Of a stretch of 64,000 nt of DNA, positions 1 through 64,000 are shown one piece after another; the first letter of the stretch is position 1; each line of letters starts with the position of its first letter. The stretch covers positions 40,025,039 through 40,089,038 of the forward strand of contig OZ020487.1 of assembly GCA_963971405.1 (NCBI GenBank), given 5' to 3'. The notes under the pieces are model-generated. The model did not search any database. It had not been told where the DNA came from and was given only the letters and a program-made list of their open reading frames with translations. The translations under genes were made by a program, and so were the position numbers. Source of the DNA: Psococerastis gibbosa. Its lineage: Eukaryota > Arthropoda > Insecta > Psocodea > Psocidae.

Positions 1-179
1 AAACTAATACACGTTTTAGTATTTTTTTATTAAACACTTCCCTAATTGGTAGCACGTTTTTAAATAATTATAAATAAACAACGATAAATTTCTAAAAATA
101 AATATGTAAACACCCAATCCTTGGCTTATACACCAGACTTGTAATGGATACAATATGGCGGATGACAATACCTGTCTTA
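1..179. other. AT-rich flank, no gene seen
   Basis: Short AT-rich stretch with no coding, RNA or repeat signal that I can support. Confidence 0.5.
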
Positions 180-563
180 GACGCACATTCCACCGACCGG
201 CTAGGGCTATTTACAAAAACGGTGACGTGGTAGCAGACATTCAAGACTTAGGCGGGGTTTCCACCGACCTCGCATTGCAGAATTGACGGAAATGCTTATT
301 TTCCTCTATGCCATAGTTAAAATTGATCAATGATCATACAGTAAAATCACAAACAAACAAATTGAAATTAAAAAATGGCGTCATGGGATATGTTAAGTAC
401 AAACATTTTAATAGATTTCTATAAAAAGAAAAATTCTAATTTCCGGCAATGTCATTTGCATTCTGCAATGCGAGGTCGGTGGAAACGCCACCTAAGTCTT
501 GAATGTCTGCTACCACGTCACCGTTTTTGTAAATAGCCCTAGCCGGTCGGTGGGATGGGCGCC
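180..563 (+). mobile_element. PIF/Harbinger-like palindromic MITE, family A, copy 1
   Basis: A ~384-bp element with terminal inverted repeats of about 110 bp (core ACCGACCGGCTAGGGCTATT). It is flanked by TTA on the left and TAA on the right, which fits the 3-bp TWA target site of PIF/Harbinger transposons. Between the arms, at about 375-445, an open stretch begins MASWDMLSTNILIDFYKKKN. This resembles the start of a MADF (Myb-like) DNA-binding domain. The ends are more decayed than in the copies near 50 and 63 kb. No transposase is encoded, so it is non-autonomous. Superfamily assignment is inferred from the target site and the MADF-like fragment. Confidence 0.8.
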
Positions 564-1819
564 TAATATAGAGCCCTACTTGACAGGACGTCGGCACAAA
601 CAAAAAACAAATTTTGGTTCAAACAAATCAGAAAATATAGAAATAGCAAATGATAGTGTTGTCAGTATAGTGACAATGTAACCACATTTTGTGATAATAA
701 TTGCATCAGTTAAGTGCACATATAACATGCGGTTGAGGAGGGGGGGGGGGGAATACTAGAGCAGAGGTTGGTTTCCTAATTTGGAGGATTAAAACGTTCC
801 AAATTCCCCTTTTATAACCTCGATTCCGGGACAATTAGTAGGTATCCCGCGCACTGATGGTTAAGGTGGCCAACACTAACGAAATAAAAGTATAAAATTG
901 ATGAAACACGAAGTAATTGTTAATTATCTTTAATTCAACAATAATAAATTGTTATACGTCTTCATGTGGGGCTTTACAATTATTGTATTTAAATTGTTCC
1001 ATATTTAATACATTCATTCATTCATTCATTCATTCATATTTTATTTACAATTATATTTGGCTAAGCATAAGCTAAGTCACGCCTAAACTGTGACTACATC
1101 TACCAACAACAACATATACATATATGAGTGAACCTAATAAAATTACCGTAATAAACTATTATTTTCATAGTATATATTATATTCATATTATATATATGCA
1201 ATATTCCGCTAGCCGAAGTCAATAAAATGTATTATAATTTCAAATGTAAAAATGAATCTGGTGTCACCGTAGTCGAACCTAACGGCGCACAAAAAAGGTG
1301 TAGTACAGTGTAAATTGTTGAAGAACGAAAAAGTCCCCCAGTACACCCGAGGGAGGAGCTTTTCCGAGTGAAAATTATGCGAGAAAATCGAAGAAAGGTT
1401 ATTGAGTGCACATTCTTCACAACTCGAGTCAACCTTGCCTTGTCTGACGGTATGTCCTGGAATTTATATTGTAAACATCAAGATTTTTTCGTCAAATTTT
1501 TGTGGTTGGAATTTTCTGAGACATCATATCAGTTTTCCTGTTTATAATTTTGCGCAATATACAGATTTTATGTACACATCGCTTGGTACATAATGTACAC
1601 ATAACGTAAAATTGGTTAGGCCTGTATAATATAATGATTTACGTGTGAACTAAGACAAATTTACGGGTGATGAAAATTTAGGAAATATAAAGCACGGTGA
1701 TAGGTCCGTTTTCTTCTCTTCCGGGAACGAAATTATTGATGACGCGTGTACCAAAGCCAGCCCCTTCCTTTGTCTTTTCATTTCACTTTCTTTTCAATTC
1801 CAATTGAAGTATTGTATTA
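564..1819. other. No gene seen; G-tract and LINE-like 3' tail
   Basis: There is an 11-12 bp G run near 739-750. At about 900-1040 lies a sequence also found in reverse at 20040-20125, ending in a (CATT)n run at about 1014-1036, which looks like the 3' end of a non-LTR element. The rest has no recognisable feature. Confidence 0.4.
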
Positions 1820-1960
1820 GGCGGGGTGTCCACATACGTCAATGGTCAATGAGAAATATGAAATTGACGTTTTAGCAGACATTAAAGACATACTAAAAAT
1901 TCTGCTACCAAGTCAAAACCTAATTTCTCATTGACCGTTGACGTATGTGGAAACCCCGCC
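1820..1960. mobile_element. Short PIF-like MITE with TTA target duplication
   Basis: A 141-bp almost complete palindrome. The ends are GGCGGGG...CCCCGCC with TTA on both sides (1817-1819 and 1961-1963). The arms share the motif about CATACGTCAATGGTCAATGA with its complement. The GGCGG...TTCCAC-type end and the TTA site link it to the larger MITEs at 180, 5677, 12850, 49936, 53244 and 62905. Too short to code for anything. Confidence 0.8.
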
Positions 1961-2948
1961 TTAAATACGAGGATCAATCAGATTTACGTGACTTGCCTGC
2001 TGGTATTTTTTTTCTCAGATTTCAACAGAAATTTTCTTTTAATTACCTACAATGTGCCCACAGTATGCTTGGAAATAAGAGTACTGCGATTTTCCTCAAA
2101 AGTCAATATAACTTAGATTTGTCCTGGTTGCTGGACTGAAAACAAAATACAGAACAGTACTGTATACAGTATAGGGATGCGATTTACCCAGATTAGGATA
2201 AATAAGACAAGGGTACGCGAAAGGTGACAGGGTAGACATAAAACAGATGGTCTGTTCCCACGGCGATCTTGCCACCTTCCAAGTTCCAACCCTTGCTGTC
2301 CTTGGCTGTGCAATCTGCAGTACGTCAGTAGTCGTCACAGCACCATAGACAGATACAGGGGGGAGGGGGTAGCTGTCCCCCACAAAATTATTAAATATAT
2401 TATAAGTTAATTTATTACACACTTACTATACTAAACTACTATACTTACTATACTACTATACTATTGTATGTTTCTTCTATTTTGACCACCAACTATCCCC
2501 CCTCCCAAAATGGGCTGGATCCGTCCCTGCACATCACAAGAATGGGCTGTCTGCAGTAGTCGTCGTAATGTAATTATACTATATATACTGTAGCGTATTC
2601 TTTAAGCCTGCCAGATTTATTTAAAAAAAAACCGGGAGGTTTCAGTTTGGCTTATACAGTATACACTATACCTATTTTTCGTATTTTTTTCGACATCTAT
2701 ACTAGGGCCAAGTGCAATAAGTTAGCATCAAAAATATAGAGGGCCTCCACGGGGAAACCCGTTCTCAAGGACGTACGCAGCTTTTAGACATTTAGATTTG
2801 ACAGGCGACGAATACAATTGCACACAAGGACTGAGGGCCCCCGGTAGAAGGTTTTTGAAAAATTGGCTTAAATTAATGACAACAATAGAGAATATAATTT
2901 TAGAGATACGTTTTATTCTTAATTACTTACATAGCGTAGCATAGAGGA
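1961..2948. other. No gene seen; G/C-tract repeat remnants
   Basis: Contains a G-rich stretch at about 2357-2372 and a C-rich counterpart at about 2498-2510, probably the two ends of a decayed hAT-like MITE of the poly-G type seen elsewhere. No TSD is found and nothing codes. Confidence 0.3.
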
Positions 2949-3320
2949 AAAGTGGGGACTGCGCATGCATGGAATCTTACTACACCTGCAGCCTGATCGA
3001 GGCGATTATAATGCCGGGGTTAAATAAATACCCTAGGATTATAACTGTAAACAAACAAATTTTGAAAAGCACTTTCCATTATAAAATTATCTTGTTTACA
3101 TTTTTAATAACAGGATTAAATAAATACCGGTATTATAATCGCCTCGATCAGGCTGCAGATCGGCCAGAGCGGAAAGGGGTTTTTCCAATGTAACCTAATA
3201 AATTAATTTTGAATTATTACTGCACGGTAGGCACCTATCAGTACTTGCAGGTACTATGTACATACTGTAGTTGGTATAAAGCCCGTAACCAGAATTTAAT
3301 TTAGGGGAGAGCTGCAATCT
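2949..3320 (-). repeat. Dispersed repeat R1, interrupted by a MITE
   Basis: The flanks of the palindrome at 2989-3155 match 6913-7110 (opposite strand) and a fragment at 18958-19000. In those copies the motif continues without interruption (CACCTGATCGGCCAGAG in one orientation), so they are paralogous empty sites for the MITE insertion. Function and class of R1 are unknown. Confidence 0.6.
2989..3155. mobile_element. Palindromic MITE (family B variant) inserted in repeat R1
   Basis: A 167-bp element beginning CAGCCTGATCGAGGCGATTA and ending with its complement. Its centre shares the TGTAAACAAACAA / CTTGTTTACATTTTTAAT core of MITE family B, but the terminal ~20 bp differ from the other copies. 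The uninterrupted R1 copies at about 7075 and 18970 show the insertion point. No clean TSD is seen. Confidence 0.7.
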
Positions 3321-3335
3321 TAAAGCAACTAAATA

Positions 3336-3440
3336 TTGACTTTTTGTTCTATTAACAAGCCAACCGCAACAATCAACTAGGACAGCCCGGGACCACTTGC
3401 TTTACATGCCCTCCGAAGCATGGCCTGAAGATGTAGGTAT
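3336..3440 (-). repeat. tRNA-derived SINE-1, partial copy
   Basis: Matches the 3' and middle parts of SINE-1 (motif ACATGCCCTCCGAAGCATGG, then CAACTAGG and AAGCCAACC). The promoter half is missing. Confidence 0.6.
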
Positions 3441-4807
3441 TATAGGTGAAACGAATACTGTAAATTCTACAAAATGTAAACATATTTTGTATTGGTACAC
3501 TCCTGGTTATCACCAGAGGCACTGCCCTAGTCGCGGACATTAATAATTATTGTATGTATAGTGGGGGCGGGGGGGATGTTCACTAATAAAACCACTACTT
3601 TTTATTTTTATTTTTGTAAATTGAAAAATTATTCCTTAATATCTGACGATGATTTTTTTTTTTTTTTTTACATAATAAGCACACACAAAAATGTTTAATG
3701 TGCGCACGCGCGGATATAGACATTTGCCTCATTTGCCTATCGGTAATTCCGCCACTGGTTATGACTCTAAGCCTACCCTGGCGTGCTTACCAAAGTTTCA
3801 AAATAATGTTGAATAGCTTACTACATGTAACATTTTTTTAATTCTTCATCTTGTGCACATTTTAGCACAGGAAATTAATCCACAAAATTCCCCTGTACCT
3901 TGTGACACCTCATTAATTGAGATTATTCACGCATGAAAAGAGAAAAAAGCAATCTACACTCGGATGAATAAAAAAGTCATTTTTAAAATAAAACGCTTCC
4001 AGCGTCCTGCATAGGGAAGATTGCCTGCTCGAGTGTAAAAGGTGAAAGTATCTATATAATGGAAGTATATCTACAATATATAGGTATACATAAAAAAATA
4101 TAATAAAAAATGAAACTATTTTTCAGTCATTAAAACTTCGTGAAGTTCAGAGACTCTTGCCTATTCCACCAGGGTTTACTCATATATTGTACTGTATATA
4201 TCCACTTAGAAACTTCTCATACGTTCCACATTTCCCTGCGGGTCTCACGTGCACGCTTCACTTCTGAGTTTTGACCCAAACGTAGGCTCTATTGTTTTAA
4301 AAAGGTTATTTACCAGACGAAGCACAATTATGTAGGAAATGAATGGTATGTTCACCTAATTCAAAGCGTTAATTAAGGTAAATTGTTTTGTTTTTATACA
4401 AATATTCTATTCTATTCTAGATATTTCCGAATATTCTGTACACAAACAGGTCCTGATATTTTTTATTAAAAAATAAGTAATTCCTCATTTAACAACTGCA
4501 AAGATATGAAAACGGTTTTATGAAAAATGAATAAAAGAATGTTGCACCAGAATTATTATAGCTACAAAGAAAAGATAGTAAAGCGCATATTTTATGTTTT
4601 TTAATGGAATAGTCGTGAATCAGTTGAGGAATTGGTCTGCTTTTTTGGAAAGCTTGTATTTTTGTACATTTTTCATAAGCTAATTTTCATTACTTTAAAT
4701 GAGGAATTAAATAAATATTATTGATCAAAAATACCGAGGCCTACTTTGTTTACAAAATGTTTGGAAATCTCAGCCTTAAACCCAAAAATTTCAATTTTAT
4801 TCGTTTG
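3441..4807. other. No gene seen
   Basis: AT-rich with homopolymer T at about 3650-3668 and a G tract near 3566-3575. I see no exon, RNA or identifiable repeat. It may be intronic or intergenic. Confidence 0.3.
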
Positions 4808-4874
4808 ATGTGCTACCGCACAAAAATCTGGGCGCTGATCGTGGTGACACTGTTGCCATGTATAAAATGCACAG
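4808..4874 (+). CDS. Candidate first coding exon with signal peptide
   Basis: The exon would read from an ATG for 22 codons, then stop at a good donor (ACAG followed by GTAGGT), leaving intron phase 1. The peptide MCYRTKIWALIVVTLLPCIK has a basic N-terminus, a hydrophobic core (WALIVVTLL) and a small/Cys-containing C-region, the classic layout of a secretory signal peptide. Its base composition is richer in GC than the surroundings. A product cannot be named because only the signal is present. The next exon is not visible nearby and must enter in phase 1. A chance open frame remains possible; no homology could be tested. Confidence 0.4.
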
Positions 4875-5007
4875 GTAGGTCTATATACAAACTTATTATT
4901 TCTCCATGGTTCACTTTCCCACCCACCTTCCTATTTCGTATGGATATTCTAATTAAATTAATAATAATTAATAAAATTAAAACTTATTCTTTTGCGGGCG
5001 TTAATAA

Positions 5008-5100
5008 ATAAATAAATAAATAAGGACTTTTTATTGTTTCTGTTACTAAGCCAACCTAGCGGAGTTAGGGCTATAAAACCCTCTCTTACACTCAACTAGG
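5008..5100 (-). repeat. SINE-1, 3' fragment with (ATTT)n-type tail
   Basis: An (AATA)n run is followed by the motif CTAAGCCAACCTAGCGGAGT and the CAACTAGG block, i.e. the 3' end of SINE-1 on the minus strand. It is 5'-truncated, as expected for target-primed insertion. Confidence 0.65.
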
Positions 5101-5480
5101 AATTTAAATACTTGAAAACAACGGATCACCTGGCGATTTTGAGAAAAATTAATTACGTTCTCAAATAGGCATGAAAAATCCTTGCAAGTAAGAATATCAT
5201 GGAAGCTTTCCATAAATACTCGCTAAACCTTTTTTTTTACTGGAAACGAAAAGGGTGCCATGAATTTTTACTTTTAATCTCAGGTTTAACTGACGGTTGG
5301 CTGAGCACTTTGAAAAAATATTACAATAAAATGAGGTGCTTTGCAGTGGAAGCAAAAGATATGAGATGATATTTATTCAAGTACCCGCCGCACATATTAT
5401 TGAAGTACTGAACACATTTCTGATGTTATTAATAGGTACTGTACTGTACCCGAAATTAGGCGAAGATCTAGAAAAATGTG

Positions 5481-5560
5481 GACTTGGTGGGATTCGAACC
5501 CATGCCAGGCTGGTGCATCTTCTTAACAGCTAGACCATATGGCCATTTCAGTACAGAGTT
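5481..5560 (-). repeat. tRNA-like sequence (SINE-2 promoter or tRNA relic)
   Basis: On the minus strand there is a box-B match, GGGTTCGAATCCCACC (5486-5501), and about 40 bases upstream a box-A-like TGGTCTAGCTGTTAAG. This is the layout of an RNA polymerase III internal promoter. The acceptor-stem pairing is poor, so a functional tRNA is unlikely. A related core lies at 32405-32480. Confidence 0.5.
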
Positions 5561-5676
5561 TGCTCCTCGACAAGATCAGCATTTATTAGGATTGATTTTT
5601 AGACTGAAATTACTAGATATTGGTTTATTTTCTTTTCTTTAGATACCTACATTTACAGTGCTATATAAACTGGTAA

Positions 5677-6146
5677 GGCGGGTATTCCACATACATACAT
5701 CGTCAATGAAAATTATGACATTGAAGGACATTTCAGTTTTTCATTGATGGCGGCCATTCCACATGTTTTTTCATAAATTGACAATTTTCTATTGAAACGT
5801 ATACGCCAAATTTTTGAAATTTGTTTGCATTTGTTTCTTGAAATTTTGTTTCTATTTGTTTTCTTCGTACACTTATTATTTTGAATAAAACCTAGTAGGA
5901 GATCCGAAATAAGATCAACCTTCACCGATCTGTTTAATGGATGTTTTTTAAAAAAATCAATTAAAATAATTGTACTTGACACACTTGACATATCCCATGA
6001 CGCCATTTTTTAATTTTAGTTTGTTTGTGATTTTACTCTATGGTCAATTGATCATTGATCAATTTTAACAATGGCATAGAGTAAAATTGAAATGTCCTTC
6101 AATTTCATAATTTTCATTGACGATGTACGTATGTGGAATACCCGCC
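5677..6146 (-). mobile_element. PIF-like MITE, family D, carrying a 97-codon MADF-like frame
   Basis: A 470-bp element with ~58-bp TIRs starting GGCGGGTATTCCACATAC, flanked by TAA and TTA. On the minus strand (6006 to 5713) it holds a 97-codon frame starting MASWDMSSVSSTIILIDFFK. The start resembles the beginning of a MADF domain and parallels the fragment in family A (MASWDMLSTNILIDFY). The rest of the frame is Lys/Asn-rich and runs into the TIR, so only the first ~35 residues look like real coding sequence. I infer that the element keeps the 5' end of a DNA-binding gene from an autonomous parent. The terminal repeats are shared in style but not in sequence with family A. Confidence 0.75.
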
Positions 6147-6705
6147 TTATGAGGCTATATTTACGTGGGCCCCCACTGCCACGACTAGTTTAAAGAGGCT
6201 ATTCTTTTTAATTGTGACGTAGGCCTATTTGAGAAGTTATAAGTGCAATGACTAAGCACCGTATAATGAGGTGCTATGTACTTTTCAACGAAACTCGACA
6301 ATTTGCATTTTTTAATGATGGCGTGGGTTGTGTGCAGGAAATTCACATAAAAATAAATTGACTGTCAGCTGACGGTTAAACATTCACTCTTAAAACGAGA
6401 AAGGAAATGTACATATTTAATAATTTTTTTCTTTGATAACATGTTGGAAATGAGGTCTTCTTATAATGATTACATTAATGGTAAGGTTTGCATTACATTG
6501 GCTTATTCAGCTATCTTAAGAGTAACATGAAAAAATATATTTAAAAAAAAGTTGTCAATGCTAAAAACGTCGAGTTTTCCAGATTTGTTTGACATTTACC
6601 TTTCTTGTGAAAGTAACTAGCGCATCAACAGTACATACCAGGTAACCAGGGGGGGGGCGGCTAAGACTTTGACTTTATACTAGATAGAATTCAACATTTC
6701 TCTGC
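6147..6705. other. No gene seen
   Basis: AT-rich, with a G tract near 6650-6657. Nothing else supportable. Confidence 0.3.
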
Positions 6706-6895
6706 TTGTCAGGACAGAGCAGTGGTACAGACTCCAACTTTCACCTGAAAGGATGTTGGTTCGAGTCCCACACTGGTTTCATTTTCTGGCCATGTTTTGG
6801 AGGGCATGCAAAGCGGGCGGTCCCGGGCTGTTCTATTTGAGTGTAAGAGAGGGGTTTATAGACTCCGCTAGGTTGGCTTAGTGATAGAACAAAAT
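6706..6895 (+). repeat. tRNA-derived SINE-1, nearly full-length
   Basis: Best readable copy of SINE-1. Box-A-like sequence near GCAGTGGTACAGACTC is followed by box B GGTTCGAGTCCCA (6758-6770), so the head is tRNA-derived. The body carries GGAGGGCATGCAAAGC, GGCGGTCCCGGGCTG and TAGGTTGGCTTAG, and the tail starts near TGATAGAACAAAA. Transcription would be by RNA polymerase III and mobilisation by a partner LINE. Other copies are at 3336 (-), 5008 (-), 14561 (-), 25163 (-), 57208 (+) and 57608 (-). Confidence 0.8.
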
Positions 6896-6912
6896 GTCAA
6901 TATTTACTTTCT

Positions 6913-7110
6913 ATAGGGTCGCAGCTCTCCCCTAAATTAAATCCTGGTTACGGGCCTGATACCAACTATATACGATAAACAGTGCCTGCAAGTACTCATA
7001 GGTACCGTGCAGTAATAATTCAAAATGAATTTATTAGGTTATATTGGAAAAATACCTTTCGGCTCTGGCCGATCAGGTGTAGGGAGATTCCATGCAAGCG
7101 CAGTCCCCAC
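6913..7110 (-). repeat. Dispersed repeat R1, uninterrupted copy
   Basis: Matches the flanks of the MITE at 2989-3155 and provides the empty site (GGCCGATCAGGTGTAGGGAG). The block AAATCCTGGTTACGGGCC recurs at about 32742-32762. Confidence 0.6.
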
Positions 7111-7132
7111 TTTAAGATTTATATTTCATTCC

Positions 7133-7500
7133 TCTGTAATCAATATTAATTGAGATATGAATTATATAAGGTTTCAATCGGCCGCCATCTTGGAATAAAA
7201 TGTTACATCAAGCTGGTTAACAAACGTGATGAAGATATTTGTATGAACAATTTTTTTGCCGAGTTTCATTAAAATCGGATTATATATACAGAAGTTACAG
7301 TGTTAAAATCGATATACAGTATGTTCATTTACATAATATATACCGTATATAAAATTTTGAACGGGGGTGGATTTAGGCTCGGGGGTCATGAAATGAAAAT
7401 TTCTAAATTTTTTTCCGGAAGTCGAATATTGGTCGCCATTTGAATAGGTATCCATAAAAAAGGTGTCAGCATACGTTTGACCACAAACAATTTTCACTTC
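7133..7500 (+). repeat. Dispersed repeat R2
   Basis: Shares long blocks with 19233-19600 (same strand) and 23276-23470 (opposite strand), including TTCATTCCTCTG, GGCCGCCATCTTG, GAGTTTCATTAAAATC and GGTTTTAGGCT-like motifs. No coding capacity. Class unknown. Confidence 0.6.
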
Positions 7501-7785
7501 AATATTGGATGGTTAGATATTGTATTTTTAATTCACAATTTCAATAATGAAAAGCGTTTCCATGAAGCAACACTGACAATAAATCGATTGACTTTCGAGT
7601 TAATTGGAGTCTTGTTTGCTTAATTTTTGATGCCCCTTGTACTGTATACTGTATTTCCAATTTGTTAGCTTGCCGAGTTGTATTTGGTGGCGGAAACGAT
7701 TATTCCATTTTTGTTTTGTTTCCTCGGTACAAATTGGTTTTTACAAAAAAAGAAAAAAATTCAGTTGTTGTAGCATGTAAAAATA

Positions 7786-7925
7786 ATATTCTTCCTCTGA
7801 GGTCACAATCTCAACGATTGGTTGGCAGCAACTCCCTGCATATCATTCTCCTCCAACTCTCTCAGTCCTGTGCCTTCCTTTTCAGGTCTTGGTACGTTCG
7901 AGCTCCTGCATCCTTCTTCAGTTAT
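7786..7925 (-). pseudogene. Non-LTR retrotransposon C-terminus, fragment
   Basis: On the minus strand the frame reads DAGARTYQDLKRKAQD, stop, ESWRR, then LLPTNR and DCDLR. This is the typical C-terminal tail of a CR1/L2-type reverse transcriptase protein (pattern D-G-C-x-T-Y-x-E-L-K-x-x-A-x-x-R-x-x-W-R). One in-frame stop shows it is dead. A similar tail is at 9845-10085. Only the last ~45 residues remain. Confidence 0.6.
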
Positions 7926-8324
7926 AAAAAAAATGTTAATTGCCCTATTTGTTTTAGAAACGGTACTAATGTGAACGTCTACGAGTTCAGAGCACTAGAA
8001 AACCATTAGACTCTAAAATTCTAAAGCAAAAAAACGAAGAATAGTATATGTTCTCTTCTAACGGGGAGACCTACACCTCCATATGATTTGCTTGCGGAAG
8101 CAGGGTACCATTAGAAAAACGCCATATTTAGGCCTGAAACTTTCGCGCCAAATGAAACTCAATAGTTTTCTTATGGTACCTAACCCATGATTTTTAAAAC
8201 TAAAAAAATGTGTCTTTATAAATATTTTTAATTATTTATATTTTAAATATTTATGCTGTCTAACATCACTATTATGAGAAATAAACTTTCCCAAAATAGC
8301 TGAAAATTATGGGGATTAAAAGGA
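7926..8324. other. No gene seen
   Basis: AT-rich; no feature recognised. Confidence 0.3.
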
Positions 8325-8597
8325 AGAACCGGTCCGAGTTTACTCAAACATGCTTTCCAATTTATCAAATTTAGTAGGTAGAGAAAATGAGTAATTTCAT
8401 GGTAAATAATTTTAGACATTTTTTTGGAGTTTTTTGAGAATAAAACCCCCCCAAATTAAGTTAGCCCAAAATAAAAATAAATGGTCCCGAGGTATGATTT
8501 TTGTAAACCTACATGCCGAATTTCATCAAAATCGACCGAATAGTTTGCCCGGAAATCGACGCACAGACAGACAGACAGAACGACAGACAGACAGAAC

Positions 8598-8659
<62 letters not shown>

Positions 8660-8815
8660 ACGACAGACAGAGAGGCAGACAGACAGACATTTCGTAAAAA
8701 CCACTTTTTTGGGTTCCTGGGACCTTAAAACGTGTAAATCCGTTGAAATCTCGGAATCAAAGATTTCGACCATCACAAAGCTTTCCTTATACTACGTATA
8801 AATTGGAAAGCAACA
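8325..8815 (-). mobile_element. Element Q (CTGT-microsatellite repeat), internally deleted copy
   Basis: Both ends match the longer copies at 13647, 35152, 46303 and 48388: ACCGGTCCGAGTTTACTC at one end and AAAGCTTTCCTTATAC at the other. The ends carry a short inverted repeat (GCTTTCCAATTTAT and its complement). The middle third is missing here. A conserved block (GATTTTGATGAAATTCGGCA type) lies beside the tetranucleotide run. Superfamily not assigned. Confidence 0.7.
8569..8690 (-). repeat. (CAGA)n / (TCTG)n microsatellite inside element Q
   Basis: About 120 bp of CAGA units with a few CGAA interruptions. The run is embedded at a fixed position of element Q, and its length differs between copies, so it is a built-in microsatellite seed. 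Confidence 0.95.
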
Positions 8816-9164
8816 ATAGCATTAAATAAGTTCAATCATCCAAAACAGTAACTGTACCCTATGAAATTTCAAATGTAGCAAATGCAAAATTATATTATAT
8901 GCAATAATAAGAGCAACAAAAAAGCATTTTCTCATAATTTTTAAATAAAATACAGAATGCCCCCTGCTGTGAGCCCAAATATGGCGGAAATCAAATGACC
9001 ATGTGACACTAGCGCCAATGGTTCTTCCAGTGTATTATATATAAGTTCTTTGAGGAGAACTAATAAAAAAGCAGACCAAGCCGCTTTAACCCCCCCCCCC
9101 CCTCGATAACATAGTGCCCTGCCATATTGTACAATGTACTCTTCAGAAGACATATTTTTTTTTA
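8816..9164. other. No gene seen; C tract
   Basis: Contains a 12-bp C run at about 9091-9102. No coding signal. Confidence 0.3.
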
Positions 9165-9330
9165 TAAAGGTTAATCGCTTACAATCAATTTAATGAATAT
9201 ATCGGAATGACCTCTACAGTCCCTTCAATGAGTCAACTAATACTTGTGATCAACTTTCCAACACGTCTCCGATTGCATGACACGTAGGAGACTCGCAGAA
9301 GTACAACCACGCTACCACCTTGCCACATGC
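9165..9330 (+). repeat. Dispersed repeat R3 (~170 bp)
   Basis: Copies occur at 23995-24190 (-), 28031-28150 (-) and 41095-41260 (+). Shared blocks: AAGGTTAAT, CAATTTAATGAAT, GTCTCCGAT, GAGACTCGC and AGTACAA-CACGCTAC. Class unknown; it could be a SINE or the 3' end of another element. Confidence 0.6.
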
Positions 9331-9589
9331 AGCTTATTCTATCCACTGACATTAATAGTTAGACATTCACATACAAGCCAATATTACGCGACTCCTGCAG
9401 TCGTGCTTCAACTTCCCAAGCTGATATCCGTTGTGGAGTTGCATTTGAATTATTTATGACCACAAGTTGCTTGGGACAAATTTTCACTTACAGCGAGTGC
9501 CGTGGAATTGTTATGCCCCCCCCCCCCTGATGATGAGTTAAAATTTTAGTATGGTACTTTTAATTCTTATTCTTCTTCTTTTTCCGGCT
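9331..9589. other. No gene seen; C tract
   Basis: Contains a C tract at about 9515-9525. Otherwise featureless. Confidence 0.3.
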
Positions 9590-9830
9590 CTACAGCCGTT
9601 GATGAGCTTTGGCCTGCTCGACAACATCTATCTCATTTAGGATTTGTATAACACTCCACCATCTAAGGACACCCAACTCCCGGAAATCAGTTTCTAACTC
9701 ATTCTTCCAGAGTTTTCGAGGACGTCCCGTCAGTCGTCATCTCGTCACGCTTGTTTTGTACATTTTGTTCGGCATGCTGGCGTCTGACATTCTTACGACC
9801 TGTCCCAGCCATCTTAAGCGTTGCGCTTTT
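9590..9830 (-). pseudogene. Non-LTR retrotransposon C-terminus (RLRWLGQVVRM type)
   Basis: The minus strand reads KRLRWLGQVVRMSDASMPNK, then a stop, then GRPRKLWKNEL and LGVLRWW. This is the familiar C-terminal block of CR1/RTE-like reverse transcriptases (RLRWLGHVxRM...GRPxxRWxD). The stop and divergent residues mark it as a pseudogene. It abuts another LINE tail in the same orientation (9845-10085), so two LINE 3' ends lie head to tail. Confidence 0.75.
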
Positions 9831-9844
9831 ATAAACGAGACTTC

Positions 9845-10085
9845 TTCTTGAGTTGCAATCTAAAGATTGGTTTGCAGCGAATGTTATACTTTTCTCCTCC
9901 ATTCTTGTCTGTTTTGTGCGGTCCTTTTCAGTTCTTTGTAGGTGTCGCACCCTAGGTCCTTCATGACATCTTCTAGGTACTCCTTCCTCTGTCGTCCTCT
10001 TGAGTTGATGCCTTCAACCATACCCTCTTGAGGAGCCCTTCGTGTCTCAGAATATGCCCCATCCATTTGCCTCTTCTTCTTGAAA
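9845..10085 (-). pseudogene. Non-LTR retrotransposon C-terminus (L2/CR1-like)
   Basis: Minus-strand frame contains RGRQRKEYLEDVMKDLGCDT then YKELKRTAQNRQEWRRK. After a frameshift it continues as AANQSLDCNSR. The order matches the end of CR1/L2-type reverse transcriptase proteins. About 75 residues remain and the frameshift shows inactivity. Confidence 0.75.
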
Positions 10086-10807
10086 TGGTGGTCATAATAG
10101 CTCTTTTTTCGTTTATTTAAGAACGACAGGGGCTACTGTATAAGTAGGTAGGCAAAGTAAGTGCATATACTCACCCACTTGACTAAAATTTAGGTCTTTA
10201 TTGTCTTGAAGGTGCAAATTAGAGTAGGCAGACAGGTATAATATTTACAGTGTTATTTAGGATACTGGTGACAGAACATTAATTTTGAATCCTCCCCTGA
10301 GAATAGGAGGTAATGTACTATTTGCATAGGCACCCACACCCTCTGCCCCCCCCCCCCCGACTCCGTGATGTTTGCTCGGTTCCATGGGCACCTTGCTTCA
10401 TCAGCTGTTGTTTACCCCCATTCTTTGTGCTTCGTTATTTCTGCTGTTTCTCCATGTACAATTTGACTGATTCTCCATAATTTTATCTCTTTCAAATGAA
10501 AATTTCTTCTATAAACAATGTCTGCTCCTCTCCATTTAAATCTTTAAAATGCAAGGACACCTCTATAAATAGAGTATAAATTTATACTGTAAGTGTAGTA
10601 CATATTGGAAGTAGGCTATATACCTATATTCTCTTGTTGTCTTATTTTATCAAAATGTTTTCACTAAGCCATATAAAATGAAGAATCCTGCCTTACCTTG
10701 TCACATATATACAGTACGGTATCTGCACCACTTTTTCTATACTAACGCTTATAGAGCGATCTCTTACTTTTTTTTTTCAATTCATTGTAAGTTTGTTTGT
10801 TTGTTTT
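10086..10807. other. No gene seen; C tract
   Basis: Contains a 10-bp C run at about 10348-10358. No supported gene. Confidence 0.3.
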
Positions 10808-11090
10808 CCAACGCCTACTTTCAGCATTTCTGCTTTAAGCAACCCTGTCAGCCTGCTGGCGGGAGTGATTCTGTTTCTTAATTTGAGGCCCCCTCCTCAG
10901 GGAAAAGATGAGTTGACTACCAGGGTGGAGCTTCTGGTTATAGTGGATTCTGAACCACTGGGGGAACATGTAGCAAAGTCATACGATTAATTCGAAGGTG
11001 GCTCGACACGCACTTGGACTGACCGACAGCCTCAGCGCGTTATCATGTCTACCGTGTTCCCTGCCAACGCTGCGTACACTATCAAGTTTG
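10808..11090 (-). repeat. SINE-like retroelement S3, copy on minus strand
   Basis: Matches the S3 family: CAGCATTTCTGCTTTAAGCA (3' part) through GTGGATTCTGAACCACTGGG to GCCAACGCTG and CACACTA-like 5' blocks. Other copies: 17972 (+), 18695 (+), 23523 (+), 50987 (+). The 17972 copy has a 14-bp TSD and an (AAC)n tail, so the family moves by target-primed reverse transcription. Confidence 0.75.
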
Positions 11091-11676
11091 TTACAGACTT
11101 GGACACGCTCTGGATTCAACTTGTTATGGCCGTTGGCAATTGAAAGTGGAAGGGGAATAAACCTGATTACACCAATCCGTACAAAGTGCTGGTTTAGGGT
11201 TCTGAAGTAAGCATACTGTATATCGCATGAAACACTGCACAAGAATTTAGACTGCATGAAAGCTTTTAAAATTGAAAACCTATTAGTGTGAGTTTATGTC
11301 TAAAATAGGACACGTTCATCCTCTCACGTCAGCAGCGCGCTTAAAACTACTATAACTCATGGTGTTACGAAACTCAAATACTACGGCAGCGGTTTTTAAA
11401 GCTCTTTGAAACTCAAAGTGGCACTAGAAGAAGGAGGGTACGTGGGTTGGCTGGTAAGTGCTCGGCCCTCTCGAATTCTCCCGCCAGTCTCTCCGACACG
11501 AGTAGGTATTCCCTCTCTTTTTCTCCCTTTAGTGTGACTTGAAAATTCAGCAATTCTATAAAGTGATCCGCAATGGCGCGTTATTTTTCACTTTAACGGA
11601 TTGTAAATCAGTCAAAGGATCAAAACATTCTTCTGGCAAATAATTGAAAGCGCGCCGCTTGGGAAAACGATTTTAA
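11091..11676. other. No gene seen
   Basis: Moderately GC-richer around 11400-11500, but no open frame with splice signals that I can defend. Confidence 0.3.
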
Positions 11677-12063
11677 GAGTGTACTGCCCGTAGGAAATTG
11701 GCAGCCCAAAATGTAATACTTATTATACTATTATTTTTTTAATTAGCTGAGCAAATTATTAAAAATTTGGCTCATTTAAGTTGTAGAAGACTACTTCATG
11801 CGTCATATAATAAGGTATTTTTAATTTTAGAAATTGTAGTTTTTTCATAAACACGATAATAATTTATAAACAATCACTTTAGTAAAATCGTGTTAATGAA
11901 AAAACTTACAATTTTGAAAGTTAAAAATACCTTATTATATGATGCATGAAGTAGTCTTCTACAACTTAAATGAGCCAAATCTTTAATAACTAGCTTAGTT
12001 AATTAAATAAAAAATAAAAAGTACTAAATTTTGGGCTGCCAATTTCCTACTGGCTGTACACTC
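11677..12063. mobile_element. 387-bp fold-back element flanked by TTAA
   Basis: Nearly the whole element is one long inverted repeat with arms of ~170-190 bp and a short central loop near 11860-11890. Both arms carry AGGAAATTGGCAGCCCAAA and TAGAAGACTACTTCATG. The outer edges are GAGTGTAC... and ...GTACACTC, with TTAA immediately outside each (11673-11676 and 12064-12067). TTAA is the piggyBac target, but the end does not start with CCY, so assignment is open. Arm identity is high, with small differences showing independent drift. Confidence 0.8.
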
Positions 12064-12094
12064 TTAAGTAGCCCATAGTAATGCAATTGTTTTG

Positions 12095-12260
12095 AAGGAC
12101 TTTTTGTGAACCTACCTAAGGACATAAGTTTCTTGTACCATGCCAACGACTCCATGGATTTCGGACATTATTGGTATTACTTCCATATGAAGTTTTGTAC
12201 GTTCCCGATGTCACCCACACCGGCTACAACCGATGTACAAGTTGAGAAAAGCTTACTATT
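12095..12260 (+). repeat. Dispersed repeat R4
   Basis: Shares CCATGGATTTCGGACATTAT and flanking blocks with 42400-42545 (opposite strand). It contains a 61-codon open frame, but the presence of the same DNA elsewhere as a repeat argues against a host exon. Confidence 0.55.
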
Positions 12261-12849
12261 GACGCAATGGAACATGCGAAAGCATGACTAACCAATTACT
12301 GATGCGAGATGTCTATTTAGCCTATGATATTATAATGTAGCCTAATATTTGAATTATCCCAACATTTTATGACCAAATATTGATTATTTGCAATTAACTG
12401 ATTTACCCAGAAAAATTCTAATAGAAGCACACACTGGCCCAAATCTTAAAGACAGCATCAAAGAGCATTCAGCTGTTTGTAAACTGGAGTGGGGGAGGCC
12501 TCTGATAATAATTATCACATTCTGTGATTAACAGTCGGACAACCACACACATTATTTGTAGTAATAGGGCAGTTAATTCTCGATTCTCAATAGGTATCTT
12601 CAGAAAAAACTAAATGGTATACCTGTACAAGCTATGAAGTACAGAATATAAAGAGTGTGGAGTAGTGTACTTGAGTGGAATAGACGCAAACCGGGCGAAG
12701 TCTATTTCGGTTAATTTTTTAGGAGAGCCAAAAAACTGTAGCTAAATGCCCTGTGATTACATCTAAACCCAATATTTGAACTAGTAGAACTAGCTGAGCT
12801 GTGCCCAAATTAGCTTCTGATAATAAATTCAATGGGTAGATTTCAATCA
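12261..12849. other. No gene seen
   Basis: AT-rich. Nothing supported. Confidence 0.3.
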
Positions 12850-13247
12850 GGCGCGGTTTCCACCGACCGGCTAGGGCTAAATACAAATACGGTGACGTGG
12901 TAGCAGACATTCAAGACTTAGGCGGGGTTTCCACCGACCTCGCATTGCAGAATGCAATTGACATTGACGGAAATTAGAATTTTTCTTTTTATAGAAATCT
13001 ATTAAAATATTTGTACTTAACATATCCCATGACGCCATTTTTTAGTTTTAGTTTGTTTGTTTGTGATTTTACTGTGTGATCATTGATCAATTTTAACTAT
13101 GGCATAGAGGAAAACAAAAATTTCCGTCAATGTCATTTGCATTCCGCAATGCGAGGTCGGTGGAAACCCCGCCTAAGTCTTAAATGTCTGCTACCACGTC
13201 ACCAGCATATTTGTACTTAGCCCTAGCCGGTCGGTGGAAACCCCGCC
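12850..13247 (-). mobile_element. PIF/Harbinger-like MITE, family A, copy 2 (reverse)
   Basis: 398-bp copy of family A with the MADF-like fragment on the minus strand (about 13036-12990). The ends read GGCGCGGTTTCC and GGAAACCCCGCC. Flanks are TCA and TAA, so the TSD is eroded or mutated. Confidence 0.85.
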
Positions 13248-13646
13248 TAAGACAAACATCGCTGCTAAAAACCCAATTTCAGAAATTTGAGGACTTGGTC
13301 CGGTTTTTCTATACCACCACTTTGTCTGGGCTATGACGGTTCAAAGTATAGATGGCTATATAAATTAACAGTCTGTTTGATAGATGGAAGATAGAAAAGC
13401 ATCAAGATCTAAATGGGAGTTTACGCAAAGTTAATTACGGCTAAGTCATCGTCTTGCAAATTGCCGCAAGATAATTAAAGCTACAGCGTTTTATGATCCT
13501 TGCGTCAATTCTTGAAATACGAAACCTACCACATAACTTAAGCCTGACCCGGCCTTGGAAATTTTGCCAGAAGGATTTTACCACTAACAAACAAGTAAAA
13601 ACGTAAGACCCCTACGCCATAATCATAATATGGTGGCGTATATTAT
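13248..13646. other. No gene seen
   Basis: No repeat or coding signal recognised. Confidence 0.3.
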
Positions 13647-14485
13647 TGCTTTCCAATTTATACGTAGTATAAGGAAAGCTTTGTGATGGTCGAAATTTCC
13701 GATTCCGAGATTTCAACGGATTTACACGTTTTGACGTCCCAGGAACCCAAAAAAAGTGGTTTTTACGATATATCTGTCTGTCGCTCTGTCTGTCTGTCTG
13801 CTGATCTGTCTGTGCGTCGATTTCCAGGCAAACTACTCGGTCGATTTTGATGAAATTTTGCATATAGGTTTTAAAAAATCATACCTCGGTACCATTTTTT
13901 TTATTTGGGGCTAACTTAATTTGGGGGGTTTATTCTCAGAAAACTCCAAAAAAACGTCAAAAAAATCATTTCCCAAAAACGGCTCCGACGATTTCTTTTA
14001 AATTCACATACATACTGTATATTGTAGTTGTTATTAATGTTGATAAAATGCGGGGGGTCGCTTGCCCCTTGATAGTTTGCTTCTGGGGATAAAAAAATAA
14101 AAATAACTAAATTTTCATGAAAAATTACTAAAAAATAATTTTTCTGTAAAACCTTTCTATCGATTATTTCTACTTTCAGGTATGTTTTAGGTGTTAAATT
14201 GAGTAACGAAACCGGACAGGTTGCTTTCCAAGAAAAGCATTGTTTTTTTTTTTTTTTTTTAATGATTCACGCTCAAATGCATTGCGTGCCCTGCCAGTAT
14301 TGCTGTGTGGTAATGTGTTGGTCTAGAATTTACCTCACCTCCAGTGACGTCAGGTGGACAACCCTCCCCCCGAGATATCGGAAATGTAACAATAGGCAAA
14401 TTATTTACCATGAAATTACTCATTTTCTCTATCTACTAATTTTGATAAATTGGAAAGCATGTTCGAGTAAACTCGGACCGGTTCT
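13647..14485 (+). mobile_element. Element Q, near full-length copy
   Basis: About 840 bp running from TTGCTTTCCAATTTATACG to AACTCGGACCGGTTCTT. Order of blocks: end, short CTGT run (about 13778-13812), GATTTTGATGAAATTTTGCA, a CCCCAAATTAAG-type block, GGGGTCGCTTGCCCCTTGAT hairpin, CCGGACAGGTTGCTTTCC, then the right end. It has no coding capacity. Confidence 0.8.
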
Positions 14486-14560
14486 TTACTATAACATAAT
14501 GTAAAATTACCGGCTGCATCTCAAACGCGTCCTTAATTAAATCAATAATACTATAATAGT

Positions 14561-14735
14561 GGAGTTAGGGCTATAAATCTTGCTGTTACAATCAACTAGG
14601 AAGGCTTGGGACCGACTGCTTTACATGCCCTCCGAAGCAAGAACCAAGAAATTTAGTAAGTGTGGGCCTCAAGCCAACAACCTTTCGGGTGAAAGTCAGA
14701 GTCCGTAGAATTCGTATCACTACTCCAGATGTCCT
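14561..14735 (-). repeat. SINE-1 copy within a tandem duplication
   Basis: The minus strand contains the box-B region in degenerate form (motif CAACAACCTTTCGGGTGAAA on plus) plus the GGAGTTAGGGCTATAAA and TACATGCCCTCCGAAGCA blocks. Part of the SINE is included in the 238-bp duplication unit. Confidence 0.7.
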
Positions 14736-15078
14736 GAGTGACTGAGATTGATTTACTAAATTGTCTTCGTCTTTACCTACTGCAACTATGGCTATGTCGT
14801 CCGCATATCCCTCAAGTTCAATACCCTCTGAAAGTTTCAACTAACCTAACCGACTGCTTTACATGCCCTCCGAAGCATGAACCAAGAAATTTAGTAAGTG
14901 TGGGACTCAAGCCAACAACCTTTCGGGTGAAAGTCAGAGTCCGTAGAATTCGTATCACTACTCCAGATGTCCTGAGTGACTGAGATTGATTTTCTAAATC
15001 GTCTTCGTCTTTACCTGCTGCAACTATGACTATATCGTCCGCATATCCCTCAAGTTCAATACCTTCTGAAAGTTTCAA
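14613..15078. repeat. 238-bp tandem duplication (SINE part plus YADD motif)
   Basis: 14613-14840 and 14851-15078 are near-identical and offset by exactly 238 bp. The unit joins a SINE-1 fragment to the reverse transcriptase YADD segment, so the RT catalytic box occurs twice (14796-14807 and 15034-15045). The first copy is attached to CTAACCTAAC, which bridges the two units. Confidence 0.9.
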
Positions 15079-15600
15079 ACGAAACAGCTCATCATAGAGG
15101 ATCGATAGCTTTGGATTTAGAACGGATCCTTGAGGGATTCCTACCGGCTTACTATGATTATTTTCAATCTTAAACTGGGATTAAAAATTTAAACAAGACA
15201 CTATTTAATTAGAATGAAGTGCTGCTGTTCCAAATTGTTTTGTTTACATTTTAAACCCCAAGAATAAGTTAATACTAAATGGCATATCAGGCCCGCAGCC
15301 GTCACCTCTATTTGAATTAGTAAGCCCTCCGCTTCCGCTCTTACTACTAGTTTTTCATGACGTCTTCTTGTATCAACCATAACAGGTAGGCTAACACTTA
15401 TTCCGATCTCCCGAAGTTCTGCTGAAATATGGAACCTGGATGCAATGTTGAAAGCATTTCTGATATTAAGGGTGACCACAGCCGGGATTTTGCGTGTGTA
15501 CCTGGTGTCAGCTGCTGCATTATCGCCAGCTCTCATTACTCCTTCGATAGTGGCAATTGTCGATTTACCCATTTTAAACCCATATTAGTTTTTCAATCAT
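14736..15600 (-). pseudogene. Broken non-LTR reverse transcriptase (palm domain)
   Basis: Read on the minus strand from about 15600. First comes YGFKMGKSTIATIEGVMRAG (RT-1 type block, after a stop), then VVTLNIRNAFNIASRFHI (palm, where an active RT has DVxNAFN). After the MITE at 15183-15297 the frame resumes with PVGIPQGSVLNPKLSILYDE and the catalytic box GYADDIVIVA, followed by the duplicated downstream part. The blocks and spacing fit a Jockey/R1-type RT. The first catalytic Asp position reads as Asn-Ile-Arg rather than Asp-Val-Lys. Stops, a MITE and a tandem duplication make it non-functional. Endonuclease and C-terminal parts are absent. Confidence 0.85.
15183..15297 (-). mobile_element. 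MITE family B inserted in the RT pseudogene
   Basis: The palindromic core (TAATCTTAAAC..., GTAAACAAAACAATTTGGAA) separates two parts of the RT palm that are adjacent in intact enzymes (VTAAG and PVGIPQGSV). Other copies at 22215, 31566, 46079, 54138 and 58184. Confidence 0.75.
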
Positions 15601-15932
15601 TCAAGGCACGTGAAACAAGATCGTAGTTCTAAATGTGAACATAGTAGTAAGGAAAGTCGGAAAATGCTGTGATGGAGTTGGCATGGTTCATCTTGAGTCG
15701 CACGATGAAAAGGGAAAGACCTAAACAAGACGAAGCAGCAGCAGTAGAAAAAGACTCAAATATCCTGAAGTAATGCTGAAGAGCGGTTCCAAGGTATGTT
15801 GCAGGAGGAAAATTTGAAGTGGCCATTTAATAGTAACTAAACGCAGGTTACCTTGGGTTTCTTTTTATTTCATTCAGGCATCTAAATAATTAGCATATTT
15901 AAGCTACCTTATTTGCAAACCTTGTTACTGTA
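15601..15932. other. No gene seen
   Basis: A 65-codon minus frame exists at 15629-15826, but no motif is recognised. It could be upstream LINE sequence. Confidence 0.3.
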
Positions 15933-16190
15933 TGAAGAACCAGTAGAATCCGGGCTGATGGGCCGTGGTCGAATTGAAAGTGAACTTCCAAACGTTTCGT
16001 CAACATCTGCGGTCGACATCTTCAGTGGCGCTGCGTAGACTTCGAACGTTGTACCTCGGTGGCCCCGTAGCGAGTGACTGGGTAGGGGGCTGCGCACTGA
16101 CCATTATACCTGGACGCTGTTGTTGTGTTGAGAGCGAACGCACTTTCAATTCGACCACGGCCCATCAGCCCGGATTCTACTGGTTCTTCA
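15933..16190. mobile_element. Perfect 50-bp inverted repeats around a Penelope-like ribozyme region
   Basis: 15933-15982 and 16141-16190 are exact reverse complements over 50 bp, with a 158-bp spacer. Sequence identity stops abruptly at both outer edges. The spacer contains a hammerhead-ribozyme motif on the minus strand. Hammerhead motifs in the pseudo-LTRs of Penelope-like elements are established, and I infer that this is a Penelope-like terminal segment or a derivative. No RT or GIY-YIG frame adjoins it. Confidence 0.6.
15984..16030 (-). ncRNA. Hammerhead ribozyme motif (Penelope-like type)
   Basis: Minus strand, 5' to 3': stem I strand CCA, core CUGAAGA (16019-16025), stem II GUCGAC (16012-16017), loop CGCAGAU, stem II return GUUGAC (15999-16004), then GAAA (15995-15998). 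A two-base-pair stem III AC/GU with no loop follows, then U17 as cleavage nucleotide, then UGG pairing with CCA. All conserved core positions are present. One departure: an extra U sits between A9 and stem II, which could weaken activity. The very short stem III is characteristic of hammerheads in Penelope-like elements and retrozymes. Activity cannot be judged by reading. Confidence 0.65.
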
Positions 16191-17732
16191 TTTGACTCCG
16201 GCCGTGAAAGCCTTTGCAGTTACCCTGTTACTGTATATGACAGTAAATGAAATAAGTCTTCTTACTAGGCTCGTTGGAATTTCCAAAACCTGTAAATAAT
16301 TGTACGCTTTTAACGAATGAACACGTCCAAAAATAGCCTCATACAAGCCTAACTCGATAAACTTCTTTACTGAGTAAATTATATTTCCCAACCTTGAATA
16401 CATTTGCTGATTGCTGTAGGCCTGCAGGATTATAAGGAAGCAGGTTCACCATGAGAGTTTGCTGAGGAAATACCACAAACCACTGAAATAACACGTATTC
16501 CATTAGCGGCCGCCTTTATAAGCATTTAAACATGTACCAAAGTAAACTAAGCTACATTCGATATTAATTTATATTTTAAGCTGAACTTCCTTCACATTTT
16601 GCTCACTGCTCACGTGCCACTATTTTAAATTGTGTTAGTTCATTTAATTAATTTGGTTAATTTCAGCAGTAGAACTGAAGTACCAGGAGACCGAGCATAA
16701 AACTCGGCTGGTATAGTGAAAATAATTCATCTAGACTATAAATGAAATTGCTGTTTCCTCAAGGAAGTTATTTTTCGTAACTACTTTAGGCATGCCCTCT
16801 GATTTCCATATTTTCCTTCTTAATTGGGGTAAAAATTGACTGAAGTGTTAGGGGAAGTTAAAAATGATATCTTCAGTGTTTAAAGAGTACATATTATAGG
16901 ATAAAGAGAAATTAGAAAACATGACTATAGTGATGGTAGTGATGCTATAAGGTGTGTACCTACTGCTCGTTGTATCGCAAGATGGACACTGGGTGTATTT
17001 AAAAGTGTAAATGTTGATGGGAAAAATTATACTATTAATGATTGGTAATTCACGATGCAGCATTTTCTTTAAAAATTTCTGATGATCATTATGGTTATTT
17101 AAATTTTCAGGACGATGTTCAATGCTGATTAAGTTGTGTTAATTGTGGAATAAACTGAAGAATGGAACAAGTGAGTCCGATGTAAGCCGGTGGTTGTAGA
17201 CCGTTGGATTCAGTCCGTTGGATTCAGTCCGTTGGATTCAATCCAATGCCGGTGGATGTACCTGCATCCGGACTTAAGTCCACAAAATGTGTCGAGTTAC
17301 AAATCACTAATGTAGACATATATACGAATAAAGAAATTTCACATACTGTACATAAGAAAAGCACCCATTTGTTACGTATACATTTTTAACGAGAATTTTC
17401 TTTTACTTTTTTTCTACTTTTTTCTAGCATAATGCAGAATACTCGTTGAAAACACCACCGCATGTCTAGTGGCAAACTGTAAAACTCCTAGCAATAGATC
17501 TGTACAAATTTTGTTTTGAAGAAGCATTGTAATTTAAAGTTCTTGATGGACACTTCACCGCAAATTGGAAAAAGTTTTTATCGTATACTTCAACTTCCCC
17601 TCGAACCCTTCAAACCATAAATGAATCAAAAGTTCCGGGTTACATTAGTGGATATTGATAAAGTTTAGAAAGTAAGGTAGGCCGGAGCTATTTTGTTATT
17701 TAAAGACCGGCAGGAATAGGAGCGGTATAGAC
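16191..17732. other. No gene seen; small tandem repeat at 17201-17244
   Basis: Mostly AT-rich. At 17201-17244 a 14-bp unit (CAGTCCGTTGGATT) occurs about three times. No exon signal I can defend. Confidence 0.35.
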
Positions 17733-18356
17733 CAGGGGTTCCCAAACTTTTTTGTCCTTATATGATTTTCCGTGGACCCCTATGGCTTTGATAGGAAAGT
17801 CGTTAAATTCTAGGACCAAAATCAAGTAGCTTGTGCCCCTACAATTATGTGCTAATATTTGATTAATTGCTTAGGACTGGTATCGGTCGGATTTTATAGT
17901 TCAGCGCCAAGACTTTACCTGTATTTTATTTCAAATTTCCAACAACTCATCTGTTTCATTTTCTTATTTCTTCTGCCACCGGCCTTACCATGTTGAGCCC
18001 ATTAAAACAGAGCATGTTTCAAACTGCGGTAAACTTGGAAGTGTGCACAGCGTTGGCAGGGGAACATGGTGGGACATGATAACGCGCTTAGGCAGTCTAG
18101 GTGCGTCTCGAGTCCTGGTCACCTCCGATTAAATCGTGTGGCTTTACTATGTTCCCCAAGTGGTACGGAATCCACTGTAACCAGGAGGTCCACCCTGGCA
18201 CTCAACTCCCCTTTCCCCGAGGTGAAAGAGTTTGCCCTTTGGCTGCCTGACAAGGTTGCTTAAAGCAGAAATGCTGAAAGCAGGCGTTAGAAACAACAAC
18301 AACAACATTTTCTTATTTCTTACTTTGGCCCGTGGACCACAGGTTGGGAACCCCTG
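17733..18356. mobile_element. hAT-type MITE with perfect 8-bp TSD, interrupted
   Basis: The ends are CAGGGGTTCCCAAACTTTT and GGTTGGGAACCCCTG, a typical hAT terminal inverted repeat. GTATAGAC is duplicated exactly at 17725-17732 and 18357-18364. Without the internal SINE-like insert the element is ~275 bp. Related copies at 47764-48055 and about 55795-55945. No transposase. Confidence 0.92.
17972..18306 (+). repeat. SINE-like element S3 with 14-bp TSD and (AAC)n tail
   Basis: A 335-bp insert between two copies of ATTTTCTTATTTCT (17958-17971 and 18307-18320). It ends in (CAA)n, and the uninterrupted site is visible in the paralogous hAT copy near 47980-48005. A TSD of this length and a simple-repeat tail indicate LINE-mediated retrotransposition. 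No clear tRNA boxes and no coding frame; a 5'-truncated LINE is the alternative. Confidence 0.85.
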
Positions 18357-18694
18357 GTATAGACATCACCATGGGACATTCCTTTTCTTCAATTTAATGG
18401 AGCGACAGACGTATATGAAAACCTTCCGTCTCGAGCATTCCCTAGTGTTTGAAATTCCTATTGAATAGGTTTAGTACTGCCGCATTTTACTCTTCTAGCC
18501 TCATTATTTTTAAATATATAGTCTAGCAATGAACCCATTAATAATTAAAGGGATGACGGTGATTTTTTTGTTTGTTTTAAAAAATGTCTGTTGTTTCATT
18601 GTGAAACAAAATTTTCCTTAGCATTATTGTATTATGCTTTCTTTTTTAGTTTAATCAATGTAAAGAACAAAACTTATATTTATTAACATTCTTC
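18357..18694. other. No gene seen
   Basis: AT-rich, nothing recognised. Confidence 0.3.
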
Positions 18695-18920
18695 AGCCGG
18701 CCGCCTTACCAAGTTGAATCCAGCGGACCAGAGCAGGTTCAAAGATGCAGATAACTTGGTAGTGTGCACAGTGCTGGTAGGGAAACATGGTAGGACTTGT
18801 CCTGGTCACCTCCGAACTAATCGTGTGACTTCACTGTGTTTCCCAAGTGGTTCGGAATCCACTATAATCAGGAGGTCCGCTGTCTTATGGGCCCACACCG
18901 TGGCCTAGGACTGTGTCCAA
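18695..18920 (+). repeat. SINE-like S3, 5' part
   Basis: Carries GAATCCAGCGGACCAGAGCA, AACTTGGTAGTGTGCACAG and GGAATCCACTATAATCAGGA, the first two thirds of S3. The 3' end diverges (GGGCCCACACCGTGG), like the copy at 50987. Confidence 0.7.
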
Positions 18921-19232
18921 CCATACTACTATTAACATTCCTCTAAATTATACATCCCTTTCGGCCCTGGCCGATCAGGTGTAGGGAGATTCCGCAGACC
19001 TTGCGTTTCCTCTACGCTACCTACGCTATGTATGTAATAAAAATTAAAAATACTTCATTCTTTTCCCGACCACAACATTAACACAAAAAACACTCTTGTG
19101 TTCCAAAGTTCGTACTACAATGCCGACTATGAACTTTCACTTTGAATGGACGCCATATTCAAATGGTTGAATTGTTGTAAAAAGGTGGTGATCACCATTA
19201 TTGTAGATAATAATACGGGCTTTTAGTCAGAT
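18921..19232. other. Repeat R1 fragment, otherwise no gene
   Basis: 18958-19000 matches R1 (GGCCGATCAGGTGTAGGGAG). The remainder is unremarkable. Confidence 0.4.
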
Positions 19233-19600
19233 TTTAATTCATTCCTCTGCGACCAATATTAACTGAGATATGCATTATATAAGATTTTAATGGGCCGCCA
19301 TCTTGTAACTAAATGGTGGATCTAGCTGGTTAACGAATGCGATTAAGACATTTGTATGGTTAATTTTTCTGTCAAGTTTCATCAAAATCAGATAATATTT
19401 ACGGAAGTTAGAGTGTTTCCTAAAATCGATATGCATACATAGGTACATATATACAGTATATACCTATATATCACATTTTGAATGGAGGGTGGTTTTAGGC
19501 TGAGGGGGTCATGAAATGAAAAGTTGCGAAGAAATTTTCCTGAAGTCGAAAATTGGCCGCCGTCTCAATAGGTAGATGAAACTCCCTAAAAACTGCTGAA
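19233..19600 (+). repeat. Dispersed repeat R2, second copy
   Basis: Parallel to 7133-7500 over ~350 bp, including GGGCCGCCATCTTG, AGTTTCATCAAAATCAG and TTTTAGGCTGAGGGGGTCAT. Confidence 0.65.
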
Positions 19601-20039
19601 AAAATATAGTCGGCTGGCATGGAAACTAATGCCCCAAGTTTTAAAAGAGTTATTAAGTAGGTTGTATGCGACATAAATTTGTATGATAATGCAGCACGTC
19701 AAAAAACCAGCGTCAAAGGAAAAGTCTGTTCCCACAGCACTTTTCAGAAATTACAGCATCAATTAATTAAAACTTTGGTTTCGTGAAAGCTGCGGGAGAA
19801 CTTGAGGTTAAATAGCTTTTCAAGATCAATAAAACCGCCGGAAAGAAAGGTATTATTAATTTGAAATGTTCGAGAAAAGGCTTCTGTTTCGTTTTCTAGA
19901 TAGATCTGAATTTATTAGACCCGGTCTCACAATCACTTGAAAAGTCTCGGTAAGGAAGCATACCCGCCTACCGATGTGTACGGTGGTTCCGTGCAGTATT
20001 CCTTACTGAAACTTTTCAAGCTACGGTGGGACCCACCCT
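19601..20039. other. No gene seen
   Basis: No repeat or exon recognised. Confidence 0.3.
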
Positions 20040-20196
20040 TACTATATGAATGAATGAATGTGTATTAAATATAGAAACAATTTAAACACAATAATTGTAA
20101 AGCCCCACAAGAAGACCTATAACAATCTACCCTACCCTATAACTATAACTATAACGATAACGATAACTATAACTATAACTATAATACCAATTGGGA
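20040..20196 (-). repeat. LINE-like 3' tail and (TATAAC)n microsatellite
   Basis: 20040-20125 matches 900-1040 in reverse, including the CATT-type tail at its edge. 20137-20185 is a run of CTATAA units with CGATAA variants. Confidence 0.6.
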
Positions 20197-21400
20197 GTGT
20201 GATACCATAAGGTGTAACAAACAAATTGCCAAGTACCAAATTGCGGTCATAGGAGACGTGGCCATTAGTCCCAGAAATTAAAAATAATACTTTTGGCGGG
20301 AAGCAAAATAAATGTCCCGTCTCTCTAATAAACAAACTCTACGGTAACCGCAATGAGCTATAGGAGAATGGTAACCATTGACAACCAATCTTACTTGGTT
20401 GCCTTAATTCAGTTCTTTAATGATAACCTAATTATTCGCATCACTTTGTCCAACTTACTAGCTGTTAAAGCATCCTTGAAAGAGGTACTAAAATACAGTT
20501 ATTTTGGCATCAATAGCATATGTATTGTCTATAAACAGTTCTATGTAGAAGAGATGGGACATTACACTTCCACTGAGGATATGTTTTTGAATTTCTGATG
20601 CCACCAGCTATGTCTGTGTCACACTCCGAATACCACTAATTGGGACCTTCTAAAGATTAGAGTATTCAGAGTGGACTTATGAGAGGGGAATTATATATAA
20701 GCTTATAGGATGGTACCAAATACCGTATATTATATTAAGACACAAAACATTAATACCACATAGTAACTTAGGGACAACCTAAGCACTTAAGGGACAACAT
20801 AATGAATTGGGGGGGGGGGGGGAACTTAGTTACATAAGGGCTACATGATAACGTACTTACTCATACATCCATAGGAGCTTACTCCTACTTGCACCGTGTA
20901 TCAACTCACATGGTGAATCAGTTCTGTCTCACTAGACTCTATCGACTCTATCTATAGTCTCTAACTATAGTCTCTATGCTTCATCGAACCCATGGTTCGT
21001 GATTTATACATTATGGCTAAGGACATACGTGACGACCAATATCACATTAAATTTACACAACAGAGGTTTGCCGTCTGTCCTCAGCCCTGAGCCTAGGCCA
21101 AGAAGAGCGTATGCTCTTGTGTTAGGCCTGGGGCGTAACAGTCTGATGTATGTCAGCCATGACGGTTTTTTGTTTGTTTGTTCGGAAGCACATAAATCGT
21201 GCTTTGATTTGTCGGTTGAAGACGTGTCAATTTATGGTCGAAGTTCTGATTGGTCGAAGAAGACGAAGAAATTTTAAAAAAATTCTTAACGGCAGTGAAT
21301 TCTCCTTCAGGCGCCATCTTTCTTATTTTGAACTCTGGTATACAGCCAATATAATCAATATGAAATATGTATAATTACAAAGAGCAGACTCTCCTGTTCC
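20197..21400. other. No gene seen; G tract
   Basis: A 14-bp G run sits at about 20810-20822. An 81-codon frame at 20353-20598 has AT-driven composition and no recognisable motif. Confidence 0.3.
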
Positions 21401-21560
21401 AGTGGCGGATCTACAGGGGGGAGGGGGGGGGGAGGCGGTCGCGCCCCTTGGGGTACGGAGGTGGCCACATTATGGTAGACTTCCAAGCAGATTCTCATTT
21501 AATATGTAATAAAATGATAAATTATATGAGTAAATAATAAATTTTATAAGAAACGTGTTT
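21401..21560 (+). mobile_element. hAT-like MITE end with poly-G, one end only
   Basis: Begins CAGTGGCGGATCTACAGGGG followed by G runs, the same style as the CAGTGGCG/CAAGGCCG-ended MITEs with proven 8-bp TSDs elsewhere. The partner end is not found, so the extent is uncertain. Confidence 0.4.
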
Positions 21561-21910
21561 TTACATTAAAATGCACAAACCAATTGCGTTCATTCCCATG
21601 TGAAGACAAACGTGTGGGCGTTATAGTGCAAGCCAAAAAGTAAGTTCACCCTCCACCCTTGAGAAATTCCTGGATTCACGCAATGTTGTACACTTGTACT
21701 GTAGGGTATATAAAATATATTTAAACGGATATATTCATTCGTAGCCAGGAAAGTTAGGGGGTTGCAGATGCCAATATTCCTATAATGCTTGTAATAATCA
21801 AATATAAGAACAATATAAATGACTTTCAATAACTGCTAATATAGTACTAAAGATTATAAAACAGTTATATCGTACATAATATATAGGGCGAGTCACACCA
21901 TATACACCCC
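21561..21910. other. No gene seen
   Basis: No feature recognised. Confidence 0.3.
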
Positions 21911-22182
21911 CTTATTTCGGTTACATTGTGAGGAAATTTAAAATTTGGGGTGGAACTATCTCTCGGGGGCAATTTAAATTTTTGGGGTTCCCCATAAATG
22001 GTTCCCCATTATTGGGGTAGTCGTATCCGTTTACAATTTAAAATTCTGAGATACCGACTATGATCCCCGAAACTACCGTTGTTTTTGGGAGCCCAAAAAT
22101 TTCTATTGCCACCAAGAGATAGTTCAACCCTGAATTTTTTTTATAGATATTCAAAATACCTCATAATTACCGAAATAATTAA
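21911..22182. mobile_element. Palindromic fold-back element (~270 bp)
   Basis: Ends CTTATTTCGGT and ACCGAAATAATTAAG are complementary. The inner arms share GAACTATCTCT, GGCAAT and AAATTTTTGGG with their complements. Arms have diverged noticeably, implying an older insertion than the one at 11677. Confidence 0.65.
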
Positions 22183-22214
22183 GTCAAATAACCCTGCGTT
22201 TACATTATAACACT

Positions 22215-22360
22215 ATTTTGTCGACTGCCCCCACCAGCGGGCGTACTATTTTTAATCTTAACCTGGTATTAAAAATGTAAACAAGACAATTTTTCAATGG
22301 AAAGTGCCATTCAAAATTGTTTTGTTTACATTTTAATCCCAGGAATAACTTAGCACATTG
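22215..22360. mobile_element. MITE family B copy
   Basis: Palindromic around ATGGAAAGTGCCATTC, with arms TTTTTAATCTTAACCTGG and ATTTTAATCCCAGGAATAAC. The left end is near CAGCGGGCGTACTA. Confidence 0.75.
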
Positions 22361-23275
22361 ACTGCTGTGTCCGCCAATTTTAACGGACAGAACATTTTCA
22401 ATGCGCGCCATCCATCCATGTTAAGGTGGTCATGCTGGGAAAGTCGCCATTTTGACCCAGAAACACCGTATTATTCATTGTGGTCCGCTCTTTTTAAATA
22501 ACGTAAGCTAAACACTGTAATATCCAACAAAATTCGTGGACGCAACCTTTTAGTGAGGCATACGCGGTCTCCTTCGAAAAAAATGCTGTCCGCCAAAAAT
22601 GTCGGACATTGAGCTCGTCCGGAATTTTCATAATTTGGACTGGCAGTCAATGTGATAATACAAAACTACATTGTAGGCCCGCTGAAGCAAAATCCTGATT
22701 AATAGGGTATCGGTATACCATATACGATATATACCCGTATGTACATGTGTCGATAAAATAATAATACGGTAATCACAGAGGTAAGGAGCATAGACTGAAT
22801 AGAACGAAAAAATTGATCTAATATTCGTTTGACAAGGAGGAAGCCTTATAGTGGGCGTTTTTTCATCTTCGATCTTCCCTTTTTCTGTATAAATCCAAAA
22901 AGGATTTAAGTGAATAACCAAAAAGGTAATTCAGACGTTCTCCCGCTTTCGACTCACCTGGCTTGGACTTTCGAAAAAAAATTGGGTCAGAGTGCTCGCA
23001 CCTTTAGGCATTTTTTTGTTATAAAATTGGTTGGAAATTCCATTCTTTGCGATTTCCTTTATTGCCTTTTCATTCTGTTTTACGGTTGTGAACATAATGA
23101 ATAGCTGATGTATCCTTTATTTTGTATGTAGGTACCTACTACAATATTTGCTCGAGTCATAAATTAATTAGAAATTTTGCTGACTTTGCATGGCATAATA
23201 AATTAAAATAATGGCACAAAAATCCTTCTTATTACATTGGCGAGACAACCCCCAAAATTAAATTGAACTTCGAGG
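22361..23275. other. No gene seen
   Basis: Contains short open frames without motifs. Nothing supported. Confidence 0.3.
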
Positions 23276-23470
23276 ATTTCATCCACCTACCTATTGAGAC
23301 AACGACCAATGTTCGGCTTCTAAGAAATGTATTTTTATCTTATTACCCCCAGAGCCTAAAACCAGTCCCGCTCAAAATGTTATTATGTAGCCTAGGTATG
23401 TAGCTTACTAGTATGTACACAGTCTTTACGACAAATCAACAATTTCAAGATGGCGGGCAGTCAAAGTGAA
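23276..23470 (-). repeat. Dispersed repeat R2, partial reverse copy
   Basis: Reverse match to the 3' half of R2 (CCTAAAACCAG, ATTGAGACAACGACCAAT). Confidence 0.55.
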
Positions 23471-23522
23471 GAAAGTGTGATACTTGCACAAAAGTTCATG
23501 CTCGTCTACATTTAGTAGTTTA

Positions 23523-23875
23523 AAAAACGGCCTTACCATGTTGATTCCACTAAAGCAGAGCATGTTTCAAGCTGCGGCAACTTGGTAGTGTGCACAGCGT
23601 TGGCAGGGGAACCTGGTGGGACATGATAACGCGCTTAAGCAGTATAAGTCGAGTCTTGGTCACCTCCGGTTTAATCGCGTGACTTTACTATGTTCCCCAA
23701 GTGGTTCGGAATCCACTGTAATCAGGAGGTCCACCCTGTTAGTCAACTCCCCTTTCCCCGAGAGTCTGCCCTTAGGGTGCCTCAAGTTAACAAACAGACT
23801 CACTCCACCCGCCAGGCTGACAGGGTTGCTTAAAGCAGAAATGCTGAAGGCAGGCGTTAGAAACAACAACAGTAG
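23523..23875 (+). repeat. SINE-like S3, long copy
   Basis: Runs from GGCCTTACCATGTTGA to the CAGGCGTTAGAAACAACAAC tail. It includes an extra block (TTAACAAACAGACTCACTCC) also seen in the 10808 copy. TSD not resolved. Confidence 0.8.
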
Positions 23876-23994
23876 TAGTTTAAAAGGCGGAAAGCGGGGT
23901 CGGCATTTGCGCGAAATGAGTTCTAGTATACGATCATAGTACAATATCATAAGTATTTATACGGGAAGGAGAAACGGCGTCGGCACTTCGGACT
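23876..23994. other. Short unique stretch
   Basis: Nothing recognised. Confidence 0.3.
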
Positions 23995-24190
23995 TCGGTG
24001 GCAAGATGGCAGCGTGCTTGTACTTGTTCGCGTCTCTACACACCTTGCGATCGGAAACGTGTCGTAACTCAACACAAGTACGTATCAGGTTACTTAGTGA
24101 GGCGGTTGAAGAGGTAAATCGGATACATCCATTAAATTGTATCTAATTTGTTAATTTGTTTTATAAAAAAGGAAAAATAAAGAAACTTGT
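23995..24190 (-). repeat. Dispersed repeat R3, reverse copy
   Basis: Contains GCGTGCTTGTACTTG, CGATCGGAAACGTGTCGTAA and GAGGCGGTTGAAGAGGT, matching 41095-41260 in reverse. Confidence 0.65.
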
Positions 24191-24455
24191 ATGAAATTTG
24201 CCTACACCGGTTTGACCAGAGTGGAAAAAGGGATTTTGTATAACTTTCATAGCATTGTAACTATTGTAAAACAAGTTGTTTGCCCGCAAATCGAAGAAAC
24301 AGACAGACCGATACACCGACAAGCAGACAGACATTTCGTAAAAAACACTTTTTTGGTTCCGGGGACATCAAAACGTGTAAATCCACTGTAATTCCGAAAT
24401 TGGACATTTCGACCATCGCAAAGCTTTCCTTATACGTAAAAATAGGAAAGCAATA
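24191..24455 (-). mobile_element. Element Q, partial reverse copy
   Basis: Left end region only: AACACTTTTTTGGTTCC, AAACGTGTAAATCCA, GCAAAGCTTTCCTTATACG, with a decayed CAGA run at about 24299-24332. Confidence 0.7.
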
Positions 24456-24871
24456 AAAATAAATTATACCGGATTGTGCGTTATTCCATGGGCGACCAAA
24501 GTCTAGATTATTTAGTACTCTTAATTGATGCAGTTTCTTATACGTATTCGTATATTAGCTTAAATTCCGTGTTGCCCCATTTCGCCCAAATGATCTCAAT
24601 TCCTCTAAAAGCAGATATTCTTAACAGAATGAGATGAAGCAGAATCATTAGTATGTGTGCAGGTGGTCATTAGTCTGTGTGTGGAATCAATAGCGAATGT
24701 GTCATGGTGTAATTGCTACTCTTGTAAGTTATAATGGATCCGCCACCATTTCTCTGGCTGTAATTTCTGACTTGTCGGCCGCCCTCCCCCCCTCCTAACC
24801 CCTCTCCCCCCCCCCCCCCCGCCCCAACCCAAAGCCCCATCTCTTCACCCTAAATTTATGAGGATATTATA
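24456..24871. other. No gene seen; long C tract
   Basis: C-rich run at about 24783-24823, the longest in this part. No gene. Confidence 0.35.
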
Positions 24872-25078
24872 ACGTATAGTCCACGCAAAATGAGAAAAGT
24901 GTATGGACATGGAATGTTTTAATCCTGTGCAACACTATAAAAATATTCTTTGCACAATTTTTGTTATGCCTTGCATCCAATGCAACAAGGTAATGGTGCA
25001 AGAAATATTTTTATAGTGTTGCACAGGATCAAAATATTCCATGTCCATAATTTTCTCATTTTGCGTGAACTATACCCG
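24872..25078. mobile_element. Palindromic fold-back element (~205 bp)
   Basis: Arms of about 90 bp share CGCAAAATGAGAAAA, ATGGACATGGAAT and TGTGCAACACTATAAAAATA with their complements, around a ~25-bp centre near 24968-24998. Edges are near GTATAGTCCACGC and GCGTGAACTATAC. Confidence 0.8.
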
Positions 25079-25162
25079 GTGCAGTCTATAGGCTACGGCG
25101 TAGGTTACCATGGCAGCTTATAATATATTCTTCTCATAAATAAATATATTAATAATGCCTTT

Positions 25163-25365
25163 TTTTGGTTCTATTACTAAGCCAACCTGGTGGAGTTAGG
25201 GCTATAGAGCCCTCTCACACTCAATTAGGAAGACCCGGGACCGCCTGCTTTACATGCCCTCCGAAGCATGGCCAGAAAATGTAGCAAGTGTGGGACTCGA
25301 AACAACAGCCTTTCGGGTGAAATTTGGAGTCTGTGCCCAATACTCTACATGTCCATTCATGTGAG
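25163..25365 (-). repeat. SINE-1, nearly full-length reverse copy
   Basis: Carries AAGCCAACCTGGTGGAGTTA, CTTTACATGCCCTCCGAAGC, GTGTGGGACTCGAAACAACA (box-B region with one change) and CTTTCGGGTGAAATTTGGAG. Confidence 0.75.
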
Positions 25366-26310
25366 TGAATCCTACCCTGCCAACGGATTTGAATATGGAG
25401 ACCGATGGAGTTGAGAGGGGGTGGCAGGAAACCTCAACCATCAGCATCCGCATAATGTGGTAAGAGGTGTCAGATGGGCCTGTCGCTGTGCTAAATAGGC
25501 AAAATCAACCCTTTACTCCATATAATCCATGCCAACAAATGCTCTATCGAAAATAAATGTAAAAAAAATTATATTGCAGTGTTATAATATGCGGTGTATT
25601 ATAACACTGACATTAAATTAACTTCGGTTGAATCGGTAACCTCCAAGTAATAACCGTAATTTCGGTTTTAAAACAATGTCATTACATAGACTACTTGTGC
25701 AGACGCTGCATGAAGTTGAGTGTGCAAAATGTGAGGACCGCATTCTACACATAGTTTTGATCATAGAAAACGTTGCAGATTATGAATCTGGATGTTGCCA
25801 AGGGTCTTTGTTGGTACATTTTTATTTAATACCCCATCCCCTTAGATATCAAGTAAATGGACTAAACAAATATTTTGGAACCATTTTAATGATTGTTCTA
25901 GTGACAATAACCAATTGTTTCTTATATAAGATACTTATAGCTTACAGGTATAGCTAGTCAATTTTAAAAAAAAGTTTAAAATAAAAACAGGAATTGTTGT
26001 TAAAAAAATATTTAATACGACAAATCAAATTAGCACTACGATATAAGTCAAATAAATACAAATAACCAATCAGAACATTTAACATTAATATTGAAAAAAT
26101 CATTTTAGCGCAAACATTCGACTATTTTATTGTATTATGTTTTGAATTTTTGTTTCGTTTTGCAATTTCGTTGTTTCGGACTGTTCCTTTGTCAATATTA
26201 ATGTTTGCAACTGCATTGAAATCCTGGATATTAATATTTTGACACATGGGGTCTCAAATCCATATCCCCCCACCCATGTATTTTAACAATTTACGCCAAT
26301 GATAAAAAGC
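25366..26310. other. No gene seen
   Basis: A 93-codon frame at 25676-25957 (+) has Cys-containing and hydrophobic segments but no recognisable domain or clear splice sites. Left uncalled. Confidence 0.3.
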
Positions 26311-26317
26311 CTCTACT

Positions 26318-26640
26318 TACTTACTTACTTTTCCTCGCTTTTGTCCCTATAAGGGGTCAGCGATACGGTGTCATATTCTCTTCCACACCTTGCAATTTTG
26401 TGCTTCGACCGAATTTGCTCCTACAACTCTAAGTCTTTGCGGACTTTTGCTTCTACCGATAGCCTAGGCCTTCCTCGTCTTCTTCCTCAGCTTCGATATG
26501 TTTCACCCACCTTATCACGTCATCTTGCTCTCATCATTCATCTTCTCAATTCTCTTCTCTTCCTCTTTCTTCTGTTCCTCAGGACATTATTATTTAAAAA
26601 AATTACAGCCTTTTTTTAAAGAAATGAGCAGAAAATGGTT
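26318..26640. repeat. Possible LINE-associated repeat (pyrimidine-rich)
   Basis: TACTTACTTACTT run, then a T/C-rich segment with CCTATAAGGGGTCAGCGATA and CACCTTATCACGTCATCTTG. The style resembles untranslated parts of invertebrate LINEs. No second copy exists in this window to confirm it. Confidence 0.25.
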
Positions 26641-27238
26641 CTAGTTACTCACACTATACAACATCTGGGACCCCGACTTGGTGAAATACAAAATTCCAAA
26701 TTTGTTTAGGTACAGCGTTCAAATTTGTTTTTCAAATAAATGAGTCTCATTTAATTCGTATGCCAAGATCCAAGGTGTAAAAGACCTAGGGGGTATGAGA
26801 GATTCCCGTGCTCTTAAATGAGAGATGGAAAATATTCAAGAGAAATATTCTAACCTTTATTACGCTGTTTTTCCTTGCCGTAACTCATTGCTTTTATCTC
26901 ATATTCCTCCTCTTCATATAAAAGAAGATATTAGTATTTACCAAAGCTCTGAAATTATTTTCCTTGGATAGGAAATTCCTCACAAGAGGATTTACCCAAA
27001 ATTGTCTGCTTTTGACTAAGAAAATTCCTACCTTACTGTACTGTATTTTTGCAAAAAGCTTAAATTCATGCTCTACAATAGTTCCATACCGTTATCCAGG
27101 CAAAAACTCCATCCTATTTAGCAATAGTTATATAATATAACTTCTTTCATTTAAATATGTCTACTCAACCCTGATGGGTACCCTATACCTTCACAGGTAG
27201 GGGAAAACGCGGATACAACTACAACACCCGAAATACAG
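26641..27238 (+). pseudogene. Possible decayed RT-like coding remnant
   Basis: At about 26769-26930 the plus strand reads KIQGVKDLGG, then ENIQEKYSNLYYAVFPCRNS and LLLSHIPPLHIKEDI in the same frame with stops. VKDLG is a common motif C-terminal to the palm of non-LTR RTs, but the rest is not diagnostic. Confidence 0.25.
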
Positions 27239-27385
27239 CAAGGCCGTGCCCAGGTTTTTATTTGAAACTCTAATAAATTTATTCCAATTCTTCAAACAAT
27301 ACAGGTTTACAAAAACTTGTTTCAGTGGGGGGGGGGGGGGGTCCAGACCACTTGGACGCCCCCCCCCCGTTCTGGGCATGGCCAT
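27239..27385. mobile_element. hAT-like MITE with poly-G/poly-C
   Basis: Ends CAAGGCCGTGCCCAGG and CTGGGCATGGCC are imperfect inverted repeats. The inside has G14 and C10 tracts near 27327-27370. TSD not clear. Confidence 0.5.
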
Positions 27386-27844
27386 GTACATAATCAAGCG
27401 AGAGTATCCTCTACCACTCTACCAGTCATTAGTGTTGTCGTGCTCCCCCACTTTTTCTTTCATTTCAAAAAAACTTAAAAAAATGAGGTTAAAATTTATT
27501 ACAAGGTGTGGTCTATAAAACAGTAAAGCTTTCGTGACTAGAGAGATTAACCAGGTCACCTTTACGTGTGCTGCCATTAACGGGATGAACCCCATACCGT
27601 GCCTCCTGTAGTTGGTTACAGTTAAGTACTTATTGGCGCCATCACTCACCGAAGACCCTCATTCAAGAATGGCTCAAGCCACCGAGACACTCCATTTCAT
27701 AAGGAAGTGAAAAATCGAGGGCAACTTTAGGAGAAGAATCATTTTCTTTTTTTTTGTCTCTCTGGATCGGATATAGTCGTGAACATGGCAGAATACTTAG
27801 CTATAGGATTAGGCCATTACTTACAAGCAATACATTGGTGCCGG
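27386..27844. other. No gene seen
   Basis: Nothing supported. Confidence 0.3.
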
Positions 27845-28022
27845 CAAGGCCGTAGCCAAGGGGAGGTTCATGGGGGTTCAACCCCCCCCCCCCCCCGATA
27901 TGAAATGGTTTCATACTAGATAGAATCGGATTTTGAGAGGAAAAATAAAAACCCACTATGTAGTACCCAATGAAATTTCTAAACCCCCCCCCCCCCCGAA
28001 AAAACTCCTGGCTACGGCCTTG
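27845..28022. mobile_element. hAT MITE family G, perfect 8-bp TSD
   Basis: 178 bp. Ends CAAGGCCGTAGCCAAGG and CTCCTGGCTACGGCCTTG. GGTGCCGG is duplicated exactly at 27837-27844 and 28023-28030. Interior C15 tracts near 27883-27896 and 27983-27997. A second copy at 54822-55002 has the same length and its own TSD. Confidence 0.93.
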
Positions 28023-28030
28023 GGTGCCGG

Positions 28031-28150
28031 TGGTTGTACTTGTGCGAGTCTCTACAAACTATGCGATCGGAGACGTGCCGTAACTCGACTCAGGTATCAC
28101 CTACGGAGGCATTCATTAAATTGTTTGTAAAAGATTAGTCTTAAAAAATA
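28031..28150 (-). repeat. Dispersed repeat R3, partial
   Basis: GTGGTTGTACTTGTGCGAGT, GCGATCGGAGACGTGCCGTA. The hAT element at 27845 landed at the edge of this copy. Confidence 0.6.
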
Positions 28151-29084
28151 AAAAATTCGTTATTTTTATTTACTGTACAATACAGTACATATCTATGAAG
28201 GCCTTTGATCATTGACCATTGACCATTTTATGGTGTAACCCAAACATAACGTATAGTCAATATATTGTATATATGGTTATAGTGAACTCCCTAATATTTT
28301 ATATAACACCGTAATTCTGTTGTCTGGCAACTTTAATTGATTCGGAGCTGAAAAGAGCCCGTGTAGTTTACTCCATAACGCGCATCCCGCACTTACAATT
28401 TGTAAATGTAAAAGCAATAAAATTAGTCAGCACATGCACGAATGTGGATGCCATTGCAAATTGCTGTATGATTGCATCATTTTCCAGCATATTTTCCAGT
28501 TTGCTTAGTTACTTGTTTTATTATTTAAACCAAATATTTGTGCATGGCACTGTTGCAGAACATAGGGTATTCTTGATGTAGCTCTTCGATATATGGTTGG
28601 TTTGATTACTGGTATTTCCAATTTTTTGGAAAACAACATAGGGTAAGAGCTAATCATTTAAATCCTCATTTGATTTTTATTTTTATACTGTATATGTAGT
28701 ATGGCAAAATCGCTATTTAAGCACCTCCTGAAATATATAAACTTTTATGATACACAAGACATTTTTTAATATAATATATATATATATAAACATAAAATTA
28801 GTCTATAAATGAAATCATCTAAATGGAAGATGCCGAAGACGTATTCAAGATATAGGACTTACTTGATCGATTTTTCTTAATTAGAGATAGTTCACAAGAC
28901 AAAGCCTATTGTCTTTTAAGACATTATGTAAGGTATTTTAAGAGAGGTCTAAAGATCATTGTTTTTTTTTTCTTCAATATAATGGCTCTGGGTCAAAAAC
29001 TAATTAATTAGCTCTCCCACTTATTGTTTAAAGAAATAAGGCGCAGTTATTGTTATGAAGGTAAGACGTATTTGTGACAGTAAC
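28151..29084. other. No gene seen
   Basis: AT-rich. A TA-repeat at about 28771-28788. No exon found. Confidence 0.3.
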
Positions 29085-29310
29085 TGAGAGCGGCGAGAAA
29101 TGCTACTAACTTCCCTAAATTGCTAAGAGACCATCTCTTAGAGGTTAACTGTCACTGAGGCACTAGCACAATGACAATGATAGAACTAGCCAACCTGATT
29201 TTGACGATTTTACTGTATGCTTTCTTGTCGATTACCTACTTGTTGATTACTTGATTGTATATTGTAACAGAAATATATATATGTTTTATATTTATACATA
29301 TATATTTATT
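29085..29310 (+). pseudogene. CR1/Jockey-like LINE C-terminus and 3' UTR, copy 1
   Basis: Reads LRAARNATNFPKLLRDHLL, the last residues of a non-LTR RT (pattern LP-x-ELR...FKxxLKxHLL), followed by a short 3' UTR ending in ATATATATG-type tail. The same segment recurs at 43750-43990 and 55325-55530. Confidence 0.7.
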
Positions 29311-29466
29311 TAAATCAATTTTATGCAGACAAGACGTTACAATACACACTGTATTATATTGTATTTATGCATTTATTGACGACAATGCCAGGACTTAAAT
29401 GTAGGAGAAAGATGGGACATATATTTTTGAATTTCTGGGGCCACTCGCAAGTCTCCTATGAGTAGA
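29311..29466. other. Short AT-rich spacer
   Basis: Nothing recognised; includes the left TSD TGAGTAGA (29459-29466). Confidence 0.4.
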
Positions 29467-30442
29467 CAGTGGCGTAAATAACACTCCCGCAACCCCCGCG
29501 GCGCGGGGGGGGGGGGCAGCATTGCTGGGGCGCACTTCAGTTCCCAAAAATAATAAGATAATTTAGAAATCTACGTAATTAATAAAAATATTAAATATCA
29601 ATTTGTTATCCATGTTGACTATAATTATGCAATTAGGAATTTCATCTCATTTAAAACTAAAAAATATCTTTCTCGCCAATCCTGCTCTTCACCAGTGGCT
29701 GCAGAATGCACTAGGTACCAACAAAACCAGACAGCGGCTGGTACGTTTTCCATTATTATTTTATTATTTATACTACAAACTTTTTCTTCCCATTCCACCA
29801 AGACCGTGGGCGAGGGGGGCTTATTGGGCTGCAGCCCCCTCCCCCCACCAAAATGAAAAGTTGAGAATTAAATGCATCTAGTACGGTAACATGAATATAT
29901 CTTCGTATGTAAATTATAAGCTTTACTGCTGTTAAAATCGTAAAACGCCACTATTTCGTGCCTATTTTTTCAAAATTTTATACATCATATATCAATAAGC
30001 ATTCCTTTGTAAGTTTTGTAAAAATCTACACTTTACTGCTGTTAAAATGAGTAAAATCCAACTATATTACACTTATATTTTCAATTTTTTCCTCGGGGGA
30101 GACTCCCGGGCCCCCTCTACGTACAATATTATTTCTATAAAATCTAAGCCGTCGTAATGGTAACATGACGCATATCCACAAAATGTTATCTGGCTGTGTC
30201 CCCACTAAATTAGCATTTTACGTGCCTATGCTATCATATATAGCCTACGAGTAACACAATAACCTCTGATGAATACACTAGATAGGATCACAGCCACCCC
30301 AAAAAAAAATCCTGGCTACGGCCTTGCATTCCACTATTGACTATATCACTTATAATAAAGAGGAGACAATATGACAAAGTAGGGCGCACCAAATGTATTG
30401 CGGGGGGGGGGGGCGGCACAGCAAAAGTTATTTACGCTACTG
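29467..30442. mobile_element. hAT-type MITE with TSD TGAGTAGA, interrupted by a second hAT element
   Basis: Ends CAGTGGCGTAAATAAC and GTTATTTACGCTACTG. TGAGTAGA is exact at 29459-29466 and 30443-30450. It holds G12-type tracts near both ends (29505-29516, 30402-30413). Removing the nested element and one TSD leaves ~440 bp. Confidence 0.93.
29799..30326. mobile_element. Nested hAT MITE, TSD CATTCCAC
   Basis: 528 bp. Ends CAAGACCGTGGGCGAGG and TCCTGGCTACGGCCTTG. CATTCCAC at 29791-29798 and 30327-30334. Lies wholly inside the element at 29467-30442, so it is younger. Shares its interior with 58838-59060. Confidence 0.92.
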
Positions 30443-30450
30443 TGAGTAGA

Positions 30451-30735
30451 CAATGCTGGATTTAAAAAGTATTTTTGGCACGCTTGAATGCCCCATCTCT
30501 CTTATATGTATAAAACTCGTCAGGATCACTTATGTATACGATACATTACGTGTCGTGGGATAGTGTGAAATCATTTAGGCATATTCTTCGAGTTTTCCAT
30601 AAATATACCTATCTAGAAAGCATTTCATCGCCGTAAGAATGCATTGATCGGGAATACGGAACATTCCGTAGATTGATTGATATTTTCAGCTGTGTTACTG
30701 CAATGCTTAACGGTGCATGTAATAGAGCCCTGGTT
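30451..30735. other. No gene seen
   Basis: Nothing supported. Confidence 0.3.
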
Positions 30736-31015
30736 TCCAAGGCAGTAAATCAGTTTCCAAAAGTTGCAAAATCTCCTCGTTCAGCTGAATTTTCTGTCTC
30801 TTGTTGTATTGCCAGCTGGTCTCTAGACTCAACCTCCCGCATCAGAGGATTAATTGGATTGATTCACATTTCAATAATATCTGCTTATACTTTAACTGCT
30901 TCTTCTGGCGAAGATTTTCGGCAATTTGGACCTTGGAGACTGATCTGAAAAGTGTAGACGTGCTTTTGCCAAAAACACGGTCTCACTTTGTTCAAACTGG
31001 ATCTTCCTTCATATG
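30736..31015 (-). pseudogene. Possible LINE-derived coding remnant
   Basis: The minus strand at about 30960-30880 reads FRSVSKVQIAENLRQKKQL, similar to the LINE C-terminus FRSAVSKVKIAMMIANLR seen at 44556-44612. Further on, MREVESRDQLAIQQETENSA with coiled-coil character. GC content is a little above the surroundings. A diverged retrotransposon is the best guess. Confidence 0.3.
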
Positions 31016-31449
31016 TGAATGGTAAAACATTACATATTAAAAGTAGTAAATACATATGTACAAGACTAAATAAAATATTTCAGTAGACCTAATAAAACAA
31101 TAATATTGGTATTGACTTATTGTTGTTAGAATTTGAAATGATAACTCTGTTTCGCGCCAAAGAAACAAGAGATCATCGGCGTCGTTTGTTTATTGGTACC
31201 GGAACCGGGCATGAGCGAAATATGACCTTTTGAAGGCGATATGGAGAGAAAGAGACAATTCATACTTGGTTCAAACCTAAAGTGATAGGTACCTACAGTA
31301 GGTATACATTTACATACCAACAGCATCTGCTAAAATGCTGTAGCAAAAAATTATAAACAAGGCAATACTATAAGAATCGGCTGAACCGTACAATACCGTG
31401 CACATGACAATGTAAGGCCTAATTAATGGATTCTACTCCCCGAACACGA
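31016..31449. other. No gene seen
   Basis: Nothing supported. Confidence 0.3.
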
Positions 31450-31558
31450 GAGAATGACACTTGGAACACTTTTTTTTTATTCGAAAACTTGCATAAACGA
31501 AATACCGAATTTATTCGAGTTTATTCGTGTTCCAAGTACCTCCCTATCGTAATCGGCT
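31450..31558. repeat. Hairpin element H, copy 1
   Basis: GACACTTGGAACAC pairs with GTGTTCCAAGT across a ~60-bp AT-rich loop, and CGTAATCGGCTAG is the remnant of the outer stem. Better copies are at 56010-56085 and 59454-59533. Confidence 0.55.
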
Positions 31559-31565
31559 AGTATAC

Positions 31566-31714
31566 CTGCGGGCCAGTATGGCGATTATAGTACTACATTA
31601 TTCTCGTGGTTAAAAATGTAAACGAAGCAATTTGGACAGCACTTTCCATTATCTTGTTAACATTTTTAATCTCATGTTAAGATTAAAAATAATCGCCATA
31701 ATAGGCCCGCTGAA
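31566..31714. mobile_element. MITE family B copy
   Basis: CGGGCCAGTATGGCGATTAT ... AATCGCCATAATAGGCCCGC; inner TTAAAAATGTAAACGAAGCA and complement-type TTGTTAACATTTTTAATC. Confidence 0.8.
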
Positions 31715-32373
31715 ATTGAAATTACAAAATTACAACCGTATAACGATTTTTGCTGAATTTCTGGTTGATGGGTTTGAGTTATCAGTTCTTGCTACACCAT
31801 CATACGTAGCTACTTGTTTTTATTAATTCTCTGGCATTTTCGTGAGGATGGAAAACGATAACGAACAGGTTTTGCTAAAAAATTTATTTTATATTATTCT
31901 GCAGAGTAAAAAACCAACTGTAAATCCAGTAGCGATCACAATATTAGCGACAGTAGCTGCTTTAGGAGTCTCAACTCATAAGACCTGCCAAAGTTTCAGA
32001 GTATCTGATTATAAAAGCCAACTTAAATAATAAAGGGAGAAATTACTAAAATGTCTATACAATCAGAAAGGTTCTTTCAAGCTTTGAACCCTTTGGCGCG
32101 TTGAGCTCACAGTACATAATGTACTCGCAGTTCACTCCCTCAGCTGCAGCTTGAAAACCTTGCTTTTTGGAGTATCCACCCGCTCTTTCGACTTTCTGAC
32201 CTATAGCCTAGATAGTGTTTGGGAGTGAAGGTCTTGCCACTTTACTTACCCTTTACCTTACTGAAAATTTTCTCATTAAGACAATAAACAACATAGAAAC
32301 ATCGTATGTTGGGTATCTTGTACTGTATATGTACGATATTTCGTTCGTACTATAAAAAAATGTTCATGCTGAT
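31715..32373. other. No gene seen
   Basis: 62-64 codon frames at 31632 and 31842 (+) lack motifs. Nothing supported. Confidence 0.3.
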
Positions 32374-32544
32374 GGTTATAACCGAAATTAGAGGGTATAG
32401 AAAGGCTGGGCTTGGCGGGATTCGAACCCACGATCTACTCCTAACCAGGGCGTCGTCTTAAGTGCTGGATCACAAATCCTCGACAAGAACAGTTGATGTA
32501 TATACTCTACTTATATTTTCTATATCCTCTAATTTCTGTTATAA
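32374..32544 (-). repeat. Hairpin-flanked tRNA-like element
   Basis: Outer arms GGTTATAACCGAAATTAGAG (32374 on) and CTCTAATTTCTGTTATAAC (to 32544) are inverted repeats. Inside, the minus strand carries box B GGGTTCGAATCCCGCC (32414-32429) and a box-A-like stretch near 32465-32480. The core is related to 5481-5560. A tRNA-like SINE core inside a palindrome is unusual. Confidence 0.55.
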
Positions 32545-33120
32545 CGAGGAGGTTGCCTCTTCAACCAAACTTAATTTAATGTTAGTGTTATATTGTATAT
32601 ACGTACCATATAACACTGCAATATAATGTGTAATGTGTGGTTATAACCGTAAATTTAGGGCTCTGAAAATAAGAGTATATTCTTAATCCCCCTTAGTGGT
32701 TGAGAATCGACATACTATATAGGATCGCAACCCTCCCCGAAATAAAATCCTGGTTACGGGCCCGCTTTCTATGTTAAATGAATTTCTATAAAAGACTATA
32801 CTGCAATAAAAAATGTCAAGCAAATTTTGTTAATAATCAACATCAATAAAATATGCAAAAAGAACATAGGTTAATAATTAAACCAGGCATAGGAAACTTT
32901 CACGCGATACGATACTTAACGTACAAATTTAGATTAATACTGGATATGGAAATTTTTCCATGAAAATGTTACATAGAAAATTCCTAGATGGAATTATGCA
33001 TAGCTAGACCTTTGCAGTTTGTTGTGCTTTATTGACAATGTAATGCTGGAACACTTCCACTACACTTAGTCACTTACAAGTCTCACTGATATTTATCGCC
33101 TTCCTCCCAAATTCCTAATG
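32545..33120. other. No gene seen
   Basis: R1-type block near 32715-32762; otherwise AT-rich and featureless. Confidence 0.3.
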
Positions 33121-33371
33121 CAGTGGCGTACATAAGGGGGGTAGGGGACCCGCCCCCTCCCGACACAAGAAAATGCATGACGAAATTAAATTATGTGTGT
33201 TCTAATGCATAATTTGCCAGATCTAATTAACATATAGATGCTAGGGTAAACAGTAAGTGGTTTGGTTGGTGGAATGCAACATCGTCTCGGGTTTCTGCCC
33301 CCGGCAAAAAGTTGATAACTATGGATACGATCTGGTCTTGCCCCTCTCAATATTTTATGCATGCGCCACTG
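33121..33371. mobile_element. hAT MITE, TSD TCCTAATG
   Basis: 251 bp. Ends CAGTGGCGTACATAAGG and ATGCATGCGCCACTG. TCCTAATG is exact at 33113-33120 and 33372-33379. It sits ~95 bp downstream of the GPCR-like exon, inside its putative intron. Confidence 0.9.
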
Positions 33372-33466
33372 TCCTAATGATACGTAAACCTGACTGCCAA
33401 TCACGTAATGGGCTGTCAATTTTCCCTCTAATAACACAAAAACTTAATTAACATTGTAGAGCTTAC

Positions 33467-33639
33467 CTGTATGTAATAAATGCGAAGACCAGCCCCACCA
33501 GGGAAATGCTGCTCCCCAGCACGGAAATTAGAGACAGAATACTCTCCTCTGTCATTTCGACCCCAGGCCGTCCCCCCGACGAGCTCAGGTACGAGTAATT
33601 AAAAAACCCGTGCATGCGGGATGTGTAAAAGTTTTCCAT
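33467..33639 (-). CDS. Candidate exon of a class B GPCR (transmembrane helix 1)
   Basis: From ATG at 33639 the frame stays open for 57 codons and ends at a strong donor (ACAG then GTAAGC, GT at 33466-33465), intron phase 2. Residues 1-33 form a hydrophilic extracellular-like segment with an N-glycosylation site (NYS); residues ~34-57 (ILSLISVLGSSISLVGLVFA, then FITYR) have the pattern of TM1 in secretin/adhesion/Methuselah-type receptors (SxISxxGxxISLxxLxxxxITY). Upstream there is an acceptor-like CTTCCTTTTCCGCAG, but an in-frame TGA follows it, so either this ATG starts the protein or the exon is from an untranslated-leader transcript. GC is clearly higher than in flanking DNA. TM2-TM7 exons were not found further along the minus strand. 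Confidence 0.5.
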
Positions 33640-34739
33640 TTTGTCGCCGTTTCCGGAACGTCACTGCGGAAAAGGAAGTTTACAAACGTGGTTAGCGGCA
33701 GCGGTGGCGGTTGGAGCGGTAGCGGGAAATTCAAAGAACGCTTCAGAAATGTGATTAGGCGCGCGGCGGTTGGTATGTTAACGTTGACGAAATTCCAGCT
33801 AGTATATACAACGTTAGTCAGAGAAAATAGCATTTAAGAGGGTGTGGTTAAAAGACTCGCATGCTTGATAAATGAAACTCTTTTGCATAGGAAAATGCTT
33901 GCGGCAAAACAATTCGGTCATGCGGCAAATAGAAACAATGGGGTTCGAAGTAATTTCTTATTACGCAATATTTTAGATTTAAATGCGACAATTGAGGTTC
34001 ATAATCGCACAGTGGTGAGTGGAAAAAACACAAATTCACAATGTTACAACTTTACAAACAATATGACATACATATAGTAATATATACGGTACATGATGCA
34101 GATAGTTCAGACAGGAGCCCAGATTTAAGTACGTAGGCTGTAACTTTAGTTTGTTTGGTTGTTCTAGTAAGTACAGATAGTACAGTACATAATGAACTAT
34201 GTAACACTGTGCTTAAGGGACTGACTTCGAAATATTTTTCTGACAAGAAATAGCAGCGAATTTTTGGCGAAGTTAATTAATTTCTTGACCCACAATCGCG
34301 AAGGTAAGAAAGTGGTCGCGGTTGAAAAATTCATTTCAAATGTAAGCTTTCTCAAAAAGCAGTCCATTTCCCCGAGTGATTTACAACTATTTTATAAAAT
34401 CAGTTTAATGCACTTTATCGGGGCTTCCAAAAGTAATAATATTTCGAGGTGAGAAAATTTAAATTTAATTTGATAGCTTGCATTTTTCATTAATTTTACA
34501 TCTGACCACTTTCTTAACTTTCCAAATGTGGAACGAAAAATTGATTAATTACGTAAAAAATCCACAGATATTTCTTGTTTGAAAAATATTTTGAAATCTC
34601 TCTTAAGTAGTGTCTTTCCACAGGCTATCTGCAGAAGTGTATCAGGAAAAGTTACAGGCTCCACGAATATATAAGTGGGGGAACTATTTCAATTATGTTA
34701 CAACAATCATACCGTCCGACAAAATATACTTGAATGTAA
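33640..34739. other. GC-richer segment then AT-rich, no gene called
   Basis: 33640-33780 is GC-richer with several CpGs and is upstream of the GPCR-like exon on the minus strand. It may be leader or promoter sequence, or upstream coding, but no motif proves it. 33840-34739 shows only motif-free open frames. Confidence 0.3.
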
Positions 34740-36121
34740 GGCGGCTATTCCACATGTGAGTTTTTCTACAATATTGATAATGTCATTAACGGAAATATAA
34801 TCAATGTTGCATTTATATTATGACACCTCATTCCACTTGTCTTAAATAAAATTGACGATTTATGTTTTCAATTTTTTCCCATTTTGTAAGTTTGGCCGCC
34901 TTCTTTCTTTTAATTTTATAATCTACAAGAAATCTTATGATTTAAATTATGAAATAATTGGTTCGTTCTCAAGAAATTAATTACAATTAGTCTATTTATC
35001 ATCTGCAGACTTACTTACTTTACTTCACTTTTTCGTGTCCGGGGTAGAGACTCCTTGTTTCTGGTCTCAGCCAAACCGACGCCATCGTCGGTGCATTCAC
35101 AAAAGAAGAGGAAGGTCTCCAGACGAGGCCATATTGTTTAATTTTTGTTTTTGCTTTCCAATTTATACGTAGTATAAGGAAAGCTTTGTGACGGTCGAAA
35201 TTTTCGATTCCAACGGATTTACACGTTTTAAGGTCCCAGGAACCCAAAAAGTGGTTTGTACGAAATGTCTGTCTGTCTGTCTGTCGTTCTGTCTGTCTGT
35301 CTGTGCGTCGATTTTAAGGCAAACTACTCGGTTGATTTTGATGAAATTCGGCATGTAGGTTCACAAAAATCATACCTCGGATCAATTTTTTTTATTTGGG
35401 GCTAACTTAATTTGGGGGGGGGGGGTTTATTTCTGAAAAACGGCTTTAAATTCACATATATTGCAGTCGTTATTAATGTTAACGAAATGCAAGGGGTCGC
35501 TTGCCCCTTGATAGGTTGCTTCTGGGGGTAAAAAAATAAAAATAACTAAATTTTAATGAAAAATGACTAAAAAATAATTTTTCTGCGAAACCTTTCTATC
35601 GATGATTTCTAACTTAAGGTATGTTTTAGGTGTTAAATTGAGTAACGAAACCGGACAGGTTGCTTTCCCAGAAAAGTATTTTGTTTTGTGCAAAAAAATG
35701 TTTTTTTTTAAAAAATGATAGAAAATTCACGCTCAAGTGCATTGCGTGCCCTGCCAGTATTGCTGCGTGTAATGTGTTGGTCTGACCTAACTAGAATTTA
35801 CCTCACCTCCAGTAACGTCAGGTCGACAACCCCCCCCCCCTCCCCCTCCCCCTCCCCCCCGAGATATCGGAAATTTTACCATAAGAAAATTATTTACCAT
35901 GAAATTACTCATTTTCTCTATCTACTAATTTTGATAAATTGGAAAGCATGTTCGAGGAAACTCGGACCGGTTCCTTATTTTGCAAAGCGTGATTTTACTC
36001 TATGATCATTGACCAATTTTAACATGCGGAGTTAAAATGGACAATACATAGAGTAAAACAAAAATCTCATCAATTATTGACGCACAAATTACGGAATATA
36101 TTGACAAGTGGAATAGCCGCC
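34740..36121. mobile_element. PIF-like MITE, family E, interrupted by element Q
   Basis: Left end GGCGGCTATTCCACATG and right end GACAAGTGGAATAGCCGCC are inverted repeats. The left half stops before ~35010 and the right half resumes at about 35988 (GTGATTTTACTCTATGATCA, shared with families A and D). Between them lie an unassigned ~140-bp segment and element Q. Flanks are TAA and AAA. Confidence 0.7.
35152..35975 (+). mobile_element. Element Q copy nested in a PIF-like MITE
   Basis: Full set of Q blocks, from GCTTTCCAATTTATACGTAG to GGAAACTCGGACCGGTTCC. CTGT run at about 35266-35300. C-rich segment at 35829-35860. Confidence 0.8.
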
Positions 36122-37763
36122 AAATTGAAATCAACAAATAAGCAAACATTTTTGTCATTCACTCGAGAACGCTTTTATATACGGAGATTATACCGTACCT
36201 TACAGCCCAAATAATTGATGTTTGTTAGTAAGGTTGTTACTGATTGGTTGGAAGTACAATGCCAGTGCCAACGCTGAATACCATGAAACGGATACGGTAT
36301 GGGGAATAATCCCGAAACCAAAATTTACCTCTTGATTGAAACACCTAAAGGTCTTTACGCTCGATTTATCTAATTGAAACTGTATTGTATTTGTCAGTAG
36401 TTTTAAATCACAACTGGTCGTATTGCTGTACATACATACAGCACCATTGAATATACTATAACAATAGTGTTATATATTACCTACTGTACATGAAGTAAAT
36501 AGCCTTTACCTCCAGAGGTACAGAATGCATCTAATACTGCACGTATCTATAATGAAATATCGTAATATTAAGATTTAATAGACTCATCTTAAGGTAGACT
36601 ACATCAGGCTAACCCAGCCTCTACCTCTACTAAAAAGTTCAGTCAAAAAGCGTGAGGTTTAGCCTGCCAGAGGACGGTTGTCCTGGGAGGGGAAAAAGAC
36701 CGCCCATCAGTTTAGTACTTAGGCCCAAATCCTGACAAAGTGAGGCGCTTCCTCATGTTTTAGATGGTTTAACAAATTAGCATTTGTCTTAGCTGAAATT
36801 TTCAATACCTACAGCTAAACATTATTCAGTGGCGTGGCCAAGGGTGGGAGTCCTCTGGGTCTGGACTCCCCCATTACCCCCCCCCCCCCCTCCTCCTCTC
36901 CCCTACATTTAGCAAATTAGCATATTTTCAGAACATTTTTATCGTTGAAACGGATTAAGTCATAGTTGAGAAACTTGATGGGAAAATGAGCACTGACAGG
37001 TTTTGCTCTAATGTCAGCTCATTGCCCTATTACTGTAAACTATAGCGACGAAACATTGGATGAAATTGCCAGAAGTAGAAGAAAGCTCATTTTGTAACAT
37101 TTTTATTAGTGATAAAAGGTTATTTTAATAATATTACTTTTTAATTACTTTTCACTCCTGGGACAAGGTAACATTCATTTAGATTTAAATGGGTAATTCG
37201 TGTCAACTATGGTACTCTTAAGTGGGCAAACCAGACCCCCCCCCCCCTACGGTACTGGAATTATTGTGCAGACACTCATAATCCATCAAAAATCGCAGCA
37301 GCTGGTTTAAACACAACTCTCGTGTTGTGAACATTTCATTTAAAAATACTGTTTATTTTTTATTAAAAAATTATTTATATTATTATATATATTTATAATT
37401 ATTATATTTATTAATAAATTCATTAAAAAAAACTGTATTATTCTTAGCATTTCGATAAATGGTATAAATAAGACATCATGCTTAGATTATCCATGGGCGT
37501 CGCCAGCTATGGGGAAACATTAGAATAATAGAAATAGAAAAGTACTTCACTCTATTAAGAAATAGACCAAGTCAATTCTCTCAATAAATTTAACTCTCAT
37601 AAAATCGTATTATTAGCAAAAATATTTATTTTCTCGAAATAATTTCTATGGGTATAGGCACCGGTATGTGCTTGCTATGCTAGTTGAAATCGTAGGACTT
37701 TACTAAAATATTTAAAAAAAGCAACACTTACATTATTAATGTAATTATGTGGACGTCTCTCAG
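36122..37763. other. No gene seen; poly-C tracts
   Basis: CAGTGGCGTGGCCAAGGG at about 36828 looks like one end of a hAT MITE, followed by C12 near 36879-36890, and C11 near 37229-37241. No matching second end was found. The rest is AT-rich. Confidence 0.35.
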
Positions 37764-37916
37764 CCATGCCCTCGAAATGTTCATAAATCAAAGGGCTTAC
37801 GCGGAAAACTGGCGGCAGACGAGGCGGCGGACCTCATCCTTGCCCACATCCGACACAACTGGCGATCAAAAACGTACAAGAATAAAGAGGAATGTGAGGA
37901 GGGGCGCTCCGACAGG
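37764..37916 (+). CDS. Candidate internal exon, product unknown
   Basis: Acceptor GACGTCTCTCAG, then 51 complete codons open in phase 0, then donor AGG followed by GTGAAT. The peptide is hydrophilic with mixed charge; a central part reads LAADEAADLILAHIRHNWRS and the end NKEECEEGRSDR. The segment around LILAHIRHNW could be a short amphipathic helix. GC and CpG content are well above the surroundings, a coding-like sign. The donor is not ideal at +5/+6. A second frame is also open over most of the length (ending in a basic RIKRNVRRG segment), which lowers certainty. I do not recognise a family. Confidence 0.35.
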
Positions 37917-38576
37917 GTGAATGGTGTGCTCCCGAGCACCAGTTGCCCGACTACTAATTATTTTATATTTATTACCTCTGCTGGATTAGTAATTAGGCAA
38001 AATAGGCAACGGCCTCACGGCCCGCGCTACCAAAAAGGCCCCAAAAAGACAAAAACATAAAATTAAGCAAAGAAATTAACCATTATGTTATTGGAATAAA
38101 AATTGTGGTAGGTGACAATATCCACACAAATTATGGCGGCAAAACCTAAAACAGTGTTAATAGTCACTTGTTTCATAGACAACAGTAGAGCAATAGACAC
38201 AGCTCAAGATTTCCATCTTGCATAATGAGCAAAAGTCCCTGAGTCTGAGTACGCAGTCTACCCAGTCGATATACAGTATATATTGTAATGTACTTATGTA
38301 TAATAATGTATTGTATGTATTTGAATGTCCTGACCTTATATTATATCGATCCAAAAGTGAAGTCTGCTGTTTTGTGTAATTAGAATGAGGGCAACTATGC
38401 AATCAGCCGGGCCGGAAATTAGCCAATGTCTGCAACCACAAACACCTCGTCTCTGCGGTAGCCACATAACATGCTGTTGATGATTACCTGCCAAACTACA
38501 AACTCAAACTCGAGCACAGAAACTTGTAGCTGACTTTCATCTGCACCTCATTTTTTCAAAGTAAAAAGAACGTTAA
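37917..38576. other. No gene seen
   Basis: A minus-strand MKVSYKFLCSSLSL frame near 38530 ends in a stop. Nothing supported. Confidence 0.3.
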
Positions 38577-38832
38577 GGCGGCAATTCCACCGGTGATTTT
38601 ACTTCATTTGTGATTGGAGATTTTTTGTTTGTTTTGTTTTAAGGAGACTATTATGTAAATACTTAACTTATCTATTATAAATTAAGTTCTAATATGGTAG
38701 CAGACATCATTAATAAGTCTCTACCATATTATAACAGAAAAGTTAAGTATCTACATAATAGTCTCATTAAAACAAAACAAACGAAACATCTCAAATCAGA
38801 AATGAAGTAAAACCGCCGGTGGAATTGCCACC
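38577..38832. mobile_element. PIF-like palindromic MITE, family F
   Basis: Ends GGCGGCAATTCCACCGGTG and CACCGGCGG-like complement (GGTGGAATTGCCACC). Inner arms share AGACTATTATGTA and ATATGGTAG with complements. Flanks TTAA and TTA. Confidence 0.8.
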
Positions 38833-38937
38833 TTAGGCCCAATCTAACGACTGTTCCTTATCATTTAAGGGACGCTTATCTTGTTATTATTTTTGTTGTT
38901 AACTACGTCAGCCAATTCAATAATAACAACAATATAA

Positions 38938-39112
38938 GGCGGCTATTTCACTTGTCAATATTCCGTCATTTGTGCATCAATAATAATTGATGAGATTTTT
39001 GTTTGAAGGAGACTATTATGTAGATACTTTTCTATTATTAATTAACTTATAATATGGTAGAGACTTATTACTGATGCATAAATGACGGAATATTGACAAG
39101 TGGACTGCTAAA
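38938..39112. mobile_element. PIF-like MITE, family E/F relative
   Basis: Starts GGCGGCTATTTCACTTGTCA, ends TGACAAGTGGACTGCTAA. It shares GGAGACTATTATGTAGATAC with the neighbour at 38577 and the outer ends with 34740 and 50457. Confidence 0.75.
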
Positions 39113-39120
39113 CGTCACTT

Positions 39121-39430
39121 AAATGATAAGAATTAGCCGTTGGATCGGGCCTTAAGGAGATATTTCCAAATATTTTGTAAACAAGCAATGGCTGGTGTTT
39201 TTTAAGAAACAAACGGGGCTTGGGACCGCTTCGCGGGCCCGGCCCCCTTCGGGGCCTCGCATAGTTCCATTGGCCACTACGCAGCTCGGTCCTTCGGGGC
39301 TCGCATGACACAACTTCAATTTCCAGAATTTTCTACACAACAAAAAAAAAATAGTGAAATCGGTCCAGCCGTTCACGCGTGATGCCGTGACATAGGGAAA
39401 TAGGGATTCATTTTTATATATAGAGATTAA
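39121..39430 (+). repeat. Repeat with GGGGCCTCGCAT blocks and RTE/Helitron-like end
   Basis: Contains GCTTCGCGGGCCCGGCC, TTCGGGGCCTCGCATAG repeated as TTCGGGGCTCGCATGAC, then AAATCGGTCCAGCCGTTCAC and TATATATAGAGATTA. The last motif is common at the ends of arthropod RTE or Helitron elements. Class uncertain. Confidence 0.4.
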
Positions 39431-39847
39431 TAAATTCCTTGCTTCACAGCCGCAAAATCTCAAAGAACGGTCTATTTACGCCGCTAATTTACTGATTTTT
39501 TTTAAAATTAGGTGGGTCTTCCTGAAGTAATAATATTATAATTGGGGCACACTGGGAGTTTATGGGTTAGTTTGTCGAATTGGATATTTTTGTTGTAGTG
39601 AAGAATATCGGCGATTGGAAATTGAACAATAAAGACACAGATAATATATATATTTATTACAATCTGCAATAAAGCTATGATATATAAGAAACTCCATTAT
39701 TTTTCACCTTGTGTTGGTAGTACCGTAATGAATTGATGATTGACAGCTCATTAAAGGTGCATCAAGCACTTTCCGCATTAAATTCACTGGAATCCATGTG
39801 CATTCTCGACATGTAAAGCTTGAATTGAGCTGCGGTTTCTGAAAACG
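39431..39847. other. No gene seen
   Basis: AT-rich, nothing recognised. Confidence 0.3.
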
Positions 39848-40509
39848 CCCGATCTATGGCTGTACGGTATTGATCCAAAGTCAGTGTTATGGGGTGTTTT
39901 AAGTGCTTACAATTATACTATACATTTCATTTTAACAAAATAAATACCTGCTTAAATTCAATCGCTGATTCAGAGCATGATATTGCGATATTCAACAACT
40001 AAAATGGCGCCGATCTATGGCTATATTGACCCAAAGCTGCCTGTGTTATGGGGTATTTTAAGGGCTTACAATGTTATACATTACACATTTCATTTTAACA
40101 AAATAAATTTCTGCTCGAATTCAATTACTGATTCAGAGCATGATATTGCGATATTAAACAACTAAAATGGCGCCGATCTATGGCTACATTGATCCAAAGC
40201 TGCCTGTGTTATGGGGTCTTTTCAGTGCTACAATATTATACATTATGCATTTCATTTTAACAAAATAAATCCCTGCTCGAATTCAATTACTGATTCAGAG
40301 CATGATATTGCGATATTCAACAACTAAAATGGCACCGATATATGGCAATATTGCTCCAATTAAAGCTGACTGTGTTATGGGGTATTTTAAGGTGCTTACA
40401 ATTGTACAATACATTTCATTTTAACAAAATAAATACCTGCTCAAATTCAATCGCTTCAATTCAGAGCATGATATTACGATATTCAACAACTAAAATGGTG
40501 CCGATCTAG
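39848..40509 (+). repeat. Tandem repeat, ~163-bp unit, about four copies
   Basis: Units begin near GCCGATCTATGGC (about 39848, 40007, 40170, 40332 and a partial at 40497). Each contains GTGTTATGGGGT, TTCATTTTAACAAAATAAAT and CAGAGCATGATATTGCGATA. Unit length is satellite-like, but the array is short. Confidence 0.93.
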
Positions 40510-40847
40510 GACAAGGAGTTTATGCAAATTACTGTATATACGGTATATGATCAGCCCGTATCTTTAAAGTTTACTGTTTACTCTCTGCTTAGCCGCCTCG
40601 CAGCTTCAAGTAACGTACCAAACAATGTAAAGTTTGTAATTATTATCGAAGTTAATAATAGACCTTATCTGCATTCTAAAGAGCCAATCATGTCGAAAAT
40701 AGACAAAATGTATATTAACTTGGCAAAGCTTGCGGGACAAGCAGTTATGCCATGTATAGTATAATGCAATTTTGGGGTATGGTATGCTAATGGAAATGTG
40801 AGAATTATTAGTTTACCATCGAAGGTTTCATAAAACTTTCCTTTTAC
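40510..40847. other. No gene called
   Basis: An 80-codon plus frame (40522-40764) follows the satellite directly; no motif recognised. Confidence 0.3.
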
Positions 40848-40942
40848 CCCCAAACTTGTCTCTTTCTCCTTTGCGCAGCACATGTAGACGAGGGTTAATG
40901 CCATTACGGCGATGAGGTATTTCTGCTCGTGGGGTAACTTAC
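40848..40942 (-). CDS. Weak candidate exon with membrane-helix-like segment
   Basis: Minus strand: acceptor-like CTACTCCAG, then 31 open codons LPHEQKYLIAVMALTLVYMC followed by CAKEKETSLG, then donor-like GGGG/GTAAAA. The middle is hydrophobic enough for a membrane helix or signal anchor. Caveat: the acceptor junction itself reads CAG/GTAAGT, a perfect donor, so the splice signal may face the other way. Composition is coding-like. No family recognised. Confidence 0.22.
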
Positions 40943-41094
40943 CTGGAGTAGCTTATGTTTATATACTAGGTGTAGTAGGCATGGGACAACAAAAAGTGTC
41001 CTATTTAAGTATCTACAGAACCTGGCCATTGGCCTCGCCTGGAGTGTTCTGAGATGCAAAGTAAGGTCATGTTTATGTTTGTTTTGTTATGTTT

Positions 41095-41260
41095 AAAAAA
41101 AGGTTAATAGCTTACAAACAATTTAATGAATGAATCCAATTAACCTCTTCAATCGCCTCACTAAGTCACCATATAGGTACTTGTGTCGAGTTACGACAAG
41201 TCTCCGATCACTAGGTGTGTAGAGACTCGCAAAAGTACAAGCACGCTACGACCATGCCAC
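41095..41260 (+). repeat. Dispersed repeat R3, best copy
   Basis: AAAAAGGTTAATAGCTTACA to GTACAAGCACGCTACGACCA, including CTTGTGTCGAGTTACGACA. Reference copy for the family. Confidence 0.7.
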
Positions 41261-41396
41261 CGAAGTCGCGTTGTTAATACCCGACCACGATACAACAACG
41301 ATCGTCCCTGCACACTTTAGCGACTTCGATGCTTGAATGTGTGCGAGTCTCTACACTCTAGTTGTTACTACCCGGCCACGATAGATTCGTACCTAT
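41261..41396. other. Short stretch with repeated CCCGRCCACGATA motif
   Basis: ACCCGACCACGATA (about 41280) and ACCCGGCCACGATA (about 41370) recur in ~100 bp; similar to the outer stem of hairpin element H. Confidence 0.35.
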
Positions 41397-41399
41397 AAC

Positions 41400-41438
<39 letters not shown>

Positions 41439-41445
41439 TCTTCTT
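41397..41445 (+). repeat. (AAT)n microsatellite next to (TTC)n
   Basis: About 13 AATs followed by TTC units; the TTC run is the tail of the element that follows. Confidence 0.95.
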
Positions 41446-41945
41446 CTTCTTCTTCTTCGGCCGGTACTCCCCTGCGCCGAAGGAATATATTTATAAATTA
41501 ACAATTATACCCTTATAATACAAATAACCTGTGGGCCCCCAAGTTAATCAACTTGTCGGGGGCTCGCACAGTAAACGCTGTAGATGATGCAACATGTTTT
41601 CTATTTCACGTCTGTGTTAGCAAAAAAAACTTAGTTTTAATTTCAAAACAGTTTAATTCATACCATTTAAAATTGTAAGTTAACGTAAAGAGTAATTATA
41701 GTAAAGTAAAATAATTAAAGTAAAAAGTAAAGTAAGTTTTAAAGCGAAGTATTTTAATTCAAAAGCCATTTTCGTTTTTATCTCTCCTATTTTAGTTAAT
41801 TTTTTAAGTTGTATGGGCAATTCATTTTTTTCTTCTTCTTCTTCGGCCGGTACTCCCCTGCGCCGAAGGAATATATTTATAAATTAACAATTATACCCTT
41901 ATAATACAAATAACCTGTGGGCCCCCAAGTTAATCAACTTAAAAA
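41440..41945 (-). repeat. Direct pair of LINE/SINE-like 3' ends with (GAA)n tail
   Basis: A ~110-bp segment (TTCGGCCGGTACTCCCCTGC to GGGCCCCCAAGTTAATCAAC) appears at about 41440-41560 and 41830-41945, nearly identical. On the minus strand each ends with (GAA)n. The spacer is a different AT-rich sequence. Confidence 0.85.
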
Positions 41946-42399
41946 TAATAATAATAATAATTCGTGTATTTCACAAGATTATTGATATAACAACATATAC
42001 TGTAAGCCCCCTTAACCTAATGGTGTGCGGGGTACCTACCAATAAAATTCTATCTGAAAAAATTTAATAATAATGATACTAAGCACAATAATAACATAGC
42101 CTACTTATACCCATATTGCAAAGTTGGCAGCAGTGCCTCTGGTATACTCCAATTTGACGGCTATATAAATACTACCTACCTACGATAATGCCTCACTGTA
42201 GTCAGTAATATGTTTTCTATTTAAAGCCCTGGCACCCCCGGTAGTTTTTTTAAAAAAGCATTATATGTGACATTTGCTTGGTACCAAAAGCTCCGTTTAG
42301 ACGTAGTTCTTATATAACTCGGAAGATCTGCACTTGGTTAAGTCATGTATTCGCCTGTTTCATTGCGTTAATGATAAGCTTGCCTCAGCTTGTCCATTA
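41946..42399. other. No gene seen
   Basis: (AAT)n at 41942-41959; otherwise nothing. Confidence 0.3.
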
Positions 42400-42545
42400 T
42401 CGCTTGTAGCCGGTGTAGGCTGACATCGAGAACGTATACCAATTTGCCAATGGCCAAAAATTCATACGGAAACAATACAAATAATGTCCGAAATCCATGG
42501 GGTCGTTGGCATATGGCCATAAAAAGTCCTTAAATAAAAAATCAC
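42400..42545 (-). repeat. Dispersed repeat R4, reverse copy
   Basis: Reverse match to 12095-12260 (ATGTCCGAAATCCATGG, TAAAAAGTCCTT). Confidence 0.6.
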
Positions 42546-42945
42546 CTCTAAAACCCCCAGGTATTTTGGGAATTTACGCCAATGACTGTAGATACAGTAG
42601 ATACTGTATATATTATACATAATATATAGGCTATGTAAATCAGCAGCATTCCGAAAAAAAATTTATTCCCTTTGACGAATTCCCATTTAAAGGATCGTCT
42701 TTGCCTGCCTATCCACTGAAATTCGATCAGAAGATGCGAGCGAGCGATCAATCAAGTAAGAAGTGGTTAGGGTCATTAGGAATAAAGCTGGAGCAGAAAA
42801 AGTGATGAAGGAGCTTCTCTCAATATCGAATTGATGGTTGATGACACGTCGTCTATTCTGCTGACACTGTGAGCGCTGTTACAGATTCCATCTCTGTCAA
42901 TTGCTCCTACTGGAAAATAATGTCCCACTTATTCAGGTGAAATTT
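42546..42945. other. No gene seen
   Basis: Nothing supported upstream of the LINE fragment. Confidence 0.3.
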
Positions 42946-42947
42946 TT

Positions 42948-43235
42948 TTTAGGCGAAAAGTGAAAGATCTCTTCTTCAATAACCTCCACAGATTAAGTAT
43001 CGATGATTCATCCAAATGCCCCCTCTGCTTCCAAGGGGAAGGAAATGTCGATCACCTATTCAGGTGCACTGTCATTGATGTAGAAAACAGAAATATAACA
43101 CAGGAGGAATTGGCTCAGCTCTACTATGTGGCACGGCGTCAAATGGCGTTGGCTGAAGAAGAAGAAGTAGAAGAAGAAGAAGAAGCCAGTAACTCTTTGA
43201 AATACAGCATATATATTGTTCATGTATTAGAATGA
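42948..43235 (+). pseudogene. LINE C-terminal zinc-finger region with (GAA)n expansion
   Basis: Reads RRKVKDLFFNNLHRL, then CPLCFQGEGNVDHLFRC, a CCHC-type finger (C-x2-C-x8-H-x4-C) typical of the C-terminal domain of I/Jockey-clade non-LTR proteins, then LYYVARRQMA. A GAA trinucleotide run (about 43155-43182) follows, coding poly-Glu, and a stop at 43233. Frame is open for 90 codons. LYxxARxQMA recurs at 44100-44122, supporting LINE origin over host gene. An upstream acceptor-like TTTTTTTTAG exists by chance or use. Confidence 0.55.
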
Positions 43236-43744
43236 CATTATATCCATGTCGTCGTTAGGTTAAACCTCACCGTAATTACAGTAATCTGGAGTAAGAATTT
43301 GAGATGTGGATACCGGATACGGACAAATGCTGAGTAGAATAATTTTTGAATTTATTTACGTTATCGCACCGATGCCTAAATTTATTTCCAACAGGAAAGT
43401 TCTTAAGTTCAGCAGCTTAATAAACGAGAGATTCTAAAGATCGTTCTCTAATCATCTCAAAAGATAAGCTTCTTTCAATAGGCTTAATGACGTTACCATC
43501 TCATCTTAAGCAGCAATCTCACTAATTAAATGTACGATATTTTCAAGAAGAAAAATGATAGATTTGGGAGAAATATAAGACTGAGTACCTTGTCAATAAT
43601 TAAATTGAACAGAGTCACTTTGTGAGGGTTTATACGCCAAAATCCCCCAAAACTTTAAGAAAATATAAAATCTCAAAACTGCTGCAGTATACCCATTTAA
43701 TTATTTAGTACGTTGTTACATTATTTGATTACCTACTTTATTTA
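43236..43744. other. No gene seen
   Basis: AT-rich. Confidence 0.3.
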
Positions 43745-44035
43745 TTATGGACGATCTTCTCTCCCGATCGAACTGAGAGCGGCGAGAAATGCTTCTAACT
43801 TCACTAAATTACTTAGAAACCATCTCTTATCTAGAGAAAGCGTTCTACACCGTCACTGAGACACTAGCACAATGACAATAACCTAACTTCCTGATTTTGA
43901 CGATATTTTGATGATTTTACTTTATACTTTCTTGTCAATTACTTGTTGATTGCTAGTATTGAATAATTTAACAGAAATATATATAATTATGTATATGTGT
44001 TTATTTATTTATTTATTTATTTACACCTACAGGAT
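43745..44035 (+). pseudogene. CR1/Jockey-like LINE C-terminus and 3' UTR, copy 2
   Basis: LPIELRAARNASNFTKLLRN then HLLSRE and a one-base frameshift relative to the copy near 55350. 3' UTR continues to the (TTTA)n tail at about 44001-44025. Confidence 0.75.
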
Positions 44036-44145
44036 TGCGCAGCCCTCTCCAACTACCAGGACAGAAGCCGCATGCGTCTTTACTGGGAGGCTCGTCAGCA
44101 AATGGCAGAGATGCCAAGAGCTGGCATTGGATAAAGTAAAGTAAG
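44036..44145 (+). pseudogene. LINE C-terminal end (YWEARQQMAEMPRAGIG)
   Basis: After ACACCTACAG the plus strand reads DCAALSNYQDRSRMRLYWEA then RQQMAEMPRAGIG and a stop (TAA at about 44135). This is the type of C-terminus seen in I-clade non-LTR proteins and parallels LYYVARRQMA at 43130. The pyrimidine-rich, acceptor-like sequence in front is the tail of the preceding LINE. Confidence 0.5.
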
Positions 44146-44419
44146 TACTACAAAACTTCATTTTATTACTTAGTGGCTGTGATATTGAATATTGAGCAGT
44201 TTTAAATAATTTCTTGATCATAAAAATACTGGGTATAAACTATAAAGTGTATATTGTAACTGTATAGGCTATGTATTGCATAAAACTGTAAGAGGTAAAT
44301 ACGATCGGAACATTAATTAACGGTAAAAAGAAATGTAATAGTTCGAATACTTCCATAATAGCCTTCATTTATGAAATCAGAGAAACTCAGTGTTTCGTTA
44401 CATTTAATTCCTGGTGACG
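44146..44419. other. Short spacer, no gene
   Basis: Nothing recognised. Confidence 0.3.
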
Positions 44420-44424
44420 GTTAA

Positions 44425-44615
44425 GAAACGGTAACTAACATACTTCGGTCATGTGATGAGAAACGAAAAGTATCGCCATATGCATGTAATAATCCAAGGG
44501 AAGATAGAAGGACAGAAGGCTCTTGGCAGGCAAGAGCATGACTTCCCTTTTCAGGTCAGCAGTCTCCAAGGTCAAAATTGCCATGATGATCGCCAATCTT
44601 CGCTAGAAGAGGCAT
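44425..44615 (+). pseudogene. LINE C-terminus (Jockey/RTE-like endonuclease-RT), frameshifted
   Basis: YFGHVMRNEKYRHMHVIIQG then KIEGQKALGR is the standard block before the end of this group of RT proteins. The next ~25 residues are deleted or shifted. The second frame then gives FRSAVSKVKIAMMIANLR and a stop at about 44611-44613. Dead copy. Confidence 0.8.
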
Positions 44616-45677
44616 TAAAAGAAGTAGACTTCCTGGTCCCAGTGTACCTGCAAAATGGACCAGTCCCCGACGCGAAGAACCTTCTTTAAAACTTAACTCT
44701 TCATAATGTGACTGTCTGAGACTGTCATATTTCACGAAACACAATATTTTTTATAATCATGTTGTAAAAATAATTGGTATTTAGGACTGTTATATTTAAT
44801 TGGATTATTTTAAAAGTTTGAAAGAACTAACTATTAGAGTTGGTTAGTAAAAAATAGGCTAATTTTGTATTTTATGAATATTTCAATATACAGTAGGTTG
44901 ACGTGTGGACGAGTAATCGTAGTAGTCTGACCGGGCTCTTCCTTGTGGTTATTAGCTACTCATTCAGTGCTAGGCAACACGCCGATTGTTGTGGTCTTAT
45001 ATACTGTATGTATTGAATAGTATAGTGCGTAAGAGGAATAATAATTGTGTTTTGTGAGAATATTCTACAAAATCAAGGACGCTATTAAAGATGTGCAGAT
45101 AAGAAAATCTAATTATTGGAGGCGGAATGGATTTCTTCGTAAGGTAGGATGCATTTGTAACGTAGGCTACGGTAGAATCGTATTTTTTTATTCAATGTTT
45201 AAATCATGGTATAACTTTTAACTATATATAGTTGTATGTAATTTAATTATAATTTTAACTTGGCATTCTATGATGCAAAATTATTTTGATTTTTGTATTA
45301 TTAGATAGCCTATTTATTGTATGTTACGTGAATTTAGAATTTCAATTTGCAGTACCATGCGCACAGTAAGTTAAGTACAGTAGTAATACTATTAGTTCTA
45401 TATGGGACAGATGGGATATTCAAGCCCGCTAAAAATATTTTAATTAATCCTAGGGCCACGTAAATGGCTAGTCATAGGAGACCGGGGGTGGGGGGGGGGG
45501 CAGAAATTAATTAAAAAATACATTTTTGGCGGCAATTGAACGTCTTATCTCTCCTATATAGAGCTCTAGTGATAGGCCAAATGTACTCTAAGGAGTTTTT
45601 GCCAGTTTAAATATGTATGCATATTTTAACATTGAAAATGTTGCGACCTGAGAATTAATATTTCTAATAGTGGTAGG
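44616..45677. other. No gene seen; G tract
   Basis: G11 near 45489-45499. No exon recognised. Confidence 0.3.
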
Positions 45678-45973
45678 CAGAGGCGCAAAGTTTTAGAATG
45701 ATGGCGGGGGCAAAACTAAGTAGACCTTATGACGTCATCAGGCAGGATAAGGAAAAATTGAAAATATAAGAGTAAAATAGTAGGGACTTACGCATTTTAA
45801 TATAGTAGTAAAGTATAGTTGTAGATTGTACCAAGCTAATAAAGGAATGCTTACATTCATATTGCTGCAAATGGGCCAGGGGGTCTCCATGAACCACGTC
45901 TTACAATGCTCGAGGCTGGGGGGGGGGGGGCAAGATGGACCGTCCTCCCCCCCCCCCCAACTTTACGCCCCTG
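45678..45973. mobile_element. hAT MITE, TSD GTGGTAGG
   Basis: 296 bp. Ends CAGAGGCGCAAAGTTTT and AACTTTACGCCCCTG. GTGGTAGG is exact at 45670-45677 and 45974-45981. Interior G12 and C11 tracts near 45919-45957 can pair with each other. Confidence 0.92.
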
Positions 45974-46078
45974 GTGGTAGGTAGGCTATTTAGTAACACA
46001 AGTAACCTAAAATGTTTTTTCTTAGTTTCTAAATAATATAAGGTCAGAAATTTTGATTTTAAAATCCTTCTATTCTGC

Positions 46079-46226
46079 GGGCTTACTATGCCGTTTAGTA
46101 TTAACTTATTATTGGGGTTAAAAATGTAAACAAAACAATTTGGAACAGCACTTTCCATTCAAAAATTATCTTGTTTACATTTATAATCCCAGGTTAAGAT
46201 TAAAAATAACCGCCATAGTAGAATAA
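46079..46226. mobile_element. MITE family B copy
   Basis: GGGCTTACTATGCCG ... TAACCGCCATAGTA; inner AAAAATGTAAACAAAACAAT and CTTGTTTACATTTATAATCC. Confidence 0.8.
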
Positions 46227-46302
46227 ATTTGGCAAGTCAATAGTAAATGGGCTGTCTATAATAGCTACTTAAAAATATTTTAAGTTCCATTACTTATTTA
46301 TT

Positions 46303-47150
46303 ATTGCTTTCCAATTTATACGTATAGTATAAGGAAAGCTTTGTGATGGTCCAAATTTTTGATTTCGGGATTTCAACGGATTTACACGTTTTGAGGTCCC
46401 AGGAGCCCAAAAAAGTGTTTTTTTACGAAATGTCTGTCTGTCGCTCTGTCTGTCTGTCTGTAGTTCTGTCTGTTCATCGATTTCCGGGCAAACTACTCAG
46501 TCAATTATGATGAAATTTGGCGTGTAGGTTTAAAAAAATCATACCTCGGGACCATTTTTTTATTTTGGGCCAATTCAATTTAGGGGGTTTTATTCTCAAA
46601 AAACTCCAAAGAAACTTCTAAAAAAATTATTTCTCAAAAACGGCTGCAACGATTTCTTTTAAATTCACATATACTGTAGTCGCTATTAATGTTGACAAAA
46701 TGCAGGGGGTCGCTTGTCCCTTGATAGTTTGCTTCTGGGGGTAAAAAAATAAAAATATCTAAATTTTAATGAAAAATGACTAAAAAATATTTTTTCTGCG
46801 AAACGTTTCTATTGATTATTTCTACCTTCAGGCATGTTTTAGGTGTTAAATTGAGTAACGAAACCGGACAGGTTGCTTTCCCAAAAACAATTTTGGTTTT
46901 GCACAAAAATTATTTTTTGAAAAAATGATAGAAAATTCGCGCTCAAATGCATTGCGTGCCCTGCCATTATTGCTGTGTGGTAATTAATGTGTTGGTCTGA
47001 CCTATGACCTATCTAGAACAACCCTCCCCCCCTCCCGAAATATCGGAAATTTAACCACTGGAAAATTATTTACCATGAAATTACTCATATTCTCTATCAA
47101 CTAATTGATAAATTGGAAAGCATGTTCGAGTAAACTCGGACCAGTTCTTT
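46303..47150 (+). mobile_element. Element Q, near full-length copy
   Basis: TTATTGCTTTCCAATTTATA to AAACTCGGACCAGTTCTTTT. Same block order as 13647. CTGT run at about 46432-46470. Confidence 0.85.
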
Positions 47151-47763
47151 TGAATTATTTTTGTGCGTTGTAAGACATTCGAGGTTTGCCGGATGCACAA
47201 ACTGCATTTATGTTAACTATGGTCTAGTTTCAGTCATCCTTTGTTTAGTGATTGGTACGGAAATTCGGTATCGGTTGTGTGTTTTAATTTACGAGGCTGT
47301 TTAAAAAAGTTGACAGCATTCTTATATACTGCGGAGTGTTCGCTGGTTTTTCGCTAAAAGCTGTGAAAGCTAGGAAAGTGCCGCCCGGGAAATTCAAAGC
47401 CATTTTTAAACAAAAACGTTCCTTTCAGAGTGAAATTGCCCCGGGGTTGATATGCATCCCAACTTGAATTGCCATCTCTTTTTTAATTAATTGTGTCTCT
47501 CTGCAGGCTCCCAAGGCAATTTTTTATAACTGGGCCGAGTAATACACTTGTTTCGAAACAAACTTTTTCCCCTAAGCTATACAGTAAATGCTCGATTCTA
47601 CTTTTGACTTTTCCTCGTCATTTGCAGCCGCTTTTGTACAACTAAGCAGGCCATACCAGTAGGCTAGTTATGTATTCTATTTTATCATAATCTTTTACAC
47701 ATTGATATTAAAAAATTATGTTCGGTAGAAAGGGCTTAGTCAAACAAATCAGTCCCTTTAATA
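47151..47763. other. No gene seen
   Basis: Pyrimidine-rich stretch ending CTCTCTGCAG at about 47506 resembles an acceptor, but no open frame of note follows. Confidence 0.3.
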
Positions 47764-48055
47764 CAGGGGTTCCCACTATTTGTTCGTGGACCATTAGATT
47801 ATTTAATGATTTTCCATGGACCACCATAGCTGCGACATGAAAATTCTAGGATGATTTGTGCCTACAATTATATAAAAAATTCTATAATATTTGACTAAAT
47901 GTTTAGAACTGGTATTGGATTTTATAGTTCAGTGCATAGACTTATTTCACTAGTACTTCAAATTTCCAATGTCTCAGCTGATTTATTTTCTTATTTCTTA
48001 CTTTGGTCCGTGGACCAACTGATATATGTCTGTGGACCTCCGGTGGTCCAGAGAC
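47764..48055. mobile_element. hAT-type MITE, paralogue of 17733 without the SINE-like insert
   Basis: Starts CAGGGGTTCCCACTATT and contains GATTTATTTTCTTATTTCTT then ACTTTGGTCCGTGGACC without interruption, i.e. the empty site for S3 at 17972. The right end is decayed and no TSD is seen. Confidence 0.8.
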
Positions 48056-48118
48056 CGTCAAAAGTTGTATGTATATATGTGTCTATGTATGTATATGTAT
48101 GTGTCTGAGTTTGTGAGT
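48056..48118 (+). repeat. (GTAT)n-like microsatellite
   Basis: TATGTATATATGTGTCTATG-type run at 48066-48104. Confidence 0.8.
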
Positions 48119-48262
48119 GCTAAATAGTTAGATTTGTTCTGTAAGTCCACCAGGTGCCTAAAAGGTGCCCCACCGCAGTCGCATGGTGCAGGTGGTTCAC
48201 CTGCCATCAGGTGACCGTGGCTGTACCGTGTATGGTCTATACGCAGCCGAGCCAAAACCATT
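48119..48262 (-). pseudogene. I/R1-clade LINE C-terminal fragment
   Basis: Minus strand: RRDEMVLARLRIDHTRYSHG then HLMAGEPPAPCDCGGAPFRH. This closely follows the HTR-x-(T/S)HG-x-LM...C-x-C motif at the C-terminus of I- and R1-type LINEs, downstream of RNase H. Truncated after PFRHLV. Confidence 0.8.
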
Positions 48263-48387
48263 TCGTCGCGTCTTATATCCCTGCACGCTGCACCCCAGAT
48301 ATTCGAGTTTTAGGCGCCAGATCATATGGCACTCAGCAAGAATGTGCCATCCACTTTCGGCGTCCATCGCACAATATCAGCACATAT
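48263..48387 (-). pseudogene. LINE zinc-finger segment, part 2 (continues from 49236-49330)
   Basis: Minus strand: MC, stop, YCAMDAESGWHILAEC then HMIWRLKLEYLGC. The C-x2-C...H-x4-C finger follows, once element Q is ignored, the block ISLLTSHGNFRHHLALIGVQ encoded at 49330-49236. So Q has split one LINE C-terminal domain. Confidence 0.7.
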
Positions 48388-49235
48388 TATCGCTTTCCAA
48401 TTTATACGTAGTATAAGGAAAGCTTTGTGATGGTCGAAATTGTCGATTCCGAGATTTCTACAGATTTACACGTTTAGAGGTCCCAGAAACCTAAAAAAGT
48501 GGTTTTAACGAAATGTCTGTCGCTCTGTCTGTCTGTATGTATGTATGTATGATATCTGTCTGTCTGTGCGTTGATTTCCGGGCAAACTACTCGGTCGATT
48601 TTAATGAAATTTTGCATGTAGGTTTTTAAAAATCATACCTCGGGATCTTTTTCTTTATTTGGGGGGGTTTTATTCTCAAAAAACTCCAAAAAACGTCTAA
48701 AAAAAATATTTTTCAAAAACGGCTCCAAGCGATTTCTTTTAAATTCACATATATTGTAGTCGATATTAATGTTAACAAAATGCGGGGGGTCGCTTGCCCC
48801 TTGTTAGTTTGCTTCTGGGGGTAAAAATAAAATAACTCAATTTTCATGAAAAATTACTAAAAAATAATTTTTCTGCGGAACCTTTCTATCGATGATTTCT
48901 ACCTTCAGGTATATTTTAGGTGTTCAATAAGATAACAAAAACGGGCAGGTTGCATTCCCAAAAAAAATATTTGTTCTGTGCAAAAAATTATTTTTTGAGA
49001 AATTATGGAAAATTCACCCTCCAATACATTACGTGCCACATGCCATTGTTACTACTGTTACTATGAATTGGTCTGTTCGTTCCAGAAAATGCAATTGAGT
49101 TTTAAGGGGTTTTTAATATATGTTGAGGTGAAGGAATTTAACCATAGGGAAATTATTTCCTATGAAAATACGCTTGTCAATATCTACTAATTATAAATTG
49201 GAAAGAATGTTCGAGTAAACTCGGACCAGTTCTTG
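48388..49235 (+). mobile_element. Element Q inserted in a LINE C-terminal domain
   Basis: CGCTTTCCAATTTATACGTA to AAACTCGGACCAGTTCTTG. CTGT/ATGT run at about 48517-48565. Confidence 0.85.
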
Positions 49236-49335
49236 TCCACTTGCACACCAATCAGGGCGAGGTGATGCCTGAAATTCCCGTGACTAGTGAGCAGGGATAT
49301 CACCCGACGCACGCGAGTTCTATCCAATGCTAGCA
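49236..49335 (-). pseudogene. LINE C-terminal domain, part 1
   Basis: Minus strand ISLLTSHGNFRHHLALIGVQ: the (L/I)TGHxxFxxHL block that precedes the CCHC finger in Jockey/R1-type proteins. Interrupted by element Q. Confidence 0.7.
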
Positions 49336-49595
49336 GACTCTTAGCCATTTTGGTGTCTGGACGCTTTAAACTGCTGCCTTAAGTCCTTGTTGGAACAAAG
49401 ATGTACCGAGCAATTTAAAAAGGCACTGAATAATTCAATAATCTTTCATCTTGGGGGAAAGAGGCTTGCATTTGAGTTGCAAATGCGGCGGCTGTATCTT
49501 ATATCGTATATATCTATGGTAGCATTTGGGTGAAATTGACCGAAGCTGTGTGTATACATAATGCAATAGCCTGCAGTGTTTGCCTTATTCCGCAG
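49336..49595. other. Upstream of candidate exon, nothing called
   Basis: Last bases form a pyrimidine-rich acceptor (TTTGCCTTATTCCGCAG). Confidence 0.3.
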
Positions 49596-49762
49596 AGAAA
49601 CTGACTTGCTGGTCCATGTCAAAGGGTTATTGCATCGCAAGGGTGGAATTCCAACCCTTTACGAGGAAATGAATCTCTGGCAGTACTCAACTGTGGTTGC
49701 TTGCTGCGGGGGCAACACAAACCCCTTTGCTAATGATAATGATATTTTAAACGCTATCTACA
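49596..49762 (+). CDS. Candidate internal exon, product unknown
   Basis: Acceptor CCTTATTCCGCAG ends at 49595. The frame from 49597 is open for 55 codons and meets a strong donor (CTACA then GTAAGT, at 49763). Phases are 2 in and 1 out. The peptide starts ETDLLVHVKGLLHRKGGIPT and ends NPFANDNDILNAIY, with a Cys-Cys-Gly-Gly in the middle (VVACCGGNTN). Only this frame is open throughout, GC is higher than the flanks and no copy exists elsewhere in the window. These make it one of the better exon calls, but I recognise no family. Confidence 0.45.
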
Positions 49763-49935
49763 GTAAGTAAATTACAAGCTCTGGATATTTCAATGCTTGT
49801 ATTGTGTATTCCTGAATTATCGTACCGTATATTTGTAAAACAGTACCACTAGTAATACGAAGAGACTAGAGGGCTAATTTTTTTTATTCATTGCGTATTA
49901 AGGCGTTCCGATTTTTTCACAAGTTGCTGCCATTA

Positions 49936-50321
49936 GGCGCCCATTCCACCGACCGGCTAGGGCTATTTACAAAAACAGTGACGTGGTAGCAGACATTCAA
50001 GACTTAGGCGGGGTTTCCACCGACCTCGCATTGCAGAATTGACGGAAATGATTATTTTCCTCTATGCCATAGTTAAAATTGAACAATGATCATACAGTAA
50101 AATCACAAACAAACAAACTAAAATTAAAAAATGGCGTCATGGGATATGTTAAGTACAAACATTTTAATAGATTTCTATGAAAAGAAAAATTCTAATTTCC
50201 GTCAATGTCATTTGCATTCTGCAATGCAAGGTCGGTGGAAACGCCACCTAAGTCTTGAATGTCTGCGCTACCACGTCACCGTTTTCGTAAATAGCCCTAG
50301 CCGGTCGGTGGAATGGGCGCC
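49936..50321 (+). mobile_element. PIF/Harbinger-like MITE, family A, copy 3, TTA TSD
   Basis: 386 bp. GGCGCCCATTCCACCGACC to GGTCGGTGGAATGGGCGCC, with TTA at 49933-49935 and 50322-50324. MADF-like start MASWDMLSTNILIDFY at 50131-50178. Confidence 0.93.
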
Positions 50322-50456
50322 TTAAGAGTGGAATTATGCCTCTAATAGAATGATTCATATTTTATTATCATTATTAATTATTATAATGACTGTGATTACA
50401 CTCTCGAATACTTATTTGGCCGAAGTTTAGAGTGCCCAAATATTCAGAATCCGCCA
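50322..50456. other. Short spacer
   Basis: Nothing recognised. Confidence 0.3.
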
Positions 50457-50600
50457 TAAAGCGACTATTCCACTTGTCAATATTCCGTCAATTGTGCATC
50501 AATAATAATAATGAGATGAACTAGAGTAAAGAAAAAATCTCATCAATTATTGAAGAAAAATTGGCTAATACACTTGAATATTTTTTAGCTTGTTCCACGT
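50457..50600. mobile_element. PIF-like MITE family E, left part
   Basis: AAGCGACTATTCCACTTGTC, ATATTCCGTCAATTGTGCAT and AAAATCTCATCAATTATTGA match 34740-36121 and 38938. The right end is missing or decayed. Confidence 0.65.
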
Positions 50601-50986
50601 TTATTATGCGGCAAGAGAAAAAATGTAAAGCAATAACAACATTGGAAAAATTGACGAAATTATGATGAAAGACGAATATTTTAACATTTAAATTTTTAAA
50701 AAAGATGTTAACGCAGGCTAAGTAGTACCGTTGGTAAATCTTGAAAATTATAAAACTATTTTTTATTTGTTGAAAATTCCATTGTTATAAACTTTTATTC
50801 GAAACTTTTTTGGAAAAATTCTTGATCGTAATTTTTCATTAATATAGCCTAATCTATGACATTTTGGCAATTTCTAATTTTAATCCAAATCTGACTTATG
50901 ACATTTTTTGTTAATAAGCCTTTAAGCAAAAAAGTTTTGGGAATTTCGGAAATAGATTTAGGAAGGTACCCAGGTATACTAACCGA
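50601..50986. other. No gene seen
   Basis: AT-rich. Confidence 0.3.
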
Positions 50987-51275
50987 CCGCCGTTCCAAGT
51001 TGAATCCAGCGGACCAGAGCAGGTTCAAAGATGCAGATAACTTGGTCGTGTGCACAGTGCCAGTAGGGAAACATGGTAGGACTTGTCCTGGTCACCTCCA
51101 AACTAATCGTGTGACTTTATTATGTTTCCCAAATGGTTCGGAATCCACTATAATCAGGAGGTCCACAGTCCTATGGGCTGGCGTAGGACAGTCAAGTCGT
51201 GGTCGCTCTATGGGCCCAAATTTGAGGCCTAAGTCGTTATTAACCCGACGAACACTACTACTACTACTACCCAGG
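50987..51275 (+). repeat. SINE-like S3 variant with (ACT)n tail
   Basis: GCCGTTCCAAGTTGAATCCA to CCCGACGAACACTACTACTA. Longer 3' part than the 17972 copy (GGACAGTCAAGTCGTGGTCG) and a different tail triplet. Confidence 0.75.
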
Positions 51276-51751
51276 TATACTGAAAAAATACTAAAAATTT
51301 GGAGACAAAATTGAGATTACAATGTAGAGTTCGACTTTTTTTTTAAACCATTTTTTTTAAACAGCGAAGCTATCCAAGAAAAGAAATACCTCACTTAAAT
51401 AGTCAATGCAACAGCCATTGAACAACCATTTCTAGAGCATGGATGTTCTACTGTATACCTGATTTTAAGTCTCTACAACAGTGTTTATACTTGTAAAATG
51501 GATTAACTGGGTTGCTACCTTCAGCAACTCATCAGAACTTGAATAAGATTCACGTAGCAAACTTATACCCACCCGGTCCTGTTTCGTAAAGTTTAAAGCA
51601 GCTCTTCATGCAAAGACTTCTATGGAATTTTCCTCGTGATACGGGTCCTTTCAGGTACCATTCGCCAGTTAAATTGGCAATTATAGGCGAGAGATGCAAT
51701 AAGAACAAAAGAGAACACCCTATTTGTAAAGGTTAATGGTAATGGAGTAAT
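51276..51751. other. No gene seen
   Basis: Nothing supported apart from the start of the long minus frame described with the next element. Confidence 0.3.
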
Positions 51752-52093
51752 ACTATTTAATAAAGGGTTAGTTGGACGTACACTGCCTGCCGTTAATATA
51801 GTCATTTGAGGCATGAGCGGAGCCATTGTCAGGGGAAGGGGGCTACTATTCATAGTAGAATACAAGAGCACTGAGTCAATCGTCCGAAAACCATCAGTCC
51901 TTATCAGTACTAAACCATCTGTCTTTCTCAGGACTAATGCATCTGTCCTACTCAGGACTAAACCATCTGTCCTTCTCAGGACTTCGTCTGATAATGGGAG
52001 TAGCACCCACTCCCGAAACATCCTCCCTGACAATGGGCTCCGTCCTACCTGTTCGATGACTATGGGGCCCATGCCTCTAATGACTAGTAACAT
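51620..52093 (-). CDS. 157-codon open frame across the TIR element, probably not a gene
   Basis: Longest uninterrupted frame in the window. Its centre encodes an 8-residue repeat (RRTDGLVL, SRTDALVL, RKTDGLVL, IRTDG). The opposite strand is also open (KPSVLIST, KPSVFLRT, NASVLLRT, KPSVLLRT). Repeats of a 24-bp unit stay open in several frames automatically, so openness is weak evidence for coding. The C-terminal third runs out of the TIR into flanking DNA. No homology recognised. Confidence 0.15.
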   Translation of the reverse strand: MLLVIRGMGPIVIEQVGRSPLSGRMFREWVLLPLSDEVLRRTDGLVLSRTDALVLRKTDGLVLIRTDGFRTIDSVLLYSTMNSSPLPLTMAPLMPQMTILTAGSVRPTNPLLNSITPLPLTFTNRVFSFVLIASLAYNCQFNWRMVPERTRITRKIP

Positions 52094-52133
52094 AACAGGC
52101 AGTGTACGCCCAATTAACCCTTTGTTAAATAGA
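51752..52133. mobile_element. TIR element with 24-bp in-frame tandem repeats
   Basis: Outer ~63-bp arms are inverted repeats: CTATTTAATAAAGGGTTAGT and GTACACTGCCTG on the left, with complements on the right ending TTTGTTAAATAG. Between them, at 51889-51984, four copies of a 24-bp unit (consensus AAACCATCTGTCCTTCTCAG plus GACT). No TSD could be fixed because the edges are AT-rich. No transposase; a short non-autonomous DNA element is the best reading. Confidence 0.8.
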
Positions 52134-52653
52134 GAACACCATATTAGACGTTTTTTTTATACAAAGTCCGATTTTCCATAAAATATTCATGATAGAGTAT
52201 ACTATCTACATATTTATAGGGGCCCATATGTGGTTCTAAAAATTTTATGGGGGAAGTGGGCCCAAGTTTTAAAAAATGAACTTGTTTTGTATTATTTGAT
52301 AGGTATATTTTGTCAAAAAATCTCAATCTGTCTAGTAGTTGCCCCCCCCCCCCTGAATCCGCCCTTATACGAGCCTTGAGCTTATAAGCTGCAACTAAAG
52401 AATAAAAATGGAACATCATAGTTATTTATACGAATCGCATTTAAGTCAATATCATGAAATTATAATGAATGAATAATTATATTGAAACACACAGTACAAT
52501 GCAATACAATACAATTATAACTAAACTAAAAACACTTAAAATCTAATATTTAACTTAAATAACTAACAACAATAAAATATAAAAATAAAAAATGTCTGAT
52601 ACATGGTACGTCAGACTCAGATATTTGAATGCATGCTTAAATACGCATTAGAC
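52134..52653. other. No gene seen; C tract
   Basis: C13 near 52341-52353. 52440-52600 is an AT-rich tail-like stretch. Confidence 0.3.
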
Positions 52654-53243
52654 CAGTGGTTCTCAAACTGTGAACCACGACAACTCTCTGGGGGCACCGC
52701 GGCGCCATGGGACAAATTTAATTCCATTTTAGGATTTAGACTATGTAAAACATAAATTAACGATAATTTAAAACTACAAATGCATTTTTTTTTCTTAAAA
52801 TTTAAACAATTTAATTCTCCCGCCAAAGGTTCATGTTATTCCCACCCAAGCTTCATGACATCGAGGTGTTCAGGACAGGTACGATAAGGTAGGGTAGATA
52901 GGATTTGTTCATTTGTAGGCCTACATGTACAATACTGTAATGGTTTCACCCTAATCCGCCCCTGCCTGGACTGGGGTATTCAATAGGTTTCTCACCCAAC
53001 CCCAGTCCTCAGGCTCCTCCGTATCCCTCCAATACGCGGCGGTGAGACATCACTCGGATGGATAATAGTGCCAAATGCAAATATACAATACACACATACA
53101 CATTTCACCATACACCTAATCAACCGTTGAGACGCCGCGGAACAAAGGTATGTTCTCCTCAATTGAATTAAATAGATACAGTCCACTCATAATTAAACCA
53201 ATCGAAGGCGTGTGGTACCGCCACAAATACAGAATATGCATTA

Positions 53244-53801
53244 GGCGCCCATTCCACCGACCGGCTAGGGCTATTTACAAAAACAGTGACGTGGTAGCAG
53301 ATATTCAAGACTTAGGCGGGGTTTCCACCGACCTCGCATTGCAGAATTGACGGAAATGTATATTTTCCTCTATGACATAGTTAAAATTGATCAATGATCA
53401 TACAGTAAAATCACAAACAAACTAAAATAAAAAAATGGCGTCATGGGATATGTTAAGTACAAACATTTTAATAGATTTCTATAAAAAGAAAAATTCTAAT
53501 TTCCGTCAATGTCATTTGCATTCTGCAATGCATGGTTTCCACTGTGTAACGTAATGAGACCAAAAAAAACGATCGGGCATCCCCTGGTAACGTCGGAACG
53601 AACAATTTTGACGGCCAATGCTTCCACCACCAGGACACACGCAATACCCAATCGGCCTTTATCAAGGCCAGCCCTGGTAACGATCTCTGGACACGTTAAG
53701 TAAGTAATGCATGGTCGGTGGAAACGCCACCTAAGTCTTGAATGTCTGCTACCACGTCACCGTTTTGTAAATAGCCCTAGCCGGTCGGTGGAATGGGCGG
53801 C
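53244..53801 (+). mobile_element. PIF/Harbinger-like MITE, family A, copy 4, TTA TSD
   Basis: Inside the hAT element. TTA at 53241-53243 and 53802-53804. MADF-like start MASWDMLSTNILIDFYKKKN at about 53437. Split by a 170-bp insert in its right arm. Confidence 0.93.
53536..53705 (+). mobile_element. 170-bp retro-insert with 9-bp TSD
   Basis: Flanked by AATGCATGG at 53527-53535 and 53706-53714; family A copies elsewhere show the uninterrupted site (CTGCAATGCGAGGTCGG). The insert ends in GTTAAGTAAGT, a TAAG-type tail, and its plus strand encodes SAFIKASPGNDLWTR and a stop, like a LINE C-terminus. Thus a heavily 5'-truncated LINE or LINE-derived SINE. Confidence 0.8.
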
Positions 53802-53888
53802 TTAGCTACAAGTTTGGGCCATGCTGGGTGCCACCTATTTAATCCCAGTAAAAAAGGCACCACCTCCAATGTAGTTTGGGAACCACTG

Positions 53889-54137
53889 CACTAGACCATC
53901 AAGTTCTAAAATTCAATTTAATTAAACGTTAATACCCAGCTCCTAAAGTCAACGGACATGTTTCTAATGCAAATCGAATCATACCATCAATTATTCACTT
54001 AATGACATGTTGATGAGGAATCATGAATAATGAAGTACCTATTGTAGCTTGCTAGTGAGTTTACCAAACTGTTGATGTGTGCATATCATAATCATGCTAT
54101 TATCCCTCTGCCGTTAATTTTTAAATCGCATGCCTGC
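53889..54137. other. No gene seen
   Basis: Nothing recognised. Confidence 0.3.
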
Positions 54138-54277
54138 GAGCCTATACTATGCCATTTAGTATTAACCCCGGGGTTAAAAATGTAAACAAAACAAAATTGA
54201 ATAGCACTATCCATTGTAAAATTATCTTGTTTACTATTCTAATCCCAGGTTAAGATTCAAATAATCGCCATGATAGG
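54138..54277. mobile_element. MITE family B copy
   Basis: GCGAGCCTATACTATGCCAT ... ATAATCGCCATGATAGGTCC; core AAAAATGTAAACAAAACAAA. Confidence 0.75.
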
Positions 54278-54384
54278 TCCAAAATGTCAACTGATTTCTA
54301 ATGGTCCTTAAGTTCCCGCTCTCCCTTCTTTATATGCCCCTGGATGAATTGATAAACTTATTTTTCTCGTTCTTTCTCTTTCTT

Positions 54385-54487
54385 TTTTTATTTTCTTTTC
54401 TCTCTTGGGTTAATTGTAAGAGTGGGCCGAAAGGCCTAAAATCTAAAATTTGCCCATATGGAAAATAAAGACAATTTTCTTTCTTTC
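54385..54487 (+). repeat. LINE 3' UTR end with (TTTC)n tail
   Basis: AGAGTGGGCCGAAAGGCCTA, GGAAAATAAAGACAATTTTC, then TTTCTTTC. The AATAAA plus short simple-repeat tail is typical of a LINE 3' terminus. Confidence 0.6.
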
Positions 54488-54489
54488 GT

Positions 54490-54531
<42 letters not shown>

Positions 54532-54533
54532 CC
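54488..54533 (+). repeat. (CT)n microsatellite
   Basis: About 18 CT units following the LINE tail; the tail probably seeded it. Confidence 0.95.
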
Positions 54534-54729
54534 TTTTCAAGTTACAGCCCGATGATGGCGAGTTGGCAGCTACCTTCTTGCAGCGATGCCTCCAATGGTC
54601 GTGATTCTGTCATGCCCTCTTCAACTTCACATAATGTACGAGGCATTTACTGCAAAAGTTCCTAACCTGTTGTGTCTGTGGTTCACTAGATAATCTTATG
54701 ATTTGAAATTCGTTAAATTCTAGACAAGA

Positions 54730-55530
54730 CATATATTTCATTTTTAACCTCAAGGTACACCACGGTTGACAAGGTAACACAAGGTTTTCGACGTCGTCGA
54801 TATAGTAAACATATACACATACAAGGCCGTAGCCAGGATTTTTTTTCAGGGGAGGGGGGTTTAGAAATTTCATTAGGTATATTACATAGTGGTTTCTATT
54901 TTTCCTCTCAAAATCCGATTCTATCTAGTATCAAGCCAATTCATTTCGGGGGGGGGGGGGGTTGAACCCCCATGAACCCCCCCCCCCTTGGCTACGGCCT
55001 TGTACACATATAGACTACGGCTTATTGGCCTGGGGAGGGGCCTCCGTAGGGAACATGGACGCTGTACTCAGGCTTCAAAAGAGGGGAGTGCGCTACATGC
55101 TAAAACTGGGACGTCGTGAAAGTTGTCGCTCTCACTTCAAATCATTAAAAATCATGACTGCATTTTACATATCTTAAAGCCTGAGGTGTGGGGGACATTT
55201 AAACAAAACGGGGACACTCACACCTACAACACGAGGTAACGGGGAGACCTTGTACGGCCAGCGCCCCGCACAGCCAAATGTGAGCGACTGGATCCTATAC
55301 TACAAGGTTTCGCTTGCCTTAGAAAACTCCCGATTGAACTGAGAGCGGCGAGAAATGCTTCTAACTTCCCTAAATTGCTTAGAAACCAGAAAGCTATCGA
55401 CACTGTCACTGAGGCACTAGCACAATGATAATGACAGAACTACCTGATTTTGACGGTATTTTGACGATTTTAATTTATACTTTCTTGTACTTGTATTGTA
55501 TAATTTAATAGAAATATATATTTATTTATT
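54730..55530 (+). pseudogene. CR1/Jockey-like LINE, RT thumb to 3' end, interrupted
   Basis: After the hAT MITE the frame reads DYGLLAWGGASVGNMDAVLR then LQKRGVRYMLKLGRRESCRS, a good match to the post-palm region of CR1/Jockey RTs (YGxxxWG...LQKxxxR...). A stop follows KIMTAFYIS. Downstream are THTTRGN-type remnants, YGQRPAQPNVSDWILYYKVS, and the C-terminus LRAARNASNFPKLLRN. The 3' UTR ends near (TTTA)n at 55520. The last ~200 bp recur at 29085 and 43745. Several stops and the MITE show inactivity. Confidence 0.85.
54822..55002. mobile_element. hAT MITE family G inside the LINE, TSD TACACATA
   Basis: 181 bp. CAAGGCCGTAGCCAGGATTT to CCTTGGCTACGGCCTTG. TACACATA is exact at 54814-54821 and 55003-55010. 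G13 and C9 tracts inside. Younger than the LINE it splits. Confidence 0.95.
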
Positions 55531-56267
55531 TATAAACAGTTTAAAAAATTAGTTGTCATAAACAGCCGTAAAATAACGAAAAATTACGTACTCTTAAAAC
55601 CATCTAGTATAAATGAGTCTAGTCTGGAGACTAGTTTAGAGACTCCATAAACTAACTCACGGAGTAAGGACAACATCGCTTTTCTGAAGTTATAGATTCA
55701 GTGAGATTTTGGACTTTCAAGGAACTTGGTAATTTATTGTAGAGTCTTAGTCCCATTTACTGGAGTCCAGTAAGAGTTTTGGCTAGTCTTACTTGCTCCA
55801 AGTGGATCATGTGGTCTAGGACCATGATCAAGTAATTTATGCCTACAATATAGGCCTATTACCTGCTAATATTTAATTAAATGTTTAGGACTGGTATCGG
55901 TCGAATTTTGTAGTTCAGTGTTAAGACTTACTTTGCTCACATTTTTAACACCGAAATAATTTCTTTTAAGCCACAGTACGCCCGCAGCTGAAGGTCCAAA
56001 TTGAAAAATTCAGACTGACATTTGGAACACATTGTTTATTCGAATTTTATTAGTGTTCCAAATGTCATCTTATCGTGATCGGGTAGTATATATATTATTA
56101 TAACATATATACAGTACCTATATATTATTTGTTTAGACACTAATTTTAATTTTACTTTTACATTTGTAAAGGGGGGTCCAGCACGGGACTTTGGGCCCCC
56201 CTTCCATTTGTAATATTACAAGTTATGTAAATGTTTTTTAAATTTAATAAATTTGATTTGATTTGAT
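55531..56267. other. Repeat fragments, no gene
   Basis: 55795-55945 matches the hAT element of 17733/47764 (GGACTGGTATCGGTCG). 56130-56265 is a LINE-like 3' end: GGGGGGTCCAGCACGGGACT, AATAAATTTG and a (GATTT)n tail. Confidence 0.55.
56010..56090. repeat. Hairpin element H, copy 2
   Basis: TGACATTTGGAACAC pairs with GTGTTCCAAATGTCA around an AT-rich centre; outer CTTATCGTGATCGGG. Confidence 0.7.
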
Positions 56268-56852
56268 TGTCGTCGCTCTTTTTATGAAGTGTTACATCTC
56301 CAAAAACCTAATTTTTCAGAGGAACGTTTTAATTTCTCACCCAGTTTTGCACTTATCTAACCCATTTTTTCAAAATAAAATACTTCGCACTGTTATCTTT
56401 TAATAAACAAAAAATAACAAAAACTTTTTAGAAAAACTTATTATAACAACCCGAATTAGTAAACCCAAATAACCGTTAAGAAATTAACTTTGTCTAAGAA
56501 ACCCACTTGTGTTAGCATAAAACCCTGAGCGCTTTCTAAGTTTTTGTTATTTTTTGTTTATTAAAATGAAATACCACGAAGTCACGAGTAATCTAATCAT
56601 TTATGTTATCTTTTAAACATTTTCACTTTTGTAACCAAATTCACTCACGTTTTCGAGCATATAATTTCTGAAACAAGTTGTAACACTTCCCCCCACCCCC
56701 CAAAAATTGTAGCTTCATTGTACCAAAATTTGCTTATAATCCGCAAAGTCTTAGTGGTTTCTCCAGAGTTGTAACAGTTTACTTACGAATTTTTTTGTAC
56801 AATAAAACAATTCAATTTTTTGCAGATGTAACATAAAAAGAGCGACGATATG
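56268..56852. mobile_element. Non-autonomous TIR element (~585 bp) with inner inverted repeat
   Basis: TCGTCGCTCTTTTTATGAAG and TGTTACATCT at the left pair with AGATGTAACATAAAAAGAGC and GACGA at the right. A second, internal inverted repeat (AATAAACAAAAAATAACAAA at about 56402 and complement at about 56540-56566) lies inside. No TSD and no transposase recognised. Confidence 0.75.
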
Positions 56853-57207
56853 TACAGGTATATTTCTTAGATGGGCACATAACGCACACTTACTCCATGA
56901 CCCTATGGCAATACATCACACTTAGGCATCATGAAAACTAGTTTTGTTACGTAATGAAGGATGAAGACGAGAAAAGCTAATGCTCAACAAATTACTCACG
57001 GAATATCGATCTGGCCCGATTATTAGGATTCCAGTATTTCTATATCCTCTCGCTGATTGCGATACCCTGGAGAATAAAAAAGGCTCTTTTATATTCGTGA
57101 GCTCATTTATCCCCCCATTCCCCAGGTGGACTTTCCACTCATCCCTTATATCCCCTTCCATTGTATTAGTAGAGTTCTTTCCGCATATAGGCCCATCCAC
57201 GTCCTGC
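56853..57207. other. No gene seen
   Basis: Overlapping open frames on both strands at 56922-57222 without motifs. Confidence 0.3.
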
Positions 57208-57410
57208 AGCATAGTAGAGTAGTGGTACGGACTCAGACCTTCGCCCGAAAGATTATTGGCTCCAGTCCCACACTTGCTAAATTTTTTGGCATGCTTCAGA
57301 TGGCATGTAAAGCAGGCGGTCCTAGTTGTGTGTAAAAGTTGATAGCCCTAACTCCGCTAGGTCGGTGTAGTAATAGAACAAAAAATTATTATTTATTTAT
57401 TTATAGCAAT
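57208..57410 (+). repeat. SINE-1 copy with degenerate box B
   Basis: AGTAGTGGTACGGACTC, TTATTGGCTCCAGTCCCACA (box B mutated), CATGTAAAGCAGGCGGTCC, tail (TTTA)n at about 57388-57404. Confidence 0.75.
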
Positions 57411-57607
57411 GTGTCTATACTTGCTACAGTGGGTTTATAATATAAAAATAAATGCATTAATAAATTATTACTTTTAAATTATTTAGTATAGGCCTATCTA
57501 CCTGCAATTATTGTAATTGTTAAAAGTAAATATTATGTCCACAACTCCTACAATGTGCACATATACCTAATGTGTATGTTATGAGGGAAGGATTGACTTA
57601 TATGCAT
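57411..57607. other. AT-rich spacer
   Basis: Nothing recognised. Confidence 0.3.
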
Positions 57608-57837
57608 TATAATAAATAAATAAATAAATAAGGGCTTTTTATGTTCTATTACTAAGCCAACCTAGCGGAGTTAGGGCTATAAAGCCCTCTCTTACACTCA
57701 ACTAGGAAAGCCCGGGACCGCCTGCTTTACATGCCCTCCGAAGCATGTGCAAAAAAATATAGGAAGTGTAGGACTCGAACCAACAACCTTTCGCGGGTGA
57801 ATGTCAGAGTCTGTACTACTACTCTACATGTCTTAAT
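57608..57837 (-). repeat. SINE-1, full-length reverse copy
   Basis: (AAAT)n tail at 57611-57632, AAGCCAACCTAGCGGAGTTA, CGCCTGCTTTACATGCCCTC, GACTCGAACCAACAACC (intact box B on minus) and CTACTACTCTACATG. Opposite orientation to the copy 200 bp upstream. Confidence 0.85.
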
Positions 57838-58183
57838 TATAGTGTAGTGTTAGAGTTAGGTTGGCCCCTTGAACCGGTGTACAAATTGTCTACTTGGGGT
57901 GCTTTGGGATGGGTGAAATCGTTGCATTCCGATTGATTTGTCAAAGTAGTGTAGCATAAAGTACGAGGACAGGGTTCTTGGAGCACCTCTTACTGACTAA
58001 ATTCTCACCTCGATCCTTGTCAAACTAGTTTAGTCTTTTAAATAAATTATGATGACTTGTTTTTACCTTAGGCTATAGCAACATTGATTCAGTGCAGTGG
58101 CACATAGAATAATATAATATCCTCAAAGTGGGAAATCTTAGGTGAAAATAGCTAAAGGGAGTTGTTGTAATGCATAATTTACC
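57838..58183. other. No gene seen
   Basis: Nothing supported. Confidence 0.3.
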
Positions 58184-58342
58184 AGCGGGTCTACTATGGC
58201 TTTTGGTATTAACTTATTCCTGGGGTTAAAATGAAAACAAAACAATTTTGAATACCGTAGGACTTTCCATTACCAAATTATCTCGATTACATTTTTAATA
58301 CCAGTTTAAGATTGAAAATAATCACCATAGTAGGCCTGCAGA
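58184..58342. mobile_element. MITE family B copy
   Basis: CAGCGGGTCTACTATGGC ... CACCATAGTAGGCCTGCAG. Both full ends visible, giving the family TIR CAGCGGGCCTACTATGGC. Confidence 0.85.
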
Positions 58343-58384
58343 GGAGACCCTGAAGGATCTGTTCTAGACACTGAAATTGGCATG

Positions 58385-58815
58385 ATCAATATCAATCAAT
58401 CAATATATTCAAAGTTAAGAATACAATACAAATTATACAAATTAGAAAATGAACCCTATAGGCCATGTGGCCCGTGATGGGTTCTGTCTTAGTTGCTAGG
58501 TTAGTATTATAAGATGTTAATATTAATTATAGAATAATAAAATAATAAAACTAGGTATGCGGTACATTATACATTATTTGGCAAATTGGCATTCTCTTCG
58601 TTAAGCTCTTCTCCCGGATATATTATGTTTATAAACTGTGGATTGCTATGCAGAAATTGCTTAATTGTTTTACGGCACTTCTTATCTGGCATTAATGTTT
58701 TAAGATCAGTTGGTAGTGCGTTAAAAGGTAAAATCCCTAAATATAAGTGGGAATGTTTGTACAAGGCTGTTTTAAAAGTAGATTGCCAATCTTCTATAGA
58801 TGGGGCATTCGAAGG
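58385..58815 (-). pseudogene. Jockey/CR1-like LINE C-terminus with (GATT)n tail
   Basis: Minus strand from about 58810: EDWQSTFKTALYKHSHLYLG, ILPFNALPTDLKTLMPDKKC, RKTIKQFLHSN, then a 20-residue acidic/Asn tail and stop at 58567. FNALP...L...FK-like spacing is typical for the end of these RT proteins. Frame is open for the final ~80 residues, so this is one of the better preserved LINE ends. Tail TTGATTGATTGATATTGATC at 58385-58405. Confidence 0.8.
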
Positions 58816-58837
58816 AGAAAGAAGATATACTAAATGC

Positions 58838-59062
58838 CAAGGTCATAAGCAAGGGGGGATTATTGGGCTGCAACCCCCCCCCCCTAAATCCGCCAATAAA
58901 TTGATGTTTGATCTGCCTACGCTATCATATATATACAAGTAACACCATAATCTCTAAAGAATACACTAGATACAATTGAGTTTAGAAGAAAACAATTTAC
59001 ATTAGATAGGATTACAGGCGCTACAGCCACCCCCAAAAAAATCCTGGCTACGGTCCTGGCTA
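58838..59062. mobile_element. hAT MITE, relative of 29799-30326
   Basis: CAAGGTCATAAGCAAGGGGG, TATTGGGCTGCAACCCC, then AATCCTGGCTACGGTCCTG. Possible TSD CTAAATGC / GCTAAATT is imperfect. Confidence 0.7.
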
Positions 59063-59142
59063 AATTCATAGACAAGAAAAATTAAACAATAATTAGGCAC
59101 AAGTATATTATAAAAGATTTACAATATTCTTATATTTTTCAG

Positions 59143-59360
59143 GCCGCTGGATCATCGGATATGCTTTACGCGATGACGGTATCCGGCCATGAGCGTTTTA
59201 TCTTTTGTAACATATCTTCTAATATTTCTTACCGACTATGTCTCTCCGAAACGTTGTTGCCCCCCGGGGCAACATCTTCATGGACAGATGGACTGCCCAC
59301 CCGACGCGGCAGCACTGCGGAGCTGGGAGCCTACAAAGATGATTCAGCGACCTCCACAAT
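59143..59360 (+). CDS. Candidate first coding exon: signal peptide plus Cys-rich start
   Basis: Acceptor TTATATTTTTCAG ends at 59142. ATG at 59189 opens 57 codons to a donor-like CAAT/GTGAGA (phase 1). Without splicing the frame stops at 59384. MSVLSFVTYLLIFLTDYVSP is a good signal peptide; the mature part starts KRCCPPGQHLHGQMDCPPDA. A CCPxGxx...C motif directly after the signal is found in several arthropod Methuselah-like receptors, so that is one possibility; a secreted Cys-rich protein is another. GC is well above the flanks, consistent with coding. A competing frame from the exon start is open for 69 codons but looks less protein-like. The 5' part would be leader. Further exons would lie to the right, beyond or within repeats. 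Confidence 0.5.
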
Positions 59361-59453
59361 GTGAGAACACTCAAAATTTTGCTTAAATGTATGAACATCT
59401 CTAAGAAGAGTTTTAAGCATATACATATAGTATATACTAGTACAATCCTGCCC
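59361..59453. other. Start of putative intron
   Basis: Nothing recognised. Confidence 0.3.
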
Positions 59454-59533
59454 GATCACGATAGGATGGCACTTGGAAAACCGTGTTTATTGGATTGTTA
59501 TAAGTATTCCAAGTGCCATTCTAACGTGGTCGG
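59454..59533. repeat. Hairpin element H, best copy
   Basis: CCCGATCACGATAGGATGGC and ACTTGGAA pair with TTCCAAGTGCCATTCTAACG and TGGTCGGG around a ~22-base centre. An 80-bp near-perfect hairpin. Confidence 0.8.
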
Positions 59534-59999
59534 GTAATACTGTATGTAAATATATTATGCATGTTAAGATGGCCTATGCATATTACAATACGGACCATAC
59601 CTACATATCTTGGTTAATTGGTGCGAAGTTCAAGGATGTCCCCTTACGCGACACAGTGCAATTCTTTTATGAGGGCTCTTAACAATATCATATATCTAAT
59701 TTGACGTGAAAAAGTCACGGTCTTAGGTCAAAAATAACTCAGCTGAATGCACACCAAGCTCTTCGTCAGTATTGCAGTACTGAGCCTATAGACGTAACTT
59801 ACACCACTATTACTGTCTATAGCCCTTTTTCCGCCTACTTCGTAACCAACCAAAACGCAGCACGTGACGAGAATCTTCCATAAAATTTATTGAAAATTTG
59901 GCTTAATATAAATAAAGTTACATAGAGAAGGGAAATAATAGTTTGCGCCTTTTAACATTGAAGTTCCGAAGTTGAGTGTCCCAATGAATTTTAAGGCAT
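59534..59999. other. No gene seen
   Basis: A 69-codon plus frame at 59473-59682 overlaps the hairpin. Nothing supported. Confidence 0.3.
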
Positions 60000-60092
60000 A
60001 AGACCTTTTATGGAACTCCCTCCCCACTCACAACCTCCCTCTCTTCCAATTTTTAAAGTTCGCTATCGGGAGCATCTAATTAGGCTAATACA
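60000..60092 (+). pseudogene. LINE C-terminal fragment (LLWNSLPTHN)
   Basis: Plus strand LLWNSLPTHNLPLFQFLKFA then stop. LWNSLP...F...LK is the end pattern of CR1/Rex-type RTs. Only ~25 residues remain. Confidence 0.45.
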
Positions 60093-60339
60093 CTAGATTC
60101 GCCAAGATCTGACATTGTTTCGCTCTCCATGTGTACGAGCGAGCCATAACGTTATCCGGTAGCGGTGTGTATTTTCTTATGGGCGATGAACCATCACTCT
60201 GATTTGCATAACGTTAGGCGGTAATTCCGTGACCGTACAACGTCGCTATAGGGATCCCATATTGGACAGTTCATAGCCATATGCAGCTGCGACTTCGTTC
60301 GATGAATGGACATTGAGTTTTAGATTGGTGTTTGGGAAA
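60093..60339. other. No gene seen
   Basis: The block ATAACGTTATCCGGTA recurs near 62745 as the complement; otherwise nothing. Confidence 0.3.
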
Positions 60340-60460
60340 ACTAAAAGAGCCAGTCCGAGTTTACTCGAACATGCTTTCCTAATTGATCAATTAGTAGATA
60401 GATAATATGAGTAATTTCATGCTAAATAATTTTCCTATAGTTAAATTTCGGATCCCTCGA
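60340..60460 (-). mobile_element. Element Q, right-end fragment
   Basis: GTCCGAGTTTACTCGAACAT and ATGAGTAATTTCATGCTAAA. Only ~120 bp of the end remain. Confidence 0.7.
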
Positions 60461-60739
60461 TGTCCCCATGACCGTAGCCAGATTGGGGGGGGGGGGGGGG
60501 TTCATCTGACATCCCTGAATGTGAGGTAACTTCATAATATTTTAAAATCCTTAAAACTCGCTCCATTGTATATAGTGTACGCTGCAAACATTGGGGGGGG
60601 GGGGGGATGGGCCCGGATCAGTTCAGGATCTTGGATTTTTATTACTGGGGCGCCAATAAGGTGCATAAATGAAATGGCCTTTCTCTGTCAAGTAGTGGTA
60701 AAGAATTGGGGCAGCACTACTGGCAGGGGGGGGGGGGGG
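60461..60739. other. Poly-G-rich MITE remnants
   Basis: ACCGTAGCCAGATTGGGG end at about 60471 and G16, G14 and G15 runs at 60485-60500, 60593-60606 and 60727-60739. Probably stacked fragments of hAT MITEs, but the boundaries are unclear. Confidence 0.4.
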
Positions 60740-60747
60740 CTAGAGTC

Positions 60748-61132
60748 CATGGCGTAGCCGGAATTTTTTTTTTGGGGGTCTGGTTTTCATGCAACATCAA
60801 TACATAAATTTTGCCCAATTACGATGGGCTTTCGAAGGGGGCAGTGTTTCATTTGGCACTTCCCCACCCGCGATTTTTTAAAATATTACAAAAATATAGA
60901 AAAGCCGTTCTTATGGACTAATTAGGGGCATGATTTTAATTTCCCTTGCCCAGGCCGAAGGGGGGCCCGGCGGTTTCCCCCGGGGAAAGTTTCTTAAAAT
61001 ATAGGCCTGAAATGGTTTGCCGGCAAAAAAATGATTTTGGAGACGATAACTTTATTAACATGGAAACAGGTGTCCATTTGGGGGGGGGGGGTCCAGACCC
61101 AGCTGACCCTCCCCCCTTGGTTACGCCACTAG
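60748..61132. mobile_element. hAT-like MITE with near-perfect TSD
   Basis: Ends CATGGCGTAGCCGG and CCTTGGTTACGCCACTAG. TSD CTAGAGTC (60740-60747) and CTGGAGTC (61133-61140), 7 of 8 matching. Confidence 0.7.
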
Positions 61133-61244
61133 CTGGAGTCCCCCCTGAGGAAATATTTAATGAGGCAGGTGCGGAAAAAAAAGTTTTTCCTACCAGTATT
61201 TTAAATGTTTACTTGTAGCTGCAATTGTAGGTATCTCCCATCTT

Positions 61245-61910
61245 TACGGAGCATATCCTATCAACAACGAATATTTTTCTGTTCACGCATCAGACTTTCG
61301 AATTTAACAGGATAAATCACGCATGAATGCCCTATTTTAATATTTAATATTTCTTTACAGTGCTGGTGGATAAATAGGCTAAAGTACAAAATCTGCAAAT
61401 GCTAAGTTATGCAACTGTGTTGTATATAGTCCAGATCCGGAAATTCGTGCCTTTCCCAATGGATTTGACTTGATAATTCACCCTTGACCCTAGATACCTA
61501 GTCCCAATGTACCTACATAAAGGCGAAGTTATCTTTTAAAAATCAAGATTTACGGTACCTATTATTTTTCGCCTATTTATTCAAATTCTCCCTCCCTGGG
61601 GGATATCCTCTGGCTCCCCTGCTTGCAGTTACATATACTTACATAATAATTATATTAATAACTTTCTTTTATAATCTAAAGTTTTTTTTCGGTGTCAAAA
61701 ATTGATAACAATGATTATGTTCACGCAAGAGGCTTTCAAAATGAATTTGATAAACAACGCATGGATGCCCTATTTTATTATTTAATATTTTTTTAACATT
61801 GTTATTTGCTGGTGGATGAAATTAATTGGCTAAAATTATAAAAACTGCAAGTGTTTAGTTATGCAATCGTGTTGTATACAGTCCAGATGTGAAGATTCAT
61901 GTTATATCAT
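61245..61910 (+). repeat. Direct repeat pair (~200-bp unit, ~440 bp apart)
   Basis: 61260-61460 and 61700-61905 share GTTCACGCA, ACGCATGRATGCCCTATTTT, TATTTAATATTT, TGCTGGTGGATRAA and CGTGTTGTATACAGTCCAGA. The unit may belong to a larger transposon; divergence suggests age. Confidence 0.75.
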
Positions 61911-62904
61911 TATCATAAATTAAATAATTATATCCTCCATCATGCACAACTGCATGAGATCATCGACAGGTCACTTTATCAGGGAGAACGAGTTCTAATT
62001 GAAAATATTCAAGTCAATTTAATTGTTATGCAACTTGACAAGGGTAACCAATAAACTCAAAGAAATCCAGCAAATTTGGAGCAGCCTATAACTCAAAAAA
62101 GAAAACCACTTTGGGTATTTCGTTGACCCTTGAAAACAATTTCATGACAACTTTTCACAAAATAAATTTCAGAAATGTGGTTTGAATATCGTAAGCCGCT
62201 AATAGATACCCCGTTAATGCCGCGTATATAGTCTACGATATAATATAATTATTAACAATATAATTCATTTTCCAAAAGCATCATATACTTTATTTTACTT
62301 TTTAGTGATATTTGTAGCCTACCTACTTTTAAATTAAATATAGAATTTTTTACATTAATTTAATATTTATTATTATTATTTTAAATTGTAGCGCAAAAAA
62401 TCAATAAAGTCATCATATTAAATTGCGGCAACCCCCCCCCCCCCCCACCCCACCCTGCCCCAAATAAAAATTCGGCTGAGCCCGTCCATACAGTCCAACC
62501 GACGGTTCACTGCGGTTTCAAGCCAATCAGATGGCCGTGATTTCGCGCCAATTCTATTGCATTGAACCGACGAAAACACGCCATTATAGTAAAGCTAATA
62601 TATTAATTATCAATTAATTAAGTCGGTTTGCAAACTTTTTACTTAACTATGAGGCTTCGTATGTCGCATACTTCCACCTTGAACCCAAAACAAAGCAATA
62701 ATAGCGATTAATATTGAAGAAAACTGGAATTTAAAAATTACCGGATAACGTTATGGCAGGCTGGTGCTACGCGTGTCCGCCTAGCGTTATGGCCCGCCCG
62801 TATAGGTGTGAATGAATGTGTGAATGTCTCTGCACTTTAGTGTTAGATTAGTAATAATAATGCACCTTTGTAACACTATTTAGCTAGCCCTCTAGTTGAG
62901 TTTA
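61911..62904. other. No gene seen; C tract
   Basis: C16-type tract at 62431-62446. AT-rich otherwise. Confidence 0.3.
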
Positions 62905-63287
62905 GGCGCCCATTCCAGCAACCGGCTAGGGCTATTTACAAAAACGGTGACGTGGTAGCAGACATTCAAGACTTAGGCGGGGTTTCCACCGACTTCGCAT
63001 TGCAGAATTGACGGAAATGTTTATTTTCCTCTATGCCATAGTTAAAATTGATCAATGATCATACAGTAAAATCACAAACAAACAAACTAAAATTAAAAAT
63101 GTCGTCATGGGATATGTTAAGTACAAACATTTTAATAGAATTCTATAAAAAGAAAAATTCTAATTTCCGTCAATGTCATTTGCATTCTGCAATGCGAGGT
63201 CGGTGGAAACGCCACCTAAGTCTTGAATGTCTGCTACCACGTCACTGTTTTTGTAAATAGCCCTAGCCGGTCGGTGGAATGGGCGCC
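62905..63287 (+). mobile_element. PIF/Harbinger-like MITE, family A, copy 5, TTA TSD
   Basis: 383 bp, TTA at 62902-62904 and 63288-63290. Internal fragment reads MSSWDMLSTNILIEFYKKKN (start at about 63099), two residues different from the other copies. Confidence 0.93.
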
Positions 63288-64000
63288 TTAAGAAAGGGCC
63301 TCCGTTAGGGTACCCTAGTACAATAAAGTAACTATAATTATTATTACATGGGGGTTGCTGGCCTACTCAAGGCGGTTAGGAACATAGGATGTATTGTTCG
63401 AACAATGGGATCGAGTTTGTAAGGTACATGATAGCGTGCTAACTATGCATAAAATACAGGATATCGTATGTCTATCTTTATAAATATACTATATTTATCA
63501 AACTGTAAATGCATAGTATCAGGCCCATTTCGTTTTTTCTTTTTTTTCTTTTCCTTGTCCAGTATTCCCTGGAGCATATATTACAACAATACAATACATA
63601 ATAATACCATCCCGCATCCCCAAGCTAGCGATTATTTGGGACAAAAGACTCATACAGTGCTGCTAAACAAGGCTTAATCATTTATTTTTGTTATTAATTT
63701 ATATTTTTTATTTTATTTTAATTTTATTTTTACTTGTTATTTTAATGTTAATAGTCAGTTTTTTTATTATTATTACCTTCCATTGACCAACCATATTTTT
63801 ATACTTATAGTAATAATAAAAGTAATGATGATAATGACATTTATTATTGCCATCGACAGCTTCTCTATAGTGAACATTATAATATGTCCCCACTGATAGC
63901 GATTACAATTTAAAGTTTAAGTACAGTAAAATAGCCTATAATAATAAATAAATATTAATAAATTAAGTTTTTAATTCCTCGCCCAACAAACACACAATAC
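63288..64000. other. No gene seen
   Basis: AT-rich flank with poly-T and (TTTTA)n-like stretches; nothing supported. Confidence 0.3.

Follow-up and report, generated by a model that had tools for sequence, protein, structure and literature searches.

The inverted repeat analysed here very probably belongs to an insertion, made of two cDNA arms primed on the two strands of its target and truncated at the 5' end, of a Penelope-like element (PLE) that is abundant and recently active, and the arm starts of sister insertions suggest cutting by the element's hammerhead ribozyme in vivo. The repeat lies in a stretch of 64,000 nucleotides from Psococerastis gibbosa (hereafter the window). By its sequence, the insertion consists of two head-to-head cDNA arms that lie between 11-bp target duplications, start at +87 and +120 of the element's open reading frame (ORF) and run toward the pLTR. 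This architecture of inverted pLTRs with an optional tail is already published and so is known, and the window insertion is an ordinary member of that known kind. What is new here is that arm starts pile up where the hammerhead is predicted to cleave. No report of arm starts at a hammerhead cut was found in the literature searched, outside which lay Craig 2021, the Terminon paper and the primary PLE hammerhead papers of 2014 and 2017.

Two cDNA arms and two internal starts

The window carries a 51-bp perfect inverted repeat with a 158-nt spacer, the right arm (16141–16191) matching the left (15932–15982) perfectly; by a rough reckoning, the chance expectation for a perfect inverted repeat of 20 bp with a loop below 400 in 64 kb is ~2e-5. 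The initial annotation had noticed exact inverted repeats of 50 bp, which are real and measure one base pair more. The repeat exists because this stretch is common to both cDNA arms. The short-end arm (15933–16140, minus strand) comprises the pLTR and the PLE ORF as far as codon 29, with its end at ORF +87, and is 88–97% like copies in the genome. The long-end arm (16141–16223, plus strand) is inverted and extends from about +38 to +120 of the ORF; it starts 8 nt to the 3' side of the point where the ribozyme is predicted to cut. The copy ends at 15933 on its short side and at 16223 on its long side, and holds only 29 codons of the PLE ORF. The same 11-mer, TGTTACTGTAT, flanks it on both sides as an 11-bp target-site duplication (15923–15933 and 16226–16236). 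Where the two arms overlap they are identical at 51 of 51 positions, which points to a recent insertion.

At 28 loci, complete arms end near either ~+87 (short) or ~+120 (long) of the ORF. Sister insertions were sampled from 100 exact 24-mer anchors, taken first by position (0–13.0 Mb of contig C1) and not across the whole genome. These gave 85 insertions, of which 68 remained once look-alike junctions had been removed; 45 are two-armed, and the arms number 113. Some duplicates persist among the 68 (C1:5417501 with 10198661, for instance, or portions of C1:2997364–2997561 with 3201325–3201479), and two arm calls are doubtful (9882969+ and 3959042+); tests were repeated without both. The region C1:2.97–3.74 Mb (L053–L066) is a duplicated block in which PLE insertions with identical junctions recur every ~80–200 kb. 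Another locus (L009, C15:20589000–20596500) looks palindromic, its pLTRs inverted in order and its flanks mirrored.

A short end is paired with a long one in 42 of the 45 two-armed insertions (22 short–long, 20 long–short; binomial P = 4e-10 against one half). By eye, the three short+short pairs are a short+long pair with a 1-nt deletion (126975/127060), a three-piece insertion (2997364) and a degenerate one (10399475). Moreover, flank duplications measure 7 bp or more in 37 of the 45 pairs (median 12), compared with 89 of 1980 mismatched pairings. A check proposed in the initial annotation was whether copies of the repeat end sharply at the same edges: the outer ends fall near one of two sites, whereas the inner extent of the overlap differs from one insertion to the next.

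We propose that the element's endonuclease/reverse transcriptase (RT) would nick both target strands, that each nicked strand would prime a cDNA from one of two start sites within the element RNA, and that the two cDNAs would meet and be joined, often by microhomology. Each cDNA would stop at the end of its RNA, be this the promoter start, a point within the element or a 5' end made by the hammerhead. Such a scheme would account for the target duplication, for arms that stand head-to-head, for the pairing of a short with a long end (the short+long rule) and for the two pile-ups of arm starts described below.

Head-to-head arms could instead come from self-priming of a single cDNA or of an antisense RNA, an origin that we think quite unlikely. 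Self-priming was inferred, in a part of PMC3846280, from palindromes at the inverted junctions of Adineta PLEs, and several junctions here are near-perfect palindromes. Yet an arm pair made by snap-back would carry one start, whereas short+long ends in 42 of 45 pairs imply that the two arms began at different sites; moreover, many joints carry sequence that is extra or asymmetric. It is highly improbable that the unit is a separate compact element, MITE-like or retrozyme-like, with terminal inverted repeats (TIRs) of its own. Perfect short inverted repeats with no PLE RT beside them would suit such an element, but the pLTR and tail run in frame into a full-length PLE ORF, the ends match internal RT starts and not TIR ends, and the overlap of the arms varies among copies. 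This last point led us to reject a MITE or other TIR element; a retrozyme was rejected because the unit is derived from an ORF and is a single two-armed one, with no tandem copy in the window. The initial annotation had offered a retrozyme-like or solo-terminal unit. The solo-terminal unit stands and the separate compact derivative falls, the repeats being the overlap of one insertion's two cDNA arms.

The parent element and neighbouring sequences

A search of the genome (409 Mb) with a 258-bp query gave 1728 first-look candidates, of which 40 were scored, and an exact 24-mer derived from the arms has 2515 genome copies. The whole element at C1:5714100–5720900 has the same start and two direct pLTRs 2629 bp apart, a spacing found at two places in the genome. 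Its open frame of 910 residues (882 from the AUG) contains YVDD and GVY..YIG motifs; against Pfam, this ORF matches RVT_1 at E = 1.6e-11, and GIY-YIG does not score at E ≤ 0.01, the GVY..YIG motif being visible by eye. Stop-free full-length ORFs occur at three places and are 99–100% alike. Because its copies are nearly identical, the PLE appears to have been active recently. Relatives retrieved with the window query encode an endonuclease 74–77% identical, in complete matches, to that of the C1:5714100–5720900 element, so the window copy is apparently a member of a sister subfamily. Two marks of a PLE are seen in the family: its pLTRs are both direct and inverted and overlap the ORF start, and a 30–40 bp tail on one end accompanies the target duplication. 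No match to pieces of the element turned up in pattern scans of viral and genomic contig collections.

The initial annotation had seen no RT frame beside the motif. An RT-like fragment does adjoin it, LINE-like by motif and not of the PLE, whose RT-encoding partner lies elsewhere. This neighbour (14818–15180, minus strand) scores 21.2 bits against RVT_1, below the Pfam cutoff, and on the motif reading we rejected it as the PLE's partner. RT fragments that are LINE-like by motif (YADDIVIV; RVT_1 E 2.6e-4, short of the curated cutoff) occupy 14592–15584 (minus strand), outside the PLE, and include a 238-bp tandem duplication (14611–15078) with copies 97% alike. Elsewhere in the window, 32407–32479 (minus strand) has an Rfam tRNA match of 33.1 bits that is absent from the ARAGORN output and is perhaps a tRNA-derived repeat, and at 39868–40508 a 163-bp unit is repeated in tandem, with four copies.

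The hammerhead and its predicted cut

On the minus strand, positions 15988–16028 read CCA-CUGAAGA-U-GUCGAC(CGCAGAU)GUUGAC-GAA-ACGU-U|UGG, a minimal type I hammerhead core in which CUGANGA, stem II (stem-loop at 15999–16017), GAA-A, H17 and stem I are all in place. Cleavage is predicted between 15991 and 15990, which would leave an RNA 5' end at UGGAAGUU. Every letter of the core described in the initial annotation was found, and its reading of the motif as a minimal hammerhead of the PLE type, lying in the terminal repeat of a PLE, was right. The conservation it had called for among genome copies is there too: across 48 arms that span the core, every position is conserved in at least 94%, and both core strings are intact together in 38 of the 48. 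As letters, the hammerhead motif is real and conserved in the family.

The covariance-model check, likewise suggested at the outset, came out the other way: a search of 15700–16400 with Rfam gave no hammerhead up to E = 10, and a search of the whole window at gathering cutoffs gave none. CRISPR-DR25 and other weak Rfam matches (E 1.8 and worse) were taken as chance. The minimum-energy fold of a 49-nt piece has stem I (3 bp) and stem II with the core mostly open; for a 58-nt piece the hammerhead fold was not obtained, and its stability is no better than that of shuffles (z = +1.0). Minimal PLE hammerheads that lack helix III are described in a section of PMC6155905.

The AUG start codon of the PLE ORF (16017–16019, minus strand) overlaps the hammerhead, and translation from it begins MSTADVDETFGSS..., as does that of the full-length copy. 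The A of the AUG is A9 of the hammerhead, its U is an 'extra U' that had been noted as either a family variant or a defect, and the predicted cut falls after ORF +29. The same extra U follows A9 in a second hammerhead family of this genome, so it looks like a family trait: a variant, supplied by the start codon, and not a defect. Since the hammerhead overlaps the AUG, cutting would detach the AUG from its ORF and turn a messenger into a template.

Arm starts, the points at which cDNAs stop, are numbered from d = 0, the base with which the predicted 3' cleavage product begins. Those of the window copy lie at d = +8 and ~-150, neither at the predicted cut; one arm spans the intact hammerhead and the other halts 8 nt short of the cut. 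Among the 113 sampled arms from C1, 17 start at -1..+3 (3.4 per nt), 23 at +4..+26 (1.0 per nt), 21 at -60..-2 (0.36 per nt), 38 at -95..-61 (1.1 per nt), 12 beyond -96 and 2 at +27. With the two doubtful arms left out, the 5-nt interval at -1 tops the scanned range (scan p ~5e-5, uniform null), and the pile-up has a Poisson p of 2.3e-4 against its denser flank. A second pile-up, of 24 arms at -92..-81, lies ~30 nt downstream of TATA-like motifs recognized by eye in both subfamilies, and fits cDNAs that ran off the transcript start. In the window, the corresponding TATA-like motif (GGTATAATGGTC; 16099–16110, minus strand) would be a candidate promoter element ~30 nt upstream of this pile-up, which places the likely transcription start region at 16070–16080 (minus strand), -92 to -81 from the cut in sister copies.

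A genome-wide junction pattern, in which both arms reach +1 and start at most 17 nt apart, gave 30 matches at 29 loci, and its reversed-pattern control gave 0. The pattern is blind to arm starts at +2 or later and thus tests only for overrun past the cut. Of the 58 arms, 57 start at -2..+1, with 30 exactly at 0 and 18 at -1, calls that a chance match of neighbouring letters may shift by a base. As a control, the same design placed 19 nt upstream gave 4 matches, of which the element accounts for 2; placed 17 nt downstream it gave 22, spread over the range. Two junction loci (127017 and 131318) also fall within the C1 sample, six others were read, and 21 of the 29 are known from the pattern match alone. 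By eye, each of the six has its own target duplication (one with a mismatch), and because these differ the six appear to be separate insertion events; the scripted flank test found a duplication in 2 of the six. Five are long+short, and one (L120) joins a long end to an end that lies within the short one. In L121 and L122 an extra inverted snippet sits in the joint. Two loci, C14:45163799 and 45364312, have one joint in common and may be duplicates. On the evidence of these sequences, arm starts at the scissile bond in sister insertions suggest that the RNA is cut in vivo and that cut RNA serves as a template.

The pile-up at the cut could also arise without the ribozyme, if RT stalled at folded RNA or if microhomology chose the joint, and we regard this as unlikely. 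In its favour, stem I and the cut product share their first base, and other joints of the family look set by microhomology. One joint, at -11/-27 on the two strands of stem II, accounts for 11 of 16 matches (9 identical in every letter, 2 with substitutions), which reflect either a hot spot for microhomology or the copying of a single event; a CGAAGTTC joint is common to 6 of the 22 matches of the downstream design. However, a stall at stem I should, we reason, halt the cDNA at ~+3 or later, yet the junction arms gather at 0 and -1, in a comparison to which arms at +2 or later are invisible. The 8-nt palindrome AAACGTTT that adjoins the cut would be the natural choice of microhomology for two such ends, but it is used in 0 of the 29 junctions. 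Moreover, the joint has no extra letter at 13 of these loci and one at 4, as expected for run-off; the remaining 12 have three or more.

Other results weigh against cutting by the hammerhead, among them the negative Rfam search, the window copy's own arm starts, which miss the cut, and the Anolis findings given below. The cut-site stop shows weakly for arms whose partner reaches the promoter: 9 of 19 near-cut second arms start at -2..+1, the total of 19 being no larger than the 27 of the upstream control. One further exact-letter call in this class is a longer arm with a substitution, and two of the nine cut arms are neighbours with one joint. The second hammerhead family (CTGATGATGGGAGTAGCACCCACTCCCGAAACGT; L114–L119) has 287 exact 22-mers and is arranged head-to-head in L114 and L115; across the genome it gave 1 both-arm junction only, away from its cut, in a comparison of low power. 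Among the first 100 of 393 places listed, CTGAAGATGTTGACGAAACGT, a hammerhead with stem II seemingly deleted between GATG repeats, is recurrent, as is CTGATGATGAACCTGTATACGAAACGT; both are possible derived repeats.

We see roughly an even chance that the PLE hammerhead cuts in vivo, that the AUG-less cut RNA is a normal template and that the two RNAs of one complex tend to be cut together. Co-cutting could come about if a dimeric hammerhead, joined through the palindromic ACGU stem III, cut both RNAs. Both arms are at the cut in 28 cases (29 less one), against 4 in which a cut arm is joined to an upstream arm (one perhaps not from the element); a promoter arm is joined to a cut arm in 9 (of 19), against 26 (27 less one for background) in which it is joined to an upstream arm. 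Fisher's test on this two-by-two table gives P ~4e-7, for a table that was built after seeing the data and from windows that are not strictly matched. Both arms lie wholly 3' of the cut in 10 of the 45 sampled pairs (permutation p 0.02). That the two arms of a pair tend to agree in being cut or uncut would fit dimeric hammerheads. Judging by the title of a 2017 paper by Lunse, PLE hammerheads reportedly may cleave as dimers.

Known systems

Thousands of insertions preserve, in their arm starts, a cost-free record of template RNA ends. If the pile-up repeats in other PLE families and species, cleavage in vivo and the use of cut RNA as a template would be shown, and the overlap of ribozyme and start codon would have its reason.

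Metazoan retrozymes, as described in part of PMC7229834, resemble the window unit in having a type I hammerhead and a length of a few hundred nucleotides; they differ in being non-autonomous, with linear and circular RNA, whereas the window unit is an ORF-derived PLE fragment. Terminons, according to sections of PMC6431247, are PLE relatives with hammerheads, as here, but they are giant and attached to telomeres and have the hammerhead at the 3' end, whereas here it belongs to a canonical PLE and sits where the ORF begins. The same sections suggest cleavage as an auxiliary preprocessing of RNA templates for PLE-type hammerheads.

The closest architectural parallels in the text of PMC3846280 that we draw on are Pen2a and Pen3 of Adineta vaga, which have inverted head-to-head pLTRs, a target duplication of 8–10 bp and a 31-bp tail on one inverted pLTR, like the tail here. 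They differ in their low copy number; the word hammerhead is absent from that text. They differ also with regard to the short+long rule, which in the window family was counted on 45 pairs.

PAc of Anolis carolinensis, of the Penelope/Poseidon clade, is like the window family in that its ORF start overlaps a hammerhead, it has two internal RT starts and its pLTRs stand in tandem (PMC11167929). Its hammerhead cuts 26 nt after the start codon, and its RT starts lie 111–118 nt into the ORF, their spacing giving the 30–40 nt tail (PMC11167929). In that 2024 biochemical study, insertion in vitro does not need cleavage, and no RNA-seq reads end at the cut (PMC11167929). In the window family, by contrast, genomic arm starts pile up at the cut.

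Hammerheads are conserved in all PLE sequences considered in a section of PMC6155905, and the minimal type I hammerheads of PLEs are like the window motif in having no real helix III, a conserved core and a location in the pLTR (parts of PMC7761336 and PMC6155905). A passage of the 2020 review holds that PLE hammerheads may cleave as dimers (PMC7761336), and another calls their activity and role in vivo 'still a mystery' (PMC7761336). Set beside these earlier minimal PLE hammerheads, the arm starts described here offer a genomic footprint of activity.
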